A DNA stretch of 64,000 nucleotides, taken from the NCBI RefSeq assembly GCF_002216145.1, contig NZ_CP022278.1, forward strand, positions 1,426,001 through 1,490,000. The letters are read 5' to 3'. The stretch comes from Neisseria chenwenguii. GTDB taxonomy: Bacteria > Pseudomonadota > Gammaproteobacteria > Burkholderiales > Neisseriaceae. A program made the position numbers and the translations under genes. Below the pieces are notes generated by a model. That model worked only from the letters and a program-made list of their open reading frames with translations, was not told the origin of the DNA and ran no database searches. Below, piece by piece: positions 1-64,000 of the stretch (position 1 is the stretch's first letter; each line of letters starts with the position of its first letter).

Positions 1-1157
1 AGGCGCGCGTCGGGCGGGAGCAAGGCGTGTTCGAGCCGTTCCACCGATTTCACAAATTTCAGACGGCATGAAGGCAGCCTGAAAAACGGCTTGGCCACCG
101 CGCGTTTCCACAGCGACATCCCTACGCAGTACACCTCGCCGCGCAGCCTTTCATTGGCACGGCGCGCGGCGGCAAGGTAGTCAATGACGTCGAAAATATC
201 CCCCGCTTCGCCCGTGTTCGGATTGATGTAACGGCTGTATTGCAGATAGGCCGCGGCGAAAAGCTGCATCAGCGAACGCGGGGCGCGCCGCCCCTCAGCC
301 CGCAACGCCGCCGCCTGCGGATGACGGTCGTCGCTCATGCCCCAGCCCGCGTACCACGGCAGACCGAACGTCACCACAGGCTTGCCGCACAGCAGCGCTT
401 CAAAACCCATCTGCGACGTGACGCAGTAAACCTTGTCGGCCAAACGCAGCAGCGACGTGGGATTCATGTCTTCCGCCATCAGTTTCACCCGCCCCGATTG
501 CAGCGACGGCGCAGTCAGATAGCCGCGCTTCTTGCCGCTCAACACATCGGGATGGGTTTTCACCCAAATCTGCGCCTCGGGATTTTCCCTTAAGGCCGTC
601 TGAAACATCGCCTCAAACGCCGCCTCATCCGCCCTGCCGTACTGCACCGCCATATCGCCGAAAGTTTGGTCGATAACGAGGACGACAGCTTGTTCAGACG
701 GCCTCTGCGCCTTGAGGCCGCCTGAACAGTCGGGCGCGTGGTTGTATTTCGACAGGCCGTGCGCCAAGATCAATTCCGCCGCCCGCCGCGCCGTTTCCAG
801 CATTTCAGACGGCATGGTATCCGCGTTCAAAATCAACTGTTCCAAACGCGACGGGCGGGTGGTGTCGTAATAAATCCCCATATCATCGACCACAACCGAA
901 AACGGCGGATAACCCGCCACCCCCAGCCCGACCGAGCGCAGAAATCCGTCTTCCAGCGCAGTAAACGGCAGCCCCTTCGCCGCCGCAAACGCCCGCGCCT
1001 TGCGGGTTGTCGGGCGCAAACCCCAACCGATGACCCCCGCCGCAGCGGTAAAACGCGCGGTAAACGGGCGGACAAATTTCAGACGGCATTCAGGCAGGAA
1101 GGCTTGCAGATGCGGAATCTTGGCGATACCGTGCGAGAAAATCAGAGAGGGTTTCAT
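1..1157 (-). CDS. ctrE: Capsule polysaccharide modification protein LipA/KpsC (Kdo transferase), 5' part
   Basis: This is the N-terminal ~385 residues of a KpsC/LipA-family protein; the rest lies beyond the left edge of the window. The family adds the poly-Kdo linker that joins group 2-type capsules to their lipid anchor at the inner membrane. The reading frame is open from ATG 1157 to base 1. It starts MKPSLIFSHGIAKIPHL and contains the family-like stretches ALEDGFLRSVGLG, VIDQTFGD, WVKTHPDVLSGKK and TSQMGFEALLCGKPVVTFG with WYAGWG. Two uptake sequences are translated inside it. It is the last visible gene of the leftward capsule transcription unit and is separated from rfbC by a DUS hairpin. 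No good Shine-Dalgarno site precedes the ATG, so the start is less certain than the identity. Confidence 0.9.
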   Translation of the reverse strand, partial: MKPSLIFSHGIAKIPHLQAFLPECRLKFVRPFTARFTAAAGVIGWGLRPTTRKARAFAAAKGLPFTALEDGFLRSVGLGVAGYPPFSVVVDDMGIYYDTTRPSRLEQLILNADTMPSEMLETARRAAELILAHGLSKYNHAPDCSGGLKAQRPSEQAVVLVIDQTFGDMAVQYGRADEAAFEAMFQTALRENPEAQIWVKTHPDVLSGKKRGYLTAPSLQSGRVKLMAEDMNPTSLLRLADKVYCVTSQMGFEALLCGKPVVTFGLPWYAGWGMSDDRHPQAAALRAEGRRAPRSLMQLFAAAYLQYSRYINPNTGEAGDIFDVIDYLAAARRANERLRGEVYCVGMSLWKRAVAKPFFRLPSCRLKFVKSVERLEHALLPPDAR

Positions 1158-1230
1158 GACGGAGGAGAATGTGGAAAGACGTTTGTTGTGTGAGGCGTTA
1201 TTGTACCGTGATTTATTGTTGGGCAGACAA

Positions 1231-1259
1231 AGGCCGTCTGAAAAATTTCAGACGGCCTT
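1231..1259. terminator. DUS inverted-repeat terminator between rfbC and ctrE
   Basis: AGGCCGTCTGAA and its reverse complement are separated by five bases, giving a strong hairpin. Such paired uptake sequences commonly serve as terminators in Neisseria. Confidence 0.75.
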
Positions 1260-1284
1260 GATGATTTTCGCAAAAGGTTGAACC

Positions 1285-1824
1285 TCAAAACGTTACCGCT
1301 TCACCCAGCGGTTTCCCCGCCAAGTCTTTGGTCGAGAGGCTGGGTTCGCCGGCGAGCGGCCAGTCGATGCCGACGGCGGGGTCGTTCCAAATCAGCGAGT
1401 GTTCGGCTTTGGGGTTGTAGTAGTCGGTGCATTTATAGACAAACTCGGCTTCGTCGCTCAACACATAAAAGCCGTGCGCAAAGCCTTCGGGTACCCAGAG
1501 CTGGCGTTTGTTGTCGGCGGAGAGGATTTCGCCTGCCCATTGGCCGAACGTGGGGGAGGTTTTGCGCATATCGACGGCAACGTCAAACACTTCGCCGACG
1601 ACGACGCGCACGAGTTTGCCTTGTGTGTTTTCGGTTTGGTAGTGCAGGCCGCGCAAGACGCCTTTGCCGGATTTGGAGTGGTTTTCCTGAACAAAGGTGC
1701 GCTCGGCGACGTTGGCTTTAAACCATTCGTCGCGGAAGGTTTCCATGAAAAAACCGCGTGCGTCGCCAAAGACTTGCGGTTCTAATAATTTGACGTCGGG
1801 AATGCGGGTGTCGATGATTTTCAT
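1285..1824 (-). CDS. rfbC: dTDP-4-dehydrorhamnose 3,5-epimerase
   Basis: RfbC converts dTDP-4-keto-6-deoxyglucose to dTDP-4-keto-L-rhamnose in the cytoplasm. The 179-residue protein has the usual family length and the conserved DARGFFMETFR, FVQENHSKS, VLRGLHYQ (catalytic His) and WVPEGFAHGF segments. It is the third gene of the rfbB-rfbA-rfbC group that forms region D of the meningococcal capsule locus, here placed between the synthesis region and ctrE. There is no rfbD (final reductase) in the window, so completion of dTDP-rhamnose synthesis cannot be shown from here. Confidence 0.96.
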   Translation of the reverse strand: MKIIDTRIPDVKLLEPQVFGDARGFFMETFRDEWFKANVAERTFVQENHSKSGKGVLRGLHYQTENTQGKLVRVVVGEVFDVAVDMRKTSPTFGQWAGEILSADNKRQLWVPEGFAHGFYVLSDEAEFVYKCTDYYNPKAEHSLIWNDPAVGIDWPLAGEPSLSTKDLAGKPLGEAVTF

Positions 1825-1875
1825 GTTTTGGGTTCCTGTGGGTTTTTCGGACGGCCTTTGGCATTTGAAAGATGG

Positions 1876-1936
1876 GTAGGCTGGGCTTCAGCCCGGCATT
1901 TGTGAGTGGTTTTTGCTGGGCTGAGGCCCAGCCTAC
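1876..1936. repeat. Palindromic GTAGGCTGGGCTTCAGCCC-type repeat, copy 1
   Basis: A 61-bp element with GTAGGCTGGGCTTCAGCCC at one end and GGGCTGAGGCCCAGCCTAC at the other, so the whole unit folds on itself and each end is also a small palindrome. Related copies are at about 31234-31292 and 62845-62918. It lies between rfbA and rfbC. I read it as a dispersed small hairpin repeat; no coding role is visible. Confidence 0.75.
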
Positions 1937-1980
1937 GCGGATTTGAAGTTTTTTCAGACAGCCTGTGCCGTCTGAAAAAA

Positions 1981-2847
1981 CTATTTGCCCGCCAACCGCA
2001 GCAGATACTGCCCGTATTCGTTTTTCGCCATCGGCGCGGCGAGGCTGGCGAGTTTTTCGGTGGAGAGCCAGCCGTTGCGCCAGGCGATTTCTTCCAAACA
2101 GGCGACTTGCAGGTTTTGGATGTGTTCGATGGTTTCGACAAAAGAGGCGGCCTCGAGGAGGCTGTCGTGCGTACCCGTGTCGAGCCAGGCGAAGCCGCGG
2201 CCGAGCAGTTGCACGTTGAGGCTGCCGTCGTCGAGATACATTTGGTTGAGCGAGGTGATTTCCAGCTCGCCGCGTGCGGACGGTTTGACCTGTTTGGCAA
2301 ATTCAACCACGCGGTTGTCGTAGAAATACAGGCCCGTTACCGCCCAATCGGATTTGGGCTGCTGCGGTTTTTCTTCGATGGAAACGGCTTTGAAATCTTC
2401 GTCGAATTCGACCACGCCGAAGCGTTCGGGATCTTTGACCTGATAGCCGAACACGGTGGCGCCGTGTTGGCGCGCAGCGGCTTCTCTCAGGGTTTGGCTG
2501 AAGTGTTGGCCGTAGAAAATATTGTCGCCCAACACCAAACAAACGCTGTCGCCGCCGATAAATTCTTCACCGATGAGAAACGCCTGCGCGAGGCCGTCGG
2601 GGCTGGGCTGGACGGCGTAGGAGAGGTTGATGCCGAAATCCGAGCCGTTGCCCAAAAGGCGGCGAAAGGCGGCGTTGTCTTCAGGCGTGGTAATGACCAG
2701 AATATCGCGGATGCCCGCCAGCATCAGGACAGAGAGCGGGTAGTAAACCATCGGTTTGTTATACACGGGCAAAAGCTGCTTGGATACGCCGCGGGTAATC
2801 GGATAAAGGCGCGTACCGCTGCCGCCTGCGAGAATGATGCCTTTCAT
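1981..2847 (-). CDS. rfbA: Glucose-1-phosphate thymidylyltransferase
   Basis: RfbA makes dTDP-glucose from dTTP and glucose-1-phosphate, the first step of the dTDP-rhamnose pathway. The 288-residue product begins with the nucleotide-binding signature [18 protein letters not shown] and continues with [25 protein letters not shown] and [21 protein letters not shown], all typical of the family. Length is normal. The gene sits between rfbB and rfbC on the same strand. An AGGAGT-like site (GGAGTAACA) precedes ATG 2847. Confidence 0.97.
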
Positions 2848-2914
2848 TGTTACTCCTTTATTTATTATGCGTTTTCAGACGGTATCCGATGCCGTCTGAA
2901 AATATAGTCTTGTG

Positions 2915-3018
2915 CAGGTACGGTTAGCCGCCACAAGCGGCGTAACCGTACGAACGCTTCTGTACTGTATCGGGATTTGCGTACGGTTACGCGTAAAAAC
3001 CACGCTAACCGTACCTAC
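2915..3018. repeat. ~105-bp hairpin element, left copy flanking rfbB
   Basis: Begins CAGGTACGGTTAGC and ends GCTAACCGTACCTAC, with internal GTAACCGTACG/CGTACGGTTAC segments, so it is a long imperfect palindrome. Its reverse complement matches the element at 4228-4333 closely along its length. The two copies bracket rfbB in inverted orientation. No ORF is carried, and it resembles a miniature mobile element or hairpin repeat. Confidence 0.8.
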
Positions 3019-3023
3019 TGCTA

Positions 3024-4088
3024 TCATTTCACGCCCAAACGTTCGCGGTTGTAGCTGCCGTCCAGCACGCGGCTCCACCAGGTTTTGTTGTCCAAATACC
3101 ATTGCACCGTTTTGCGCAGGCCGCTTTCAAAGGTTTCCTGCGGTTTCCAGCCCAGTTCGCGGCCGATTTTCGCCGCGTCGATGGCGTAGCGCACGTCGTG
3201 GCCGGGGCGGTCTTTGACGAAGGTAATCAAATCTTCGTATTTCGCTACGCCGACGGGTTTGGCGGGGCGCAATTCTTCCAGCAGCGCGCAGATGGTTTTG
3301 ACCACTTCGATATTGGCTTTTTCATTGTGGCCGCCGATGTTGTAGGTTTCTCCGACTTTACCTTCGGTCACGACTTGATAAAGTGCGCGGGCGTGGTCTT
3401 CGACAAACAGCCAGTCGCGGATCTGCATGCCGTCGCCGTAAACCGGCAGCGGCTTGCCGTCGAGCGCATTCAAAATCATCAGCGGAATCAGTTTTTCGGG
3501 AAAGTGATACGGGCCGTAATTATTGGAGCAATTGGTCACAATCGTCGGCAGGCCGTAGGTACGCAGCCACGCGCGCACGAGATGGTCGCTGGCGGCTTTG
3601 GACGCGGAATAAGGGCTGGAAGGTGCGTAAGGCGTGGTTTCGGTAAACAAATCGTCCGTGCCGTGCAAATCGCCGTACACTTCGTCGGTGGAAATATGGT
3701 GGAAACGGAACGCTGCTTTTTTTTCAGACGGCATAGTGTGCCAATACGCACGCGCGGCTTCCAAAAGGGTGTAAGTGCCGACGATATTGGTGTCGATAAA
3801 CGCCGCAGGGCCGTCAATCGAGCGGTCGACATGACTTTCCGCCGCCAAGTGCATTACCGCGTCGGGACGGTGTTCGGCAAAGACGCGGTCAAGCGCGGCG
3901 CGGTCGCAAATGTCCACTTTTTCAAACGCATAACGCGGATTGGCGGACACGCTTTCCAACGATTCCAAATTGCCTGCATAAGTGAGCTTGTCGAGATTGA
4001 TGACAGAATCTTGCGTGTTTTCAATGATATGGCGGACAACCGCCGAGCCGATAAAGCCCGCGCCGCCGGTGACGAGGATTTTTTTCAT
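3024..4088 (-). CDS. rfbB: dTDP-glucose 4,6-dehydratase
   Basis: RfbB converts dTDP-glucose to dTDP-4-keto-6-deoxyglucose using bound NAD. The 354-residue protein has the short-chain dehydrogenase signature [11 protein letters not shown] at the N-terminus, [24 protein letters not shown] and the catalytic [14 protein letters not shown]. Family length is complete. The gene is bracketed by inverted copies of a ~105-bp hairpin element (2915-3018 and 4228-4333), unlike rfbA and rfbC. Start ATG 4088 gives the canonical MKKILVTGG. Confidence 0.97.
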
Positions 4089-4171
4089 GGTTTTGAAAGG
4101 GTGGGTGATTAGGTAAACAGAGGAACTATACTATACAGTGGCTGTTACGGCTATATGCGTCGATTAAGAAA

Positions 4172-4201
4172 ATGCCGTCTGAAAAAGTTTTCAGACGGCA
4201 T
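4172..4201. terminator. DUS inverted-repeat terminator upstream of rfbB
   Basis: ATGCCGTCTGAA and its complement form a hairpin between the truncated galE and rfbB. It would separate transcription of the synthesis genes from rfbBAC. Confidence 0.65.
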
Positions 4202-4227
4202 CGGGGGGATTTATTTTGTCCGAACCC

Positions 4228-4333
4228 GTAGGTACGGTTAGCGCGGTTTTTTGTGCGTAACCGTACGAAACTGCCATAGAGATACGGAAGCGTCCGTACG
4301 GTTACGCCGCTTGGGGCGGTTAACCGTACCTAC
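4228..4333. repeat. ~105-bp hairpin element, right copy flanking rfbB
   Basis: Begins GTAGGTACGGTTAGC and ends GTTAACCGTACCTAC. It is the inverted partner of 2915-3018. It lies 40 bp beyond the premature end of galE, so the element, or recombination at it, may explain the truncation. Confidence 0.8.
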
Positions 4334-4373
4334 TGTTGCTGCCTGAAACATTATTATCATGATATTTCATCGG

Positions 4374-4652
4374 CTAGGCCACGCTTTCACCCACGGCTTT
4401 TAAGCCGGCAAAATGAATGACCGAATCGATTTGGTTTTCAGCAAAAATACGGCGCAAAATCTCACGGTCGCGAATATCGCCTTGATAAAACGGAATGTTT
4501 TGACCGGTAATCGCTTTTAAACGCGGCAGAATATTGATGCTGGATTTGCACAGATTATCCAAAATCACAACCTGATGGCCGTTTTCCAATAGCGATACAA
4601 CCGTGTGCGAACCGATAAAGCCAGTGCCGCCGGTAACGAGGATTTTTTTCAT
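4374..4652 (-). pseudogene. galE: Truncated UDP-glucose 4-epimerase (first 92 codons)
   Basis: Only the N-terminal quarter of GalE remains: [19 protein letters not shown] (Rossmann GxxGxxG), [16 protein letters not shown] and [15 protein letters not shown], then a stop. The catalytic YxxxK region and the rest of the ~340-residue enzyme are missing, so no epimerase activity is expected. The gene starts 10 bp after the stop of the large capsule gene and is followed by a hairpin element. A truncated galE copy is also known in the duplicated D' region of meningococcal capsule loci, and I infer a similar duplication or recombination history here. Confidence 0.9.
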
Positions 4653-4662
4653 AAATTTAAAA

Positions 4663-7600
4663 TTAGTTAACTGTTAAAAAACCATCAAGACACCGTGCCA
4701 TCCAATCCAGTGTTTCTTCTTTGCTGCATTTCTCGGCTATACGGGCTTTATTGTTGATGAAAGTAAATTGTTTGAACAATGGATGTTCGTCAAATTCAGT
4801 TGAGGCACGGTTTCTTAATACCAAATCCACGGAAACGGTATTGTCGGCAGCTTGCGTTAGGTCGAAAGAGAATGCCGTACCATTTGCATTAAAATCAACA
4901 ATCAGCATATTTCGGAAATATTTTTTGCTATGGACGATATTGCGGGCTTTTAAGGCTGATATCAAGAAACGTTCTAATGCAGGATAACCGTTTTCAGTCG
5001 GCAGAATTTGTTCGGTTAGTTCGGCTAGGCTTTGGGTAGTAAAACTGCGGGTAACATATTCTTTACCGAGGAAAGGCAGGTGAATTTTTCTGACTTGTTC
5101 ATCACGTCCGTTGGCAATCAGCACATCATCAACCAAGGAATTGACTTTGCGGTGTTCTTTTTCTACTTCGGGCGATAAATTTACAGGTTTACCTCCATTT
5201 TCATAGTCGGCATACAGTTTGACTTCAACATTGCCGAAATGGTTGGCTGCAATGATACGGCGCATGATTTCACCAGTCAGGTAATGGTCGGAATGGGAGT
5301 TTTTATTTTGTTCGGCATTAAATTCGGGAATGTGGAACACAATATTGCGGTTTTGATTGACATAATGTTGCAATAAAGTCACGATTGTGTTTTCCAAATC
5401 GCTCGTTCCACGATAACAATTTCCATCCAAGCTATTAATTTCATTAATATTTCCTTCGTATAGTCTTGCCAGTGTTTCATAATTGTTAGCATCGAAACCG
5501 ATACCTTTATAGCCGTCAGGCAGCATTAGGTTATAGGAGGCAACTTTGGTATCGAAATGGACAAAATCAATCTTATGATTACCGACTGTTTTTCTGCCTT
5601 TTGTTTGCATGGAATTTCCACCCAGCCAGTATTGTATAGCCGCATCATGCGCTTTCAGACGGCCTTCGGGGTAGCTGACTTTGCTGCCGTTTTTTGCATC
5701 CAAAAAGCGGTTTTTGGCTCCCCCGTCCCCAGAAGTCATCAGCAGCATGACGACATTATTGCCGTTGTTGATGGCTTGTGTAGCCGCTACGCTCATAAAT
5801 AGTTCGATGTCGTCAGGATGGGCATGAATGAAAACATCAAGGTTTTTAGATACGGTTGGTGGAGCGGCATGTTTTTGTGCATCATTGACGATTTCTTGTG
5901 TAGGTTGACAATGGCTTTTTTGAGCAAGTTCTTCGCCGGAAAATGAAATTTCGTCTTGTGCATTCAAGAGCAACGGACGCTCCCAAAAAATGTCTTTTTT
6001 AACCAGTTTGGCGGGTACTCCTGCAATCACGCAGTTGTTTGGAAATTTGTTACGAACGAAGGAAAAGGCACCAACAACCGATCCTGAACCGATAACAGTA
6101 CCACCGGAAATAGTAGCACCATAGCCAATCCATACATGGTCGCCGATAATGATATCTTTGGACTTGTTTGTCCGTTTACCTGTATGCACATCATAAATGG
6201 CGTGCGCATCATCGGTACGCAGTTGGTTATTGGTTGCAAACATACAGTCGCTACCGATAATCAGGCGGGTTTGTTCGGCGCAGGTGGCGTAAATCGGGTT
6301 GGTACTGGAGGTACGGTCACCGATGCGTACTTCGCAACCGAAGCCGATACGGATGGTTCCGTGCAGGCTGACCTGTTTACCGATTTTGACCGTACCACCG
6401 TTTCCCATCATCTCAATATACAGATTGTGGATATTGGCTTCGGGATCAATTTCTACGATATTGTCTCTGCCTTCAAAGCGTACAAAACAGTTGTTGCTGT
6501 TTTTAGGAACAGTCAGGCGGTTGCCTGCGGTATCTGTAAAACTTTCAACAATAGGTTGTTTGGTTTTGTCGTGTACTACTAAGGTACTTGCAATATCTGC
6601 ATTGATAATGAGCATATCCAAATACAACCATTTACCCTTGATGTCACCTGAAAATGCAGGTTGTCGGAGCAGATTGTGGTTGGTTGTACGCAGTTTTTGT
6701 TGGTTGGTCAAACCGCCTGCTGACAGTGATAAGAACAGTTCGTAGTTATCAAATGCAATGTCCGTTAAATCCAAACCTTCTTGGTTGAAGGTAGTGAAAT
6801 AACATTTGTCGTAACGGCAGGTGCCGTCTGAAAACTGTTCGGTAATTTCCGTTTTATGCAGCTTGGCAAGTTGCTTGGTGTATTCTTTTTCTTTAGATTT
6901 GAAAATTAATTTGTAGTCAATATCCGACCAGTCGGCAACATTGACATTTTTAATAAAGGCAATGCCGGATAAGAATAATTTATTGTTTTTAATTTCAATA
7001 TTTTCTAAATCAATATATACGTCATTAATGTGTGTATCATCAGCTAAGATATGTTCTGCATTTGTCAATAAAGCGGTTTGCGTTGTATTGGCAGGCCGAG
7101 TAATTGAAAAAGCATCGCAACATTCGAGAATCCGCTTAAGTACATCGGCATGGTTATGGCATACCGCAATCCGTGCTTTATTGTGTTCAAAAGCAAAGTT
7201 TTTGAAAAAAGGAAGCGTCTCAATTTCTGATGAAGAAAAATTTCTTAATACTAGGTCGAGAGAGACGGTGTTACCATTTGAAACAGTAATGTCAAAAGCA
7301 AATCCTCTGCCTGCAGTATTAAAATCCAAAACCAGCATATTACGGAAATATTTACGGCTGACAGCAATATTTTTATTGTTTAATTCAGAAACTAAATACC
7401 CCTCCAAAATCGGATAGTTAATGCTATCAGATACGGTTTTTTTGTTGGAAAGCACATATTCTAACAGGCGAGCAATCGGGATGTTGTTCGATAAGAACTC
7501 TTTGATATTTCGGATGTTGCGGTATTTTTCAGGTGTCCATGAATTATGCAGGGAGATAATGCGACAAGTTACCAGTTCTAAGGCTGCAGGAGAAAACCCT

Positions 7601-8244
7601 AAACATTCATTGAACCAGAAGTTTTTATAATCCGCAATGGCTCTTGACGGATCAGTATCCATAATGGCGCAGGATTCCAAAATATTACCGCTAACAGAGC
7701 GATCAATGATGTAAAAATCATCGCGGTATCGGTTTGATTTGAGCAAAGGATTGATGATTTCATTGCCAAAATAAGCCCAGCCGAATTTTTCCGGCTTATT
7801 GTTTAAGCGGTCTTGGGCTTCTTTGCGCCATTCACGCAGAATCGGGTTGCCCGGTTTTTTACAGTACAGCACAGCTAAATGGATGGCAAAATCATTTGGG
7901 CGACCAAAAGCAACCAGTTTGTCTTGGGCAATCTTGTCAAAAATTGCAAATACATCACCTGTAGCAATGCAGTCGATATCTAAAAACAGACCGCCGAATT
8001 TTTCCAATACCGCCGCCGAGATGATGTCGGACTGCATTGCCAGAGGAATGGTTTTTAATTTTTCAATATCGTAGATATCGCCGATATAGGATTCGAGATT
8101 TTGATAGTTCAAAATGTGAATTTTAGCATTGGGAATATGCTTCTCCCACGTTTGTTTACATAAATCCAAATAGGCGGGTAATCCGTTTTTAGATTCCCAA
8201 AATGCGTATATATTATTAGTTTCTTTAATTTTCTTATTAAACAT
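4663..8244 (-). CDS. Multidomain capsule protein: DXD glycosyltransferase + hexapeptide acyltransferase + PIG-L deacetylase, with a duplicated module
   Basis: A 1193-residue cytoplasmic protein, read as several enzymes in one chain. Residues ~10-250 are a capsular/GT32-like glycosyltransferase with the DXD motif LFLDIDCI (Asp89, Asp91). Residues 277-378 form a module that recurs at 1087-1189 (both have [15 protein letters not shown] or SVDLVLRN, and NNKARIA or HNKARIA). Residues ~420-560 look beta-rich. Residues ~597-750 show hexapeptide repeats and the [17 protein letters not shown] and [12 protein letters not shown] ends of an O-acetyltransferase-type beta-helix. Residues ~802-1035 are a PIG-L/LmbE-type deacetylase with HAHPDDIE (807-814) and HSDH (984-987) metal ligands. 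Inferred role: building and decorating (O-acetylation, N-deacetylation) a phosphodiester capsule. The gene is clearly more AT-rich than rfb and ctr, suggesting transfer. Confidence 0.85.
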
Positions 8245-8276
8245 CTTTAAGTACCTTTATAAAAATAACTTTGTCT

Positions 8277-11200
8277 TCAATGTACCTTGTTTTGAATCAA
8301 ATCCAGCAATTTGATTAGATTTGCCTGCTTGCTGTATTCGGGATAGATAGCAATCATTTGCTTATAGCAATGTACTGCCAACTTTACATCACCTTCAAAC
8401 AACGCTGTTTCAGCAACGATTTCCCAATATTCGTAGGCATCTTTGGCGGTTGGCATCCTGTGGTGTTTGTAAACATATTCAGTATTACCCAAACGGTAGT
8501 GTGCCAGCATCAGCGGATACATTGCTGCATTCAGAAGAGATTCGGGCAAATTTTGGGCATAATCTAATATTCCGTACCAGTTTTTGTTTTTTGCCAGTAT
8601 TTCAGTATATGCAGAAACCAATTCAGGAAATTTAAAGATTTCTGCGCCAGCCGTACTTTCCATAAGCTGTTTCAGTACTTCGAATTGACCCGTTTTGGCA
8701 AGAGATACCGCATATTCAAGCAAGATTTCGGTTGAAAAACGGCTTAAATCTTTATCGAAACATTTGTCTATTTGGTCGATACATTTTTTATAGTTTTGTT
8801 TAGTGTAGGCTAGATGGGCAATTTCGATACGCGCAGGTACAAAGCCTCGAGTATGTTTTTCAAAATTTACTAGGCATTGGTGTGCCTGTTCATAATTGCC
8901 CGTATTCCGATAAGCACGCGAAAGCAGCAGCTCAGGCTGGTAGAGCTGCAAATCTTTTTTGTCTTTACAGACGGCCTTAGACAGCAGTCGGATAACGCCG
9001 TACCAATCTTCCGCTGCTGCGTTTACCCATGCCTGTGCCAAAGCAGCTTTGTTACCGTCGATTGTCGGCAGTAGAATATCAGCGCATTGACGGGCTTTGT
9101 CGGTTTGACCGAGTTTGGCGTAAGCCTGAAGCAGCCATACTTGGTGCGTTTCATTTAGGGACAGTAAGGGTTGCAATGCATCAATTACTCCCTGCCATTG
9201 CAGGTTTCGGTAGTTCAGACAGGAGTTGAGTAGCGCACGTTGGGTTTGGGACAGCCCGTCTTGTTCCAACAAATCGGAAGCCGCTTGTATATCGGAAGTT
9301 TCCAATGCTGCTGTACATAATGCAGTTATTGCTAATGCCTTATTTTCAGCATCTTTCGAACTCAGCAGCAACTGCGCTCTTGACGTTGCGTTTTTCCAGT
9401 CTTGGGCAGCAAGGGCGGATTCCAGCATGGTTTTGACAATACTGAAATCTGTTTCTGTCGGGAGTTTGTCCATTCGGATAATAGCTTCGTAAACCCGCTT
9501 GCAGTTGTCGGTGTCGCGGTATTTGAACGTTTGTTTGATGCGTACTGCGTAGTCGGATTCAATCTTCCCACCATTTTTCAGAATACTTTCCAGCTTATCG
9601 GTCAGTTCGTCCAATGTTTCGACAACCGGCCCGAAGCCATCTGTTTCGTATTCGAAGTAACCTTGCTGGTAGGTATGGATGCCTGAGCGGAATGCCTCCT
9701 TGTCGAATTGGTAATACAGCGTCTGTTTACCTAAAAACGCCATTTCAAAAGCAATGGACGAATAATCTGTAATCAACATGGATGATTGCTGAAACAGATT
9801 CTGCATACTGTTGTTGGATGTGGCTGCGCCCCATATTTTGATGTATGGCGGAACATCAAACAGTGCCAAATAAGGTTCGATGTTCGGATGTGGTGCAAAG
9901 GTAATCTCATAACCGTATTGCTTAGCAAGGGCTTCGAGTTTGTTGCTGTGCAGCAGGGCATACCAGTGTTGGGCGTAGTCTGTTTCCAGAAAACGGCTGT
10001 TTAATTCGCGCGTATTAGCACCGTTTCCGATGTGTGCTCCCATAATGTAGCTGCGCCATGTCGGTACAATCAGAATTTTTTTTGCATTTTCTACGTTACC
10101 TGAAAGCAAGCTGTCATGGCGTGGAAATCCTGTAAGAAAGGTTTCTTTTTTGCCGAGTTTGTATTTGTTGCCTTCTTCTATTACGGAATGATATTCGGGA
10201 ATGGTTACAGTGACTAAACCGTGAAAATTCTTTTTGGTGTTAAACCATTGAGATAAATCGTCTTTGGTAATGCCGTGTTGCAGGAATATAAATTTCTTGC
10301 TGAATTCGTAGTTGTCACCGAAGTAATTGTTAATATGCTTTTCTAAATGGCTGCTGATAATTTTGTTCGCTTTTCGCAGGTGTTTTTCATAGTCGGTAGA
10401 GCCGAATTCAACCAAATTGAATCCTTCTTTCTCCAAACGAGGCCAGTCGATTGAGTCTTTGTTTAAGACGAAACAGCATGCTTGCTCGGGATGGTTTCGC
10501 ATCATATAGCGGTAGAAATGTTCGGCGTTGTCATCGGCTTTAGTTTCTCTGTCCATCAACAGCCAACTACCGTCTGAAAGATATTTTTCAGACGGCCTGA
10601 ACAAATCAAGCAGTTCTTTGAAAGAAATACCTTTGGTAAAGGTTTTTCCTTTAACCGAAATCCGCATCGGTGTGCCGTTTAATTTAATGGTCAGTAAATC
10701 TTTCCCTTCGAAAAATGGCAGCCAGCTTCTTTTTTCATAGGCAAACAGTTTGCCGTTGAATTCGTTGGTTACGGTCTTCTGATAGGCTGGGATGGTATCT
10801 TTGCCGTTTACTTCAAAAGAGCAGTTATCGTCGAAGTAAGAGAAATAGCTGATTAAAACCTGTTTGTTTTCTCTGTCGATATTTTCGATATATGCAATTT
10901 GGAATGGAGGGCGTTGTTGCTTGAATGCGCCAAGCATCCCGACTTTATGGAAAAACCATGCTCCGGCGATGTTGAATTCCATAATATTTTTTTCATCAAT
11001 GTATTGAAATACCTTTTCATAACATTGATAGAATTCAACTTTTTGTGTTTCGGATAAAAAGCCTATTTTTTCAGGGCGATTGATTAGGTAAGATAAATAC
11101 CAATACATATCGTAAAGCGCGGTTTTTTGAATGTTATTGGGGATATATCCTAATTCCGGCTGGTATTTTTCCAGCATCGGCAAAAAGCCGTGTATAAATA

Positions 11201-12026
11201 CATCTTTGAATTTTTCGGGTTTCTGCCAGGAACCATCTAGTGTGGAAGTACCGTCTTCACGCTTACGGTAAAAGTAAACTGCCTCTTTCAGAAATAATGC
11301 TTGAGTGTGTTCTGCTGCCAACAGATAGTCTGCAATAAATTTGCCGTCTTCAAAATTAGGTTTGATGTGGTGGTTAAAGGTAAGCTTATTTGTTTTGATA
11401 ATTTGTGTTTTAAAGAAGCTGGAAGCAGCGGAAAGGTTTAGATGATTGTTTAAATCTTTTACGGCAACGGCATTTACCGCTTTGGGAAAGCGGTATTTCA
11501 ACGGATGGGTATCTTGCACAATCTTTTTGTTTTCCATGAACATTTTCAAATTGCACACCACCATGGATGTATTAGCGTGAACCGACAGGTTTTTATCCGT
11601 TTCTTGGAAATAATTGGGACTTAAAAAATCATCGGGGTCGATAAATGTAACCCATTCTGTTTCTACGGATTTCAATCCCAAATTGCGCGCGGATGCTTGT
11701 CCGCCGTTTTCTTTGTAGATATAGCGGATATTGTTCGGGTATTTTTTTTGCCATTTTTTGATGATTTCGGCGGAGTGGTCTTTTGAGCCGTCGTCTACGC
11801 AGATGATTTGGATGTGCTTTTTGAAAGACAGTGTTTGTTTGACCAAACTGTCGAAAAATTCGTCGAGATATTTCTCGACGTTGTAAACAGCCGTAACCAC
11901 CGTGAAATGGTGGCTGCCTGTGTATTTGACAGGGATGTGTTTCTTCATCTTTAAAGCGTATTTGTCGTACATGTCTTTAAAGAAAAGTTTTGGGTCTCTT
12001 TTTAATTTTCGCAGTTTGCGGTTCAT
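8277..12026 (-). CDS. Capsule polymerase: GT2 + TagF-like glycerophosphotransferase + TPR C-terminus
   Basis: A 1249-residue protein. Residues ~40-260 are a family 2 glycosyltransferase (FTVVTAVYNVEKYL, ICVDDGSKD, FIDPDDF). Residues ~480-850 match CDP-glycerol:glycerophosphotransferases of the TagB/TagF type, with FLQHGITKDD (~581-590), VPTWRS (654-659), APHPN (711-715) and ITDYSS (752-757). From ~860 to the end are helical repeats resembling TPRs. This architecture is known for the TagF-like capsule polymerases of meningococcal serogroups H and Z, which make glycerol-phosphate-containing polymers. No CDP-glycerol synthase gene is visible, so the acceptor and donor are inference. It overlaps the upstream Stealth gene by 50 bp. 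AT-rich composition fits horizontal acquisition of region A. Confidence 0.88.
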   Translation of the reverse strand: MNRKLRKLKRDPKLFFKDMYDKYALKMKKHIPVKYTGSHHFTVVTAVYNVEKYLDEFFDSLVKQTLSFKKHIQIICVDDGSKDHSAEIIKKWQKKYPNNIRYIYKENGGQASARNLGLKSVETEWVTFIDPDDFLSPNYFQETDKNLSVHANTSMVVCNLKMFMENKKIVQDTHPLKYRFPKAVNAVAVKDLNNHLNLSAASSFFKTQIIKTNKLTFNHHIKPNFEDGKFIADYLLAAEHTQALFLKEAVYFYRKREDGTSTLDGSWQKPEKFKDVFIHGFLPMLEKYQPELGYIPNNIQKTALYDMYWYLSYLINRPEKIGFLSETQKVEFYQCYEKVFQYIDEKNIMEFNIAGAWFFHKVGMLGAFKQQRPPFQIAYIENIDRENKQVLISYFSYFDDNCSFEVNGKDTIPAYQKTVTNEFNGKLFAYEKRSWLPFFEGKDLLTIKLNGTPMRISVKGKTFTKGISFKELLDLFRPSEKYLSDGSWLLMDRETKADDNAEHFYRYMMRNHPEQACCFVLNKDSIDWPRLEKEGFNLVEFGSTDYEKHLRKANKIISSHLEKHINNYFGDNYEFSKKFIFLQHGITKDDLSQWFNTKKNFHGLVTVTIPEYHSVIEEGNKYKLGKKETFLTGFPRHDSLLSGNVENAKKILIVPTWRSYIMGAHIGNGANTRELNSRFLETDYAQHWYALLHSNKLEALAKQYGYEITFAPHPNIEPYLALFDVPPYIKIWGAATSNNSMQNLFQQSSMLITDYSSIAFEMAFLGKQTLYYQFDKEAFRSGIHTYQQGYFEYETDGFGPVVETLDELTDKLESILKNGGKIESDYAVRIKQTFKYRDTDNCKRVYEAIIRMDKLPTETDFSIVKTMLESALAAQDWKNATSRAQLLLSSKDAENKALAITALCTAALETSDIQAASDLLEQDGLSQTQRALLNSCLNYRNLQWQGVIDALQPLLSLNETHQVWLLQAYAKLGQTDKARQCADILLPTIDGNKAALAQAWVNAAAEDWYGVIRLLSKAVCKDKKDLQLYQPELLLSRAYRNTGNYEQAHQCLVNFEKHTRGFVPARIEIAHLAYTKQNYKKCIDQIDKCFDKDLSRFSTEILLEYAVSLAKTGQFEVLKQLMESTAGAEIFKFPELVSAYTEILAKNKNWYGILDYAQNLPESLLNAAMYPLMLAHYRLGNTEYVYKHHRMPTAKDAYEYWEIVAETALFEGDVKLAVHCYKQMIAIYPEYSKQANLIKLLDLIQNKVH

Positions 12027-13185
12027 TTTTCGTTTTCCTAAGTGGTGTATGTTGTTTGTCTTTGTAAATTCGGTAATAGCTCTCCAGCATCGCCATCAAT
12101 TTTTCCTGATAATCAGGAATCTGGTTCAGGCTGTTGAAATCATTGGCGCAAAAAGAATGGGGTTGGCGGTCGGTTGCTTTTTTCTCTATCAGCTTTCGGT
12201 ATTGTGTCAGCGCATGAGGCGAGCGGATGTTGAAGTAGTAGCAGATTTCGTGTGTGGGAACGGACTTTCCTTCGAGGTACATCAGCCACGGTATGAGAAA
12301 GGTTGCTAAATTCAAATCCCGATTGGTGCGCAGTTTGTTGGGCAGGAAGGCTTGGATTTCGTCTTGGTAAAGCTGCCAAGCCTTTTCAAAAATGCTTTTT
12401 TTCAGCGGTACATAGGTGTGCACCAGCGGCGCATCGATGTTGATGTTATAGCGGGTTTTCAAAAGGCGGATGCAGTTGAACGAGGCGGCGAGGGTGGGGG
12501 TGCCGGTGCCCTTTTGCTGCATTTGGCGCAGGCTTTTGCCGGAAATAAAAATGGATGCGATGTTGTTGTTGCGGAAAAAATGCTGCGGCTGCAAGGGGCG
12601 TGCGACGAATACGTCGTCGTTGAAATAGATGAAGTTTTCGCCCAGGCCGGGGATGCGGTGCAGGTGGGCTTCGATTACATGGGAATTAAAGGTCGGCAGG
12701 TAGGCGGCATCGATGATTTGGGTGTGGTCGATGATGCGGATGTTGCTGTATTGCCCGTGAAACCAGTCGGGGGTTTGGGCGTCGGTAACAATATAAATAT
12801 TGCGCACCCACGGCAGGTATTTCCGGATGCTGTGGACGGAATAGTAGAGTTCGTTGTGGTTGGCAAAGCGCGCGGCATCGTCGGCGTGGCGGCCTTGTTC
12901 TTTCAGACGGCCTGTTTGTGTGGCCGTCTGAAATTTTTTTTGCCAAACGGGATCTTGGTTGTTTACCCATGTGAACACGACGTCGATGGGATTATCGGAT
13001 ACCAGCGTTTGGGCATCTTGGTCGTGCAGGAGGATGCCGTAGCGGATGAGGGTGTGCTCATCGTTTTCGGAAACGGAAATTTCGCTGTTTACAACGGGAT
13101 ATTTTTTGTTGAGGTAATCGCGGAAAAATATGCCGGGCTGTTTGATCAGCTTTCTGATTTTTCTGACGCTGCCGGTGGATTTCAT
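11977..13185 (-). CDS. Stealth-family capsule phosphotransferase
   Basis: A 402-residue protein with the conserved regions of Stealth hexose-1-phosphate transferases: CR1 PIDVVFTWVNNQDPVW, CR2 HNELYYSVHSIRKYLPWVRNIYIVTDAQ split by short gaps, CR3 GENFIYFNDDVFVARPL, and a C-terminal CR4-like region containing SPHAL. Known members include SacB/CsaB and CsxA of meningococcal serogroups A and X, which join sugars through phosphodiester bonds. It is the first gene of the leftward synthesis unit, divergent from ctrA across a ~190-bp gap. An uptake sequence pair lies inside the coding region near 12903-12932. ATG 13185 has only a poor ribosome site. Confidence 0.92.
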   Translation of the reverse strand: MKSTGSVRKIRKLIKQPGIFFRDYLNKKYPVVNSEISVSENDEHTLIRYGILLHDQDAQTLVSDNPIDVVFTWVNNQDPVWQKKFQTATQTGRLKEQGRHADDAARFANHNELYYSVHSIRKYLPWVRNIYIVTDAQTPDWFHGQYSNIRIIDHTQIIDAAYLPTFNSHVIEAHLHRIPGLGENFIYFNDDVFVARPLQPQHFFRNNNIASIFISGKSLRQMQQKGTGTPTLAASFNCIRLLKTRYNINIDAPLVHTYVPLKKSIFEKAWQLYQDEIQAFLPNKLRTNRDLNLATFLIPWLMYLEGKSVPTHEICYYFNIRSPHALTQYRKLIEKKATDRQPHSFCANDFNSLNQIPDYQEKLMAMLESYYRIYKDKQHTPLRKTKNEPQTAKIKKRPKTFL

Positions 13186-13380
13186 GGGGTTTTAAGTGGG
13201 TAAGGGTTAACGGTAATGTTGCGTTGTTTGTCGCAAGGAGTTTCTTGTGTTTGGTTTGTTTGTGTTAAAATGCGGCAATGCCAAGTTTTAGTTACTTTAA
13301 ACAAAGTCATCAAATGGATTATAGTTTTTCCGTAAAACAGGCGCAATGGCGTGTAAAGAGAATTTAACCCGGGAGTGGAA
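13186..13380. promoter_or_regulatory. Divergent intergenic promoter region of capsule synthesis and export genes
   Basis: This gap separates the leftward synthesis genes from rightward ctrA, the position where meningococcal capsule promoters lie. It is AT-rich; TAAAAT at 13266-13271 is a possible -10 box towards ctrA, with TTGTGT (13245-13250) at a short 15-bp spacing. GGGAG at 13371-13375 is the ctrA ribosome site. The exact promoters are not resolved by eye. Confidence 0.45.
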
Positions 13381-14559
13381 ATGCCAAGTATTTTATTTAA
13401 AAGACATATTATTCTGACGGCGCTGTCGGCTTTGGCTGTCGCTGCTTGCGGAAGTATTCCGACTTCCGGCCCGAGCGGAAAAAAAGTTGTTGCGTTAGGA
13501 CAACAGCGGGGTGGGGTAAAAGTGCCCGATGTGGCGGTGGTCGATGTGGACGATGCGGTTGCCCGCAGTTTGTACCAGCAGCGTTTGAAGCAGTCTTTTG
13601 CCGATTTGGGCGAGGGTTATGCTTCGGCGGGTGCGGTGAATGTGGGCGATGTTTTGGACATTACAGTTTGGGAGGCGGCGCCGGCGGTGTTGTTCGGCGG
13701 GGCGCTGTCTTCCGTGGGTTCGGGTAGTGCGCAGTCGGTCAAGTTGCCCGAGCAGATGGTTTCGGCGAAGGGTACGGTTTCGGTGCCTTTTATCGGGAAT
13801 GTTGCGGTGGCGGGTAAGACGCCGGTGCAGATTCAGGAAATTATCAGAGGCCGTCTGAAAAGAATGGCTAACCAGCCGCAGGTAATGGTTCGTTTGTCGC
13901 AGAACAATGCGGCGAATGTTTCGGTGATCCGTGCGGGCAACAGCGTGCGCATGCCGTTGACGCAGGCGGGTGAGCGTGTGTTGGATGCGGTGGCTGCGGT
14001 CGGCGGTTCGACGGCGAATGTGCAGGATACGAATGTGCAGCTGACTCGCGGTAATGCGGTGAAAACGGTGGCGCTGGAGGATTTGGTGGCCAATCCGCGC
14101 CAGAATATTCTGCTGCGCCGCGGCGATGTAGTCACGATGATTACGAATCCGAGTACGTTTACGGCGATGGGCGCGGTGGGCAAAACGGAGCAGATCGGTT
14201 TTTCTGTGAAGGGTTTGTCGTTGGCCGAGGCAGTGGGCCGTATGGGCGGTTTGCAGGACCGCCGTGCAGATGCGCGCGGGGTATTTGTGTTCCGTTATGC
14301 GCCGCTGCCTGAGTTGCCGCGAAGTGAACAAAGCCGTTGGGCGGCGAACGGTTATTCGGCGGATGCGGAAATTCCGGTGGTGTACCGTGTGAATATGCAG
14401 GATGCCAATTCGCTGTTTTGGATGCAGCGTTTCCCTGTGAAAAACAAGGATATTGTTTATGTATCCAATGCGCCGCTGGCGGAAACGCAGAAATTCCTGC
14501 AATTTATCTTTTCGCCCGTGGTCAGCAGTGTGAACAGTGTCAACAATATTGCTAATTAA
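13381..14559 (+). CDS. ctrA: Capsule export outer-membrane lipoprotein CtrA
   Basis: CtrA is the Wza/KpsD-type outer-membrane auxiliary protein of the capsule export channel. From ATG 13381 the protein has 392 residues and a lipoprotein signal ending LAVAACGS (lipid-bearing Cys23). A polysaccharide-export domain (VGDVLDITVWEAAP) and SLBB-like segments follow (IRAGNSVRMPLTQAGERVLDAV, in two pieces). A GTG six bases upstream is also in frame, but the GGGAG site at 13371 suits ATG 13381. First gene of the ctrABCD operon, 24 bp ahead of ctrB. Confidence 0.95.
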   Translation: MPSILFKRHIILTALSALAVAACGSIPTSGPSGKKVVALGQQRGGVKVPDVAVVDVDDAVARSLYQQRLKQSFADLGEGYASAGAVNVGDVLDITVWEAAPAVLFGGALSSVGSGSAQSVKLPEQMVSAKGTVSVPFIGNVAVAGKTPVQIQEIIRGRLKRMANQPQVMVRLSQNNAANVSVIRAGNSVRMPLTQAGERVLDAVAAVGGSTANVQDTNVQLTRGNAVKTVALEDLVANPRQNILLRRGDVVTMITNPSTFTAMGAVGKTEQIGFSVKGLSLAEAVGRMGGLQDRRADARGVFVFRYAPLPELPRSEQSRWAANGYSADAEIPVVYRVNMQDANSLFWMQRFPVKNKDIVYVSNAPLAETQKFLQFIFSPVVSSVNSVNNIAN

Positions 14560-14583
14560 TCAAACGAGTAAAGGCTGGGAATA

Positions 14584-15750
14584 ATGTCCGAACAGGAAAA
14601 TGTAACGATGCTGTCTGAAAGTAATCTTCAGACGGCCGCTAAGAAAAAGCCGAAAGGCCGTCTGAAAAAAATCAGTCCGCTGCTGTGGGCGACGGTAATT
14701 GTACCGACGGTGTGTTCGCTGGTGTATTTTTCGGTGATGGCGTCCGACCAATATACTTCGGAGTCGAGTTTTGTGGTGCGCTCGGCGCGCCAGCAGGGCA
14801 CGGTTTCGGGCTTGGGCGCGCTGTTGCAAAACACGGGTTTTACGCGTTCGCAAGACGATATTTATACTGTGCAGGAATATATGCGTTCGCGCACGGCGTT
14901 GGATGAACTGAAAAAGCAGATTCCGGTGCGCACTTATTATGAAGAGAAGGGCGATTTGTTCAGCCGTTTCAATCCGTTTGGTCTGACCGGCTCGGATGAG
15001 GAGTTTTACCAATATTATCTGGGTAAGGTAAACATCAATCTGGATGCGGTATCGGGCATTTCGGTGCTGCACGTCCGCTCGTTTGATGCGGCGGAGTCGA
15101 AAAAAATCAATGAAGCACTGCTGAAAAAAGGCGAAGAACTGATCAACCGCTTAAACGACCGCGCCCGTAAGGATACGGTTTCGTTTGCCGAGAAAAATGT
15201 CGCGGTAGCGGAGGAGCGGGTTAAGGAAACGGCCGACAACCTGATGAATTACCGTACCGAAAACGGTATTTTCGATTTGAAGGAGCAATCCGGCGTGCAG
15301 ATGGGTTTGGTGTCCAAACTGCAAGACGAGTTGATTGTGATTCAGACCCAGCTCGACCAAGTGCGCGCGGTAACGCCCGACAACCCGCAGATTCCCGGCC
15401 TGATTGCCCGCGAGAAAAGCCTGCGCAAAGAAATCAGCCAGCAGATGCGCCTGATTTCGGGTAAGGGCGACGGCTCGATTGCCGGAAAAGCGGCGGAATA
15501 CCAGCGGCTTTTTATTGAAAACGAATTGGCGGAAAAACAGCTTGCCGCGACCATGGCTTCGCTGGAGCAGGCCAAATCGGAAGCCGACCAGCAGCAGCTT
15601 TATCTGGAAGTGATTTCCAAGCCGAGCAAGCCTGATGTGGCGCTGTATCCGAAACGGTTTTACAACATTTTGGCGACCTTTGTCATCGGCCTGATTCTCT
15701 ACGGCATTCTGAGCCTGCTGACTGCCAGCGTCCGCGAGCATAAAAACTGA
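14584..15750 (+). CDS. ctrB: Capsule export inner-membrane adaptor CtrB
   Basis: CtrB is a polysaccharide co-polymerase/adaptor (KpsE family) spanning from the inner membrane across the periplasm. The 388-residue protein has a transmembrane helix near residues 35-55 (LLWATVIVPTVCSLVYFSV), a long coiled-coil middle (roughly 190-340) and a second membrane helix near the C-terminus (YNILATFVIGLILYGILSLL). Two uptake sequences are translated in its first 30 codons. The stop TGA shares one base with the ctrC start (TGATG), indicating translational coupling. Confidence 0.95.
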   Translation: MSEQENVTMLSESNLQTAAKKKPKGRLKKISPLLWATVIVPTVCSLVYFSVMASDQYTSESSFVVRSARQQGTVSGLGALLQNTGFTRSQDDIYTVQEYMRSRTALDELKKQIPVRTYYEEKGDLFSRFNPFGLTGSDEEFYQYYLGKVNINLDAVSGISVLHVRSFDAAESKKINEALLKKGEELINRLNDRARKDTVSFAEKNVAVAEERVKETADNLMNYRTENGIFDLKEQSGVQMGLVSKLQDELIVIQTQLDQVRAVTPDNPQIPGLIAREKSLRKEISQQMRLISGKGDGSIAGKAAEYQRLFIENELAEKQLAATMASLEQAKSEADQQQLYLEVISKPSKPDVALYPKRFYNILATFVIGLILYGILSLLTASVREHKN

Positions 15751-16547
15751 TGAAAGAACTTCATAAAACAACGCTTTGGGAATCACTGATGATTCAGAAG
15801 CGGGTAACGGGCGCATTGCTGATGCGCGAAATCATTACCCGCTACGGGCGCAACAACATCGGCTTTTTGTGGCTGTTTGTCGAGCCGCTTTTGATGACTG
15901 CCTTTATCCTGATGATTTGGACGTTTTTCCGAGCGGATTCGGTTTCGACGCTGAACATTGTGGCGTTTGTCGTTACCGGCTATCCGCTGATGATGATGTG
16001 GCGCAACGCTTCCAACCGCGCCATCGGCGCCATTTCGTCCAACGCCAGCCTGCTTTACCACCGCAATGTGCGCGTGTTGGACACGATTTTCACGCGGATG
16101 CTGCTGGAAATTGCAGGCGCAACCATCGCGCAGATGGCGATTATGGCGGTGTTGGTGATTATGGGTTGGATGGATGCGCCCTCAGATATATTTTATATGC
16201 TGATTGCCTGGATTCTGATGGCCTTATTTGCTGTCGGACTGGGGCTGGTGATTTGTTCGGTTGCGTTTAAATTCGAGGCGTTCGGCAAAATCTGGAATAC
16301 GTTGAGTTTTGTATTCATGCCGCTTTCCGGCGCATTTTTCTTTGTCCATAGCCTGCCGAACAACGTGCGCGAGTATGCGCTGATGCTGCCGATAGTGCAT
16401 GGTACGGAGATGTTCCGCGCGGGTTATTTCGGCAGCTCGGTGATTACTTACGAAAGCATCGGCTTTATCGTTTTGTCGGATTTGGTTTTGCTGCTGCTCG
16501 GCTTGGCGATGGTGGCGAAATTCAGTAAAGGGGTGGAGCCTCAATGA
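15750..16547 (+). CDS. ctrC: Capsule export ABC transporter permease CtrC
   Basis: CtrC is the membrane-spanning subunit of the ABC exporter for capsule polymer (KpsM family). The 265-residue protein is of family length and shows about six hydrophobic segments, with the conserved N-terminal [22 protein letters not shown] just before the first membrane helix. Start overlaps ctrB by one base and its end overlaps ctrD by four (ATGA), as expected for a tightly coupled export operon. Confidence 0.96.
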
Positions 16548-17194
16548 TTGCCGTCGAACACGTTTCCAAACGCTATGAAACCCGTCAGGGCTGGCGCACG
16601 GTGTTGAACGACATCAACTTCGAGCTGCAGAAAGGCGAGAAAATCGGCATTCTCGGCCGCAACGGCGCGGGCAAGTCCACGCTGATCCGCCTCATCAGCG
16701 GCGTCGAACCGCCGACCGAGGGGGAAATCCGACGCACCATGAGCATTTCTTGGCCGCTGGCATTTTCCGGCGCGTTTCAGGGCAGCCTCACGGGTATGGA
16801 CAACCTACGTTTCATCTGCCGCATTTACGATGTCGATATCGATTATGTGAAAAACTTCACCGAAGAATTTTCCGAGCTCGGCCAATATCTTTACGAGCCG
16901 GTCAAACGCTATTCTTCAGGCATGAAGGCGCGCTTGGCATTTGCGCTTTCGCTGGCGGTGGAGTTTGACTGCTATCTGATTGACGAAGTCATCGCCGTCG
17001 GCGATTCGCGCTTTTCGGAAAAATGCCGTTACGAGCTGTTTGAAAAACGCCGCGACCGCTCGATTATTCTGGTGTCGCACAGCCATAGCGCCATGAAGCA
17101 GTATTGCGACAATGCGATGGTGTTGGAAAACGGGCATTTGAGTAAGTTTGCCGATATGGACGCAGCGTATGCGTATTACCATTCTTTGCTTTGA
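16544..17194 (+). CDS. ctrD: Capsule export ABC transporter ATPase CtrD
   Basis: CtrD is the ATPase that powers capsule export together with CtrC (KpsT family). It is 216 residues with Walker [10 protein letters not shown] (38-46), the signature [16 protein letters not shown], Walker B YLIDEV and the switch His in VSHSH. It completes the ctrABCD operon and is followed within 20 bp by a DUS hairpin terminator. Confidence 0.97.
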
Positions 17195-17208
17195 TTTTGA
17201 ATGAAAAA

Positions 17209-17236
17209 AGCCGTCTGAATGTTCAGACGGCCTTTT
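17209..17236. terminator. DUS hairpin terminator after ctrD
   Basis: AGCCGTCTGAA and TTCAGACGGCC pair around a two-base loop and are followed by TTTTGTTTT. It can end both ctrD and the convergent acyl-CoA dehydrogenase transcript. Confidence 0.75.
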
Positions 17237-17245
17237 GTTTTGCAG

Positions 17246-19021
17246 TCAAAACAGCACCAACGGCACATCCAGCAGCGCCTGCCCCTGTTTGATCTGCGCG
17301 GCGCAGGTATAGACTTGCGGCAGAACATAGGCAAAATAAACGCGCGCGTTGTGTTGTTGGGCGGTGTAAAAATCATGGCCGAACAGGTTTTCCGTTTTGC
17401 CGTCCAGCGCGTCTTGTGCGGCAACATAGGTGCGCGCAAGGCCGATGGCGCCGAGCGTCAGGCCCATTTGCTGGAGATAGGCGGCCGATGCGGCGGCGGT
17501 CAGTACGGGGGCGTCGGCGAGGGAAACGAGTTCGGCGACGCTTTCTTCGGCGGCGGCAACGGCGTTTTGCAGTTGTTCGGCAAGCGTCGGGTCGGCGGCA
17601 GACAGTTTTTCCGCCAGTGTTTTGCCTTCGGCCAGCAGCGAGCAGGGCAGGGCGCCGTTTTTGCCGCTGGTTTTGCGGCCTGCCAAATCGGCGGCCTGAA
17701 TGCCGTTGGTGCCCTCGTAAATCGGCGTAATCCGCGCATCGCGCATATATTGGGCGACACCGCTTTCTTCGACATAACCCGCGCCGCCGTAGGTTTGGAT
17801 GGCGAGGTTGGTCAACACGGTGCTGTTGTCGGTCAGCCATGCTTTGACAATCGGAATCAGAAAATCCGCTTCGCGCTCGGCCTGTTTGCGCACGACGTTG
17901 TCTTCGTGCGACGCGGCGGTATCGACCAGCGCGGCGGTGCGCAGATAGAGGGCGCGCTGCGCGGCGAGCGTGGCTTTTTGAACCAACAGCATACGGCGCA
18001 CATCGGCGTGGCGGATAATCGGCACGGCGCTGCCGTCGCTGTTTTCCGCATCATGCCCCTGCACGCGCTCTTTGGCGTAGGCGAGCGCATTTTGGTAGGC
18101 GCGTTCGGCAACGGCGTGGCCTTCGATGCCCACGTTCAGGCGCGCGGTTTTCATCATGGTAAACATATAGGCCAAGCCTTTGCCCACGCGGCCGACCAGA
18201 TAGCCGACGGCATTGTCGAACTGCATGGTGCAGGTCGGGCTGGCGTGCAGGCCGAGCTTGTGTTCCAAGCCGATAACGTGCACGCCGTTGCGCCCGCCCA
18301 AAGTGCCGTCTGAATTGACCAGAAACTTCGGCACGACAAACATCGAAATTCCCTGCACGCCCGCCGCTGCGTCGGGCAGCCGTGCCAACACCAGATGCAC
18401 GGTGTTTTCCGTCATTTCCTGCCCGCCCCAAGTGATGAAGATTTTCTGGCCGTTGAGGCGGTAGGTGCCGTCTGAAAACGGCTCGGCGCGTGTCGTCAGA
18501 TTGCCCAAGTCCGAACCCGCATCCGGCTCGCTCAACACCATCGTGCCGTTCCATTCGCCCGTACACATTTTCGGCAGATAGGTCTGCTTCTGCTCATCGC
18601 TGCCGTGTTTCAACAGTGCATCCACCGCGCCCAGCGTCAGCATCGGCATCAGCGACAACGAAAGATTCGCCGCACACCACATCTCCTCGCAGGCCGCCGA
18701 TACCGCCGCAGGCAGCGCCTGTCCGCCGAATTCCGCCGGCGCGCGCAAGCCCGCCCAGCCCGCTTCGCAAAACGAACGGTAGGCCGTCGCCAAATCGGGA
18801 TGTGTCTGCACGAGGCCGTCTGAAAGCGACGCGCCGTTCAAATCGCCCGTGCGGTTGGTCGGCGCCCATTCCTGTTCGGCAAATTTGGCCGCCTCTTCCA
18901 ATACCGCGTCCACCGTATCAGCGTCGAGGCCGTCTGAAGCGGGCAGTTGCAGAATATCGTCTAAATTGCCGTGAACACGCAGGGCAAAGCGCAGCTCGTC
19001 AACAGGGGCGCGGTAGTTCAT
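17246..19021 (-). CDS. Acyl-CoA dehydrogenase (long form with extra C-terminal domain)
   Basis: FAD-dependent acyl-CoA dehydrogenase of the ~590-residue class that catalyses the first step of fatty-acid beta-oxidation. The protein is 591 residues from ATG 19021, which has AGGAG eight bases upstream; an upstream TTG (19042) is in frame but lacks a ribosome site. Motifs include TMVLSEPDAGSDLG, KIFITWGGQEMTEN, QTYGGAGYVEE and YEGTNGIQAADLAGRK. Substrate cannot be told from sequence. It stands alone between DUS terminators. Confidence 0.93.
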   Translation of the reverse strand: MNYRAPVDELRFALRVHGNLDDILQLPASDGLDADTVDAVLEEAAKFAEQEWAPTNRTGDLNGASLSDGLVQTHPDLATAYRSFCEAGWAGLRAPAEFGGQALPAAVSAACEEMWCAANLSLSLMPMLTLGAVDALLKHGSDEQKQTYLPKMCTGEWNGTMVLSEPDAGSDLGNLTTRAEPFSDGTYRLNGQKIFITWGGQEMTENTVHLVLARLPDAAAGVQGISMFVVPKFLVNSDGTLGGRNGVHVIGLEHKLGLHASPTCTMQFDNAVGYLVGRVGKGLAYMFTMMKTARLNVGIEGHAVAERAYQNALAYAKERVQGHDAENSDGSAVPIIRHADVRRMLLVQKATLAAQRALYLRTAALVDTAASHEDNVVRKQAEREADFLIPIVKAWLTDNSTVLTNLAIQTYGGAGYVEESGVAQYMRDARITPIYEGTNGIQAADLAGRKTSGKNGALPCSLLAEGKTLAEKLSAADPTLAEQLQNAVAAAEESVAELVSLADAPVLTAAASAAYLQQMGLTLGAIGLARTYVAAQDALDGKTENLFGHDFYTAQQHNARVYFAYVLPQVYTCAAQIKQGQALLDVPLVLF

Positions 19022-19123
19022 ACGGATTCTCCTAAAAATCAACGGGTTTACTTTATTACGAAATCATGCGGTTGGAAACGGTTAATCCGCCAAAGATTGA
19101 GGCGGGGCAAATTTTGCGGAAAA

Positions 19124-19174
19124 AGGCCGTCTGAAAACCTGCCCACATTCGCAGCCAAGTTTCAGACGGCCTTT
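19124..19174. terminator. DUS inverted-repeat terminator after parA
   Basis: Two inverted uptake sequences are separated by about 27 bases, just downstream of the parA stop and upstream of the acyl-CoA dehydrogenase gene on the same strand. Confidence 0.6.
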
Positions 19175-19187
19175 CCGGTTTTCCTGA

Positions 19188-19964
19188 TTAAGCCTGTTTG
19201 CCGACCCGTGCCAACAATTCGTCGGCCAGATTCAGATATGCTTTCGCGCCTTTGGCGGAAGCGTCGTAGGCCAGCGCGGGCATGCCGTGGCTGGGGGCTT
19301 CGGCGAGGCGGACGTTGCGGGGAATGGTGGTTTCGAACATCAGTGCGCCGAAGTGTTTGGCGAGCTGTTCGCCCACTTCCGCCACCAGGCGGCTGCGGCC
19401 GTCGTAGAGCGTGCGCACAATGCCGGTGATGTCGAGCTGCGGGTTGATGGCCTGGCGGATTTTGCGCACGGTGGCGATGAGGTCGGAGATGCCTTCGAGT
19501 GCGTAGTATTCGCACAGCATCGGCACAATCACGCCGTTGGCGGCGACCAGGCCGTTGAGCGTGAGCAGGGTCAGCGAGGGCGGGCAGTCGATGAGGATGA
19601 AGTCGTATTGTTTTTCCACTTCTTTGAGCGCGTTTTTCAGGCGCACTTCGCGGGCGATTTCCTGCACCAGCTCGACTTCCGCACCCGCCAGCGCGCGGTT
19701 GGCGCCGAGCACGTCGTAACCGCCGCTTTCACTGCGGACAACGGCTTCGGAGACGGGCGTTTCGCCCAAAACGACTTGGTACACGCCGGCTTCGAGGCTG
19801 CCTTTGTCGATGCCGCTGCCGGTGGTGGCGTTGCCCTGCGGGTCGAGGTCGATGACCAGAACGCGTCGGCCTTTGGCGGCCAGCGAGGCGGCGAGGTTGA
19901 CTGTGGTGGTGGTTTTGCCGACACCGCCTTTTTGGTTGGCGACGGCGATGATGTTTGCGCTCAT
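19188..19964 (-). CDS. parA: Chromosome partitioning ATPase ParA (Soj)
   Basis: A 258-residue ParA-type ATPase with the deviant Walker A KGGVGKTTT at residues 12-20, LVIDLDPQGNATTGSG (A') and FILIDCPPSLTLLTLNGL (B). It acts with ParB on parS sites to segregate chromosomes. It follows rsmG on the same strand, the conserved rsmG-parA order near bacterial origins. However, parB is not the next gene, and an unrelated acyl-CoA dehydrogenase follows instead. Confidence 0.96.
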   Translation of the reverse strand: MSANIIAVANQKGGVGKTTTTVNLAASLAAKGRRVLVIDLDPQGNATTGSGIDKGSLEAGVYQVVLGETPVSEAVVRSESGGYDVLGANRALAGAEVELVQEIAREVRLKNALKEVEKQYDFILIDCPPSLTLLTLNGLVAANGVIVPMLCEYYALEGISDLIATVRKIRQAINPQLDITGIVRTLYDGRSRLVAEVGEQLAKHFGALMFETTIPRNVRLAEAPSHGMPALAYDASAKGAKAYLNLADELLARVGKQA

Positions 19965-20028
19965 GATGGGACGGAATGTTTGATGGATTGGCAGGAATTG
20001 TACCGTTAATCGGAGGGGCTGAACATGG

Positions 20029-20062
20029 GCCGTCTGAAATCGTGTTTTTCAGACGGCCTTTT
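20029..20062. terminator. DUS hairpin between rsmG and parA
   Basis: GGCCGTCTGAA and TTCAGACGGCC form a hairpin followed by TTTTT in the plus direction. It overlaps the 3' end of rsmG. Confidence 0.6.
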
Positions 20063-20678
20063 TCCGCATCACGACCATATGCCGTTCCGCATCAAGTTGG
20101 GGAACACGGATTTCGTCGGTTTGCACGACTTCGGCAAATTCGGGCAGGCGGCGGATTTCGTCTTCGGGGTACACGCCTTTCATGGCGAGCCAGCGGCCGT
20201 CGGGTTTGAGCAGGTGCGCCGTCCAACCGACGAAATCGGCGAGTTCGGAAAAGGCGCGGCTGGTGATGAGGTCGGCCTGAACATCCTGCACGGCTTCGAC
20301 GCGGCCGCTGACGACGCGCACGTTGTCCAAACCCAGCTCGATAACGGCTTGTTGGAGGAACGCGGTTTTTTTGGTGTTGGCGTCTAGAAGGGTAATCTGC
20401 AAACCGGGGCGGCAGACGGCGGCGGGAATGCCGGGCTGGCCGCCGCCGGAACCGACGTCGAGCACGGTTGCGGCGCCGTTGAGGTAGGGCAGCAGGCTGA
20501 GGCTGTCGAGCAGGTGGTGGCTGACCATTTTTGTTTCGTCGCGCAGGGCGGTGAGGTTGTAGGTTTTGTTCCACTTTTTGAGCAGGCCGATGTATTCGAG
20601 AAGTTTGGCCTGCTGTCCGGCGGGGATGTCCAAGCCCATTTCGGCGATGCCGTTTTGAAGCTGCTGCGCGTGGTTCAT
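20049..20678 (-). CDS. rsmG: 16S rRNA m7G527 methyltransferase RsmG (GidB)
   Basis: A SAM-dependent methyltransferase that methylates N7 of G527 in 16S rRNA. The 209-residue protein has the family core SHHLLDSLSLLPYL, the SAM-binding VLDVGSGGGQPGIPAAV and the LITSRAFSEL segment. Length is normal. It precedes parA on the same strand. The C-terminal codons overlap a translated uptake sequence. Confidence 0.96.
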   Translation of the reverse strand: MNHAQQLQNGIAEMGLDIPAGQQAKLLEYIGLLKKWNKTYNLTALRDETKMVSHHLLDSLSLLPYLNGAATVLDVGSGGGQPGIPAAVCRPGLQITLLDANTKKTAFLQQAVIELGLDNVRVVSGRVEAVQDVQADLITSRAFSELADFVGWTAHLLKPDGRWLAMKGVYPEDEIRRLPEFAEVVQTDEIRVPQLDAERHMVVMRKKAV

Positions 20679-20727
20679 AAGGTTTTCCTAGTTGACGGTT
20701 TGGGCGGTATGGTAATGGAAAACGAGG

Positions 20728-20822
20728 CCGTCTGAAAGTTTTCAGACGGCCTCTTGCTGTTTTGTGTAACGGTATCTGCGGTTTGAAACGATGCCGTCTG
20801 AACCTCCGTGTTCAGACGGCAT
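20728..20822. terminator. Two consecutive DUS hairpins
   Basis: Hairpins at about 20728-20755 and 20791-20822 (the latter in the ATGCCGTCTGAA form) separate the broken lipoprotein gene from rsmG. Confidence 0.6.
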
Positions 20823-20830
20823 CGGATTGG

Positions 20831-21122
20831 TCAGAATCCGCCTCGCGGATTACCGAAGCGGCCGCGGTTCATTGGCGGGCGGATTTCCCGGCCGCGCGGC
20901 ATCATGCGGCCGTTGCGGCGCATATTGCGGTTCATGCCGCACGGGTGTTGGCGGCGGTAGTCGTCGATGTTGTCGACGCAGTGGATGCGGGCGTTGGGGC
21001 TGGGGCGGTAGTTGCGCGGCAGACGGCGGGATCGTCGGAAACGACGCAGCCTGACAGCGCGGTGGCGGAAAGCACGCTGATGACGCCGGGCCGAACAGGG
21101 ATTGGAGTTTGGAAACAGTCAT
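20831..21122 (-). pseudogene. Small lipoprotein gene broken by two frameshifts
   Basis: From ATG 21122 the frame reads MTVSKLQSLF. The following sequence is protein-like only in a second frame (PGVISVLSATALSGCVVSDDPAVC, in two stretches, with a lipobox ALSGC) and then in a third (NYRPSPNARIHCVDNIDDY, then MRRNGRMMPRGREI and a Gly/Arg-rich tail ending at TGA 20831). The two 1-nt shifts lie near 21090 and near 21010-21035. Function is unknown; it looks like a small Cys-containing lipoprotein with a basic tail. Either a decayed gene or sequence errors. Confidence 0.65.
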
Positions 21123-21394
21123 GTTTTTTCCTTTGATGAGGTGGGTCAAAATACGCGCAATGTACGCTTTTTCGGGTTGGTTTTGCGCAAAGGGTACGCA
21201 AAATTTGTGTGTGGGGGTGATAATGGCGGGCGGTGTGCGGTTTTGCCCCGCAGGGCAGGCTGATAGAATGTGCCGTCTGAAAATGCCGGATGTACACTTT
21301 TTGCAACTCCGTTCCCCTTACGGGCGCGGACTGCCGGTTTGCAGACAATGCAAACAAATATTCAGACGGCCCCTCCTGACAGAAAGGAAAAATC

Positions 21395-21934
21395 ATGACC
21401 CCGAACCAAGTTTTAAACTTCTGGTTCGCCGAGAGCAGCCGTCCGTTTTGGTTTGCCAAAAGCGACGAATTCGACGCGCAGATCCGAGTGCAGTTTTTCA
21501 ATGCGTGGCAACAGGCCGCGCGGGGCGAGCTGGCGGCGTGGCGTGATACTTTGCAAGGCCGTTTGGCCGAAATCATTCTGCTCGACCAGTTTTCCCGCAA
21601 CTTATGGCGCGGCAGCGCGCAGGCTTTTGCGCAGGACGGCATGGCGCTGGTGCTGGCGCAGGAAGCGGTGAAACAGGCGGATTTCGCAGAAATGGGCGAG
21701 GCCGGGCGCAATTTTATGCTGCTGCCGATGATGCACAGCGAAAGCCCCGCCGTCCACGCCGCCGCCGTGCCGCTGTTTGAGCGCTTCAGCAGCACGAACA
21801 CGCTGGATTTCGAAATGCGGCACAAGGCCATTATCGACCGCTTCGGCCGTTATCCGCACCGCAACGAAACGCTGGGACGAGAAACGACGGCGGAAGAGGC
21901 GGAATTTTTGCAGCAGGAAGGTTCGTCGTTTTGA
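21395..21934 (+). CDS. DUF924 family protein
   Basis: A 179-residue protein of the DUF924 family (helical, TPR-like fold; function not established). Recognisable segments are VLNFWFAESSRPFWF, LAEIILLDQFSRNLWRG and RHKAIIDRFGRYPHRNETLGR, which are strongly conserved in the family. GAAAGGAAAAATC precedes the ATG. It stands alone and is followed by a DUS hairpin. Confidence 0.92.
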   Translation: MTPNQVLNFWFAESSRPFWFAKSDEFDAQIRVQFFNAWQQAARGELAAWRDTLQGRLAEIILLDQFSRNLWRGSAQAFAQDGMALVLAQEAVKQADFAEMGEAGRNFMLLPMMHSESPAVHAAAVPLFERFSSTNTLDFEMRHKAIIDRFGRYPHRNETLGRETTAEEAEFLQQEGSSF

Positions 21935-21941
21935 GCAGGAG

Positions 21942-21967
21942 GCCGTCTGAATTTTCAGACGGCCTAT
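21942..21967. terminator. DUS hairpin terminator after the DUF924 gene
   Basis: AGGCCGTCTGAA and its complement with a two-base loop lie directly after the DUF924 stop and before tyrA. Confidence 0.7.
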
Positions 21968-22028
21968 CCTTTCAACCCTCCACCCAATCGGGTAAACTTG
22001 AAGCCATTTCCCCCAACCGTATTCCGCC

Positions 22029-22913
22029 ATGAATCCCACCGCAGCCCCCCTCAAACAAATCACCCTGATCGGCGTCGGTCTGATCGGCGGCTCGTTTGTG
22101 CTTGATTTGAAACGGCTGGGTTTGGCGGAAAAAGTCGTCGGCATCGATTTAAACCGCGAAAACCTCGAGCGTGCGCTGGAGCGGCGGGTGGTGGACGAGG
22201 CGTTTGCAGAGATTTGCGAAAAGAGCGTCGGCGGGGCGGATTTGGTGTTGGTTGCCACGCCTGTTTCCACGCTGCCGGCGATTTGCCGCGCGCTGAAGCC
22301 GTTTTTGAAAGCGGATGCGCTGGTGTCGGATGTGGGCAGTACCAAACTTTCCGCGATTGCGGCGTTCCGCGAACATCTGCCCGAACATCTGCCCAACTGC
22401 ATTGCGGCGCACCCGATTGCAGGTTCCGACCGGCACGGCGCGCTGGCGGCGCAGTTCGGACTGTTTCAGGGCAAAAAGCTGGTCATCACGCCGCACGGCG
22501 CGGAACATTCAGACGGCCTTGCGCGGATTGAAGCGCTTTGGCAGGCCGTCGGCGCGCAGGCTTTCCGGTTGGACGCGGCGGAACACGACGCCGTTTTCGC
22601 CGCCGTTTCACATATGCCGCATCTGGTCGCGTTTGCGTTTGTGCACGAAATTTTCGACCACCCCGACGGCCAAACCTATCTGAAATTCGCCGCATCCGGC
22701 TTCCGCGACTTCACCCGCATCGCCTCCGGCCACCCCGCCATCTGGGCGGACATCTGCATGGCCAACCGCGACAGCCTGCGCGGCCTCATCGGCGGAATGC
22801 GCCGCCAGCTCGATACGCTCGACGGCATTTTGGATTCGGGCGACAAAGCGGCGCTCTACCGTTATTTTGAAGAGGCGAAGCAGACGCGCGATGCGTGGTT
22901 GAAGGAGCAGTAG
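22029..22913 (+). CDS. tyrA: Prephenate dehydrogenase
   Basis: TyrA oxidatively decarboxylates prephenate to 4-hydroxyphenylpyruvate for tyrosine synthesis. The 294-residue, single-domain protein has the NAD(P) motif LIGVGLIGGSFVLDLK, VSDVGSTKLSAI, AAHPIAGSDRHG and DFTRIASGHPAIWADI. No chorismate mutase domain is attached. It has no ribosome site as strong as its neighbours. Followed by a DUS hairpin at about 22914-22963. Confidence 0.95.
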   Translation: MNPTAAPLKQITLIGVGLIGGSFVLDLKRLGLAEKVVGIDLNRENLERALERRVVDEAFAEICEKSVGGADLVLVATPVSTLPAICRALKPFLKADALVSDVGSTKLSAIAAFREHLPEHLPNCIAAHPIAGSDRHGALAAQFGLFQGKKLVITPHGAEHSDGLARIEALWQAVGAQAFRLDAAEHDAVFAAVSHMPHLVAFAFVHEIFDHPDGQTYLKFAASGFRDFTRIASGHPAIWADICMANRDSLRGLIGGMRRQLDTLDGILDSGDKAALYRYFEEAKQTRDAWLKEQ

Positions 22914-23290
22914 AGGCCGTCTGAAAAATCCGTGTGCGTTTTGCGCGGTTTTTCAGACGGCCTTTGCGGTTTCAGGCAGGTCGGATTCAAGAATCCGACC
23001 TACGGCTGTCCGAACCGGTCCAACCGCCGTCGTTTCCGTACAAACAGGGAATCCTACTTGCGAGGCGCCACTTGGGGCGGCTGATGCGGACTACGCCTTT
23101 TCTTTCTCCGCCGTCAATCGTTAAGATTTGAACTATATTTCCAATGTTTAGTCTAAGTGGGTATGCAGTGTCGGGCGTGTTTAGCGGTTTCAAAAAACAG
23201 GCCGCACTGCTTGATTCATTTGGAAATAACAGTCAACACATGCTTGTCTGTCAATCGGAATCCCATAGAATAGAGTATCAAGGAGTCGCT
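22914..23290. other. Intergenic stretch with DUS hairpin and 24-bp palindrome
   Basis: Holds a DUS hairpin (22914-22963) and a perfect 24-bp palindrome at 22978-23001 (arms AGGTCGGATTCA and TGAATCCGACCT). A palindrome of this type (GTAGGTCGGATTCTTGAATCC) is, from memory, a common dispersed repeat in Neisseria. No gene is supported before the small ORF at 23291. Confidence 0.6.
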
Positions 23291-23392
23291 ATGTCTATGT
23301 TTTGGTTTTTTGCCTTTATCTTGTTTTTCGCCCTAATCTTGTTTATCGGTGGGGAGTTTTCATCTGAAAGTAAGACAGAAAATGAAAAATAA
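23291..23392 (+). CDS. Possible 33-residue membrane peptide
   Basis: A short ORF starts MSMFWFFAFILFFALILFI, a single strong membrane helix, followed by a charged tail GGEFSSESKTENEK. It has a good ribosome site, AGGAG at 23281-23285, six bases before ATG 23291. The frame is also open further upstream (to 23144), but that part looks non-coding. No homologue recognised. The good ribosome site and ideal single-helix topology are the only support. Confidence 0.4.
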   Translation: MSMFWFFAFILFFALILFIGGEFSSESKTENEK

Positions 23393-23400
23393 GATAATCA

Positions 23401-23424
23401 AAGGGGCTGTCCTGGATAACTAGG
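23401..23424. repeat. IS-end-like sequence upstream of uhpT
   Basis: AAGGGGCTGTCCTGGATAAC resembles AAGGGGGCTGTACTGGATAAG at 25007-25035, in the same orientation on the other side of uhpT. The GGGGCTGT start is reminiscent of IS1016/IS1595-type terminal repeats of Neisseria; no transposase is present. Confidence 0.4.
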
Positions 23425-23506
23425 CCGAACTCTGCTTTACTAATTGTTTTAAAATAGAAATTTAAACTTTTATTTCACTGTGGCTAAAACGCCAAAGGAG
23501 CGTGTT

Positions 23507-24901
23507 ATGTCGTTTCTCGCTATCGACAAAATTCCCAATAAGGGTATTCCCATTGCCGAACAGCGGCGGATGTGGCTGCGGCAGTTTTTGAAGGCCTTTA
23601 TGGTAGTGTTTGTTACTTATATGTGTATGTATCTGATTCGTAACAACTTCAAAGCCGCACAGCCGATGATGAAGGAGCAGCTCGGGCTGTCGACGCTGGA
23701 TTTGGGCTATATCGGCTTGGCGTTCAGCATTACCTACGGGTTGGGCAAAACAGCGGTCGGTTATTACATCAGCGATAAAAATACCAAAAAATCCATCTCT
23801 TATATGCTGATCGGCGCGTCGCTGACGGTGTTGTCGATGGGTTTTTTATTGAGCGCCTACGGTTCGGTCATCGGGATTTTTATCGTGCTTTGGGGGTTGA
23901 ACGGCGTCTTTCAGGCGGCGGGCGGACCGGCTTCGTATTCGACCATTTCGCGCTGGGCGCCGCGTACCGAGCGCGGGCGCTATCTGGGCTTTTGGAACAT
24001 GTCGCATAACATCGGCGGCGCCATTGCGGGCGGTTTGGCCTTGTGGGGCGCGAACGTGTTTTTCGGTGGCAATGTGCTGGGGATGTTTATTTTTCCGGCG
24101 GTGATTGCGCTGATTATCGGCGTGGCCGGGCTGTTTATCGGCAAGGACGATCCGGAAGAGCTGGGCTGGAACCGCTGCGAGGAGATTTTCGGCGAGCCGG
24201 TGGAAGAGGAAAACAATCAGGCCGACGAAATGCCGATGTGGCAGGCGTTTAAGCAGTTTGTTTTGAAAAATCCGTGGATTTGGATTTTGTGTACGGCGAA
24301 TATTTTCGTCTATATCGTGCGCATCGGCATTGATAACTGGGCGCCGCTGTATGTGACCGAGGAGCTGGGCTTCGGAAAACTCGATGCGGTCAATACGATT
24401 TTCTATTTCGAAGTCGGCGCGATGCTGGCGAGCATGAGCTGGGGCTATGTTTCCGACCTGCTCAACGGACGGCGCGCGGCGGTGGCCGTGAGCTGCATGG
24501 TGGCGATTATTTTCGCGGTGATGCTTTATCGGAACGCAACCAGCGTGATGATGGTGAACGTGTCGCTGTTTCTTTTGGGTGCGCTGATTTTCGGCCCGCA
24601 GCTTCTGATCGGGATTTCGTTGGTCGGTTTCGTGCCGAAAAAAGGCATCAGCGTGGCCAACGGGATGACGGGTACGTTTGGCTATCTCTTCGGCGACTCG
24701 GTGGCGAAAGTCGGTCTGGCCGCCATCGCCGACCCCGAACGCGGCGGCCTGACGGTGTTCGGCCATACGCTGCACGGTTGGTCGGATGTGTTCGTCGTCT
24801 TTTACGCTGCGCTGTTTGCAGGGATTGTCCTGCTGGTGGCGGTGGCCTTCGGAGAGGAAAAACGAATCCGCCATATGAAACAGCAGCTTGGGGAACATTG
24901 A
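23507..24901 (+). CDS. uhpT: Hexose-6-phosphate:phosphate antiporter
   Basis: A 464-residue major facilitator of the organophosphate:Pi antiporter family, very close in length and sequence pattern to E. coli UhpT: MYLIRNNFKAAQ, GLAFSITYGLGKT, GFWNMSHNIGGA, NIFVYIVRIGIDNWAP and FGPQLLIGISLVGFVPKK. About 12 membrane helices are visible. ATG 23507 is chosen because of AAAGGAG at 23494-23500; an earlier ATG (23480) is in frame but lacks a ribosome site. No UhpABC-type regulators are nearby. GlpT-like glycerol-3-phosphate transport is a less likely alternative. Confidence 0.9.
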   Translation: MSFLAIDKIPNKGIPIAEQRRMWLRQFLKAFMVVFVTYMCMYLIRNNFKAAQPMMKEQLGLSTLDLGYIGLAFSITYGLGKTAVGYYISDKNTKKSISYMLIGASLTVLSMGFLLSAYGSVIGIFIVLWGLNGVFQAAGGPASYSTISRWAPRTERGRYLGFWNMSHNIGGAIAGGLALWGANVFFGGNVLGMFIFPAVIALIIGVAGLFIGKDDPEELGWNRCEEIFGEPVEEENNQADEMPMWQAFKQFVLKNPWIWILCTANIFVYIVRIGIDNWAPLYVTEELGFGKLDAVNTIFYFEVGAMLASMSWGYVSDLLNGRRAAVAVSCMVAIIFAVMLYRNATSVMMVNVSLFLLGALIFGPQLLIGISLVGFVPKKGISVANGMTGTFGYLFGDSVAKVGLAAIADPERGGLTVFGHTLHGWSDVFVVFYAALFAGIVLLVAVAFGEEKRIRHMKQQLGEH

Positions 24902-25006
24902 ATGTTTTGATGTGGAATGATGTGGAATAAGGCCGTCTGAAAAGTTTAGTTGCCGAGTGAGGCCGGTTTCAGACGGTCTGTCTGCTATACCAGCCATTTA
25001 AATATT

Positions 25007-25035
25007 AAAGGGGGCTGTACTGGATAAGCCCTAAT
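25007..25035. repeat. IS-end-like sequence downstream of uhpT
   Basis: AAAGGGGGCTGTACTGGATA with the following AGCCCTAA. It is the partner of 23401-23424, in the same orientation. The stop codon of the adjacent MerR gene (25031-25033) lies inside it. Confidence 0.4.
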
Positions 25036-25387
25036 TTTTATTCATTGCTGCTCGATACACAGCCAGTTTTCGCTCCAGAAAATCTTGGTGTTCCGCCAAG
25101 ATTTTCTGTTTTTCGGCCAACGCTTTTTGATGCTCCTGCAAAATAACAAACCGTTCGGGAATTGTTTCATTGCCGAGATGGCGCAGGCGGGCATATTCTT
25201 TAATTTGCGCCAGCGGCACGCCCATTTCTTTCAGCCGCAGAATGAATCCTATCCAATCTGCATCGCGAGCGCCGTAAATCCGATAGCCGTTGCCGTCCCG
25301 CTCGGGCATCAGCAGCCCTTCTTTTTCATAAAAACGCAGCGTATCGGCCGACAGCCCTGTTTGTGCCGAAAATTCTTTGATGTACAT
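25031..25387 (-). CDS. MerR-family transcriptional regulator
   Basis: A 118-residue MerR-type regulator: N-terminal winged helix (MYIKEFSAQTGLSADTLRFYEKEGLL, in two pieces), RDADWIGFILRLKEMGVPL, then a dimerisation coiled coil from ~75 to 113. It lacks metal-binding cysteines, so it is not of the metal-sensing class. Start ATG 25387 gives the canonical N-terminus, and the longer open frame upstream is not coding. It is divergent from a carboxymuconolactone-decarboxylase-like gene and a MerR-type promoter lies between them, so it most likely controls that gene and itself. Confidence 0.92.
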   Translation of the reverse strand: MYIKEFSAQTGLSADTLRFYEKEGLLMPERDGNGYRIYGARDADWIGFILRLKEMGVPLAQIKEYARLRHLGNETIPERFVILQEHQKALAEKQKILAEHQDFLERKLAVYRAAMNKN

Positions 25388-25394
25388 GGTTATC

Positions 25395-25427
25395 CTTGCA
25401 TTGGAGCGCACTCCATAGTCTAACCTG
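25395..25427 (+). promoter_or_regulatory. MerR-type long-spacer promoter and operator
   Basis: TTGCAT (25396-25401) and TAACCT (25421-25426) are 19 bp apart, the over-long spacing typical of MerR-activated promoters. The spacer contains the inverted repeat TGGAG-CGCA-CTCCA (25402-25415). It points towards the 25466 gene and abuts the MerR start. Confidence 0.8.
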
Positions 25428-25465
25428 ACCGGGCAATCCTGCAAACCATTGATTAAGGAGCCATC

Positions 25466-25843
25466 ATGCTGGACAACGAAAAACTGCTGCAACGCGGCTT
25501 GGAACAATTGGACATTGTCGACGGGGAACACGGCCGTTCCGTGGCCGATACGCTTGCCGGTATCGCGCCCGATTTGGGGCAGTACCTGATTATTCTTTTC
25601 GGCGAAATATACAGCCGCCCGCAGCTTGATTTGAAACAGCGCGAACTCGTTACGCTGACGGCGCTGGCGGCGCAGGGCGGCTGCGAAAAACAGCTCCGCG
25701 TCCACGTCAACGCCGCGCTCAACGTCGGGCTTGCCCGCGACGAAATCATCGAAACGTTTGTCCACTGCATACCCTATCTGGGTTTCCCGAAAGTATTGAA
25801 TGCGGTGTTCGTGGCCAAAGAAGTGTTTGAACAGCGGAAATAA
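25466..25843 (+). CDS. Carboxymuconolactone decarboxylase family protein
   Basis: A 125-residue protein of the CMD/AhpD-like superfamily: LDLKQRELVTLTALAAQGGCEKQL in two pieces, then RVHVNAALNVGLARDEIIE. Only one Cys is present in the usual active-site region (GGCEKQL), so a CxxC AhpD-type thiol mechanism is unlikely. The physiological substrate is unknown. TAAGGAG at 25455-25461 precedes the ATG. It is likely the direct target of the divergent MerR regulator. Confidence 0.88.
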   Translation: MLDNEKLLQRGLEQLDIVDGEHGRSVADTLAGIAPDLGQYLIILFGEIYSRPQLDLKQRELVTLTALAAQGGCEKQLRVHVNAALNVGLARDEIIETFVHCIPYLGFPKVLNAVFVAKEVFEQRK

Positions 25844-25895
25844 ACGGGGAGCAACAATGTCTGTCTGAAAAATCCTTTGTATTTTCAGACAGGTA

Positions 25896-26001
25896 GGGAC
25901 CTTTGCAAAGTTAAAAATTTCCATCTGAAACTTCTCTGTCGTCATTCCCGCCTGTGCGGGAATGACGACGAACAGTATTCTCACTTTTTTGCAAAGGTCT
26001 C
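25896..26001. mobile_element. MITE-like element with IS1106-like ends and a central dRS3
   Basis: Terminal inverted repeats GGGACCTTTGCAAAG (left) and TTTTGCAAAGGTCTC (right) enclose ~75 bp with a dRS3-type palindrome at 25944-25963. AGGTA is present immediately on both sides, as expected for a target duplication. GAGACCTTTGCAAAA is, from memory, the end sequence of IS1106-type elements of Neisseria. No transposase is encoded. Confidence 0.65.
25944..25963. repeat. dRS3 repeat
   Basis: ATTCCCGCCTGTGCGGGAAT fits the 20-bp Neisseria dRS3 pattern ATTCCC-N8-GGGAAT. Confidence 0.85.
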
Positions 26002-26197
26002 AGGTATTGCGTTCGAATCCACCCATTACAGTAGAAAAATCGTCGCCGGTTCGCGGAAAATCAGAAAGCCGCCGGAGTCAGTAGCGGCGGCGACCATCAC
26101 GGGCCATCGTACGAACGGTTCGAACTACTAAAATGCCGTCTGAAAACATTCCAAATTTTTCAGACGGCATCATTTTATCCGGTTGCCCGACCAAGCC
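26002..26197. other. Gap between MITE and nnrS
   Basis: After the MITE there is a short open stretch with no recognisable protein, then a DUS hairpin at about 26132-26170 that serves as terminator for the leftward nnrS gene. Confidence 0.5.
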
Positions 26198-27355
26198 TTA
26201 ACCCGGGCGGCCGTCGGCGCGCGGGCGGATCAGCCAGGGGATGTATTTCCATGCGTAAACCAGCAGCGCGGCGGCGAAGAGGGCGGCGGAACAGCGGATG
26301 CTGTGGGTGTAGGCCGTGCCGCTGACGAAGGTGGCGAGGATGCGCACCAATGTGGCGGCGATCATCAGCCAAAAGGCGACGGGCACGGATTTGGGCGGCG
26401 GGTAGATCGGGTTGCCGGTGTGCCCCAGTGCGGTGCGCGCCATCATGCCCAGCGTGAGTACGCCGATGCCGCCGACGCCGATGAGGTGGACGCCGAGGCG
26501 CAGGAAATTTGCGTTGAGATAGGATGCGCCGATTGCTGCCAGACCCAGCGCGGTAAAGAAGTAGCCGGCAAATAAAATCCACAGCATCGGTTCTTTCAAA
26601 ACGTCTTTATACCACCAGCGGTACACCTGAATCAGGCCGATTGCGCCTGCGGCGAAGGCAAACAGCGCGGCCACGGCGGGCAGGATTTGGTGCGCCATCA
26701 GCATGGCGGTCAGCATCGGCAGCCACAGTGTGGCGTGCATGACCCATTGCGGGCTGGGGATTTGCGCGACGTTCAGGCGTTTGGAAGTGAAAAACGAGAT
26801 AATCCGTGTGCCGATGAGGCCGATAAAGCCTGCGACCATAATTAACCCCGATTGCAGACCGGTCAGCAGCGCGGCGGGGTCGAACGGGCTGAGTTGGCGG
26901 TGGAACGCGGCGTGTGTGCCGCCCAAAACGAAAATGGCAAACACGGCGACATAGTTGCGCGTATTTTTGGTGCGGAACACCGGCAGCGCCATGCAAACCG
27001 CGCCGTACCAGAAAAATACCGTGCCGAAAATGCCGCTTGCCGCCGCGCCCCAGCCGGGGATAAAAGCGCAAATCCGCGCCAGCAGCCAAAACGCCGCCAG
27101 CCCCGCCAACACGCCGCCGCGCGTGGGCGGCTGGCTGGTCCAAGTGGCGACGGCGGTGAGCAGGAAGGCGATGACGACCAGGCCTGCATAGCCCCAAATC
27201 ATTTCGTGCGCGTGCCAGTACATTCCGGGCAGCTCGGGCGTGCCTTGATAGCCGAAGCCCCAAAGCAGCACCGACAGCGCGCCGTAAAGCGCGGCCAGCG
27301 AGTAAAACGGGCGGAATGCCATTGCCCAGACAGGGTGTTTGAACAAAGCGATCAT
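26198..27355 (-). CDS. nnrS: NnrS family nitric-oxide-response membrane protein
   Basis: A 385-residue NnrS protein, a multi-pass heme- and copper-associated membrane protein induced by nitric oxide and protecting against it. About 12 hydrophobic helices are visible, with family motifs HPVWAMAFRPFY, WHAHEMIWGYAGLV, FWLLARI and HLIGVGGIGVLTLGMMARTALGHTGN in two pieces. Length is normal. It follows the hemerythrin gene on the same strand across a DUS hairpin, and divergent nsrR lies just beyond, so NsrR control is likely. Confidence 0.95.
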   Translation of the reverse strand: MIALFKHPVWAMAFRPFYSLAALYGALSVLLWGFGYQGTPELPGMYWHAHEMIWGYAGLVVIAFLLTAVATWTSQPPTRGGVLAGLAAFWLLARICAFIPGWGAAASGIFGTVFFWYGAVCMALPVFRTKNTRNYVAVFAIFVLGGTHAAFHRQLSPFDPAALLTGLQSGLIMVAGFIGLIGTRIISFFTSKRLNVAQIPSPQWVMHATLWLPMLTAMLMAHQILPAVAALFAFAAGAIGLIQVYRWWYKDVLKEPMLWILFAGYFFTALGLAAIGASYLNANFLRLGVHLIGVGGIGVLTLGMMARTALGHTGNPIYPPPKSVPVAFWLMIAATLVRILATFVSGTAYTHSIRCSAALFAAALLVYAWKYIPWLIRPRADGRPG

Positions 27356-27396
27356 GGTGGGTTCCTTAGTGGTTTTTGTATTTGAAAACTTGGGAG

Positions 27397-27436
27397 GCCG
27401 TCTGAAAACTTATAAATGGAAGTTTTCAGACGGCCG
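27397..27436. terminator. DUS hairpin between the hemerythrin gene and nnrS
   Basis: Inverted uptake sequences around AAACTTATAAATGGAAGTT, itself partly palindromic. It may partly insulate nnrS from the hemerythrin gene. Confidence 0.6.
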
Positions 27437-27493
27437 TTGATATTCTTGAAACAGGCGCGTAGGTCGGACAACCGTAAAGGCCGTCTGGAAACC

Positions 27494-27859
27494 TCAATCC
27501 AAAAACGGCTCGACCGCGGGAAACAGCTCGCGTTCCTCAAAACGCGCGTGGTCGCGCAGGGTGGTGGCGAAATCCGTGTTCCACGCCGCATTTTCAAATT
27601 CGGGCGCCGCCATCATGGCGCGCAGTTTGGCGTGGTCGGCTTCGAAGCGCCCGCGCAGATCGGCGGCGACCAAATGCCAATACGGGGCGAACTGCGCCTC
27701 TTCGCTTTGGAAATGCACCGCTAATTCGGCAAAATGTGGCACCAATTCCGCCTGATGGTTTTCAGACGGCGCCCGCAGCAGGCGTACGCACAATGCCAGC
27801 GAATGATGGTGTTCGCGGGAAAGTTCGATGAGGGCGGGGTGGCGTTTGAGCGGTTTCAT
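27494..27859 (-). CDS. Hemerythrin-domain protein
   Basis: A 121-residue protein with the His/Glu pattern of a hemerythrin HHE fold (HHHSLAL, HFAELAVHFQSEEAQF, DHAKLRAMM, RDHARFEERELFP), binding a di-iron centre. Such small proteins are frequent members of NsrR regulons and are linked to NO or oxygen handling. It starts 38 bp from a 23-bp palindrome that I read as the NsrR operator shared with divergent nsrR. Confidence 0.85.
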   Translation of the reverse strand: MKPLKRHPALIELSREHHHSLALCVRLLRAPSENHQAELVPHFAELAVHFQSEEAQFAPYWHLVAADLRGRFEADHAKLRAMMAAPEFENAAWNTDFATTLRDHARFEERELFPAVEPFLD

Positions 27860-27897
27860 TGCGGCGGTTTCGGTAGGGGGTAACTGGATTTTGTGTG

Positions 27898-27920
27898 AAG
27901 TTTCATATATTATGAAACTT
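27898..27920. promoter_or_regulatory. Palindromic NsrR operator candidate
   Basis: A perfect 9-bp inverted repeat, AAGTTTCAT-N5-ATGAAACTT (23 bp), fits the length and AA-N-AT-CAT-like symmetry of NsrR sites. It lies between nsrR and the hemerythrin gene, so it could serve both directions. Confidence 0.7.
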
Positions 27921-27999
27921 ATTTCCTTATCAAGTCAAATACATACGGCGGCTGCCCCAGGCCGCCTGAAAATATATAAGAATACTCAGGCAAAACATT

Positions 28000-28443
28000 A
28001 TGTACCTCACCCAACACACCGACTACGGCCTGCGCGTGCTGATCTATACCGCTATCAACGACGATGCGCTGGTCAACATCGCGACTATTGCCGAAACCTA
28101 CAACATTTCCAAAAGCCACCTGATGAAAGTCGTTACCGCGCTGGTAAAAGGCGGCTTCCTTTCCAGTGTACGCGGCAAGGGCGGCGGGCTGAAGCTGGCG
28201 CAGAGTGCGGATAAAATCAACATCGGCACGGTGGTACGCCATCTCGAGCCGATGCAGATTGTCGAATGTATGGGCGACAACAACTGCTGCCTGATTGCCC
28301 CGTCTTGCCGCCTGATGGGCGTGTTGAACGGCGGGCTGAAAGCGTTTTTCAACCATCTCGACGGCTTTACGCTGGCCGATTTGATCAACAAACCGACTTA
28401 CGATCTGCTTTATTTTCAGAAAGAAATTCCGGCAACAGCATGA
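28000..28443 (+). CDS. nsrR: Nitric-oxide-sensing repressor NsrR
   Basis: A 147-residue Rrf2-family regulator. N-terminal winged helix MYLTQHTDYGLRVLIYTAIN is followed by NISKSHLMKVVTALV and the wing VRGKGGGLKLAQ. Cysteines 90, 96, 97 and 103 (VECMGDNNCCLIAPSC) match the Fe-S ligands of NsrR (three needed). NsrR represses NO-detoxification genes until its cluster is nitrosylated; in Neisseria these include nitrite/NO reductase genes. Here the divergent hemerythrin gene and nnrS are obvious candidates. Confidence 0.95.
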   Translation: MYLTQHTDYGLRVLIYTAINDDALVNIATIAETYNISKSHLMKVVTALVKGGFLSSVRGKGGGLKLAQSADKINIGTVVRHLEPMQIVECMGDNNCCLIAPSCRLMGVLNGGLKAFFNHLDGFTLADLINKPTYDLLYFQKEIPATA

Positions 28444-28728
28444 ATCTTTCTGCTGCTTAAAATTTTAAAATTATTTAATTCTTCAGACGGCCTGAATGGA
28501 AAAGCAGGGCGTCTGAACTTTATTTATGGGGGAAAAGAGCAGCTCCAGGTGGCCTTTTCGTATTTGGCAAACCGTCCGGGCTTGCATCATGAAACGCCAA
28601 GTTACGTCATATTATTCTCCGTTGACTTGAAATAAAAATATTCCGACGGCAACCGTTTGTAAACTTTACCTGCCGTTTATAAGAAATAGTTTGCAAACAG
28701 GAATAGTTGCTATTAACATGACGCCACT
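28444..28728. other. Upstream region of tonB
   Basis: Contains a DUS pair (28482-28518) and an AT-rich stretch before tonB. AATAGTTGCTATTA near 28702-28716 is a possible but weak Fur-like sequence; I do not claim a Fur box. No gene seen. Confidence 0.4.
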
Positions 28729-29646
28729 ATGAAGAATCAACGCATTTTGAGCCCTGCGGTCATTGCCGCAGTTACTTTTCTCCACGTCGGATTGATGGCG
28801 CTGCTTTGGCACGCGCGTACGCCGCCTTTAGCAGTTGAAACCGCCTCTTTCGAAGTTGTCGATTTGGGCAGTTTGGGCGGAGGAGACGGTGCCCCCGAAG
28901 GTGCGGGCGCACCTGCCGAACCGGCTCCCGAGCCGCCCAAGCCGAAAGCCGAGCTGCCCAAACCCAAATCGAAACCCAAGCCGGCCGTACCGGAAAAAAC
29001 CGTCATCAAGCCCGTAGTAACCAAAAAGGCGGATGCGGACATTCAGCAGCCGAAGGAAAAACCGGTCGAAAAACCGAAACCCAAACCGGCCGAACCGTCA
29101 AAAACGGAACCGATACCCGAGCCCAAGCCTGAACCGGCTCCGAAAGCAGAACCGGCTCCGGCGCCCAAAGCCGAACCGAAAGCAGTTGGCTCCGATGCTG
29201 AAAAAGGTAAATGGGAAGCAGTGGGTCGTAGCGGAAACGGTGAGAAGGAAGGTGCAAAAGGAGGGGGAACAAAAGGCGAAGGCGGCGGCCGTGGTGAAGG
29301 AGAAGGAAAAGGCAGCGGAGGCCGAAAAGGCGATCGCGGTGAGGGCTCGGGAGGTGAGGGAGGCGGCAGCGGTGCCGGCGGCAGCCGAAGCAATCCCATC
29401 CGTGCCGGTGGTACGCTGGCAACGCCGCCTTATCCGGATTCGGCCATTGAAAACGGTGAAGAGGGTACGGTTGTGATGGATGTTTTGGTTAATCCGAGCG
29501 GTCGTGTCGAAAGCGTCAAGATTGTGAAGAGCAGCGGTTCGGCGGCATTGGACCGTGCGGCACGCAAAGCGGCCCAGCAGGGCAGCTATGCGAATAACGG
29601 GAAATGGCTGGTTTATAAAGGCAGGGTTAATTTTACGCTGAATTAG
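28729..29646 (+). CDS. tonB: TonB energy-transducing protein
   Basis: TonB couples the ExbB-ExbD proton channel to outer-membrane receptors for iron and heme. The 305-residue protein has an N-terminal membrane helix ([20 protein letters not shown]), a long Pro/Lys/Glu-rich spacer (~60-160), an unusually Gly-rich stretch (~170-225) and a C-terminal TonB domain ([34 protein letters not shown]). It heads tonB-exbB-exbD. The Gly-rich linker is longer than I would expect for the family. Confidence 0.95.
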
Positions 29647-29711
29647 GTTGTCTGGAACCTCCGGAACTAAGATTTTATTTTTTGTTTTATTTTGTTTTTT
29701 GGAAAAAAACT

Positions 29712-30371
29712 ATGAACTTATCATTGGTATTCCAATCAGGCGATTTTGTTCTGATTGCCGTATTTTTGATGTTGGTTGCGATGAGCATCACTACTTGGAG
29801 CATTATCGTTTTGCGTTTCGTCCGCCTGCGCAAAGTCAAGCAGGGCAATGCCGAGGCGAAGAAAACCGTTTTGGGCGCGTTTACCCTGAAAGAAGCCGCT
29901 CAGAAACTCGGTTCAAACGAATCACCAATGGGGCAGCTGACCGCCGAATCCGTTCGCGCGTATCAGGGCTACCGTCAAAGCAGCGACAAAACATTGGCGA
30001 CCGCGCTGCCGCTCAATGAATATTTGGTCATCCAGATCCGCAACAGCATGAGCCAGATCATGCGCCAGTTTGACGGCGGCATGGCCGCGCTGGCCTCCAT
30101 CGGTGCAACGGCGCCGTTTATCGGCCTCTTCGGCACGGTTTGGGGGATTTACCATGCGCTGATCAACATCAGCCAAAGCGGCCAGATGAGCATCGCTGCC
30201 GTTGCCGGCCCGATCGGGGAAGCACTGGTGGCCACCGCCGCCGGCCTGTTTGTTGCCATTCCCGCCGTGTTGGCCTACAACTTCCTGACGCGCGGCAACA
30301 AATCCCTGTCGCAGGATATGGATGCTTTCGCCCATGACCTGCATGTGCGTCTGTTGAACCAAAAGGATTAA
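29712..30371 (+). CDS. exbB: Biopolymer transport protein ExbB
   Basis: ExbB is the pentameric membrane subunit of the TonB energising channel. From ATG 29712 the protein has 220 residues, three membrane helices and the MotA/TolQ/ExbB signature ([20 protein letters not shown] and [25 protein letters not shown] in two pieces). An upstream in-frame ATG at 29682 would add ten hydrophobic residues without a ribosome site. It is 66 bp after tonB and 3 bp before exbD. Confidence 0.95.
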
Positions 30372-30374
30372 ACC

Positions 30375-30809
30375 ATGGCTTTCGGCTCGATGAATAACGG
30401 CGACGATGCGCCGATGTCCGACATCAATGTAACGCCGCTGGTTGATGTGATGCTGGTGTTGCTGATTGTTTTCATGATTACCATGCCCGTGTTGACGCAC
30501 TCGATTCCGCTGGAACTGCCGACCACTTCGGAGCAGGCGGCGAAAAAAGACAAGCAGCCGACCGATCCTCTGCGGCTGACGATTGATGCCGGCGGCGCGT
30601 ATTACATCGGCGCGGATTCCGTTACCAAACTCAGCATCGAAGATGTTACCGCCAAGCTGAAAGAGGCGCAGGCAAAAGATGAAAACGTGATTGTCGCCGT
30701 CAGCGCCGACAAAGCGGTCGAATACGACTACGTCAACAAGGCCCTCGGTGCCGCGCGCGAAGCGGGTATCAGTAAAATCGGATTTGTTACCGAGACTAAA
30801 GCGCAGTAA
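30375..30809 (+). CDS. exbD: Biopolymer transport protein ExbD
   Basis: ExbD anchors the periplasmic half of the TonB motor. The 144-residue protein has the N-terminal SDINVTPLVDVMLVLLIVFM membrane helix with the essential proton-path Asp, and a C-terminal periplasmic domain. Last gene of the tonB operon; a DUS hairpin follows. Confidence 0.96.
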   Translation: MAFGSMNNGDDAPMSDINVTPLVDVMLVLLIVFMITMPVLTHSIPLELPTTSEQAAKKDKQPTDPLRLTIDAGGAYYIGADSVTKLSIEDVTAKLKEAQAKDENVIVAVSADKAVEYDYVNKALGAAREAGISKIGFVTETKAQ

Positions 30810-30833
30810 ACGGATTTCGGTATTATAGATAAC

Positions 30834-30864
30834 AGGCCGTCTGAAAGTTTTTCAGACGGCCTGT
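30834..30864. terminator. DUS hairpin terminator after exbD
   Basis: AGGCCGTCTGAA-N6-TTCAGACGGCCT followed by GTTTTGGTTTTTT. Confidence 0.75.
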
Positions 30865-31306
30865 TTTGGTTTTTTGCGGGATTCAGGCAGAGAAATTTAT
30901 AAAAAGCTGAAACGTCCACTTAAAGGACGTCTGAAATCTTGAAACGCTGATATTCCCGGCATTTTCAGCTTCGGCCGGATTCAAAATCGGCAATGGTTGG
31001 GTTTCTGCAATCTGCTCCCCCTCCCGCCGTAACGCTTGCCCTCGAAGGGGAGGAGGGCCGGGGTGGGGCGGTTTTTCTCCTGAAAAGGTAAATTTTTCCG
31101 AAAGTCTCGCAGGACGTGCTTCTGCGAAGCACCACCCTCTCCCTAACCCTCCCCCGCACAAGGCGCAGGAAAGGAGACAGATTGTAGTAACTTCAAAATT
31201 TGGCGTCGAAAATCATCCGTTTTTACAGCAGTTGTAGGCCGGGCTTCAGCCCGGCAAGGCAGCTCAACAAGCTGGGCTGAAGCCCGGCCTGCACCGCTGA
31301 AGGTTT
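30865..31306. repeat. Intergenic repeat cluster after exbD
   Basis: About 440 bp without a supported gene. It contains CCCTCTCC/GGGGAGGAGGG-type segments (31016-31070), a segment ending GCAAGGCGCAGGAAAGGAG and CAGATTGTAG (31139-31187) that recurs near 48277-48322, and a GTAGGCCGGGCTTCAGCCC palindrome (31234-31292) related to 1876-1936. It looks like a graveyard of small dispersed Neisseria repeats. Confidence 0.6.
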
Positions 31307-31741
31307 TCAGACGGCCTCTTTTGCCGCCTGCAATTTCGCTTCGAAATTCGTCAAATCCACGTCTGCCCGGGCGGCGGCGGTTTTGGCTTCGGCGACACTC
31401 ATGCCGTTTTGCACCTGATAAAGCGCCCACAGCAGCACGCTGCGCGTGCCGGTGCGGCAGTAGGCCAAAACGGGTTTGTCTGACTGCGCAAACAGGTTTT
31501 GGAACGCGGCGGCATCGGCGGTGCCGGCGGCGGGTGCGGTAACGGGCTGGTGGGCAAATTGGCCGATGCCCGCATCCGCCAGCCATTGTTTGACTTCCGC
31601 GGCGGCGGGCTGGTCCGGCTCTTCGCCGTCGGGACGGTTGCAAATCACGGCTTGAACCCCGAGTGCGGCGGCCTGCGCGGCATCGGCGGCGGTCAGTTGC
31701 GGGGCGATGTAGAGGTTTTCTGCGAGTTTTAAGATGGTCAT
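31307..31741 (-). CDS. TIGR01244/DUF442 phosphatase-like (rhodanese/PTP-like) protein
   Basis: A 144-residue protein of the Blh/DUF442 family, with a dual-specificity-phosphatase-like fold. It has the nucleophile loop AYCRTGTRS (CxxGxR) preceded by KPV, and LYIAPQLTAADAAQAAALGV at the N-terminus. Members are described as sulfur-transfer or phosphatase-like; the substrate is not known. A ribosome site (AAAGGAAAAAAC) precedes ATG 31741. Stands alone between repeat-rich gaps. Confidence 0.88.
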   Translation of the reverse strand: MTILKLAENLYIAPQLTAADAAQAAALGVQAVICNRPDGEEPDQPAAAEVKQWLADAGIGQFAHQPVTAPAAGTADAAAFQNLFAQSDKPVLAYCRTGTRSVLLWALYQVQNGMSVAEAKTAAARADVDLTNFEAKLQAAKEAV

Positions 31742-32026
31742 GTTTTTTCCTTTCGGGTGGGGTGGTTTCAGACGGCCTTTAGGGGTGGAATGCCGTCTGA
31801 ATGTTTAAAGATTTTGCAATCTGTCCCTTCTCTCTCATGGGAGAGGGGTAGGGTGGATGTAAACCCACCGTTTGAGTGCAGGTCAAAATCCAAGCGTCTG
31901 GAAATTTTTCAAGCGGTTTGTTTTCTTGCCCTTCAGACAAGCGGCGGGTTTTCAAATATTTCAGACGGCCTCAATCGTTTTTTGCTGTGCAAATTTCGGA
32001 ATGCCGTCTGAAAACCTTTCAAATCT
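31742..32026. other. Repeat-rich gap upstream of the DUF442 gene
   Basis: Several single uptake sequences and a CTGTCCCTTCTCTCTCATGG segment related to the 31140 and 48280 repeats. Nothing coding is supported. Confidence 0.5.
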
Positions 32027-33781
32027 TCATTCACCGAACAGCCAGCGTTCCAATAAATCGCGGCCGGTAATTTCCAGCAGCGCGGTGTCGGCTTCGGCGG
32101 TTTGGGCGGTGATGACGGTGTTGAGCAAGACGCCGCTGCGGAAGAAGTGGATTTGGGCGCGTTCGCCGTTTTTCAGACGGCCGAACTGGGCGGCGAGGTC
32201 GGTGCAGGCGTATCCGTTGACGGCGATGATTTTGTCTTGCGGGCTGAGGCCGGCGTTTTCGGCGCTGCCGCCGTTGAAAACGTGGGTCAGTAGGGCGTGG
32301 TTGGGGTTTTGTTTGAAACGGGCGCCGAGGTCGGTGGCGGGTTGGACGGCGGTTTCATCGTTGGTCAGACCGCCGTTGTGGCTGCGGGGCAGGGCGTGCC
32401 ATGTGAGGCGGACGCCTGCGGTGGCGAGGGTTTCGGCGAGCGGGAGGTCGCGTGTGCTGTATAAGGCCGTCTGAAAAAAGTCGTTTAAATCCAATCCGGT
32501 AATGGCTTGACAGCGTACCTGCCATTGTTGTTCGGGGATGCCTCGGCGGGTAGCAAGCCAGTCGCGGTAGTGCTGCTGCATGACGGTGTCGAGGCTGTGG
32601 CGGCCGTTGCTTTTTTGGCGGATGAGGAGGTCGAGGCAGAGGGCGGCGAGCGCGCCTTTTTGGTAGTAGCTGACGATGGCGTTGGGGCTGTTTTCGTCTT
32701 GTTTGTAGAATTTGTTCCACGCGGTGAGGCTGGATTGGGCGAGGGTCTGTTTCAGACGGCCTTTGCCGCGCTGCACGCGGGTGAGGGTTTGGGCGAGCAG
32801 TTTGAGGTAGGCTTCGGGGCTGATGGTGCGGCTGCGGGCAAGGAAGAGGTCGTCGTAGTAGGAGGTGATGCCTTCGAATGCCCAGAGTTGTTCGGTGTAG
32901 TTTTCGCGGTCGAGGTCGTAGGGGGCGAACGCGGCGGGTTTGATGGATTTGACGTTCCACGCGTGGAAGTATTCGTGGCTGAACAGGCCGAGCAGTTGGG
33001 TGTAGGCATCGTCTGCTTCCTGCATGTTTTCAGATGGCAGGCTGTGGCGGTCGGCGAGGAGGGCGGTGGAGGCTGTGTGTTCGAGGCCGCCGTAAAGGTC
33101 GTCGCCGACGTGGAGCATGAAGAGATATTCGGCAAACGGGGCGGGCGCAGGGAGGAACATGGCCAGCTCGGTTTCGCAGATTTTTTTGATGTCGGCAGTC
33201 AGGCGGGCGCGGTCGAATGCGGGGTAGTAGCCGCTGAGGGCGATGCGATGGGGAATGCCGACGGCGGTGAAGTCGAGAAATTCGATGCGGCCGAGTTCAA
33301 ACGGGTGGTCGATGAATTCGGCGTATGAGGCCGTCTGAAAAACATCGGGCGCGGTTTGCGGCATGGCGGTGGCGGTTCGCCAATGTGCGGGCAGGCCGCT
33401 GAGTCGGAGGCGGTGGGGCTGCTGTTCGCTGCCTTTGACTTTTAAAAACAGGCAGGCGCCATCGAAAAAGCCGCGTTCGGTGTTGAGAAACGAACCGCGC
33501 ACGGAGAGGTCGAAGGCGTAAATGGTGTAGTCAATCCGCCATTCGCCGGCTTGGGCGGCGGCTTGCCAGGTGTTTTTATCGAGTTGTACCAATTCTGCGG
33601 GCGCGTCGTTGCAGGTGGAGGAAAGGGCGGTAATGTAGCGCGAGAAATCGCGGATTAAATAGCTGCCGGGAACCCAGTTTGGCAGGCTGAATTCGAGGGT
33701 TTGGGCGCTTTCCCGGGTGAACGAAAGGGTAATGTGCCATTGGTGGGCAAGCGGTGAGGGGGTGATTTCATAATTAAGCAT
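32027..33781 (-). CDS. M61-family metallopeptidase with PDZ domain
   Basis: A 584-residue glycyl-aminopeptidase-like protein (MEROPS M61). The N-terminal beta domain (~1-150) is followed by the catalytic region with LLGLFSHEYFHAWNVKSIKP (HExxH-type zinc site written HEYFH) and a downstream Glu in LWAFEGITSYYDDL. The C-terminal PDZ domain spans ~480-570 (GGSAENAGLSPQDKIIAVNG). No signal peptide is obvious, so it may be cytoplasmic. Four uptake sequences are translated within it. Substrate unknown. Confidence 0.92.
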   Translation of the reverse strand: MLNYEITPSPLAHQWHITLSFTRESAQTLEFSLPNWVPGSYLIRDFSRYITALSSTCNDAPAELVQLDKNTWQAAAQAGEWRIDYTIYAFDLSVRGSFLNTERGFFDGACLFLKVKGSEQQPHRLRLSGLPAHWRTATAMPQTAPDVFQTASYAEFIDHPFELGRIEFLDFTAVGIPHRIALSGYYPAFDRARLTADIKKICETELAMFLPAPAPFAEYLFMLHVGDDLYGGLEHTASTALLADRHSLPSENMQEADDAYTQLLGLFSHEYFHAWNVKSIKPAAFAPYDLDRENYTEQLWAFEGITSYYDDLFLARSRTISPEAYLKLLAQTLTRVQRGKGRLKQTLAQSSLTAWNKFYKQDENSPNAIVSYYQKGALAALCLDLLIRQKSNGRHSLDTVMQQHYRDWLATRRGIPEQQWQVRCQAITGLDLNDFFQTALYSTRDLPLAETLATAGVRLTWHALPRSHNGGLTNDETAVQPATDLGARFKQNPNHALLTHVFNGGSAENAGLSPQDKIIAVNGYACTDLAAQFGRLKNGERAQIHFFRSGVLLNTVITAQTAEADTALLEITGRDLLERWLFGE

Positions 33782-34105
33782 ATCTATAACTCTGTTTGTT
33801 AAAATTTATTGACATTCGGCGTATAAATAGGATTGGTTTAATTTAGGTCAAAAAACGGTGTGAAAATGCCACGTGAAAGTTGAAAATGAAGAGCAGATGT
33901 TCTATTGTTTCCGGCAATACTTTGATTTTAAATGAATTTAAAAGCGTTGGGAAAGTATTTCCGGTATGTCGAAAAGTGTAATATTGCTTGGCGTGTTTTG
34001 CCATATATGTTAAATTCGGAAAAATTTAAACTCTGCCATTCCTGCGGCTTGCGGTTGCAGCGGCGGATAAGAAAAACCTCATTCCCATAGTTTATGGAGA
34101 CTCCC
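33782..34105. other. Upstream region of ccoNOQP
   Basis: AT-rich gap between the divergent M61 peptidase and ccoN. TTGGTTTAATTTAGGTCAA (33833-33851) superficially resembles an FNR half-site pair but the spacing is wrong. A ribosome site GGAG (34097-34100) fits ATG 34106. No gene is seen. Confidence 0.4.
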
Positions 34106-35539
34106 ATGGAAACACAAACCTACAACTACAAGGTGGTGCGCCAGTTTGCCATCATGACCGTTGTTTGGGGGATTGTGGGTATGTTGGTCGGTGTCATCGT
34201 TGCCGCCCAATTGTTCGCACCGTCCCTTAATTTGTCCGAGATAGGCCCCTGGTTCCACTTTGGCCGCCTGCGTCCGCTGCATACCAATGCGGTGATTTTT
34301 GCGTTCGGCGGCTGCGGTCTGATCGGCACATCTTACTACGTCGTGCAGCGTACCTGTAATACCCGCCTGTTTGGCGGCTGGCTGGTGCCGTTTACATTCT
34401 GGGGTTGGCAGGCCGTGATTGTGGCCGCGGTCATTACGCTGCCCATGGGTTTCACCCAAGCCAAAGAATACGCCGAGCTGGAATGGCCGATTGATATTCT
34501 GATCGCGCTGGTGTGGATTGCCTACGCCATCGTATTCTTCGGTACGGTTGCCAAGCGTAAAGTGAAGCATATCTATGTGGCCAACTGGTTTTACGGCAGC
34601 TTTATTCTGGCGGTTGCACTGCTGCACATCGTGAACAATATCAGTATTCCTGCGGGGCTGATGAAATCTTACTCGGTTTATGCGGGGGCAATTGATGCAA
34701 TGGTCCAATGGTGGTACGGCCACAATGCGGTGGGTTTCTTCCTGACTGCGGGCTTCTTGGGCATGATGTACTACTTTGTTCCTAAGCAGGCAGGCCGTCC
34801 GGTTTACTCGTACCGTTTGTCTGTCGTTCACTTCTGGGCGCTGATTTTTACCTATATGTGGGCAGGTTCGCACCACTTGCACTACACCGCGCTGCCTGAC
34901 TGGACGCAGTCACTGGGTATGGTGTTGTCGCTGATTCTGTTCGCGCCGTCTTGGGGCGGTATGATCAACGGCATCATGACGCTTTCCGGCGCGTGGGACA
35001 AACTGCGTACCGACCCGATTCTGAAATTCCTGATCGTTTCCCTGTCTTTCTACGGCATGTCCACCTTTGAAGGTCCGATGATGTCGATTAAAACCGTCAA
35101 CGCTTTGAGCCACTACACCGACTGGACTGTCGCACACGTTCACGCCGGCGCATTGGGCTGGGTGGGTTTTGTGACCATCGGTTCGGTTTACTACATGATT
35201 CCGCGTCTGTTCGGCCGCAACGAAATGCACAGCACCAAATTGGTTGAAGCGCATTTCTGGATTGCCACCATCGGCGTCGTGCTCTATATCGCTGCGATGT
35301 GGATCGCGGGCGTGTTGCAAGGTTTGATGTGGGGCAGTCTGAACGACGACGGCACGCTGACTTATTCTTTCGTTGAATCTGTCAAACGCACCATGCCTTA
35401 CTACGCAATCCGTCTGACCGGCGGCATCCTGTATCTGAGCGGTATGTGCATCATGGCATACAATGTTTACCGTACGGCGATGAGTGGCAAACCGGTGAAT
35501 GCTGAGATTCCTGCGGTTTCTCAATCACAGCACCACTAA
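34106..35539 (+). CDS. ccoN: cbb3-type cytochrome c oxidase subunit I
   Basis: CcoN is the catalytic heme-copper subunit of the high-affinity cbb3 oxidase, the terminal oxidase used by Neisseria at low oxygen. The 477-residue protein (from ATG 34106; an in-frame ATG at 34094 is also possible) has about 12 membrane helices and the metal-binding histidine segments [48 protein letters not shown] and [16 protein letters not shown]. First gene of ccoNOQP. Confidence 0.97.
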
Positions 35540-35561
35540 GATAAGAAAGATAGGCTACCAA

Positions 35562-36173
35562 ATGAAATTACAACAATTAGCTGAAGAAAAAGTCGGTTTC
35601 CTGATTGTATTCACGCTGTTGGTTGTCAGTGTCGGTTTGTTGATCGAAGCCGTTCCGCTGTTTTTTACCAAAGCCGTTACCCAGCCCGCTCCGGGCGTGA
35701 AACCGTATAGTGCGCTGCGTGTTGCAGGTCGCGACATCTACATCCGCGAAGGCTGCTACAACTGCCACTCGCAGATGATTCGTCCGTTCCGTGCCGAAAC
35801 CGAGCGTTACGGCCACTACTCCGTTGCGGGTGAGTCGGTTTACGACCGCCCGTTCCAATGGGGCTCCAAACGTACCGGTCCTGACTTGGCGCGTGTGGGC
35901 GGCCGCTATTCCGACGAATGGCACCGTATCCATCTGATTAACCCGCGCGATGTCGTGCCCGAATCCAATATGCCCGCGTTCCCGTGGCTTGCGCGCAATA
36001 AAGTGGATGCCGAAGCAACGGTCAACCACATGAAAGCGCTGCGCGCCGTCGGTACGCCTTACAGCGATGAAGACATTAAGAAAGCTCCTGAGGCCTTGGC
36101 CAACAAGTCCGAACTGGATGCCGTCATCGCCTACCTGCAAGGTCTGGGCTTGGCATTGAAAAACGTAAGGTAA
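35562..36173 (+). CDS. ccoO: cbb3-type cytochrome c oxidase subunit II (monoheme)
   Basis: CcoO is a membrane-anchored c-type cytochrome that passes electrons to CcoN. From ATG 35562 it has 203 residues, one N-terminal membrane helix and one heme site, [14 protein letters not shown], with Met ligand candidates such as [10 protein letters not shown]. The frame is open upstream into ccoN, but ATG 35562 ([13 protein letters not shown]) matches the family start. Confidence 0.96.
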
Positions 36174-36177
36174 CAGC

Positions 36178-36342
36178 ATGGACGTTAACTGGGCCCGCTC
36201 GCTTTTTACGCTTTGGATATTCGTCAGCTTTATGTTAGTGCTCTATATTGTGTTCAACCGACGCAACAAGAAAAACTACGACGAAGCCGCCAGCAGTATT
36301 TTTGATGATAAAGAAGATACGTCCGACCAAAACGGGCGATAA
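36178..36342 (+). CDS. ccoQ: cbb3-type oxidase small subunit CcoQ
   Basis: A 54-residue ORF starting MDVNWARSLFTLWIFVSFML with a single membrane helix (about 8-26), then the basic FNRRNKKNYDEAA and an acidic tail. Position between ccoO and ccoP, size and topology are those of CcoQ/FixQ, which stabilises the oxidase. It begins five bases after the ccoO stop and ends 30 bp before ccoP. Confidence 0.92.
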   Translation: MDVNWARSLFTLWIFVSFMLVLYIVFNRRNKKNYDEAASSIFDDKEDTSDQNGR

Positions 36343-36372
36343 CCGGTTAATCCGTGATAACGGAGCAAAAGA

Positions 36373-37770
36373 ATGAACACAACTTCCCAATTTACCAGTA
36401 ATTTTTGGACAATCTACATTGCCGTCATCGTCGTGCTCAGCTTTATCGGCTTGGCATGGCTGCTCTTGTCGCAAAACGTGGTCAAGCCTTTGAAAAAAGG
36501 CGAAGAAGTCAAAACCACAGGGCATGAGTGGGATGGTATTTCCGAATACAACAACCCCCTGCCGCGCTGGTGGTTTTGGCTGTATGTCATGACTTGGCTG
36601 TTTGGCGCCGCCTATCTGTTCCTCTATCCCGGTATCGGCGATTACAAAGGCTATTTCAAATGGAGCAGTAAAGGCCAGTATGAGCAGGAAGTCAAAAAGG
36701 CAGACGAGCAATACAAACCGATGTATGCCAAATTTGCCAAAATGCCGATTGAAGAAGTGGCTAAAAATCCCGAAGCCCGTCGGATCGGTAAGAACATGTT
36801 TGACACTTACTGTATCCAATGTCACGGCTCGGACGCCAAAGGTTCCAAAGGCTTCCCGAATCTGACCGACCACGACTGGCTCTGGGGTGGTTCGCCTGAG
36901 CAAATCCAGCAAACCATCGAAAAAGGCCGTGTCGGTGTGATGGCGGCTTGGGGTCCTGCATTGGGTGAAGAGGGCGTAAAAGACGTTGCCAACTACGTTA
37001 TGTCGCTGTCCAAACCGAAAGACCAGTATGACGAAGAACGCGCCGCACGCGGTAAAACGCTGTTCGGCGGCCCGCCCGCAAACTGCTTTACCTGTCACGG
37101 CGACAAAGGCCAGGGCATCCAAGGTTTGGGTCCGAACCTGACTGACGATACTTGGTTGTGGGGCGGAAGCCAGAAAAATATCATCGAAACCATTACCGGC
37201 GGCCGTCATAGCCAAATGCCGGCTTGGAGCAACTTCCTGGATAAAGACAAACTGCACATCATGACAGCGTATGTTTGGGGCTTGTCCAACAAAGACGGCA
37301 AAGCGCCGGCGAAAAAAGCCGAGCCTGAACCGGCCGCTGCATCCACAGCTGCACCTGCCGCCGCCGGCACTGCTTCAACGCCCGCCGCATCGGCCCCTGC
37401 ACAAGCCTCTGCGCCTGCTGAGAATGTTTCAGATGTAACCTTCAGCGCCAACAACGGCAAACCGCTCGGCACTTTCTACTTTGCCACCGGCAAGAGCGAA
37501 GTTTCCGACAAAGCGGCAACCGTTTTGGCTGAAATCGTCAAAGCCGGCAAAGAAGGCAAACGCCTGGTCATCAGCGGTTACACCGACAGCACCGGCAACG
37601 CCGCTTCCAATGCCGCGCTTTCTAAAAAACGCGCCGAAGCCGTTAAAGCCTTTCTTGAAGCTCAAGGCGTAAAAGCCGACGGCATCGAGTTGCGCAAACC
37701 CGAAAACACAACCGCAGCCCAAGGCAACGACGCCGCCGGCCGCCGTGTTGAGGTTAAAGTCGAAGGCTGA
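36373..37770 (+). CDS. ccoP: cbb3-type oxidase diheme subunit III fused to an OmpA-like domain
   Basis: The first ~305 residues are a standard CcoP: two membrane helices (about 11-32 and 66-84) and two c-type hemes (CIQCH 147-151, CFTCH 238-242). A Pro/Ala-rich linker (~310-350) then leads to an OmpA C-terminal-type domain (~356-463) with GTFYFATGKSEVSDKAATVL, the diaminopimelate-binding-type YTDSTGNAASNAALSKKRAE (Asp405, Arg420) and GRRVEVKVEG. Gonococcal CcoP instead carries a third heme domain at this place. Inferred effect: the oxidase's periplasmic arm could bind peptidoglycan. Ends the operon before a strong terminator. Confidence 0.95.
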   Translation: MNTTSQFTSNFWTIYIAVIVVLSFIGLAWLLLSQNVVKPLKKGEEVKTTGHEWDGISEYNNPLPRWWFWLYVMTWLFGAAYLFLYPGIGDYKGYFKWSSKGQYEQEVKKADEQYKPMYAKFAKMPIEEVAKNPEARRIGKNMFDTYCIQCHGSDAKGSKGFPNLTDHDWLWGGSPEQIQQTIEKGRVGVMAAWGPALGEEGVKDVANYVMSLSKPKDQYDEERAARGKTLFGGPPANCFTCHGDKGQGIQGLGPNLTDDTWLWGGSQKNIIETITGGRHSQMPAWSNFLDKDKLHIMTAYVWGLSNKDGKAPAKKAEPEPAAASTAAPAAAGTASTPAASAPAQASAPAENVSDVTFSANNGKPLGTFYFATGKSEVSDKAATVLAEIVKAGKEGKRLVISGYTDSTGNAASNAALSKKRAEAVKAFLEAQGVKADGIELRKPENTTAAQGNDAAGRRVEVKVEG

Positions 37771-37791
37771 TATTTGCGAATCCGTAAATAT

Positions 37792-37820
37792 AAAAAACCA
37801 CCCGCAAGGGTGGTTTTTTA
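37792..37820 (+). terminator. Rho-independent terminator after ccoP
   Basis: AAAAACCACCC-GCAA-GGGTGGTTTTTTA, a classic hairpin with T-run, 20 bp after the ccoP stop. Confidence 0.93.
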
Positions 37821-37854
37821 TTGAGGCCGCCCGCGGCCGTCTGAAAAAATCTGC

Positions 37855-37926
37855 TATAATTCAATGCTTTTCAAGGCGGTTCGCAACCCTCCCGCCGTGA
37901 GCCGCCGTTCAAAACCAAAACTAGGA
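37855..37926 (+). promoter_or_regulatory. preQ1-I riboswitch upstream of queC, with promoter -10
   Basis: A TATAAT at 37855-37860 is followed by a leader with GGCGGTTCGCAACCCTCCCG and CC closing the P1 stem, and an A-rich tail AAAACCAAAACTAGGA (37911-37926) whose AGGA is also the queC ribosome site. This is the layout of a class I preQ1 riboswitch: the C-rich loop can pair with the tail and hide the ribosome site when preQ1 binds. The extra GTGAGCCGCCGTT between stem and tail is an insertion. Confidence 0.72.
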
Positions 37927-37932
37927 TTCCAA

Positions 37933-38655
37933 ATGTCAAACCAAAAAGCATTGGTCATCTTTTCAGGCGGCCAAGATTCCACTACCTGCCTGATTCAGGC
38001 AATCGCACAATACGGGCGCGAAAACGTCGAAGCCATTACCTTCCGCTACGGCCAGCGCCACGCCGTTGAGCTTGAACGCGCCCGCCAAATTGCCGAAGAT
38101 TTGGGCGTCAAACAGACCGAGCTCGACCTCACCTTGATGCAGCAGATCACCCGCAATGCCCTGATGGAAGGGGGCGCGGCGATCCAACCCGCCGAAAGCG
38201 GCGTGCCCAATACCTTTGTGGACGGCCGCAACGCTCTGTTTCTACTCTGCGCCGCCATTTACGCCAAAAGCCAAAATATCTGCCACATCATCGTCGGCGT
38301 GTGCGAAACCGATTTTTCGGGCTATCCCGACTGCCGCGACATCTTCGTCAAATCCATGAACGTCACCCTCAACCTCGCCATGGGTTACAGCTTCCAAATC
38401 CACACCCCGCTGATGTACTTCACCAAAGCGCAAACATGGCGGCTCGCCGACGATTTGGGCTGCCTCGATTACATCCGCGACCACACCCACACCTGCTACC
38501 TCGGCGTCGAAGGCGGCTGCCACGAATGCCCGAGCTGCGTTTTGCGCGAACGCGGGCTGGCGGAATACCTTGCGGAAAAGCCAGAACGGCGCGTAAGCGT
38601 GGATAGGAACATTCTGTCGCGCGTTCAAACAGATTTTCAGGCGGCATTTAGGTAA
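37933..38655 (+). CDS. queC: 7-cyano-7-deazaguanine synthase
   Basis: QueC converts 7-carboxy-7-deazaguanine to preQ0 using ATP and ammonia, on the way to queuosine in tRNA. From ATG 37933 it has 240 residues with the PP-loop [13 protein letters not shown], a C-terminal zinc site ([15 protein letters not shown]) and GYPDCRD. The open frame extends upstream, but the riboswitch and AGGA site fix the start. It begins the queC-queD-queE group. Confidence 0.96.
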
Positions 38656-38761
38656 GCACTTTTGATTTTTGCAAAGGTATTGCCATGCTTAATCCGCCGG
38701 CAAAGCACTGCAATCAAGCTCGTTGTGCATTCGTCTTAATTCCAAGTCGAAAGGAAATATC

Positions 38762-39262
38762 ATGAAACAGCTTTATATGTTTTATCTGGGCGGCAATGCA
38801 GGCCGTTCGAATATCGAAGTTCACGACGTACAGTTTGCGGCAGTGGAAGAATAGCAGGATGCCGTTCCCATGCTCAAAGCCGCCTGGTTTGGCGATGCAG
38901 ACAAAATCCACATCGACGGCTGGCAGGTTGTCGACTGGGCAGACGGCTTCGACATCCGCTTGGCCGACAGGCCGTCTGAAAATCCGAAGCGGCTGTATTT
39001 CGTCAATGTCGGAGGTTATTGAGCAGGCAGTCTTGCCGAGGCGCACTCGTTCGGACTGTTTGTCGCCGAAAGCCCTGCTGAGACCAAACAGAAAGCCTTA
39101 ACTTCGCTGCTGCCCAATCATTTCCAGTTACACAAAGATAATTTAAAAGACGTGGACAACCTGTTGGAGTTAAACGAAATCGGCGGCTGCCACATTGTCT
39201 TGCAGCCCAATCCCGAGGGTAGGCCGTCTGAAATCGGTTTTCAGGGTTACCATCCGATTTAG
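38762..39262 (+). pseudogene. DUF1543 family protein broken by two in-frame stops
   Basis: One continuous frame of 167 codons reads MKQLYMFYLGGNAGRSNIEV, HDVQFAAVEE-stop-QDAVP, IHIDGWQVVDWADGF, YFVNVGGY-stop-AGSLAEAHSFGLFVAE and ends NPEGRPSEIGFQGYHPI. This matches DUF1543 proteins, which have unknown function. The stops are TAG at 38852 (codon 31) and TGA at 39020 (codon 87); no frameshift is needed. A ribosome site AAAGGAAATATC precedes the ATG. It lies between queC and queD. Confidence 0.85.
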
Positions 39263-39329
39263 TCCCGCTTCCGTCTGTTTTCTCATTTTTTATCCGCTGT
39301 TTTCAGACGGCCTCAACGACCAAACCACC

Positions 39330-39752
39330 ATGAAAATCACCAAAATCTTCACATTCGATTCCTCGCATATGCTTGACGGACACGACGGCAAATGCCAAAA
39401 CCTGCACGGCCACACCTACAAGCTCGAAATTACCGTTTCAGACGGCCTGATTCGGGGCGGGGCGAAAGACGGAATGGTTATGGATTTTGCCGACCTGAAA
39501 GCCGTTGCCAAACAGGAAATCATCGAGCCGTTCGACCATGCCTTCATCTATCACGGCGAAAACGCGCGCGAAAGCCAGATTGCCGCGCTTTTGGAAGGTT
39601 GGAACATGAAAACCCTGCGCCTCGCCTGCCGTACCACCGCCGAAAACATGGCGTTCGAAATTTACGGCCGTCTGAAAAAACGCGGCGTGTGCGTGTGCAG
39701 CGTCAAACTTTGGGAAACGCCGATTTCGTGCGCCGAGTATGAGGGCGAATGA
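39330..39752 (+). CDS. queD: 6-carboxytetrahydropterin synthase
   Basis: QueD makes 6-carboxy-5,6,7,8-tetrahydropterin from dihydroneopterin triphosphate, the second step to queuosine. The 140-residue protein has the zinc-binding His set FDSSHMLDGHDGKCQNLHGHTY (written over two motifs: SSHML and LHGHTYKLEI), VMDFADLK, PFDHAFIY and a C-terminal Glu in KLWETP. The upstream open frame is not coding. Its end overlaps the next gene by four bases. Confidence 0.95.
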   Translation: MKITKIFTFDSSHMLDGHDGKCQNLHGHTYKLEITVSDGLIRGGAKDGMVMDFADLKAVAKQEIIEPFDHAFIYHGENARESQIAALLEGWNMKTLRLACRTTAENMAFEIYGRLKKRGVCVCSVKLWETPISCAEYEGE

Positions 39753-40123
39753 TGCGGATTTTGGCTTTGATTTTGGTTTTGCTGGTGGCGGCGGAACATT
39801 TTTTCATTATGTATTTGGAAATGTTTAAAATCCCCGGCCCGCAGGCAGCGAGGATTTTCGGGCTGCCGCAGGAGTTTATGCAGCAAAAGCATGTGCAGAA
39901 AATGTTCAGCAATCAGGGGCTGTATAACGGTTTTCTCGCCGTCGGCCTCATCTGGGCGCAGTTCGCCGCACCCGAAAACGCCCGTTTCGGCGCGCTGGCG
40001 CTATTTCTCGGTTTCGTGATTGCCGCCGCGCTTTGGGGCGCGAAAACCGCCAATAAAGGCATTTTGTTCAGACAGGGACTGCCCGCCGTTTTGGCGATGC
40101 TGGCCGTAGCGGGGGCGTATTGA
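39749..40123 (+). CDS. DUF1304 membrane protein in the queuosine operon
   Basis: A 124-residue protein with about four membrane helices. The motifs AAEHFFIMYLEMFKI, FMQQKHVQKMFSNQGLYNGFLA and GILFRQGLPAVLA are those of DUF1304, a family without established function. It overlaps queD by four bases (ATGA) and queE by four, so all three are translationally coupled. The tight embedding suggests a role connected with 7-deazaguanine metabolism, perhaps transport of a precursor, but that is inference only. Confidence 0.85.
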   Translation: MMRILALILVLLVAAEHFFIMYLEMFKIPGPQAARIFGLPQEFMQQKHVQKMFSNQGLYNGFLAVGLIWAQFAAPENARFGALALFLGFVIAAALWGAKTANKGILFRQGLPAVLAMLAVAGAY

Positions 40124-40755
40124 TGACCGAAATCCGCCCCGAAAACCCGAGCTACCGCCTTGTCGAAATGTTTGAAAGCCTGCAAGGTGAGGGCTACAAC
40201 ACCGGTATGCCCGCCGTGTTTATCCGCTTGGGCAAATGCAACCTCGCCTGCGCGTGGTGCGACACCGATTATCTGAAATTCGACAGCGTGCCGCTTTCCG
40301 GGATTTTAGGCCGTCTGAAAAACCACAGCGCCCGCAACATCATCATCACCGGTGGCGAGCCGACCATACAGCCGCATTTGGATATTTTGTTGAATCGTTT
40401 GAAATCAGAAGGTTACAAACTATTTCTCGAAACCAACGGCCTCAACCCCGCGCCCGCGCAGTTCGACTACATCGCCGCCAGCCCCAAAGCCTGCTACGCG
40501 GAAAAATACGAAAAACAATGTATCACCGCCGCCGACGAAGTGCGGATTGTTGCCGACGGCGATGTCGTGGCGTTTTGCGAAAAAATGGAACGGAAAATCT
40601 GCACCGCCCGCTACTACCTCTCGCCCTGCGAGCGCGGCGGGGAAATGAACATCTACGACACCATCCGCCAAATCGGCCTGCTCAACAGCCGCGAAAACGC
40701 GCCCGTGTATTGGCAGCTCAGCGTGCAGACGCATAAGTGGGCAGGGATTGAATAG
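40120..40755 (+). CDS. queE: 7-carboxy-7-deazaguanine synthase
   Basis: QueE is a radical-SAM enzyme converting carboxytetrahydropterin to 7-carboxy-7-deazaguanine. The 211-residue protein carries CNLACAWCDTDY (C-x3-C-x2-C cluster), EGYNTGMPAVFIRLGKC and NIIITGGEPTIQP. ATG 40120 overlaps the DUF1304 gene. Last gene of the operon. Confidence 0.95.
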   Translation: MMTEIRPENPSYRLVEMFESLQGEGYNTGMPAVFIRLGKCNLACAWCDTDYLKFDSVPLSGILGRLKNHSARNIIITGGEPTIQPHLDILLNRLKSEGYKLFLETNGLNPAPAQFDYIAASPKACYAEKYEKQCITAADEVRIVADGDVVAFCEKMERKICTARYYLSPCERGGEMNIYDTIRQIGLLNSRENAPVYWQLSVQTHKWAGIE

Positions 40756-40942
40756 GGGGAAGTTCTGCATGATTGTAATCTTCCAACAGCCGGAGCCGCC
40801 GTAGGACGGCTCAGATAGCGTAACCGAATTTGGTTTTCAGACGGCCTTTGAATTGTCCGAAGGCCGTCTGAAAATTTTCAGACAAAGCTGTGTCGTGTTA
40901 CGTTTGTGCCTCGTTGACACGGCCTACGCTTGTTACGGAAGT
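40756..40942. other. Gap between queE and the small-peptide cluster
   Basis: Contains DUS copies (around 40833-40885) that may terminate the queE transcript on one side and the leftward peptide transcript on the other. No gene. Confidence 0.5.
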
Positions 40943-41065
40943 TTAAAACGGAAATGGAAATTTAAAGGGACCGTTCGGTTTAGGGAAAAGGTCAGGAGTA
41001 CAGGGATGACCTGGCCACAAACCGCCTGCAACATTTTCCAATTCAACTTGATTCAATTCTTTCAT
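40943..41065 (-). CDS. Double-glycine-leader peptide 1 (bacteriocin-like precursor)
   Basis: A 40-residue ORF too short for usual gene calling. It begins with the 15-residue leader MKELNQVELENVAGG, ending in the GG processing site used by C39-peptidase ABC exporters. The 25-residue core starts LWPGHPCTP, ends FKFPFPF and is rich in Pro (8) and Phe (5), with one Cys. TTAAGGAGATTATT precedes the ATG, an excellent ribosome site. It is last of three leader-bearing ORFs on this strand. No exporter, modification enzyme or immunity gene is in the window; whether it acts as bacteriocin, RiPP precursor or signal is unknown. Confidence 0.75.
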   Translation of the reverse strand: MKELNQVELENVAGGLWPGHPCTPDLFPKPNGPFKFPFPF

Positions 41066-41078
41066 AATAATCTCCTTA
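41031..41078. repeat. 48-bp leader repeat, copy 1
   Basis: Covers the ribosome site and first 11 codons of peptide gene 1. It matches 41251-41298 at 45 of 48 positions, so the leader and translation start of genes 1 and 2 arose by duplication while the cores diverged. Confidence 0.85.
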
Positions 41079-41091
41079 ACAAGAATCCGTT

Positions 41092-41111
41092 ATTCCCGCC
41101 TGCGCGGGAAT
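41092..41111. repeat. dRS3 repeat between peptide genes 1 and 2
   Basis: ATTCCCGCCTGCGCGGGAAT fits ATTCCC-N8-GGGAAT. dRS3 copies are recombination and filamentous-phage insertion points in Neisseria. Confidence 0.85.
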
Positions 41112-41153
41112 AACAGAATTAAGTTCTTTTTATTTCGACAGATAAATATTCTC

Positions 41154-41285
41154 TTATCCCGAACTCAAGCTATTCCATAGTGGTGATTTCCGTCCAATTC
41201 TAACCAGCATAAGGTCACAAGGTTCAGGCCCGAAAAATCCGCCTCCGGCTACACTTTCCAATTCAACTTGATTCAGTTCTTTCAT
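41154..41285 (-). CDS. Double-glycine-leader peptide 2 (bacteriocin-like precursor)
   Basis: A 43-residue ORF with leader MKELNQVELESVAGG, identical to peptide 1 except one residue. The 28-residue core begins GFFGPEPCDL, has one Cys and two Arg, and ends NSLSSG. The ribosome site is CTTAAGGAGGTTATT. The sequence upstream of it is a near-identical 48-bp copy of that of gene 1. Core similarity to gene 1 is limited to an aromatic residue, a Pro and a Cys soon after GG. Confidence 0.75.
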   Translation of the reverse strand: MKELNQVELESVAGGGFFGPEPCDLMLVRIGRKSPLWNSLSSG

Positions 41286-41298
41286 AATAACCTCCTTA
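41251..41298. repeat. 48-bp leader repeat, copy 2
   Basis: Partner of 41031-41078, 220 bp away in the same orientation, three mismatches. Confidence 0.85.
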
Positions 41299-41415
41299 AG
41301 ATTAAAAAGTTAATTTAAACCTGAATCACTCAGGCATAAAATAATAGAGAAAGAAACACCAGCTTCCTCCATCTCCAAACGAAAGAAGCGGTTTTGCATC
41401 TTCCGTCCGAATTCC

Positions 41416-41538
41416 TTAGTCGCGCTCTGCCAATCGGTCGACAACGGATGTCCTGCGCGGATAAAAACCGAATTGTGCGGGCATCCAAGCTTCGCCGCCC
41501 GCTACCTGTTCCAATTCGTTCAAGCCCAACGGTTTCAT
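41416..41538 (-). CDS. Double-glycine-leader peptide 3 (bacteriocin-like precursor)
   Basis: A 40-residue ORF with a diverged 15-residue leader MKPLGLNELEQVAGG and a 25-residue core beginning EAWMPAQFGFYPRR and ending RLAERD, without Cys. AGGAGG lies 11 bases before ATG 41538, a little far; an in-frame alternative start was not found. It is the first of the three in transcription order and shares the leader length, the LExVAGG end and the aromatic/Pro pair after GG with the other two. Confidence 0.65.
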   Translation of the reverse strand: MKPLGLNELEQVAGGEAWMPAQFGFYPRRTSVVDRLAERD

Positions 41539-42027
41539 AATTCTTCAATCCTCCTGTTTGGAAAAATATCGTCCTACACTACACATAGAGCGTTTGTTTT
41601 TAATCACAATAAATTAAACAATCCGCCTGCATAACCGGGTTGCCGAATACTGTATCCGTGTTAGTAAGACATGCCGTTTCTTGATTTTGTTTCTTGATTT
41701 TGGGAAGTTTTCTGAAAAGAAGATTTAAATTTCTTTTACCATAAAAGTATTTTTATTTGAAAATTTCATAATAAACTTACAGTAAGTTTGCAAAATCATG
41801 CGGCATGGTTGGGGTTTAGAATTCTGTATTACAATATAGTCATGTTAATTAAAAGTTATTGTTGTTTTAAAAAATGATAACTGTCGAAATTTACGGCCGT
41901 CTGAAAAACCGGGTTATGTTGCACGGTCGGATTTTCAGACGGCCACACTTGGCGTAAAATACCGCCCGACCCCCTATCTTTTCAGGCCGTCTGAAAAACG
42001 GCCTGTCTTTTATTTTCCGGAAAAAAC
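41539..42027. other. AT-rich upstream region of the peptide cluster and lysS
   Basis: About 490 bp, clearly AT-rich from 41570 to 41880, with no supported gene. It must hold the promoter for the leftward peptide genes. Two inverted DUS copies at about 41897-41943 and a third at 41985 precede lysS. Confidence 0.5.
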
Positions 42028-43539
42028 ATGAGCGAACAAAACACTCCGCAAACCGAGCCGCAGTTGGACGAAAACCAAATCATCGCGCTGCGCCGTGAAA
42101 AATTAAACGAAATCCGCAAACAGGGCGTTGCGTTTCCCAACCGGTTCAAGCGCGATGCGTTTGCGGGGGATTTACACGCGCAATACGATGCTCTGAGCAA
42201 AGAGGAGCTCGACCCGCAGGGCGTGCCCGTCAAGGTGGCCGGCCGGATGATGCTCCAGCGCGCGATGGGCAAAGCGAGTTTTGCCACGCTGCAAGACATG
42301 AGCGGCCAGATTCAGGTGTATGTGAATAATCAAGGTGTGGGCGAAGACGTGCACAACGCTTTCAAACACTGGGATTTGGGCGACATCATCGGCGTGGAAG
42401 GCACGCTGTTCAAAACCAATCACGGCGAACTGACCGTGCGCGCCGCCAAGCTCGAGCTGTTGAGCAAATCGCTGCGCCCGCTGCCGAGCCAGCATTTCGG
42501 TTTGGCCGATCAAGAGCAGAAATACCGCCGGCGTTATGTCGATTTGATTGTAAACAAAGAATCGCGCGATATTTTTGTCAAACGCAGCCAAATCATCCAA
42601 ACCGTGCGCAACTATATGGTCGGCGAACGCTATCTCGAAGTCGAAACCCCGATGATGCACCCGATTCCCGGCGGCGCAACGGCCAAACCCTTCGTTACCC
42701 ACCACAACGCGCTGGATATGCCACTCTACCTGCGCATCGCCCCCGAGCTTTACCTGAAACGCCTCGTAGTCGGCGGCCTCGAGCGCGTGTTTGAAATCAA
42801 CCGCAGCTTCCGCAACGAAGGCATGAGCACGCGCCACAACCCAGAATTTACCATGATGGAGTTTTACGAAGCCTTCTGCACCTACGAGCGTATGATGGAA
42901 ATGACCGAAGGCGTCATCCGCGCCTGCGCCAAAGCGGTTTGCGGCACGGCGAAAATCACCTACAACGGAAAAGAAGTCGATCTGGAAAGCCCGTTTGAAC
43001 GCCTGACCATCTTAGACGCCATCAAAAAATACAACCCGCAATACACCGACGCGCAACTGCAAGACGAAGCGTGGCTCAAGCAGGAAATCGTCAAACACGG
43101 CGAAAAAATCCCGCCCTCGCCCGGCATCGGCAGCCTGCAACTGGCGCTGTTTGAAGGCTGCGCCGAAGGCAAGCTGTGGAACCCGACCTTCATCATCGAC
43201 TACCCCGTCGAAGTTTCCCCGCTGGCGCGCGCCTCAGATACCAAACCCGGTCTGACCGACCGCTTCGAGTTGTTCGTCGTCGGCCGTGAGCTGGCCAACG
43301 GCTATTCGGAGTTGAACGACCCCGAAGACCAGTCCGCCCGCTTCAAAGCCCAGGTCGCCCAAAAAGACGCCGGCGACGATGAAGCCATGCACTACGATGC
43401 CGACTACATCCGCGCCATGGAATACGGCCTGCCGCCCACCGGCGGCTCCGGCATCGGCCTCGACCGCTTGGTTATGCTGCTGACCGATGCACAAACCATT
43501 CGCGATGTAATTCTGTTTCCGCAGATGCGCCCCGAGTAA
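42028..43539 (+). CDS. lysS: Lysyl-tRNA synthetase (class II)
   Basis: LysS charges tRNA-Lys. The 503-residue protein has the N-terminal OB-fold anticodon-binding domain ([23 protein letters not shown] in two pieces) and the class II catalytic core with motif 2 [21 protein letters not shown] (two pieces) and motif 3 [14 protein letters not shown]. Normal length. Preceded by a DUS and a GGAAAAAAC ribosome-site-like stretch. Confidence 0.97.
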
Positions 43540-43882
43540 CGCGGGGTTGATAGAACATTAGAGGCCGTCTGAAAACTTTGGTTGAACGATTCCGAAGTTT
43601 TCAGACGGCCTTTCTCTTTCTGATTTCTTGCAAAAGTCCCAATCTTGATATTCTGATTTTTGAACAGACAAGACAAAATAAAGTAAAACCATGTGCCGTC
43701 TGAAGCAGATAAGCCGTAGAGCGTACCGGCTTGCCAGACCTACGGCTGTTGTTCCGACCTAAACTTTTCAGACGGCATCAACTGCTTTTTCTTACTAAAC
43801 CATCCATAAACATCAAAAGCCGTCTGAAAACTTCGTTTAAACAATCCCGAAGTTTTCAGACGGCCTCAATCCACCCAAACAC
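43540..43882. other. Gap with two DUS hairpins between lysS and murJ
   Basis: DUS hairpins at about 43561-43611 and 43818-43866 share the same loop words (GAAGTTTTCAGACGGCCT), so one is probably a copy of the other. They terminate lysS and the convergent murJ. A GTAGAGCG/CCTACGGC fragment resembles other dispersed repeats. No gene. Confidence 0.55.
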
Positions 43883-45424
43883 CTACCGTTCCACCGAACG
43901 CTTAAAATCACGCGGTCTGAAGCCGAGCAGGCCGAGTGCGAGGAAATACAGGCTGCCGCCGACGGCAATCAATACGCATAGCTGCGCGGCTTTGCGGATG
44001 CCGCCGACGTTGACCCATTCAAACGGCAGGAAGGTCTGCGCCGCCCACAGTCCGCCGCCCATCACTGCCAGCGCCAGCACCATTTTGGCGAGAAACGCCC
44101 CCCAGCCTGCGCCCGGGCGGTAGATATCGTGTTTACGCAGCAGGAAAAACAGCAGCCCTGCATTCAGACACGCGCCCAAGCCGATGGCGAGCGCGAGGCC
44201 GACGTGTTTGAGCGGGCCGATAAAGGCGAGGTTCATCAACTGTGTGCACACCAGCGTGAAAACCGCGATTTTCACCGGCGTTTTGATGTTTTGCTTGGCG
44301 TAAAAACCGGGTGCCAGCACCTTAATCATAATCAGGCCGATGAGGCCGAACGAGTAGGCAATCAGCGCGTGCTGCGTCATCACCGCGTCGTTGAGCGAAA
44401 ATTCTTTGTACATAAACAGCGTCGCCACCAGCGGGAACGACAATACCGCCAGCCCCACCGCCGCGGGCATCGCCAGCAGCATACACAGCCGCAAACCCCA
44501 GTCGAGCAGGCCGGAAAATTCCTGCGGATTGTTGCCCGCCGCGTGTTTCGACAATGTCGGCAGCAGAATTGTGCCCAGCGCCACGCCGAGCACGCCGGTT
44601 GGCAGCTCCATCAGTCGGTCGGCGTAATACATCCACGACACGCTGCCCGATTGCAGAAACGACGCGAAAATCGTGTTAATCACCAGCGAAATCTGCGCCA
44701 CGGAAACACCCAAAATCGCCGGCGCCATCTGTTTCATCACGCGCCTGACCGCCGCGTCTTTCAAATCCAGTTTCGGCAGCTTCAAAAAGCCCAGTTTCGC
44801 CAGAAAGGGAAGCTGGAAACCGAGCTGCAACAGCCCGCCGACAAACACTGCCCACGCCAGCGCCATCACGGGGGGGGTGAAATACGGCGCGAAAAACAGC
44901 GCAAACACGATAAACGACACATTTAAAAACGTCGGTGTAAACGCGGGAATGCTGAATTTATGGTAGCTGTTGAGAATTGAACCGACAAAAGAAGAGAGCG
45001 AAATCAACAAGATATAGGGGAATGTCACCCGCAGCAAGTCGACCGAAAGCTGGAATTTGTCCGGCGTTTCGGCAAAACCCGGTGCCGATACATAAATCAC
45101 CCACGGCGCCGCCAAAATACCGGCCGCCGTGACAATCACCAAAATAAACGACAGCATTCCCGCCACATAGCGCACAAATTCCTGCGTCGCCTCCGGCGAT
45201 TTCGTTTCCTTGTATTCCGCCAAAATCGGCACAAACGCCTGTGCAAACGCCCCTTCCGCAAACACCCGCCGCAGCAGGTTGGGCAGCTTGAACGCCACAA
45301 AAAACGCATCCGTCGCCATGCCCGCGCCAAACGTGCGCGCAATAATCGTGTCGCGGACAAAACCGAGTATGCGCGACACCATCGTCAGACTGCCGACTTT
45401 TGCCAAAGCACCGAGTAGATTCAT
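43883..45424 (-). CDS. murJ: Lipid II flippase MurJ
   Basis: MurJ (MviN) flips lipid II across the inner membrane for peptidoglycan synthesis. The 513-residue protein has about 14 membrane helices and the family start [20 protein letters not shown] with [36 protein letters not shown] and [21 protein letters not shown] run of eight Cs in the coding strand (plus-strand G8 at about 44870-44877) encodes TPPV and would be a slip-prone site in an essential gene. Confidence 0.96.
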
Positions 45425-45727
45425 AAATTCACTTTAAAAAAGAGTTTGAGGCCGTCTGAAAAACCGTTGCCGCATTTTCAGACGGCCTTTGATTTATTTC
45501 GGGAAACCGCGATTGTACCGCCTTTTAATTCAAAAAACAGATTTGTATCGGCGGGAAGGCCGTCTGAAAAACAGGAATTTTCAGACGGCCTGTTACCCTT
45601 TCCTCCGTCCAAACACTCTTTTTCGCCCCAAGCCATTCATCAAACCGGAAAAATACAATAAAATAGCAAACTATTCATCGGGCAACATTTTACGCCCCGT
45701 ATCAAACAAACATCCGAAAGCAAAATC
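45425..45727. other. Gap with DUS hairpins between murJ and dsbA
   Basis: DUS hairpins at about 45450-45486 and 45558-45592. The rest should hold the divergent promoters. No gene. Confidence 0.5.
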
Positions 45728-46423
45728 ATGACTTTGAAAAAAATCGCCCTCACCACACTCGCCGTTTTCGCGCTGGCTGCCTGCGAACAGAAAAAAGCAG
45801 AAACCAGCGTACCCGCCACCGGCGCCGCCGCATCCGCCCCCGCCGCGCCCGTTACCCTGATTGAGGGCACCAACTACACCGTACTGCCCAACGCCATTCC
45901 GCAGCAGCAGGCCGACAAAGTCGAAGTATTGGAATTTTTCGGCTACTTCTGCCCGCATTGCGCCCATCTTGAACCCGTGTTGAGCAAACACGTCAAAACC
46001 TTCAAACCCGATACCTACCTGAGCAGCGAACATGTTGTTTGGGGCGACGAAATGAAACCGTTGGCCCGCCTCGCCGCCGCGGTTGAAATGACCGGCGAAC
46101 GCGAAAAAGCCGACAGCGCGATTTTCAACGCCATGGTCGAACAAAAAATCAAACTCAACGACGAAGCCACGCTGAAAAACTGGCTCGCCCAGCAAACCGC
46201 GTTTGACGGCAAAAAAGTTTTGTCGGCCTACGAAAACCCCGAAAGCCAAACCCGCGCCGACAAAATGGCGGAGCTGACCAAAACCTACCAAATCGACGGC
46301 ACGCCTGCGGTGATTGTCGGCGGCAAATACAAAGTGGAATTTTCCGACTGGGAATCCGGTATGAAAGTCATCGACCTGCTGGTGGATAAAGTCCGCGAAG
46401 AGAAAAAAGCGGCGGCAAAATAA
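45728..46423 (+). CDS. dsbA: Thiol:disulfide oxidoreductase DsbA, lipoprotein form
   Basis: DsbA introduces disulfide bonds into exported proteins. The 231-residue protein has a lipoprotein signal (LAVFALAACE, Cys19), a Pro/Ala-rich spacer and the thioredoxin-fold domain with active site FFGYFCPHCAHLEP (Cys75, Cys78) and cis-Pro in DGTPAVIVGGKY. Lipid-anchored DsbA proteins are characteristic of Neisseria. Followed by a DUS hairpin at 46441-46466. Confidence 0.95.
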   Translation: MTLKKIALTTLAVFALAACEQKKAETSVPATGAAASAPAAPVTLIEGTNYTVLPNAIPQQQADKVEVLEFFGYFCPHCAHLEPVLSKHVKTFKPDTYLSSEHVVWGDEMKPLARLAAAVEMTGEREKADSAIFNAMVEQKIKLNDEATLKNWLAQQTAFDGKKVLSAYENPESQTRADKMAELTKTYQIDGTPAVIVGGKYKVEFSDWESGMKVIDLLVDKVREEKKAAAK

Positions 46424-46440
46424 AGTTGCCGGAACGGAAA

Positions 46441-46466
46441 GGCCGTCTGAATTTCAGACGGCCTGA
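46441..46466. terminator. DUS hairpin terminator after dsbA
   Basis: AGGCCGTCTGAATTTCAGACGG with CCT closing, a hairpin with almost no loop. Confidence 0.7.
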
Positions 46467-46534
46467 AGTTTTTTTGGAGAAGGGATTTTTAAAACGGAAG
46501 GTAAGGCTGTTTCAGACGGCAACTGCTACGGAAC

Positions 46535-47905
46535 CTACTCCGTTTTTCCTTCCGCCGCTTTCGTGTGTTCTTCCTGAACCCGTTGCCTGAAGCGCATTCC
46601 CGCCGCGTGGTAAAACGGGCGCGGGCAGAATTGGCGCGACACCTGCGAGGCGAAGATGCAGGCGATCAGCATCCAGAACAGCAGGTTTTGTCCGCCCGTC
46701 ATTTCCATTACCACCACGCTGGCGGTAATCGGCGACTGGGTGGCGGCAGCGAGAAATGCAGCCATGCAGAGCAACACCACAACGTTCGCGCCGCTGTCGA
46801 GTTGGGCGATGGCGGAAAGGCGTTCGCCCAGCATCGCGCCGACGGTCAGCGAGGGCGTGAAGATGCCGCCCGGAATGCCCGCCCAGTAAGAAAATACCGT
46901 TGCCGCCCATTTGGCAACCGCCACGCCGAGCGGCGCATCGTATTCGCCGCGCAGGGCGGCGGAGGCTTCGGCGTAACCCGTGCCGAAAGTCTGCCCCTGA
47001 TAAACCGTGCCCAAAGCCGCGAGCAACACGCCCATCAGCGCCGCCAGCATCAGCGGATGGCGGCGTATCCAGCCGCGGTATTTTTCCGGCGCAAACGCCG
47101 CCGCGCCTTTATACAGAAAACGCGCAAACAGCCCGCCGGCAATGCCGCAGGCCAGCCCTGCTGCTAAAACCCACGTCAGCATATGTTCCAATTCGCTGCC
47201 GCGAAAGCCCGAAAAATGCGGGTTGTTGCCCTGAATCGCCACTTGGATGAAACCCGCCGCCAATACGCCGAGCAGGATTTGGCGTTCCCAACGCAGCATT
47301 ACCCCGCGCCCGAGTTCTTCAATCGCAAACACCACGCCCGCCAGCGGCGCATTAAACGCCGCCGCCAAACCGCCCGCCGCGCCCGCCGCCATCAGATCAT
47401 TTTCCTGCATTCCCTTGAATGCAAGATTGTTTTTTTTGCACCATGCGCCCCACGCGCTCATCACCGCCGCACCGACCTGAACCGACGGTCCCTCGCGCCC
47501 GATCGATGCGCCTGCAACCATGCCCAAAAACGTCAGCGGAATTTTCAACACCGTCTGCCCGAGCGCAATCAGCCGCGTTTTCTGCGGCCCGTGCGGCAGC
47601 GAGAGCGAGGCCAACACCTGCGGAATGCCGCTGCCGACGGTGTAGGGTGCGTATTTTTTGGTGATCCAGACAATCAGCGGCAGGCCGAGCGGCAGCGCGA
47701 CCCACGCAAACCACGGGTAGCGTTTGACCAAATCCGCATTGAGCGCCAACGCAAATTCCGCCATGTGCGCAAACAAAAGCGCCGTCAGCGCCACCAGCGC
47801 GGATCCGGTCAGAAGAAAGGCAAACGCAATGGTTTTGCGGGAAAGACGTTGGGTCTGCTTGATTTTGTGGGCAATCTGATAGCCGATGGATTTATTGGCA
47901 GGCAT
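46535..47905 (-). CDS. ClC-type chloride channel/transporter
   Basis: A 456-residue ClC family protein with the selectivity motifs GSGIPQV, GREGPSVQVGAAVMS (gating Glu) and GIPGGIFTPSL, and about 10-12 membrane helices. No CBS domains. I prefer ATG 47905 (MPANKSIGYQ) because the frame upstream to 48010 contains an uptake sequence and no family sequence; neither start has a strong ribosome site. Such bacterial proteins are often Cl-/H+ exchangers. Which of the two modes applies cannot be told here. Confidence 0.92.
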   Translation of the reverse strand: MPANKSIGYQIAHKIKQTQRLSRKTIAFAFLLTGSALVALTALLFAHMAEFALALNADLVKRYPWFAWVALPLGLPLIVWITKKYAPYTVGSGIPQVLASLSLPHGPQKTRLIALGQTVLKIPLTFLGMVAGASIGREGPSVQVGAAVMSAWGAWCKKNNLAFKGMQENDLMAAGAAGGLAAAFNAPLAGVVFAIEELGRGVMLRWERQILLGVLAAGFIQVAIQGNNPHFSGFRGSELEHMLTWVLAAGLACGIAGGLFARFLYKGAAAFAPEKYRGWIRRHPLMLAALMGVLLAALGTVYQGQTFGTGYAEASAALRGEYDAPLGVAVAKWAATVFSYWAGIPGGIFTPSLTVGAMLGERLSAIAQLDSGANVVVLLCMAAFLAAATQSPITASVVVMEMTGGQNLLFWMLIACIFASQVSRQFCPRPFYHAAGMRFRQRVQEEHTKAAEGKTE

Positions 47906-48384
47906 GGCGGAAACCGGAAGATGGCCGTCTGAAAAAGACGCGGTTGAAAAAGAAGAAATTTTACCCTTGATTGGGCGGATGCGCGGCAGCGTTTTTGCCT
48001 TAAACGGCATTTTTCAGACGGCCTGAACGGTGTGTGACGGGGAAAATCGGGAGTATTTTTTTTGAAAAGTTGTTTGAAATCAAATGGGTGGGTGTTTTAA
48101 AGAGAGGTAAAACGGCACAGGCCGTCTGAAAAAATATCAGGCGGACGGGGGCAGGTGTTGTATTTACGTTTTTTTTTTGGAGGGGGGACTGACTGGGAAT
48201 AAGGACAAGCGTTTTGCAAAAAAAAACTGAAGACTGCTTGAAGGCCGTCTGAAACAGTCAATTCCCCAAGCGGCGTCATTCCCTCTCCCGCGCAAGGCGC
48301 AGGAGAGGGAACAGATTGTAGGAACGCCAAACAGCGGCCGTTAAAAAAGCCGTCTGAAAAACCAAGTTTTCAGACGGCCTGTTT
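47906..48384. other. Repeat-bearing gap upstream of the ClC gene
   Basis: Contains a T10 run next to G6 (about 48169-48187), a segment CCCTCTCCCGCGCAAGGCGC (48281-48300) related to repeats near 31140, and DUS copies including a hairpin at 48348-48381. A 77-codon open frame on the minus strand is made of these repeats and is not accepted as a gene. Confidence 0.5.
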
Positions 48385-48873
48385 TCATTTTTCCAATTCC
48401 GCGTCGATTTCCCGATAGAGTTTGCCGAAATCGGGTTCGCCGACAAAGGTTTTCAAGATTTCGCCGTTTTTGCCGATTAGAAACGAAGTCGGGTAAACCT
48501 GCGTGCCGAACGATTTGGCGGCGGCTTTGTCGCTGTCGTACATCACGGTAAAGGGCAGGCCGTATTGCTGCACATATTCGCGCACGCTTTCGGGCGGGTC
48601 GAAGGGCTCGGCAATGCCCAAAACCTGAAAGTTTTTGCCGCGGTAGTCTTTCGCCATTTTGATGACTTTGGGCATTTCGCTCACACAGCCCGGGCAGGAG
48701 GGAAACCAAAAGTTGATGAAGGTGACTTTGCCCTGCAAATCGGCGTTGGAAACGGTTTTGCCGTTCAGGTCGGCCAGGGAAAATTCAGGGGCGGATTTTT
48801 TGTCGGGCATCAGGACAAACGCCAAAAGCGAGCCGATCAGGACGATGGTGATGAGGGGAAGGATTTTTTTCAT
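48385..48873 (-). CDS. TlpA-family membrane-anchored thioredoxin
   Basis: A 162-residue protein with an N-terminal membrane anchor (ILPLITIVLIGSLLAFVLM) and a periplasmic thioredoxin fold with active site NFWFPSCPGCVSEMP and cis-Pro in VYPTSFLIGKNG. TlpA/ResA proteins reduce periplasmic disulfides, for example during cytochrome c maturation. Its start overlaps the upstream thioesterase stop (ATGA), and a DUS hairpin follows. Confidence 0.92.
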   Translation of the reverse strand: MKKILPLITIVLIGSLLAFVLMPDKKSAPEFSLADLNGKTVSNADLQGKVTFINFWFPSCPGCVSEMPKVIKMAKDYRGKNFQVLGIAEPFDPPESVREYVQQYGLPFTVMYDSDKAAAKSFGTQVYPTSFLIGKNGEILKTFVGEPDFGKLYREIDAELEK

Positions 48874-49256
48874 AAAAGCAGTTTGTTAAGCGGGGTGAGC
48901 AGGGATTCGGGAAACTTCATGCTGCGGCCGGTGGCGGCGGCAACGGGCATCAGGGTCACGTCGGCTTCGGCGGCGGTTTTACCGCTTTCGGCCAAAACGA
49001 TGGTTTGGGTCAACACCAAATGGCGTGCGGTCAATTCTTTGACGCGGTTTTCGATGCGCAAAACATTGCCGGACACGGCGGCGCGGCGGTAGCAGATGTC
49101 GATGCGGGCGACGACGAGCTGGATGCCTTCGAGGAAGCGCAGCAAATCGCGTTGGTCAAAAAGCGCCCAGCGTGCTTCTTCGAGAAATTCGAGATAGCGC
49201 GCGTGGTTGACGTGTCCGTAGCCGTCGAGGTGGTAATTGCGGATGCGGATGTCCAT
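48870..49256 (-). CDS. Acyl-CoA thioesterase (4HBT/YbgC-like)
   Basis: A 128-residue hotdog-fold protein with DGYGHVNHARYLEFLEEARW, containing the catalytic Asp/Asn-His region of 4-hydroxybenzoyl-CoA thioesterase relatives (HVNHARYL). Substrate unknown. Coupled on both sides: its ATG shares a base with the preceding gene's TGA and its stop overlaps tlpA. Confidence 0.9.
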   Translation of the reverse strand: MDIRIRNYHLDGYGHVNHARYLEFLEEARWALFDQRDLLRFLEGIQLVVARIDICYRRAAVSGNVLRIENRVKELTARHLVLTQTIVLAESGKTAAEADVTLMPVAAATGRSMKFPESLLTPLNKLLL

Positions 49257-49618
49257 CAGTTTAAATTAATGGGTTGGAACTCGTCGCGGGCGATGGGCTC
49301 GTGTTCGAGGTCGGTGATGACGGTAGAGATTTGGATGTCGAACCATTCGTTGAAAATATCCGCGTCCAAATCCGGCCACTCGCGCTCGTCTTCGCACCAG
49401 TCGGCGAGTTCGGCGGCGAAGATGTCTTCAAAACGCGCTTCGATTTCGTCCCAAACCTCATCGGCGGTCTCGCACGGGCGCACCAGATAGGAATTGGCAT
49501 CGGCCTGAATGTCTTCCAAAGTCAGACCGTTCAGGTGGTTGCCCGGCAGGTTTTGCAGCCAGCTGTAAAACGGCTCGAGCGGAATGAGCAGAAAGACGCT
49601 GCGGTTGACTTCGTACAT
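49256..49618 (-). CDS. Conserved acidic protein of unknown function
   Basis: A 120-residue protein starting MYEVNRSVFLLIPLEPFYSW, highly acidic (CEDEREWPDLDADIF) and with several Trp. I recognise it as a widely conserved proteobacterial hypothetical but can assign no function. ATG 49618 has AAAAGGAAACC upstream; the longer frame to 49735 runs through uptake sequences. First gene of a three-gene unit with the thioesterase and TlpA-like genes. Confidence 0.8.
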   Translation of the reverse strand: MYEVNRSVFLLIPLEPFYSWLQNLPGNHLNGLTLEDIQADANSYLVRPCETADEVWDEIEARFEDIFAAELADWCEDEREWPDLDADIFNEWFDIQISTVITDLEHEPIARDEFQPINLN

Positions 49619-49677
49619 GGCGGTTTCCTTTTGATTAATCTGCGGAAATGATAACGTAAAAGCGGTGGAAATGGCAA

Positions 49678-49713
49678 AGGCCGTCTGAAAACGGCTGCGG
49701 GTTTTCAGACGGC
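49678..49713. terminator. DUS hairpin between heme ABC ATPase and the thioesterase unit
   Basis: AGGCCGTCTGAAAACGGCTGCGG with TTTTCAGACGGCCT forms a hairpin after the heme-transport genes. Confidence 0.65.
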
Positions 49714-49741
49714 CTGTGCTCTTTTTCGGATTCAAAACAAG

Positions 49742-50477
49742 TCAGACTTTGAAATAAACCCTGTCTCCGTCGCAAATCCGTTCCAGCGGCCAGCCGTAGA
49801 TTTCTTCCGGCAGCGGGCTTTTCAGGATTTCGCAGCTTTTGCCTTCGGCGGCGGGCTTTCCTTTGTTTATCAGTATGATGTGGTCGGCATAACGTGCGGC
49901 AAGGTTTAGGTCGTGCAAAACCATGATAGAGATAAAAAACGGTTTGTTATCATTGAGATACTGCATCAGCCGGTGGCGGTGGCGGATGTCGAGGTGGTTA
50001 CATGGCTCGTCGAGCAGTATGACGGAGGCGTTCTGCAACAAGGCGCGGACGATATTGGCACGCTGCTGTTCGCCGCCCGAAAGCTGCCCGATGCGTTTGT
50101 CTGCCAGCGCAGTCAGTTCGAAATAGTCCAAGAAGGGCATCGGTTTGCTGCCGGCCGGTTTTCAGACGGCCTGATGCGGAAAAGGTCGAAAGCGAAACAT
50201 ATTCGCGCACATTCATCGGCATGGCGTAACGGCCGTGCTGCCCGACCCATGCAACCTTTCCCTGCCGGATTTGCGGCGCGGCGGCACGGCCGAATAGGGA
50301 AATGCCGCCTTTGCCGGCCAAGCCCAGCAAGGCTTTGAGCCGAGTGGATTTTCCTGCGCCGTTGGGGCCGATGACTGCTGTGGTTTTTCCTTTCGGAAAT
50401 GTCAGCCTGCCGGTTTCCTGCAGAGTGTGTCCGCGCACTTCCACGTGCAGTGATTCGATTCCGAATGCGGCATCCAT
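49742..50477 (-). pseudogene. Heme/siderophore ABC transporter ATPase, frameshifted at an uptake sequence
   Basis: The first frame (from 50477) gives Walker A AVIGPNGAGKSTRLKALLGL and a Q-loop VAWVGQHGR. The second frame gives QLSGGEQQRANIVRALL (signature), VILLDEPCNHLDIR (Walker B) and LHDLNLAARYADH. The break lies at about 50155-50165, where the translated DUS GGCCGTCTGAAAA appears to carry one extra A; with three As the frame would read on as RLKPAGSKPMPFLDYFELTAL in two pieces. It follows the permease by 3 bp. As written, no functional ATPase is made. Confidence 0.85.
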
Positions 50478-50480
50478 GCC

Positions 50481-51354
50481 TCAGTCCCTAAGCGGTTTGA
50501 GAAACAGATAGAGGAAAAACGGCCCGCCCAGCAAGGCCAGCACAATGCCGACGGGCAAATCGACGGGGTAGTCCGCCCAGCGGGCCGCGCCGTCCACTAA
50601 CATCAGGAAGATGCCGCCCGACCAGGCCGAAAGCGCAATCAGTCTGCGCCTGCCGCCGCCGATTGTCTGCGCCAGTACGTTGGGAACCATCATGCCCAGA
50701 AAGCCGATAATGCCGGTCAGCGATACGGCGGCGTTTGTCATCAGGGCGGCGCCGACGACGGTCTGCACGCGTACGCTCCCGGGCGAAACCCCTATGCTGG
50801 CGGCGGTTTCTTCTCCCGTCATTAAAATATCCAGCCGCCGTCCGCAATACAACAGCAACGCAAACCCTGCCGCCATCGATACGGCCGCCGTCAGCGGAGA
50901 CGAAAAGCCTGCTTCCGACAGGCTTCCCGAAAGCCAAGTTGTGGCGCTGCGCAAAACCAAGTCGTCGGACAAAAACAAAATCAGGCTGACCGCCGCCCCT
51001 GAAAACGCGCTTAAGACAAAGCCCGATACCAGCAGCCCCAATGTGCCGCCGCCGATCAGGCGGTGTATTGCCAAAATTAGCAGGCACACGCCCAGTGCCC
51101 CTGCAAATTGCGGCCGTCGGAACACCGATGCCGCCGATGCCGAGCGCGAGTACCAAAATGACGCCGGGCGCCGCGCCCGAAGCCGCCAACCCTGCACCGG
51201 CCAGTAAGGCGGTGTAGATGCGCGGCAGGCGGATTTGGCGGACTGTTTCGTCCATTTCAAACGGCGGCTGCCAAGTGCCGAATCCGATGCCGCAGCAGAA
51301 ATAGACGGTTGCGGCAGACAGGATTAGGGCGGAGATGAGGAGGCTCGGTTTCAT
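50481..51354 (-). pseudogene. FecCD-type heme/siderophore permease, frameshifted and internally deleted
   Basis: From ATG 51354 the frame reads MKPSLLISALILSAATVYFC, RQIRLPRIYTALLAGAGLAASGAA, then loses the conserved LQxxxRNPLADP segment of the family. It passes through GVILVLALGIGGIGV and shifts frame near 51120. The second frame continues FAGALGVCLLILAIHRLIGG, TWLSGSL, IGFLGMMVPNVLAQTIGGG and DLPVGIVLALLGGPFFLYLF to the stop at 50481. A full-length permease cannot be made. Confidence 0.82.
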
Positions 51355-51447
51355 CTGGTTTTCATCGGCAGATTTCGGGCGGTATTGCCGGATTGCGGGA
51401 AGAGGGCGGCCGTGTTTTCAGACGGCCTTGCAGCGTCCGGCTATCGG

Positions 51448-52245
51448 CTATTTGCCCGCTTCGTTCAGTTTTTTCACGACTTGCGGCGTATCCAAGCCGT
51501 AGCGGAACATATCGTTGGCTTTCCAAAGATAGATTTTTCCGTTTTTGGCGGCGGGGCTGGCGGCGATTTCGGGTTGGGCGGCGAATTTCCGTATGCTGCC
51601 GATGCGTGCGGCGTTATGGTCGGCAATGATGATGACGTCGGTTTTTGCTGCCAGCCATGCTTCGCGGGTCATCGGTTTGAAACCATCGAATGCGGAGGCG
51701 GCATTGATACCGCCCGCGCGGCGGATAAGTTCGTCGGCGGCTGTGTTTCTGCCTGCGGCCAGCCATCCGTCGTAGCTCAGAAGATAACGCTTGCCGTTGG
51801 CCGGCATCTGTTTCATTTCGGCCTGCCATTTTTTTGCCAGCCTGTCGGTTTGGGCGCTTTTCCCGATAAGTCCGCCTATGGTGCGGATACTTTTCGGATA
51901 GGCGTCCAAACTGTCGTCGGGCGCGGCATTGACGGCATTGATGCGGGCTTTTTTCAGTTGCGCAAAGATGGTGGCCGGCTGTGCCATCCACGAGCCGATG
52001 ACAATGTCGGGTTTGACGGCGGCAATGGGTTCGACGGTCAGGTTGCGGTGGATGCCGACGGAGGGTTTGGATTTTAATGCGGGATTTTGGACGGTCTGGT
52101 CGCGGCCGACGATTTCGCCGAACGAGCCGAGTGCAACCACGATGTCGGCGGCGTCGGGGGTAATGACGGCGATACGCTGCGCGTATGTGGCCAGAGGCAA
52201 GGCCAGCAGCAGGGCGGTACAGACGGATTTTGTAGATATTTTCAC
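51448..52245 (-). CDS. Heme/hemin ABC transporter substrate-binding protein
   Basis: A 265-residue periplasmic binding protein of the HmuT/HutB type. It has a signal peptide (MKISTKSVCTALLLALPLAT with YAQ cleavage site), the first lobe with RIAVITPDAADIVVALG, IVGRDQTVQNP and DIVIGSWMAQP, and the second lobe with MFRYGLDTPQVVKKL. It appears intact, although the permease and ATPase genes that follow on the same strand are broken, so it probably has no working transporter here. Confidence 0.9.
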   Translation of the reverse strand: MKISTKSVCTALLLALPLATYAQRIAVITPDAADIVVALGSFGEIVGRDQTVQNPALKSKPSVGIHRNLTVEPIAAVKPDIVIGSWMAQPATIFAQLKKARINAVNAAPDDSLDAYPKSIRTIGGLIGKSAQTDRLAKKWQAEMKQMPANGKRYLLSYDGWLAAGRNTAADELIRRAGGINAASAFDGFKPMTREAWLAAKTDVIIIADHNAARIGSIRKFAAQPEIAASPAAKNGKIYLWKANDMFRYGLDTPQVVKKLNEAGK

Positions 52246-52268
52246 GATGGTGTTCTTTCTTTGTCGTC

Positions 52269-52310
52269 AGGCCGTCTGAAAAGATTTGTACATTTTTTCA
52301 GACGGCCTCA
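52269..52310. terminator. DUS hairpin between the HutX gene and the heme-binding-protein gene
   Basis: AGGCCGTCTGAA and TTCAGACGGCCT are separated by about 18 bases, downstream of the hutX region and upstream of the binding-protein gene. Confidence 0.6.
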
Positions 52311-52329
52311 AATGTTTTAAATGATCTGC

Positions 52330-52401
52330 TTAGAATTTCAGGCTGTCCGAGGCGGCGACGTTCCGTCCTGATGCGCCGTTGGCGCCGAAAACCAGAAGCA
52401 T
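52330..52401 (-). pseudogene. 23-codon remnant after hutX
   Basis: Three bases after the hutX stop an ORF reads MLLVFGANGASGRNVAASDS then LKF-stop. The ending GRN-x-AASxSLKF resembles the last beta-strand of TonB-dependent receptors (terminal Phe), so it may be the leftover 3' end of a heme receptor gene. This is a guess from a very short stretch. Confidence 0.25.
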
Positions 52402-52404
52402 GGT

Positions 52405-52923
52405 TCAATCCTTCGAGAACAAGGCTTTCATGGCTTGGATTTGTGAGGTTTTGAGTCCGCCTGTTTCATCGCGGCCGACGAAAATTTTGAACATTGCTCC
52501 TCCGCTGCGGTTGATGAAATTAAGCGAACAGGTGGCTTTGCCCATAAACGGGCGTTCAAGCAGGTAGATTGCGGCGCAGTTTTCATAGTAGATGTGTCCG
52601 TGAACCCCGCCTTCGGTTTCGGGTGATTCGAAATTGTAGAAACCGCTGCCGACTTTGCCGTTCGGCAGTTTGCCGCTGACCTCGACAATGGCGTCGGGCG
52701 AGTGGGCGATGAAGGTTACGGAATCGTTCCATGAAGCTACGGATTGGAGGATTTCGACAATGCGGCTGCCGTCGGTTTTGCAGACGGATTCCGGCGGCAG
52801 GCAGTTCAACACTTCTTCGTAGCTGCATTGGTTTTGTGCGGCAAGCATCTCGAGAATCTGGCCGGGATTTGCCGCAAGTGACTGGCGCGGCACGGACTGC
52901 TGTTCTGCGGAGAGTTTCTGCAT
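52405..52923 (-). CDS. hutX: Heme utilisation carrier protein HutX
   Basis: HutX/HugX is a cytosolic heme-binding protein that accepts heme. From ATG 52923 it has 172 residues with LNCLPPESVCKTDGSRIVEIL split over two pieces, WNDSVTFIAHSPDAIVEVSG, GVHGHIYYENCAAIYLLERPF and SGGAMFKIFVGRDE, all typical. AGGAAAAGGA precedes the ATG. Unusually, no stop codon separates it from the upstream hutW frame, so ribosomes finishing hutW would continue straight into hutX. Confidence 0.9.
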   Translation of the reverse strand: MQKLSAEQQSVPRQSLAANPGQILEMLAAQNQCSYEEVLNCLPPESVCKTDGSRIVEILQSVASWNDSVTFIAHSPDAIVEVSGKLPNGKVGSGFYNFESPETEGGVHGHIYYENCAAIYLLERPFMGKATCSLNFINRSGGAMFKIFVGRDETGGLKTSQIQAMKALFSKD

Positions 52924-54220
52924 GGTGTTGTCCTTTTCCTGGTTGGGGAGGGTAAGCATGAGTTTGCGGATGAGGGGGGGCGCCCAGTAGCGCCCGCTGG
53001 TGTTGAGGTGTGCAAGGCCGTCTGAATCCGTTTCAAGCAGTTGCATCTCTTCCCATTGCGCAATGAGTTTCTGCGCTTCGTCATTGCCGTTAAATAGCGC
53101 AGTATTCAGATGGCCTAAGTCCATATCGTACTGGATCAGACCCAGCAGCGTTTTGTGCGGGCCGTGAAAGCTCATGAATCCTATGGGTTTGCCGCCGTCG
53201 GGTGTGTCGAGGCAGCGCTCCAGCGTACTTTCGACTTGATAGCTGAATCCGCCGAAATTGCCGCCCGCACCGGATCCGAATGCGCGGTAGGGCATATTGG
53301 ATTTGACCAGTGAATTGTAGCGGTTGCGTTCGCCGCGTCCCGGGTAGGCGAAGTGGCTGTTGCTGACCTGTGTCCAGCCTTTTCCTTTCAGCGTTTCCAC
53401 GGCATGAGCGTATTGTCGGCCTGAATATTGAAGCCCGGCGGTTGGGGAAATGCGTCTTTTTCAATCATGCGGTTGATCGGCAGCATGGGGTAGAGGTTGA
53501 ACGCGTAAGTGTCTAAACCCGAAACTGACAGAGAAGCGGCGCGTTCCAAGTCGTTTTCCCAGACTTCGTCGGTTTGGCCGGGCAAACCGAACATTAAGTC
53601 GATAACGGTAACGCAGTCGAGCCTGCAAAATTGTTCCAAGTAGGCAAAGGCTTCTTCTCCCGTATGTTTCCTGCCCAAACGGCGCCGGATGGCTGTATCA
53701 AAAGTCTGTACGTCGATGGAAATCCGGTTTGCCCCGGCATCAATACAGGCTTGTGCTTTTTCCATATCGAATGGCTCATGCGCCCTTCAATGGTAAATTC
53801 GCAATCGCCAGACAGGGGAAGGTATTGATAACAGGTGCGGATCAGGCGGGTTAAATCACCGGTTGAAAGAGCGGTCGGCGTACCGCCGCCAAAATATACG
53901 GCGCGAATTTTGCTGTTTCCTCGGCAGATTTCCGCTTCGGCAGCCATTTCGGCAATGATTTTGTCGGTATAAGTTTTGCCGGAATCTTCTCTCCATGCAT
54001 TACGGTAAAAACCGCAAAAAACGCAGTGGTTGGCGCAAAACGGGATGTGCAGGTAGGCAAACGCATCCTCGTCTGCGGCATGGGGCAGCTTCTGTTGCCA
54101 GAGCTTCTGCCATTGTTGGCGCGGAATCGGAACCCCGCCCCAAACAGGCATTAAAGTTCGCCGTTCGGGAAAGGCTCGGGGCGAGGATTGGCGCAGAGTC
54201 CAGATTTTAGAGTCACTCAT
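52924..54220 (-). pseudogene. hutW: Radical-SAM heme-degradation enzyme HutW/ChuW, two frameshifts
   Basis: The N-terminal frame (from ATG 54220) has the radical-SAM cluster FCANHCVFCGFYRNAW and YFGGGTPTAL up to TIEGRMSH. A 1-nt loss near 53770 (CATTCGAT where CATTTCGAT would keep frame) moves the rest (MEKAQACIDAGANRISIDVQ, FGLPGQTDEVWENDL) to a second frame. A further loss near 53405 moves AHAVETLKGKGWTQ, then PYRAFGSGAGG and LIRKLMLTLPNQEKD, to a third, which runs without a stop into hutX. HutW opens heme anaerobically to release iron. A good Fur box lies just upstream. As written, it is inactive. Confidence 0.88.
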
Positions 54221-54230
54221 TTTTTAATAA

Positions 54231-54251
54231 ATAACAATGATTATCTTATTA
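54231..54251 (-). promoter_or_regulatory. Fur box upstream of hutW
   Basis: The core ATGATTATC (54237-54245) within an AT-rich 19-mer (54233-54251) matches the Fur consensus at 13 of 19 positions, about 10 bp before hutW. Iron repression of the locus is inferred. Confidence 0.7.
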
Positions 54252-54536
54252 TATTAAAGCAATAGAAAAAATTTCAAACATACAAACACGAATTCAGATG
54301 GCTTTGAAAGGAAATAAGTAGCAGAGATTTTTGAAGAGACAGGTATGTAGGACTGAATTTAGGGTTTAACAAATGTATCGCATAGAAATGCTAATGGGAA
54401 AGCCGGGTGCAATGGAGGCAATGCGCTTGGTGGAAAGGTTTTATTTGTTATGCAGCTTTGCTTTTTGAGATAAAAACAGAAGGCATCAAAGAAATATTTT
54501 TAATCTGATTAACCCTGATTCGGCTGAATTGAAGAC
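54252..54536. other. Gap between hutW and the tRNA genes
   Basis: AT-rich stretch without a supported gene; nothing recognised besides the hutW promoter area. Confidence 0.4.
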
Positions 54537-54574
54537 AAAAAAATCCCTTGCCGTTAAAGCAAGGGATTTTTTTT
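54537..54574 (-). terminator. Terminator after tRNA-Ala
   Basis: AAATCCCTTG-N9-CAAGGGATTT with flanking A and T runs, a strong bidirectional hairpin ending the leftward tRNA transcript. Confidence 0.9.
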
Positions 54575-54580
54575 ATCTGG

Positions 54581-54653
<73 letters not shown>

Positions 54654-54660
54654 CAAGATT

Positions 54661-54737
54661 TGGTGGCGAATCAGGGATTCGAACCCCGGACACAAGGATT
54701 ATGATTCCTCTGCTCTAACCGACTGAGCTAATTCGCC
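54661..54737 (-). tRNA. tRNA-Met (anticodon CAT), elongator type
   Basis: Minus-strand cloverleaf beginning GGCGAATTAGCTCAGTCGG, anticodon loop ATCATAA (CAT), T-loop GGTTCGAATCC and an encoded 3' CCA. The fully paired first base pair (G-C) excludes initiator tRNA. A CAT anticodon could in principle be the Ile2 tRNA, but the body resembles elongator Met. Confidence 0.9.
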
Positions 54738-54894
54738 GTTTAGGAAAGCGCTATTATAGGTTTTTTCGTTTGTTTGGCAAGGGGAAAATGGTAGGTTTGG
54801 TTTTGTGTTTTGATTTAAAAGGTAAAAATTTTACGGATTTGATGTTGGAAAACAGAGGCCGTCTGAAAAAAACAGTTTCAGACAGCCTCGCGGT

Positions 54895-56046
54895 TTACAG
54901 CTTGTGGCAAATGTCGCCCGTGATAAAGCCCTGCCAATCTACGTCGATGTTTCTGCCGAACGCGATGGCTTTAAATAATTCGCCCATTTCGTGCGGATTA
55001 ATGAGTTGTTGGACGGCTGCTGCTGCGCGCAGGTAGGCGGGAGAGGCGCTGTCGCCGGCTTGTGCGAGCAGGTCGGTGATGCCGAGGTTGAGCAGGAAAC
55101 TGCTTTGGGTGGCGTAGCCGATTAAGTCCAAACCGCCGTCGGTGCCGGCTTGGGCGATGTCGGTGAAGTTGACGTGGGCGGTGAGGTCGGTCAGGCCGAT
55201 GCGGAAAAACGGGTCGTGTACGGTGCGGTGGCGGTGGTGGCCGATGAGCGTGCCGCCACTGCGCTTCGGGTGGTAATACTGGGCGGCGTCGAAACCGTAG
55301 TCGATGAAGATGATGCCGCCGCGGGTAAGTTTGGCGGCGAGGGTGGCGGTAAAGGCGTGCTGTTGCGGGTGTAATTCGCTGGTGTAGGGTTCGACGGCGG
55401 GGAAATAGTTTTCGGCGGCGGTTGATAAGCCGGGGTGGGTAAGTGGTTGTTTGGTTTGGATAAACCCGCCGTTTTTAAGGCCGACGCAGATTTGTCGGAA
55501 TCCGCCGTTTTCGCGGCAGACGAGTTCGACGGGCATGGCGTCCAAAACTTCGTTGCCGATGATGATGCCGTCGAATGATTCGGGCAAGGTGTTGAGATGG
55601 ATGACTTTTTTGAATAATTCAGACGGCAGTTTTTGCGCGATCAGGGCGCGTTGGCGTTCGGCAAGCTCGGGGGAAAGTTCGATGATGTAGTAGCGGTTGA
55701 GGCCGTCTGAAAGGTTTTGAACCAGTGTGGCGGCCAGATCGCCCGTGCCGGCGCCGAATTCGTAGAGGTTGCCGGCGGTTTGCGGAAGCAGGGCGTTGAG
55801 TTGGACGGCCAGCGTTTTGCCGAAAAGCGGGGTTAAAACGGGGGCGGTTACGAAATCGCCGTCTGCACCGATTTTATGGCTGCCGCCGGTGTAATAACCG
55901 TATTGCGGTGCGTAGAGTGCAAGCTCCATAAAACGGGAAAACGGCATGGGTTTGTTAGCGGCTGTAATTTCTTGTGAAATCAGTACGGACAGTTTCTCGG
56001 ATGACTGTTGTGCATCGGCGGAAATAGGGGGGATTTTGGAGTTCAT
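54895..56046 (-). CDS. MidA/NDUFAF7-family SAM-dependent methyltransferase
   Basis: A 383-residue protein of the DUF185/MidA family (the mitochondrial relative NDUFAF7 methylates an arginine of complex I). Motifs: SRFMELALYAPQYGYYTGG, YEFGAGTGDLAATLVQNL (SAM site), IIGNEVLDAMPVEL, FIDYGFDAAQYYHPKRSGGT and NFTDIAQAG. Full length. The bacterial substrate is unknown. A translated uptake sequence lies near 55620. Divergent from mraZ. Confidence 0.93.
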   Translation of the reverse strand: MNSKIPPISADAQQSSEKLSVLISQEITAANKPMPFSRFMELALYAPQYGYYTGGSHKIGADGDFVTAPVLTPLFGKTLAVQLNALLPQTAGNLYEFGAGTGDLAATLVQNLSDGLNRYYIIELSPELAERQRALIAQKLPSELFKKVIHLNTLPESFDGIIIGNEVLDAMPVELVCRENGGFRQICVGLKNGGFIQTKQPLTHPGLSTAAENYFPAVEPYTSELHPQQHAFTATLAAKLTRGGIIFIDYGFDAAQYYHPKRSGGTLIGHHRHRTVHDPFFRIGLTDLTAHVNFTDIAQAGTDGGLDLIGYATQSSFLLNLGITDLLAQAGDSASPAYLRAAAAVQQLINPHEMGELFKAIAFGRNIDVDWQGFITGDICHKL

Positions 56047-56129
56047 GACTGTTAGATAATGTAAAATTTTGAATTTTGTCTGTTCATTATAACGTGAAAA
56101 CCGCAGTCGTTTTTTGACGTCGGTATGCG

Positions 56130-56178
56130 CAATATCTTGTAGTTTGCCGGTGGTGAAAATACAAGATATTGTGTTTTT
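56130..56178 (+). terminator. Perfect 12-bp hairpin followed by T-run upstream of mraZ
   Basis: CAATATCTTGTA (56130-56141) and TACAAGATATTG (56160-56171) are perfectly complementary and are followed by TGTTTTTTT. It looks like a terminator isolating the dcw promoter from upstream transcription, or an attenuator. Confidence 0.7.
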
Positions 56179-56290
56179 TTACTCCTTAAGGGTGGGGGGT
56201 GTAGTTTGGTGTGATTGCTCTAGGATTGCATCTCGTTGTGTTTTAAGGAGTTTTTTATGCAAATGGCGGTGTTCTTTCCTTTTGGTTGAT

Positions 56291-56342
56291 TTGACCGAGC
56301 CTTTAAAATTTCTTATAGTGTGGGCTAGTGGGGCAATGTGGG
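56291..56342 (+). promoter_or_regulatory. mraZ promoter with MraZ-binding TGGG repeats
   Basis: TTGACC (56291-56296) and TATAGT (56314-56319) are separated by 17 bp, a near-consensus sigma70 promoter. Immediately downstream are TGGG at 56321, 56329 and 56339. MraZ is known to bind TGGGN direct repeats at its own promoter, so autoregulation of the dcw cluster is likely; the first spacing (8 instead of 10) is slightly off. Confidence 0.8.
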
Positions 56343-56416
56343 AGAAAGTGTCCGCATTGCCCAAAAATTTCCGAAAAATTTCCATTTCAGCAACTTTCAT
56401 CGACAGGACGAAAAAA

Positions 56417-56872
56417 GTGTTCGGCGGTTCTCATGAATTGAGCATAGACAGCAAAGGGCGGTTGGCCATTCCGGCTAAGTTCCGCGATCTTTTGCTGCGC
56501 CATTACACGCCGTCGATTGTGGTGACGCTGGATTCTCGTCAGAAAATGCTGATGTATCCGGAGGCGGAATGGGAGCAGGTCTCCAAACAGCTTTTGAGCT
56601 TGAAAACAGCAGGTAATCCCGTGTTGCAGCGTTATCAAAATTTGCTGCTGCACAACGCGGATACGCTGGAATGGGATAGCGCGGGGCGTATTTTGCTGCC
56701 GGCCAACCTGCGCAAGCGCGTGGATTTTGAGAAAGAAGTGACGCTGGTCGGCCGCGCCAACCGCTTGGAACTGTGGGGCCGCGAAAACTGGGAAGCTGAG
56801 ATGAATCAGGCGCTTGATGACGATCCCGATGAATTGGCGTTCCAACTCAGTCAAACGGATTTGCAGCTGTGA
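56417..56872 (+). CDS. mraZ: Division/cell-wall cluster regulator MraZ
   Basis: MraZ is a DNA-binding regulator with two AbrB-like domains ([18 protein letters not shown] and [18 protein letters not shown]). I choose GTG 56417, giving 151 residues starting V(M)[14 protein letters not shown], the usual family start; the frame is open upstream to 56114, but that stretch contains the promoter. AGGACG lies nine bases before. Its stop overlaps rsmH (GTGA). Confidence 0.93.
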
Positions 56873-57828
56873 GCGGGGCGGAAACTTACCGACACGTTAC
56901 CGTGCTGCTGAACGAAGCGGTCGATGCGCTGAATATCCGGGAAGACGGTATTTACGTTGACGGAACATTCGGCAGGGGAGGGCACTCCCGACTGATTTTG
57001 TCGAAGCTGGGCAGCGAAGGCCGTTTGGTGGTGTTTGACAAAGATCCGCAGGCAGTTGCCGTGGCGCAGGAATTGGCGGCGCAGGATAAGCGGGTCAGCG
57101 TGGTACACGACGGTTTCGCCACTTTTCAGACGGCCTTGGACGGGCTGGGAATCGGTGAAATAGACGGTGCGCTGTTTGATTTGGGCATTTCGTCGCCGCA
57201 GATTGACGAAGCCGCCCGCGGATTCAGTTTCCGTTTTGACGCACCGCTGGATATGCGCATGGATACGACGCGCGGAATATCGGCTGCGGAATGGATTGCC
57301 GTTGCAGGTGAACAGGAATTGCACGAGGTTATTAAAAATTATGGTGAAGAGCGGTTTAGTCGCCGGATTGCGCGTGCCATTGTTGCGCAACGCGAAGAAT
57401 CTCCCATCGATACAACCAGCAAGCTGGCGCAGCTCGTGGCGCAAAACGTCCGTACTCGCGAGCGCGGACAAGACCCGGCGACGCGCACCTTCCAGGCAGT
57501 TCGCATCTTTATTAACCGCGAACTCGAAGAGGTAGAAGCGGTTTTGCCGCAGGTTGCAGGCCGTCTGAAAACGGGCGGGCGTTTGGCGGTGATTGCCTTT
57601 CATTCTTTGGAAGACCGCATCGTCAAGCAGTTTATGAAAAAACATTCGCAACACAAGCCCCTGCCGCGTTGGGCTGCTGTGAAAGAAGCGGATTTGCCGC
57701 AGCCGCCGCTGAAATTGATCGGTAAGGCTGTGAGGCCGTCTGAAACGGAAACGGCGGAAAACCCGAGAGCGCGAAGTGCGGTTTTGCGTGTGGCGGAGCG
57801 TACATCAGGCAGTTTTACAGAGGAATGA
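56869..57828 (+). CDS. rsmH: 16S rRNA m4C1402 methyltransferase RsmH (MraW)
   Basis: RsmH methylates N4 of C1402 in 16S rRNA. The 319-residue protein has [51 protein letters not shown] in two pieces, and [17 protein letters not shown]. It starts at GTG 56869, overlapping mraZ by four bases. The C-terminus is at a DUS-rich stretch before ftsL. Confidence 0.96.
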
Positions 57829-57875
57829 CAACGGTAGGGGAGGGCGGTTTTGCAGAGGCCGTCTGAAAAAATCAA

Positions 57876-58139
57876 ATGAACAAGCTGAACATTATTTTGC
57901 TGCTGGCAGCTTTTGCTTCGGGTTTTGCGGTGGTTTCCGTGCAAAACCAGTCGCGCCAGCACTTTATCGCCTTGGATAAGGCACAAAAGCAGGAAATCAA
58001 GCTGGAGCAGGACTATGCCCGTTTGAAGTTGGAACAGGCGCGGTTGTCCAACCATAAATTGATTAAATCGGCGGCGGAAAAACAAAACCTGCAACCGCCA
58101 AGCGCGCATAACACCATTATGGTCGAGCGCAGGAAGTAA
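57876..58139 (+). CDS. ftsL: Cell division protein FtsL
   Basis: An 87-residue bitopic membrane protein: MNKLNIILLLAAFASGFAVV helix followed by a periplasmic coiled coil (residues ~25-75, rich in Gln/Glu/Lys/Leu). Position between rsmH and ftsI, size and topology identify FtsL, which recruits and activates FtsWI with FtsB. Sequence conservation in this family is low. Confidence 0.9.
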   Translation: MNKLNIILLLAAFASGFAVVSVQNQSRQHFIALDKAQKQEIKLEQDYARLKLEQARLSNHKLIKSAAEKQNLQPPSAHNTIMVERRK

Positions 58140-58382
58140 AACGGTTTCGGATTTTCCATGTGCTGCCGTTTGCGGAAAATTCGGGTGGAACAGATGAGGC
58201 GGCAAAACCGCCCGTCAGGTTTTCAGGGCGATCTTCAAACTGGAAATACCGTTGTTCTGCTTAATTATCCGTTTGGGCATGAGAAGAAGATAATTTAAAC
58301 CCAAAAACATATAATAATGGAATAATAAACGCGGATTACGATAACGACTCAACCCGCAAAAATACGATAACGAGAAGTCATC

Positions 58383-60134
58383 ATGCTGATCAAGAATGAA
58401 TACAAGCCCCAGATGCTTGCAAAACCGGTCAAAGAGAAAAAAGCCATCACCAGCGACGGCCGTATTTATCTGGTGTTGGGCGCAGTTGCCGTCGCGTTCG
58501 GCGGACTTTTGGTGCGCGGCGTTTATTTGCAGACCTCGCAGCACGCGTTCCTGAAAAACCAGGGTGACCAGCGTTTCGTCCGCACCCTGAGCCTGCCTGC
58601 GTCGCGCGGTACGATTACCGACCGCAACGGCGCGACTTTGGCTTTGAGTGCGCCGACCGAATCGCTGTACGCCATGCCGTCTGAAATCGACGAAATGCCG
58701 ACCAACGCGCAGATGGAAAAATTGGCGGCGATTTTGGGCATGTCCGTCGAAAGCCTTCAGGATAAGTTTGCCAAAAAAGATAAAGATTTCATCTATCTGA
58801 AGCGTCAGCTCAGCAAAGAAACGGCCGATAAAATTGCCGCTTTGGGCATCAAAGGCATCGGTTTCCAAAAAGAATTGAAACGCCATTACCCGATGGGCAA
58901 CCTGTTTGCGCACGTTATCGGTTTTACCAATATCGACGGCAAAGGCCAAGAGGGCTTGGAGCTTTCGCGTGAAGACAGTCTGCGCGGCACCAACGGCGCT
59001 AAAGTCGTTTTGCGCGACAACAAAGGCAATATCGTTGACAGCTTGGATTCGCCGCGCAACAGCGATCCGAAAAACGGTGCCGATATGGTGCTGTCGCTCG
59101 ACCAGCGCATTCAGACGCTGGCTTATGAAGAGCTGAACAAAGCGGTTGAGCATCACAAAGCCAAAGCAGGTATGGTTGTCGTATTGGATGCGCAAACCGG
59201 CGAAATTCTGGCCTTGGCCAACAGCCCTGCCTACGACCCCAATACACCGGGAACGGCCGACAGCGAGCAGCGCCGCAACCGCGCCGTTACCGACATGATC
59301 GAGCCGGGTTCGGCGATGAAACCGTTTACCATTGCGAAGGCTTTGGATTCGGGTAAAGTATCTGTCAGTGATAAATTCAATACCTTGCCGTATCAAATCA
59401 ATGGTGCGACCGTGCGCGATACCCATGTTTATCCGGTTTTGGATTTGCGCGGCATCATGCAGAAATCGTCAAACGTCGGTACCAGTAAACTTTCGGCAAT
59501 GTTCAATCCGAAAGAAATGTATGATTTCTATCACGAAATGGGTGTGGGCGTGCGGATGCATTCCGGCTTCCCGGGCGAATCCGCCGGTTTGCTGCGCAAC
59601 TGGAAAAAATGGCAGCCGATTGAGCAGGCAACCATGTCGTTCGGCTACGGTTTGCAGTTGAGCCTGTTGCAGTTGGCGCGTTCGTACACCATGCTGACCC
59701 ACGACGGCGAGCTGTTGCCCGTCAGCTTTGAAAAACAGGCGGTTGCGCCCAAAGGGCACCGAGTGATTAAAGCCGAAACCGCGCGCCAGATTCGCGAGAT
59801 GATGGTTTCCGTTACCGAGCCGGGCGGCACGGGTACGGCAGGCGCGGTTGACGGCTTCGATGTCGGCGCGAAAACCGGTACCGCCCGCAAGCTGGTTAAC
59901 GGCCGCTACGTTGACAACAAACACAGCGCCACCTTTGTCGGCTTTGCGCCCGCCAAAAAACCGCGCGTAATTGTTGCTGTGAATGTGGATGAGCCGACAA
60001 CCAACGGCTACTACGGCGGCGTGGTCGCAGGCCCCGTGTTCAAACAAGTCATGGGCGGCAGCCTCAACATCTTGGGCGTTTCCCCGACCAAACCCCTGAC
60101 CGCAGCCGTTCCGACCGTTAAAGTAAAATCCTGA
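58383..60134 (+). CDS. ftsI: Penicillin-binding protein 2 (septal transpeptidase)
   Basis: FtsI (penA in Neisseria) cross-links septal peptidoglycan and is the main target of beta-lactams. The 583-residue protein has a membrane helix (~27-45), a pedestal domain and the transpeptidase domain with S310-A-M-K313, S362-S-N and K497-T-G, exactly the gonococcal/meningococcal numbering. There is no Asp insertion at the R345-D346 junction and position 501 is Ala. It carries Leu504, Val510, Asn541 and Val566, four residues known from meningococci with reduced penicillin susceptibility. A 240-bp gap separates it from ftsL. Confidence 0.97.
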
Positions 60135-60190
60135 TTCAAGCCGAGCGGATTCGGCGACATCCTTCATATTCCGAATCCGCCGCAGGGTCT

Positions 60191-60234
60191 GTCTGCATTC
60201 CGCCAAGCGGCGTAATGAAGGCAGACTCTTTTTT
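60191..60234 (+). terminator. Hairpin with T-run between ftsI and murE
   Basis: GTCTGC and GCAGAC (60191 and 60221) enclose an inner CGCC-AAGC-GGCG stem and are followed by TCTTTTTT. It lies 16 bp before murE and could attenuate transcription into it. Confidence 0.7.
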
Positions 60235-60249
60235 CATAGAGATACGATT

Positions 60250-61752
60250 ATGTACAGCGAACTCACCCCGTTAGCCGAAACCGCCCTCCCCAAACTTCTC
60301 TGCCCCCATCACGCAGGACATTTCTTGCATTCGGACAGTCGGAAAATCCAGCCCGGCGACATTTTCATTGCCTGTCAGGGCGAATATACCGACGGGCGCA
60401 GTTTTATTCCCGCCGCCATCGAAAACGGCGCGGCGTTCGTATTTTGGGATGACGACGGCAGTTTCGTCTGGAACCCCGAATGGAATGTGCCCAACCAAGG
60501 CATCCGCGATCTCAAAACCCGTGCCGGCATCCTTGCCGCGCAGGTGTACGGCAACATTTCAGACAGGCATTCAGACGGCCTCCGCATCTGGGGCGTAACC
60601 GGCACCAACGGCAAAACCTCCGTCACCCAATGGCTTGCGCAGGCCGTCGACATACTTGAAGGCCGTCTGAAAAGCTGCGCCGTGGTCGGCACCGTCGGCA
60701 ACGGCTTCTGGGGCGCATTGCAGGAAGCCACCCACACCACGCCCGACCCCGTGTCGCTGCAAACTCTGCTGCACGGCTTCAAACAGCAGGGCGCAACCGC
60801 CGTCGCCATGGAAGTGTCCAGCCACGGCCTCGCCCAATTCCGCGTCAACGGCGTACCGTTTCAGACAGGCATTTTCACCAACCTCACCCGCGACCACCTC
60901 GACTACCACGGCAGCATGGAAGAATACGGCGAAACCAAAGCCCGCCTCTTCTACTGGCGCGGCCTCAAACACGCAGTCATCAACGCCGACGACGCATACG
61001 GCGCCGAACTCACAGGCCGTCTGAAACAAGACCGCCCCGAAACCGCCGTGTACGGCTACGGCTTCACCGAACGCGCCGACATCCGCATCACCCGCTTCGC
61101 CGCATCTTCAGACGGCATGACCGTTTCCCTCGACACTCCGTGGGGCAGCGGCCGATGCACCACCCGCCTGCTCGGCCGCTTCAACGCCCAAAACCTCGCC
61201 GCCTGCGTCGGCCTGCTCTGCGCCAACGGCTATCCGCTCGAAAAAGTATTGGCCGCATTGGCACAAATCCGCCCCGCCACCGGCCGCATGGACTGCATCA
61301 TGAACAGCGGCAAACCCCTCGTCGTCATCGACTACGCCCACACCCCCGACGCCCTCGAAAAAGCCCTCGCCACGTTGCAGGAAATCAAACCCCAAGGCGC
61401 AAAACTCTGGTGCGTATTCGGCTGCGGCGGCAACCGCGACAAAGGCAAACGCCCCCTGATGGGTGCCGCCGCCGCGCAGGGCGCCGACAAAACCGTCGTG
61501 ACCAGCGACAACCCGCGCATGGAAGACCCGCAGGAAATCATCAACGACATCCTCCCCGCCGTACCCCGTCCCGAACACGTCAACCCCGACCGCCGCGCCG
61601 CCATCGCCTACGCCGTCTCCCGCGCCGCCGACGCCGACATCATCCTGATTGCCGGCAAAGGCCACGAAACCTATCAGGACATTCAGGGCGAAAAACAGCA
61701 CTTTTCCGACTTCGAAATCGCCGAAGCCGCATTGGCCAAGCGTTTAGCGTAA
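60250..61752 (+). CDS. murE: UDP-MurNAc-L-Ala-D-Glu:meso-diaminopimelate ligase
   Basis: MurE adds meso-diaminopimelate to the peptidoglycan precursor. The 500-residue protein has the Mur ligase ATP motif VTGTNGKTSVTQWLA, the middle domain FTNLTRDHLDYHGSM, VVIDYAHTPDALEKAL and the DAP-specific TSDNPRMEDP. Several uptake sequences are translated, including two of the TGCCTGTCTGAA dialect (60558-60569, 60860-60871), unlike earlier genes in the window. Confidence 0.97.
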   Translation: MYSELTPLAETALPKLLCPHHAGHFLHSDSRKIQPGDIFIACQGEYTDGRSFIPAAIENGAAFVFWDDDGSFVWNPEWNVPNQGIRDLKTRAGILAAQVYGNISDRHSDGLRIWGVTGTNGKTSVTQWLAQAVDILEGRLKSCAVVGTVGNGFWGALQEATHTTPDPVSLQTLLHGFKQQGATAVAMEVSSHGLAQFRVNGVPFQTGIFTNLTRDHLDYHGSMEEYGETKARLFYWRGLKHAVINADDAYGAELTGRLKQDRPETAVYGYGFTERADIRITRFAASSDGMTVSLDTPWGSGRCTTRLLGRFNAQNLAACVGLLCANGYPLEKVLAALAQIRPATGRMDCIMNSGKPLVVIDYAHTPDALEKALATLQEIKPQGAKLWCVFGCGGNRDKGKRPLMGAAAAQGADKTVVTSDNPRMEDPQEIINDILPAVPRPEHVNPDRRAAIAYAVSRAADADIILIAGKGHETYQDIQGEKQHFSDFEIAEAALAKRLA

Positions 61753-61800
61753 TGCCTGTCTGAAAAAATTATGGAACGGCAAACTGTTTTCAGACAGGCA
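61753..61800. terminator. Terminator after murE built from the TGCCTGTCTGAA dialect
   Basis: TGCCTGTCTGAA (61753-61764) and its complement TTCAGACAGGCA (61789-61800) form the inverted pair directly after the murE stop. This is the same terminator design as elsewhere but in a foreign uptake-sequence dialect. Confidence 0.7.
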
Positions 61801-62030
61801 TTGGCTGATACGCAGAGGCCGTCTGAAATGCCTATCTGAATTTTGGAAAACAGTCGTAGGTTGGGTTGAAAACCCAACGGTTTCAGACGGCCTGAACGGA
61901 TTTTGTTGGGGATTTAATGCAATATAAATATCATATTTAAAATTTTCAGACAGGCATTTTGCTTGACGAGGCCGTCTGAAAAAACAAGCTGCCCAGCTTT
62001 TTATTTCAACACATTACTAAGGAAACTCAA
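61801..62030. other. Mixed-dialect DUS spacer before the NYN gene
   Basis: Holds host-type AGGCCGTCTGAA copies (61817, 61970), foreign-type TTCAGACAGGCA (61945-61956) and a variant TGCCTATCTGAA (near 61829), plus a GTTGGGTTGAAAACCCAAC palindrome (61861-61879). An AAGGAAAC ribosome site precedes ATG 62031. Confidence 0.6.
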
Positions 62031-62831
62031 ATGTCAAAAATCAAAACCAGCTTTAACGTTGTCGAAGAAAAAACAACCAGATTAGCTGTGCTGATTGATG
62101 CAGATAACGCTTCTGCTAAAAGCATCAAAGCAATTTTGGAAGAAATTACCAAATATGGCGAAGCCACAGTCAGAAGGATTTACGGCAACTTCGTTTCGGC
62201 AAACGGGCAATGGAAAGAAACAATCAATCAATATGCTATCAAGCCTATGCAGCAGTTTGCATTTACATCGGGAAAGAACGCAACCGACGGCTTTATGATT
62301 ATTGATGCAATGGATTTGCTTTATACCAACCGTTTTGACGGATTCTGTATCGTATCCAGCGACAGTGATTTCACGGCACTTGCCATCAGGCTCAAAGAGC
62401 AGGGCGCAACTGTTTACGGTTTCGGTAAAACACAAACACCGGTGGCTTTCCGTAATGCGTGCAGTCAATTTATCTATGTAGAAAACCTGCTGGATGAAAC
62501 GGAAACTAAGAAAGAAAAAACTGCGGGTAAAACCTCATCGGAAAAAGTAGAAAAATCCGATCTGGCAGCGGCACAGACAAAAGACGGAAAACCTGCTTTG
62601 CCGACAGACATCATCCGCAAAATTTTCGAACAGTCCGACAGCGAATGGATTACAGCCAGCGTGTTGGGTTCACAATGGAAATTATTGCAAACGGATTTTG
62701 ATCCGAGAACCTACGGCTATAAGAAGCTGGGTGACTTGGTTAAAAACCACCGTAAGATTTTTGCGTACGAAATGCGCCCTGTTTCAGACGACAATAAGCA
62801 TGAACATATGTATGTGAAGCTGGCTGGATAA
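62031..62831 (+). CDS. NYN-domain ribonuclease-like protein with OST-HTH/LOTUS domain (LabA-like)
   Basis: A 266-residue protein. Residues ~15-155 are a PIN-like NYN domain with acidic metal-site residues in AVLIDADNASA, NATDGFMIIDAMDLLY and IVSSDSDFTALAIRLKEQG. After a Lys/Glu-rich linker (~160-185), residues ~190-262 form an OST-HTH/LOTUS winged helix (LPTDIIRKIFEQSDSEWITA, YGYKKLGDLVKNHRKIFAYE). LabA-like proteins are thought to bind or cut RNA. The gene interrupts the dcw cluster after murE. Composition is slightly more AT-rich than murE. Confidence 0.88.
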   Translation: MSKIKTSFNVVEEKTTRLAVLIDADNASAKSIKAILEEITKYGEATVRRIYGNFVSANGQWKETINQYAIKPMQQFAFTSGKNATDGFMIIDAMDLLYTNRFDGFCIVSSDSDFTALAIRLKEQGATVYGFGKTQTPVAFRNACSQFIYVENLLDETETKKEKTAGKTSSEKVEKSDLAAAQTKDGKPALPTDIIRKIFEQSDSEWITASVLGSQWKLLQTDFDPRTYGYKKLGDLVKNHRKIFAYEMRPVSDDNKHEHMYVKLAG

Positions 62832-62844
62832 ATACATATACGCC

Positions 62845-62918
62845 GTAGGCTGGGCTTCAGCCCAGTGAGTTTATGTAAACAAACCTTTCCCGGTATCGTT
62901 GGGCTAAAGCCCAGTTAA
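62845..62918. repeat. Palindromic GTAGGCTGGGCTTCAGCCC-type repeat, copy 3
   Basis: GTAGGCTGGGCTTCAGCCCA and, ~40 bp on, TTGGGCTAAAGCCCAGTT. Related to copies at 1876-1936 and 31234-31292. A foreign-dialect DUS (TGCCTGTCTGAA, 62966-62977) follows before the next gene. Confidence 0.65.
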
Positions 62919-63018
62919 GCAAGCATAAAACGGTAGGCTCACACCTACCCTACGGTAAAACCGAATGCCTGTCTGAAACAGGTTGAAACACTAATCTCTT
63001 GATAAAAAGGAAAACGTT

Positions 63019-64000
63019 ATGGGTATCTATCGATGCAAATGCGGCCATTTGGCCGAACACCCCCACCATCAGGGCATGGCCGATATAGCCTGCGCAAAAT
63101 GCGGAACGGCGGTAAAGGTTTATGGCACACTGTTTTTCGTACAGAAACTGCTGGAGCGGTATTTTGCCGTTTACCGCGAATTGCAGTCCTTGAAAGAGGA
63201 AACGCCCGCTGTGTCCGATACGGCACAAACGGAGTCTGCCGGACAGGATTCAGAACAATCCGCTGGTCGGCGTAAACCTGTCGGCCACCGACGTATTGGC
63301 GACTGCGGAGCAGCACGAACCGTTGAAACAATGGTTTGCCAAACAGAATATTTCGCCCGAGTTTGACTTTTCCGCCGTCGACATGAGCGGTTATTTCGAC
63401 GAAGCGGCAGCCGAACTCGGCGGCAAGTTCCACATTACCAAAGATATTTTGGGCCGTATCGGCTGGGCATACCGAAACAACCATACCGGCCTGAACCTGA
63501 ATTTGGACAAAATGTCGCAGCAGGATGCACAGCTTCTGAACAATATGTGCCGCCAGTTTTACAGCCATACCCTGTTTTCCAAATATATCTACCAAAAACA
63601 GGAAAAAATCGTGCGCCTGAGCCTGCAAAACGCCACAGCCATCAAACACTTCTTCAGCGGCGGCTGGCTCGAATGGTTTGCATTGGGGAAAATGCTGGCG
63701 GAAGCCAAACAGCGCGGTAAAAACTACGCCTTTTCATGCGCCCGCGGCGTGAAAGTACGGTTTGCCAACGAAGATTTGCACGAACTGGACGTCGTCTTCA
63801 TGCCTGCGGGCGGACAGCCGATTGTGGTCGAATGCAAATCGGGCGAGTTCAGGCGCGACATCGAAAAATGCGTCCGCCTGAAAAAACGCCTGAATCTGCC
63901 CGACAACCGTTTCGTGATTTTGGCCGCCGATTTGGAAGAATCGCAGGCCGCAGCCTTGGGCAGCATGTACGGCATCACGTTCGTTACCCCGAAAACGCTG
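63019..64000 (+). pseudogene. Zinc-ribbon + PD-(D/E)XK nuclease-like protein, frameshifted, runs off the window
   Basis: The first frame (ATG 63019, stop 63366) begins with a zinc ribbon, YRCKCG and ACAKCG (Cys6, 8, 25, 28), and a helical segment. From about 63200-63245 the protein-like sequence continues in the next frame: NNPLVGVNLSATDVLATAEQ, FHITKDILGRIGWAYRNNHT, GGWLEWFALGKMLAEA, then NEDLHELDVVFM and PIVVECKSGEFRRD, still open at 64000. GGWLE, ELDVV and VECKSG are the Glu, Asp and Glu-x-Lys of a PD-(D/E)XK nuclease, resembling DUF1887/Card1-type nucleases. A single 1-nt shift explains the break. AAAAGGAAAACGTT precedes the ATG. Confidence 0.7.

Follow-up and report, generated by a model that had tools for sequence, protein, structure and literature searches.

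What are the three short tandem ORFs that lie on the minus strand between queE and lysS of Neisseria chenwenguii, and what would their products do? The window analysed here is a stretch of 64,000 nucleotides (C1:1426001-1490000) in a genome of 2,496,444 bases in one contig. All three ORFs are intact, as are their ribosome sites (of the AGGAGG or AAGGAG type, upstream of each) and their 15-residue LExVAGG leaders, and the cores of 25, 28 and 25 residues are as an earlier note on this DNA had described them, as are the occurrence of Cys and the aromatic residue and Pro found soon after GG. The ORFs of that note stand but their order does not: transcription would run from the 41538 end, so that its third gene is the first transcribed and becomes gene 1 here. 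We propose that the locus is a bacteriocin-like three-gene secreted-peptide operon with a distant exporter, in which cargo is exchanged at the leader, a reading that we regard as reasonably probable from the following features of the DNA.

40123-40755, plus strand: queE (QueE is the best NCBIfam family, with a score below its cut-offs)
40834-40874, no strand: inverted uptake-sequence repeat pair with 15-nt arms, between the operon end and queE
40943-41065, minus strand: gene 3 (cargo), leader MKELNQVELENVAGG and 25-aa core LWPGHPCTPDLFPKPNGPFKFPFPF
41092-41111, no strand: 20-bp palindrome ATTCCC-N8-GGGAAT between genes 2 and 3, inside a 14-pair hairpin (41086-41117)
41154-41285, minus strand: gene 2 (cargo), leader MKELNQVELESVAGG and 28-aa core GFFGPEPCDLMLVRIGRKSPLWNSLSSG
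41344-41372, minus strand: hairpin 2, 9 pairs, then ATTATTTT
41373-41412, minus strand: hairpin 1 (RNAalifold consensus, covariance model), 18 consensus pairs, 15 formed in the window
41416-41538, minus strand: gene 1 (lead peptide), leader MKPLGLNELEQVAGG and 25-aa core EAWMPAQFGFYPRRTSVVDRLAERD
41539-41869, minus strand: AT-rich upstream (promoter) region of the head module, matching three other copies
41895-41944, no strand: inverted uptake-sequence repeat pair on the lysS side of the operon
42028-43539, plus strand: lysS (NCBIfam LysS, above cut-off)

The peptide stretch is AT-rich (GC 0.30-0.45 vs 0.51-0.62 in its surroundings), GC is 0.30 at 41600-41899, and the upstream region 41539-41869 holds weak sigma-70-like matches only. 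Inverted pairs of the uptake repeat GGCCGTCTGAAA lie on both sides, and with 73 copies of this repeat in the window such flanks are common here; the pair at 40834-40874, which the terminator scan did not flag, is a possible shared terminator for the operon and queE. The dRS3-like palindrome between genes 2 and 3 recurs at 25944-25963 and has no third copy in the window. Seven proteins encoded in the flanks were scanned, namely QueC, QueD, QueE, LysS, MurJ, a DsbA-like one, and one without a family, and none is a sensor or regulator. Between 400 bp before and 1,000 bp after the three genes, no convincing immunity-like ORF with a ribosome site was recognised, a scan that unrecognised immunity genes could escape. 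The earlier note had looked to conservation of the ORFs between lysS and queE across Neisseria, which was not borne out: 42 other genus genomes have queE, and in the 29 neighbourhoods compared (1.5 kb on either side of queE, with one truncated by the end of its contig) the scan found 0 GG ORFs. Among the 30 loci including our own, lysS is within reach of queE in this genome only.

A GG leader has about 15 residues, hydrophobic at -4, -7, and -12, with GG or GA at -2/-1. All three leaders carry L(-12), L(-7), V(-4), and GG, and are thus double-glycine leaders. With an HMM made of 27 leaders from other Neisseria genomes only, the three ORFs take the first three places (E 3.9e-8, 1.5e-7, and 5.9e-7) out of 3,499 start-anchored 22-mers in the window, and the next best 22-mer, internal starts of the same ORFs aside, has E 1.1. 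Genome-wide, a DNA pattern for L-E-x-V-x-G-G gave 33 matches vs 4 with the reversed-pattern control. For TIGR03949, the lactobin A/cerein 7B class IIb bacteriocins, gene 3 scores 21.8 bits vs a cut-off of 21.5, in a match that covers just residues 2-18, essentially its leader, while gene 2 reaches 13.6 bits and gene 1 has no match. The best Pfam scores are 12.3 vs 27.1 bits for gene 3 to PF10439 and 15.1 vs 20.4 for gene 1 to ComC, with none for gene 2.

C39 exporters recognise the leader, cut after GG, and export the peptide in one step. The genome contains a single match to the C39 peptidase (PF03412, E 4.6e-37), which lies in a C39-peptidase ABC protein of 717 aa (C1:1110559-1112712) about 354 kb from the locus. 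It has the C39 residues Q35/C41, H114, and D130 together with Walker A, Walker B, and LSGGQ, its residues 26-710 align with the solved PCAT1 (4ry2, E 1.2e-93), and its closest named relative, in one scan of named genomes, is that of N. wadsworthii (77%). Three GG peptides, whose cores have 41, 40, and 44 aa, and a 436-aa protein of the HlyD type are encoded upstream in the same direction, and a TolC-type protein (447 aa) is near in divergent orientation, so that the PCAT, MFP, and TolC of class II microcin systems are all present in the genome, outside the window. The C39 exporter, the HlyD partner, and the further LExVAGG ORFs for which the earlier note advised a genome search were therefore all found. 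Its orphan cluster served by an exporter elsewhere keeps the distant exporter with its HlyD and TolC partners but is no orphan, given 31 leader matches in the genome. Since this is the only C39 match, we consider that the same exporter probably serves the other dispersed GG peptides too. The exporter of microcin V has been shown to accept cargo of very diverse composition (PMC10231218).

The 31 matches come from a 15-position leader model built from leaders of this genome, so that 24 of them are circular and 7 are new to the model; no such circularity affects what it finds in other genomes. The GG genes form clusters of ten (C1:528452-531227), two (C1:539309-539766), four (C1:378071-379200), and two (C1:2044050-2044420), with three more beside the exporter, the three in the window, and singles. 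Across 46 genus genomes, 14 have at least one leader match and seven have at least five (31, 15, 14, 8, 7, 7, and 5), and all seven belong to the 11 genomes whose C39-ABC frame is uninterrupted and at least 690 aa long. With our own genome excluded, the exporter frame is present in 6/6 peptide-rich genomes vs 4/39 others at the cut of at least five, which was picked after the table was seen (p 2.6e-5), and in 6/13 vs 4/32 at a cut of at least one (p 0.022, a weaker association), p-values that are only a guide since the genomes are related and not independent. Four of the ten other genomes with an uninterrupted exporter have zero leader matches. In each of the six other peptide-rich genomes, an exporter shares 75-79% identity with ours and lies near HlyD and TolC genes.

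The earlier note spoke of three divergent cores, and this may hold for genes 2 and 3, for which no relatives were found. It does not hold for gene 1, whose core starts EAWMPAQFGFYPRRT and is not divergent, since it has close relatives and belongs to a conserved family within a repeated head module. Specifically, gene 1 (40 aa) is 68% identical to P0001, which is encoded three times elsewhere in the genome in identical copies (C1:528452, 530807, and 539309), 70% to P0003 of N. oralis, and 73% to P0004. All four known lead sequences share W18, P20, and GFYPRRT without change, and the lead peptide is small and neutral or acidic. Against the copies in its own genome gene 1 has dN 0.21 and dS 0.61 (40 codons), which suggest constraint; in codons 16-30 about 1/10 synonymous vs about 4/35 nonsynonymous sites are changed, very small counts. 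Among 83 family genomes full-length lead matches were found in this genome only; genome G021 gives just two partial matches to the lead model, one over positions 1-18 (E 2.3e-4) and one over 1-25 (E 4.7e-4). The second gene of G021 (core INWDSFGFLDWLD..., 25 aa) shows a weak alignment that lies for the most part in the leader. We also considered whether a mobile element carries the lead peptide and set this aside, with no plasmid or phage match and no relative among 76 pattern matches in IMG/VR.

The head module comprises about 330 bp of upstream sequence, gene 1, a double hairpin, and the ribosome site and leader of the next gene, and the genome has four copies with three unrelated cargo types behind them. 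Window positions 41241-41869 are 66-67% identical to the three other copies over 641-651 alignment columns, and the likeness ends at the leader. The identical positions amount to 189/315 ungapped positions in the upstream region, 95/123 in the lead ORF, 78/104 to 88/123 in the spacer, and 36-38/45 in the next leader. Behind the lead gene of every copy comes a gene whose leader matches, and the ribosome site and leader of gene 2 align with those of the second gene of the other modules. Behind the heads stand the core of the window, two cores related to each other in two of the copies (NEFAKDIGHAVGDAARW... and NDFTYDVGHAVGDGARW...), and, as the third kind, a 61-aa core rich in Gly. Two of the heads are 99.8% identical over 527 bp and diverge right after GG into a 36-aa core and the unrelated 61-aa core, and in the window the ribosome site and leader of gene 3 repeat those of gene 2 (71 nt, 83%) with a new core behind. 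Together these are direct evidence of core replacement behind conserved leaders.

Hairpin 1 of the double hairpin starts 3-4 nt past the lead stop codon. Folding is unusually stable in three of the four copies, with z of -2.9 for the window and, for two arrays, of -5.7 and -7.0; two control stretches of 102 nt taken upstream are ordinary (z -0.2 and -0.4). Between the two distinct versions 13/27 pairs differ, of which 10 are still paired (8 by one-sided and 2 by two-sided changes) and 3 are broken in the window, counts that come from two distinct sequences, the same ones that had served to derive the structure. Sliding the pairing partners, a control with a clear outcome, lowered the pairing from 94% to 50-57% and the two-sided changes from 2 to 0 or 1; a letter-shuffle control was reached by 115/500 and, with two sequences, is weak and not decisive. 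In 46 genus genomes the covariance model has strong matches only at the four head modules of this genome, each at the lead stop codon; the scores there are high by construction, but the exclusivity among the 46 genomes is not. The four other matches up to E 0.5, one of them in this genome, have E 0.08-0.29 and are at chance level. A search for a known RNA family gave two chance-level miRNA matches only, far below cut-offs. The tail of the hairpin is moderately U-rich only, and the element may be attenuator- or stabiliser-like.

The cores of the two cargo genes differ behind their shared leader. Protein searches, which require shared 5-residue words, found no homologue of the gene 2 core and returned only itself for that of gene 3, and it is plausible that both are under diversification. 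The gene 3 core is 56% Pro plus aromatic, exceeding every one of 2,035 overlapping 25-mers of six window proteins that served as the reference. This odd make-up is a recurrent type in such arrays, as shown by 56 cores from seven genomes (28/32 of our own, without two identical lead copies, one near-duplicate of 70 aa, and one of 9 aa, and 28/33 from six relatives, without three near-duplicates and two long ones). The 28 short cores (at most 32 aa) have a Pro plus aromatic mean of 0.27 vs 0.15 for the reference, and since the 28 longer ones are also above it (0.20 vs 0.15, p 2e-4), the trend is not limited to short cores; gene 3, at 0.56, marks the extreme. The net charges of the three window peptides are 0 to +1.

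We propose that transcription from the AT-rich region 41539-41869 would yield the conserved lead peptide and then the two variable cargo peptides. The C39-ABC protein with its HlyD and TolC partners would bind the L(-12), L(-7), V(-4), GG leaders and cut after GG, and the cores of 25-28 residues would leave via the type I channel. The double hairpin most likely sets unequal expression of lead and cargo, either because transcription partly ends there or because the RNA upstream is stabilised, and recombination at the conserved head and leader would exchange the cargo. The mature peptides would most likely act in competition between related bacteria, in the manner of a class II microcin or bacteriocin. 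Against this operon stand the distance of the exporter, the lack of a recognised immunity-like gene beside the ORFs, the missing relatives of the gene 2 and gene 3 cores, the four exporter-bearing genomes with zero leader matches, and a lead peptide unlike typical membrane-active bacteriocins.

In another reading the lead peptide is a secreted signal (a pheromone) or an expression-control peptide, with the cargo genes as effectors. In the streptococcal blp/com systems a pheromone peptide and bacteriocins use one exporter, and here the same lead peptide comes first in all four head modules while the cargo varies, is small and not cationic with its GFYPRRT unchanged, and comes with an upstream region of its own and two hairpins behind its stop. 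The flanking proteins scanned offer no partner in the form of a sensor or regulator, however, the family is found only in this genome, N. oralis, and the source of P0004, and the modules may be alike merely as recent duplicates, and so we think such a role unlikely. A still less probable role for the lead ORF is a mainly cis-acting one, an attenuation in which translation of the ORF as far as its stop codon, at the foot of hairpin 1, would set the read-through to the cargo genes. The 3-4 nt between stop codon and hairpin fit this, and synonymous sites in codons 16-30 as conserved as nonsynonymous ones hint at constraint on the nucleotides, but the codon counts and the modest U content of the hairpin tail weaken the case, and in its leader half the ORF retains the GG-leader positions and looks like an exported peptide. 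Going further than either, the head module could be a transferable control-and-secretion unit in which the secreted GFYPRRT lead, promoter, and double hairpin govern recombined cargo, the lead being a pheromone or dose-setter for the roughly 31 peptides of one exporter; we would call this an unlikely extension.

The cargo genes might instead be a decayed remnant of a duplicated head, their leaders running into arbitrary sequence and the cores of genes 2 and 3 being non-functional. The missing relatives of both cores, the dRS3-like repeat between the two genes, and the lack of a recognised immunity gene would all suit such decay. The integrity of all three ORFs, ribosome sites, and leaders would not, nor would the leaders of genes 2 and 3, which differ by 5 synonymous changes and 1 nonsynonymous, nor the match of gene 3 to a recurring compositional class in other Neisseria arrays, and we judge decay to be unlikely. 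The peptides might also be self-directed and act in autolysis rather than against competitors, as do the gonococcal Naps, three GG peptides of the same genus with a role in autolysis and no detected antibacterial activity (PMC11798529). As described there, the Naps are cationic and accompanied by napP, napF, napH, napI, and napR, and the space between queE and lysS holds no such set and encodes peptides near neutrality, which makes a Nap-like role improbable. The three-gene secreted-peptide operon with exchangeable cargo is hence the reading that we carry forward.

How new would such an operon be? The earlier note called it an undescribed system, which is too broad, as C39-ABC exporters with several GG peptides (PMC2784325) and the GG peptides of the gonococcal nap island (PMC11798529) are already published in Neisseria. 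Our searches of open-licence PubMed Central, represented mostly by titles and abstracts, met no description of the head module with its double hairpin and conserved lead, and GFYPRR, VELENVAGG, and KELEKVAGG brought up no paper there. The nearest precedent is N. meningitidis 8013, which has a C39-ABC exporter, an adaptor, a TolC-like protein, and several GG peptides (NeMeSys) proposed to be bacteriocins or pheromones; five candidates are described, Gly-rich and very basic or acidic (PMC2784325), whereas the genome studied here has 31 leader matches, a repeated head, a conserved lead, a double hairpin, and short Pro/aromatic cores. The GG peptides of the gonococcal nap island, published in 2025, share with our locus three close GG-leader genes in a low-GC stretch of a Neisseria genome, but have the nap genes alongside (PMC11798529), while here the neighbours are QueE and LysS and the exporter is of the ABC type and elsewhere. 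Class II microcins such as microcin V resemble it in the GG leader, the C39-ABC catalytic triad, the MFP, the TolC, and a peptide size below 10 kDa (PMC9746304); our predicted cores have 25-28 aa, their exporter is unlinked, and no immunity gene was recognised within the 400 bp before to 1,000 bp after the three genes. With this last result, and with an activity that is predicted only, we do not file the locus as a class II microcin. The McbABCI system of Moraxella catarrhalis likewise combines a GG bacteriocin with an MFP and a C39-ABC protein but differs in that its four genes form a single linked operon, an immunity gene among them, and that its peptide is larger (PMC2761928).

If our proposal is true, one exporter handles a large dispersed peptide set in a Neisseria, and a fixed head (promoter region, lead peptide, double hairpin, and leader) accepts new cargo via recombination, giving a testable account of secreted-peptide diversification in naturally transformable Neisseria and candidate genes for inhibitory activities between them. 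We know of no earlier peptide-based communication system in Neisseria, and a transferable control unit with a pheromone-like lead would, if true, be the first.

Several other GG genes deserve mention in their own right. The ten-gene array at C1:528452-531227 (8452-11227 of locus L041), between lpxK and xseA, has cores that come in pairs, of a GHAVGDAARW and a glycine-zipper type, and in this resemble two-peptide bacteriocins; one of its genes scores 24.5 vs 37 bits, below cut-off, for the lactococcin G-alpha family, and it encloses a 32-aa strongly hydrophobic ORF with a ribosome site and no GG leader (L041 9527-9625). Short lipoprotein-like ORFs of 83 and 110 aa lie behind two GG-peptide genes (L260 875-1126, from C1:539774 onward, and L259 1744-2076); they align weakly with each other (28% over 74 columns), the 110-aa one has no NCBIfam family, and they are possible immunity or partner proteins. 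A radical-SAM-modified product was considered, since one of the other GG genes here matches a cyclophane family weakly (13.4 vs 33 bits). L253 and L254 (C1:1136197 and C1:1172843) each encode a GG peptide of 85 aa with a Gly-rich core; the two are near-duplicates at separate sites, and their ribosome-site regions are also nearly identical. In relative G020, a GG peptide (L215 12723-12908) has the core end RNPRIPPGREIPLPRPIPRPELM, which resembles proline-rich antimicrobial peptides that act inside cells. Finally, a Vibrio exporter locus (L167 12372-12704) and our own genome (L043 3869-4200) contain GG peptide pairs that look alike by eye, a hydrophobic core ending GRGF/SRGF.DG with a D..GRA.GR core, perhaps a two-peptide bacteriocin common to both classes.
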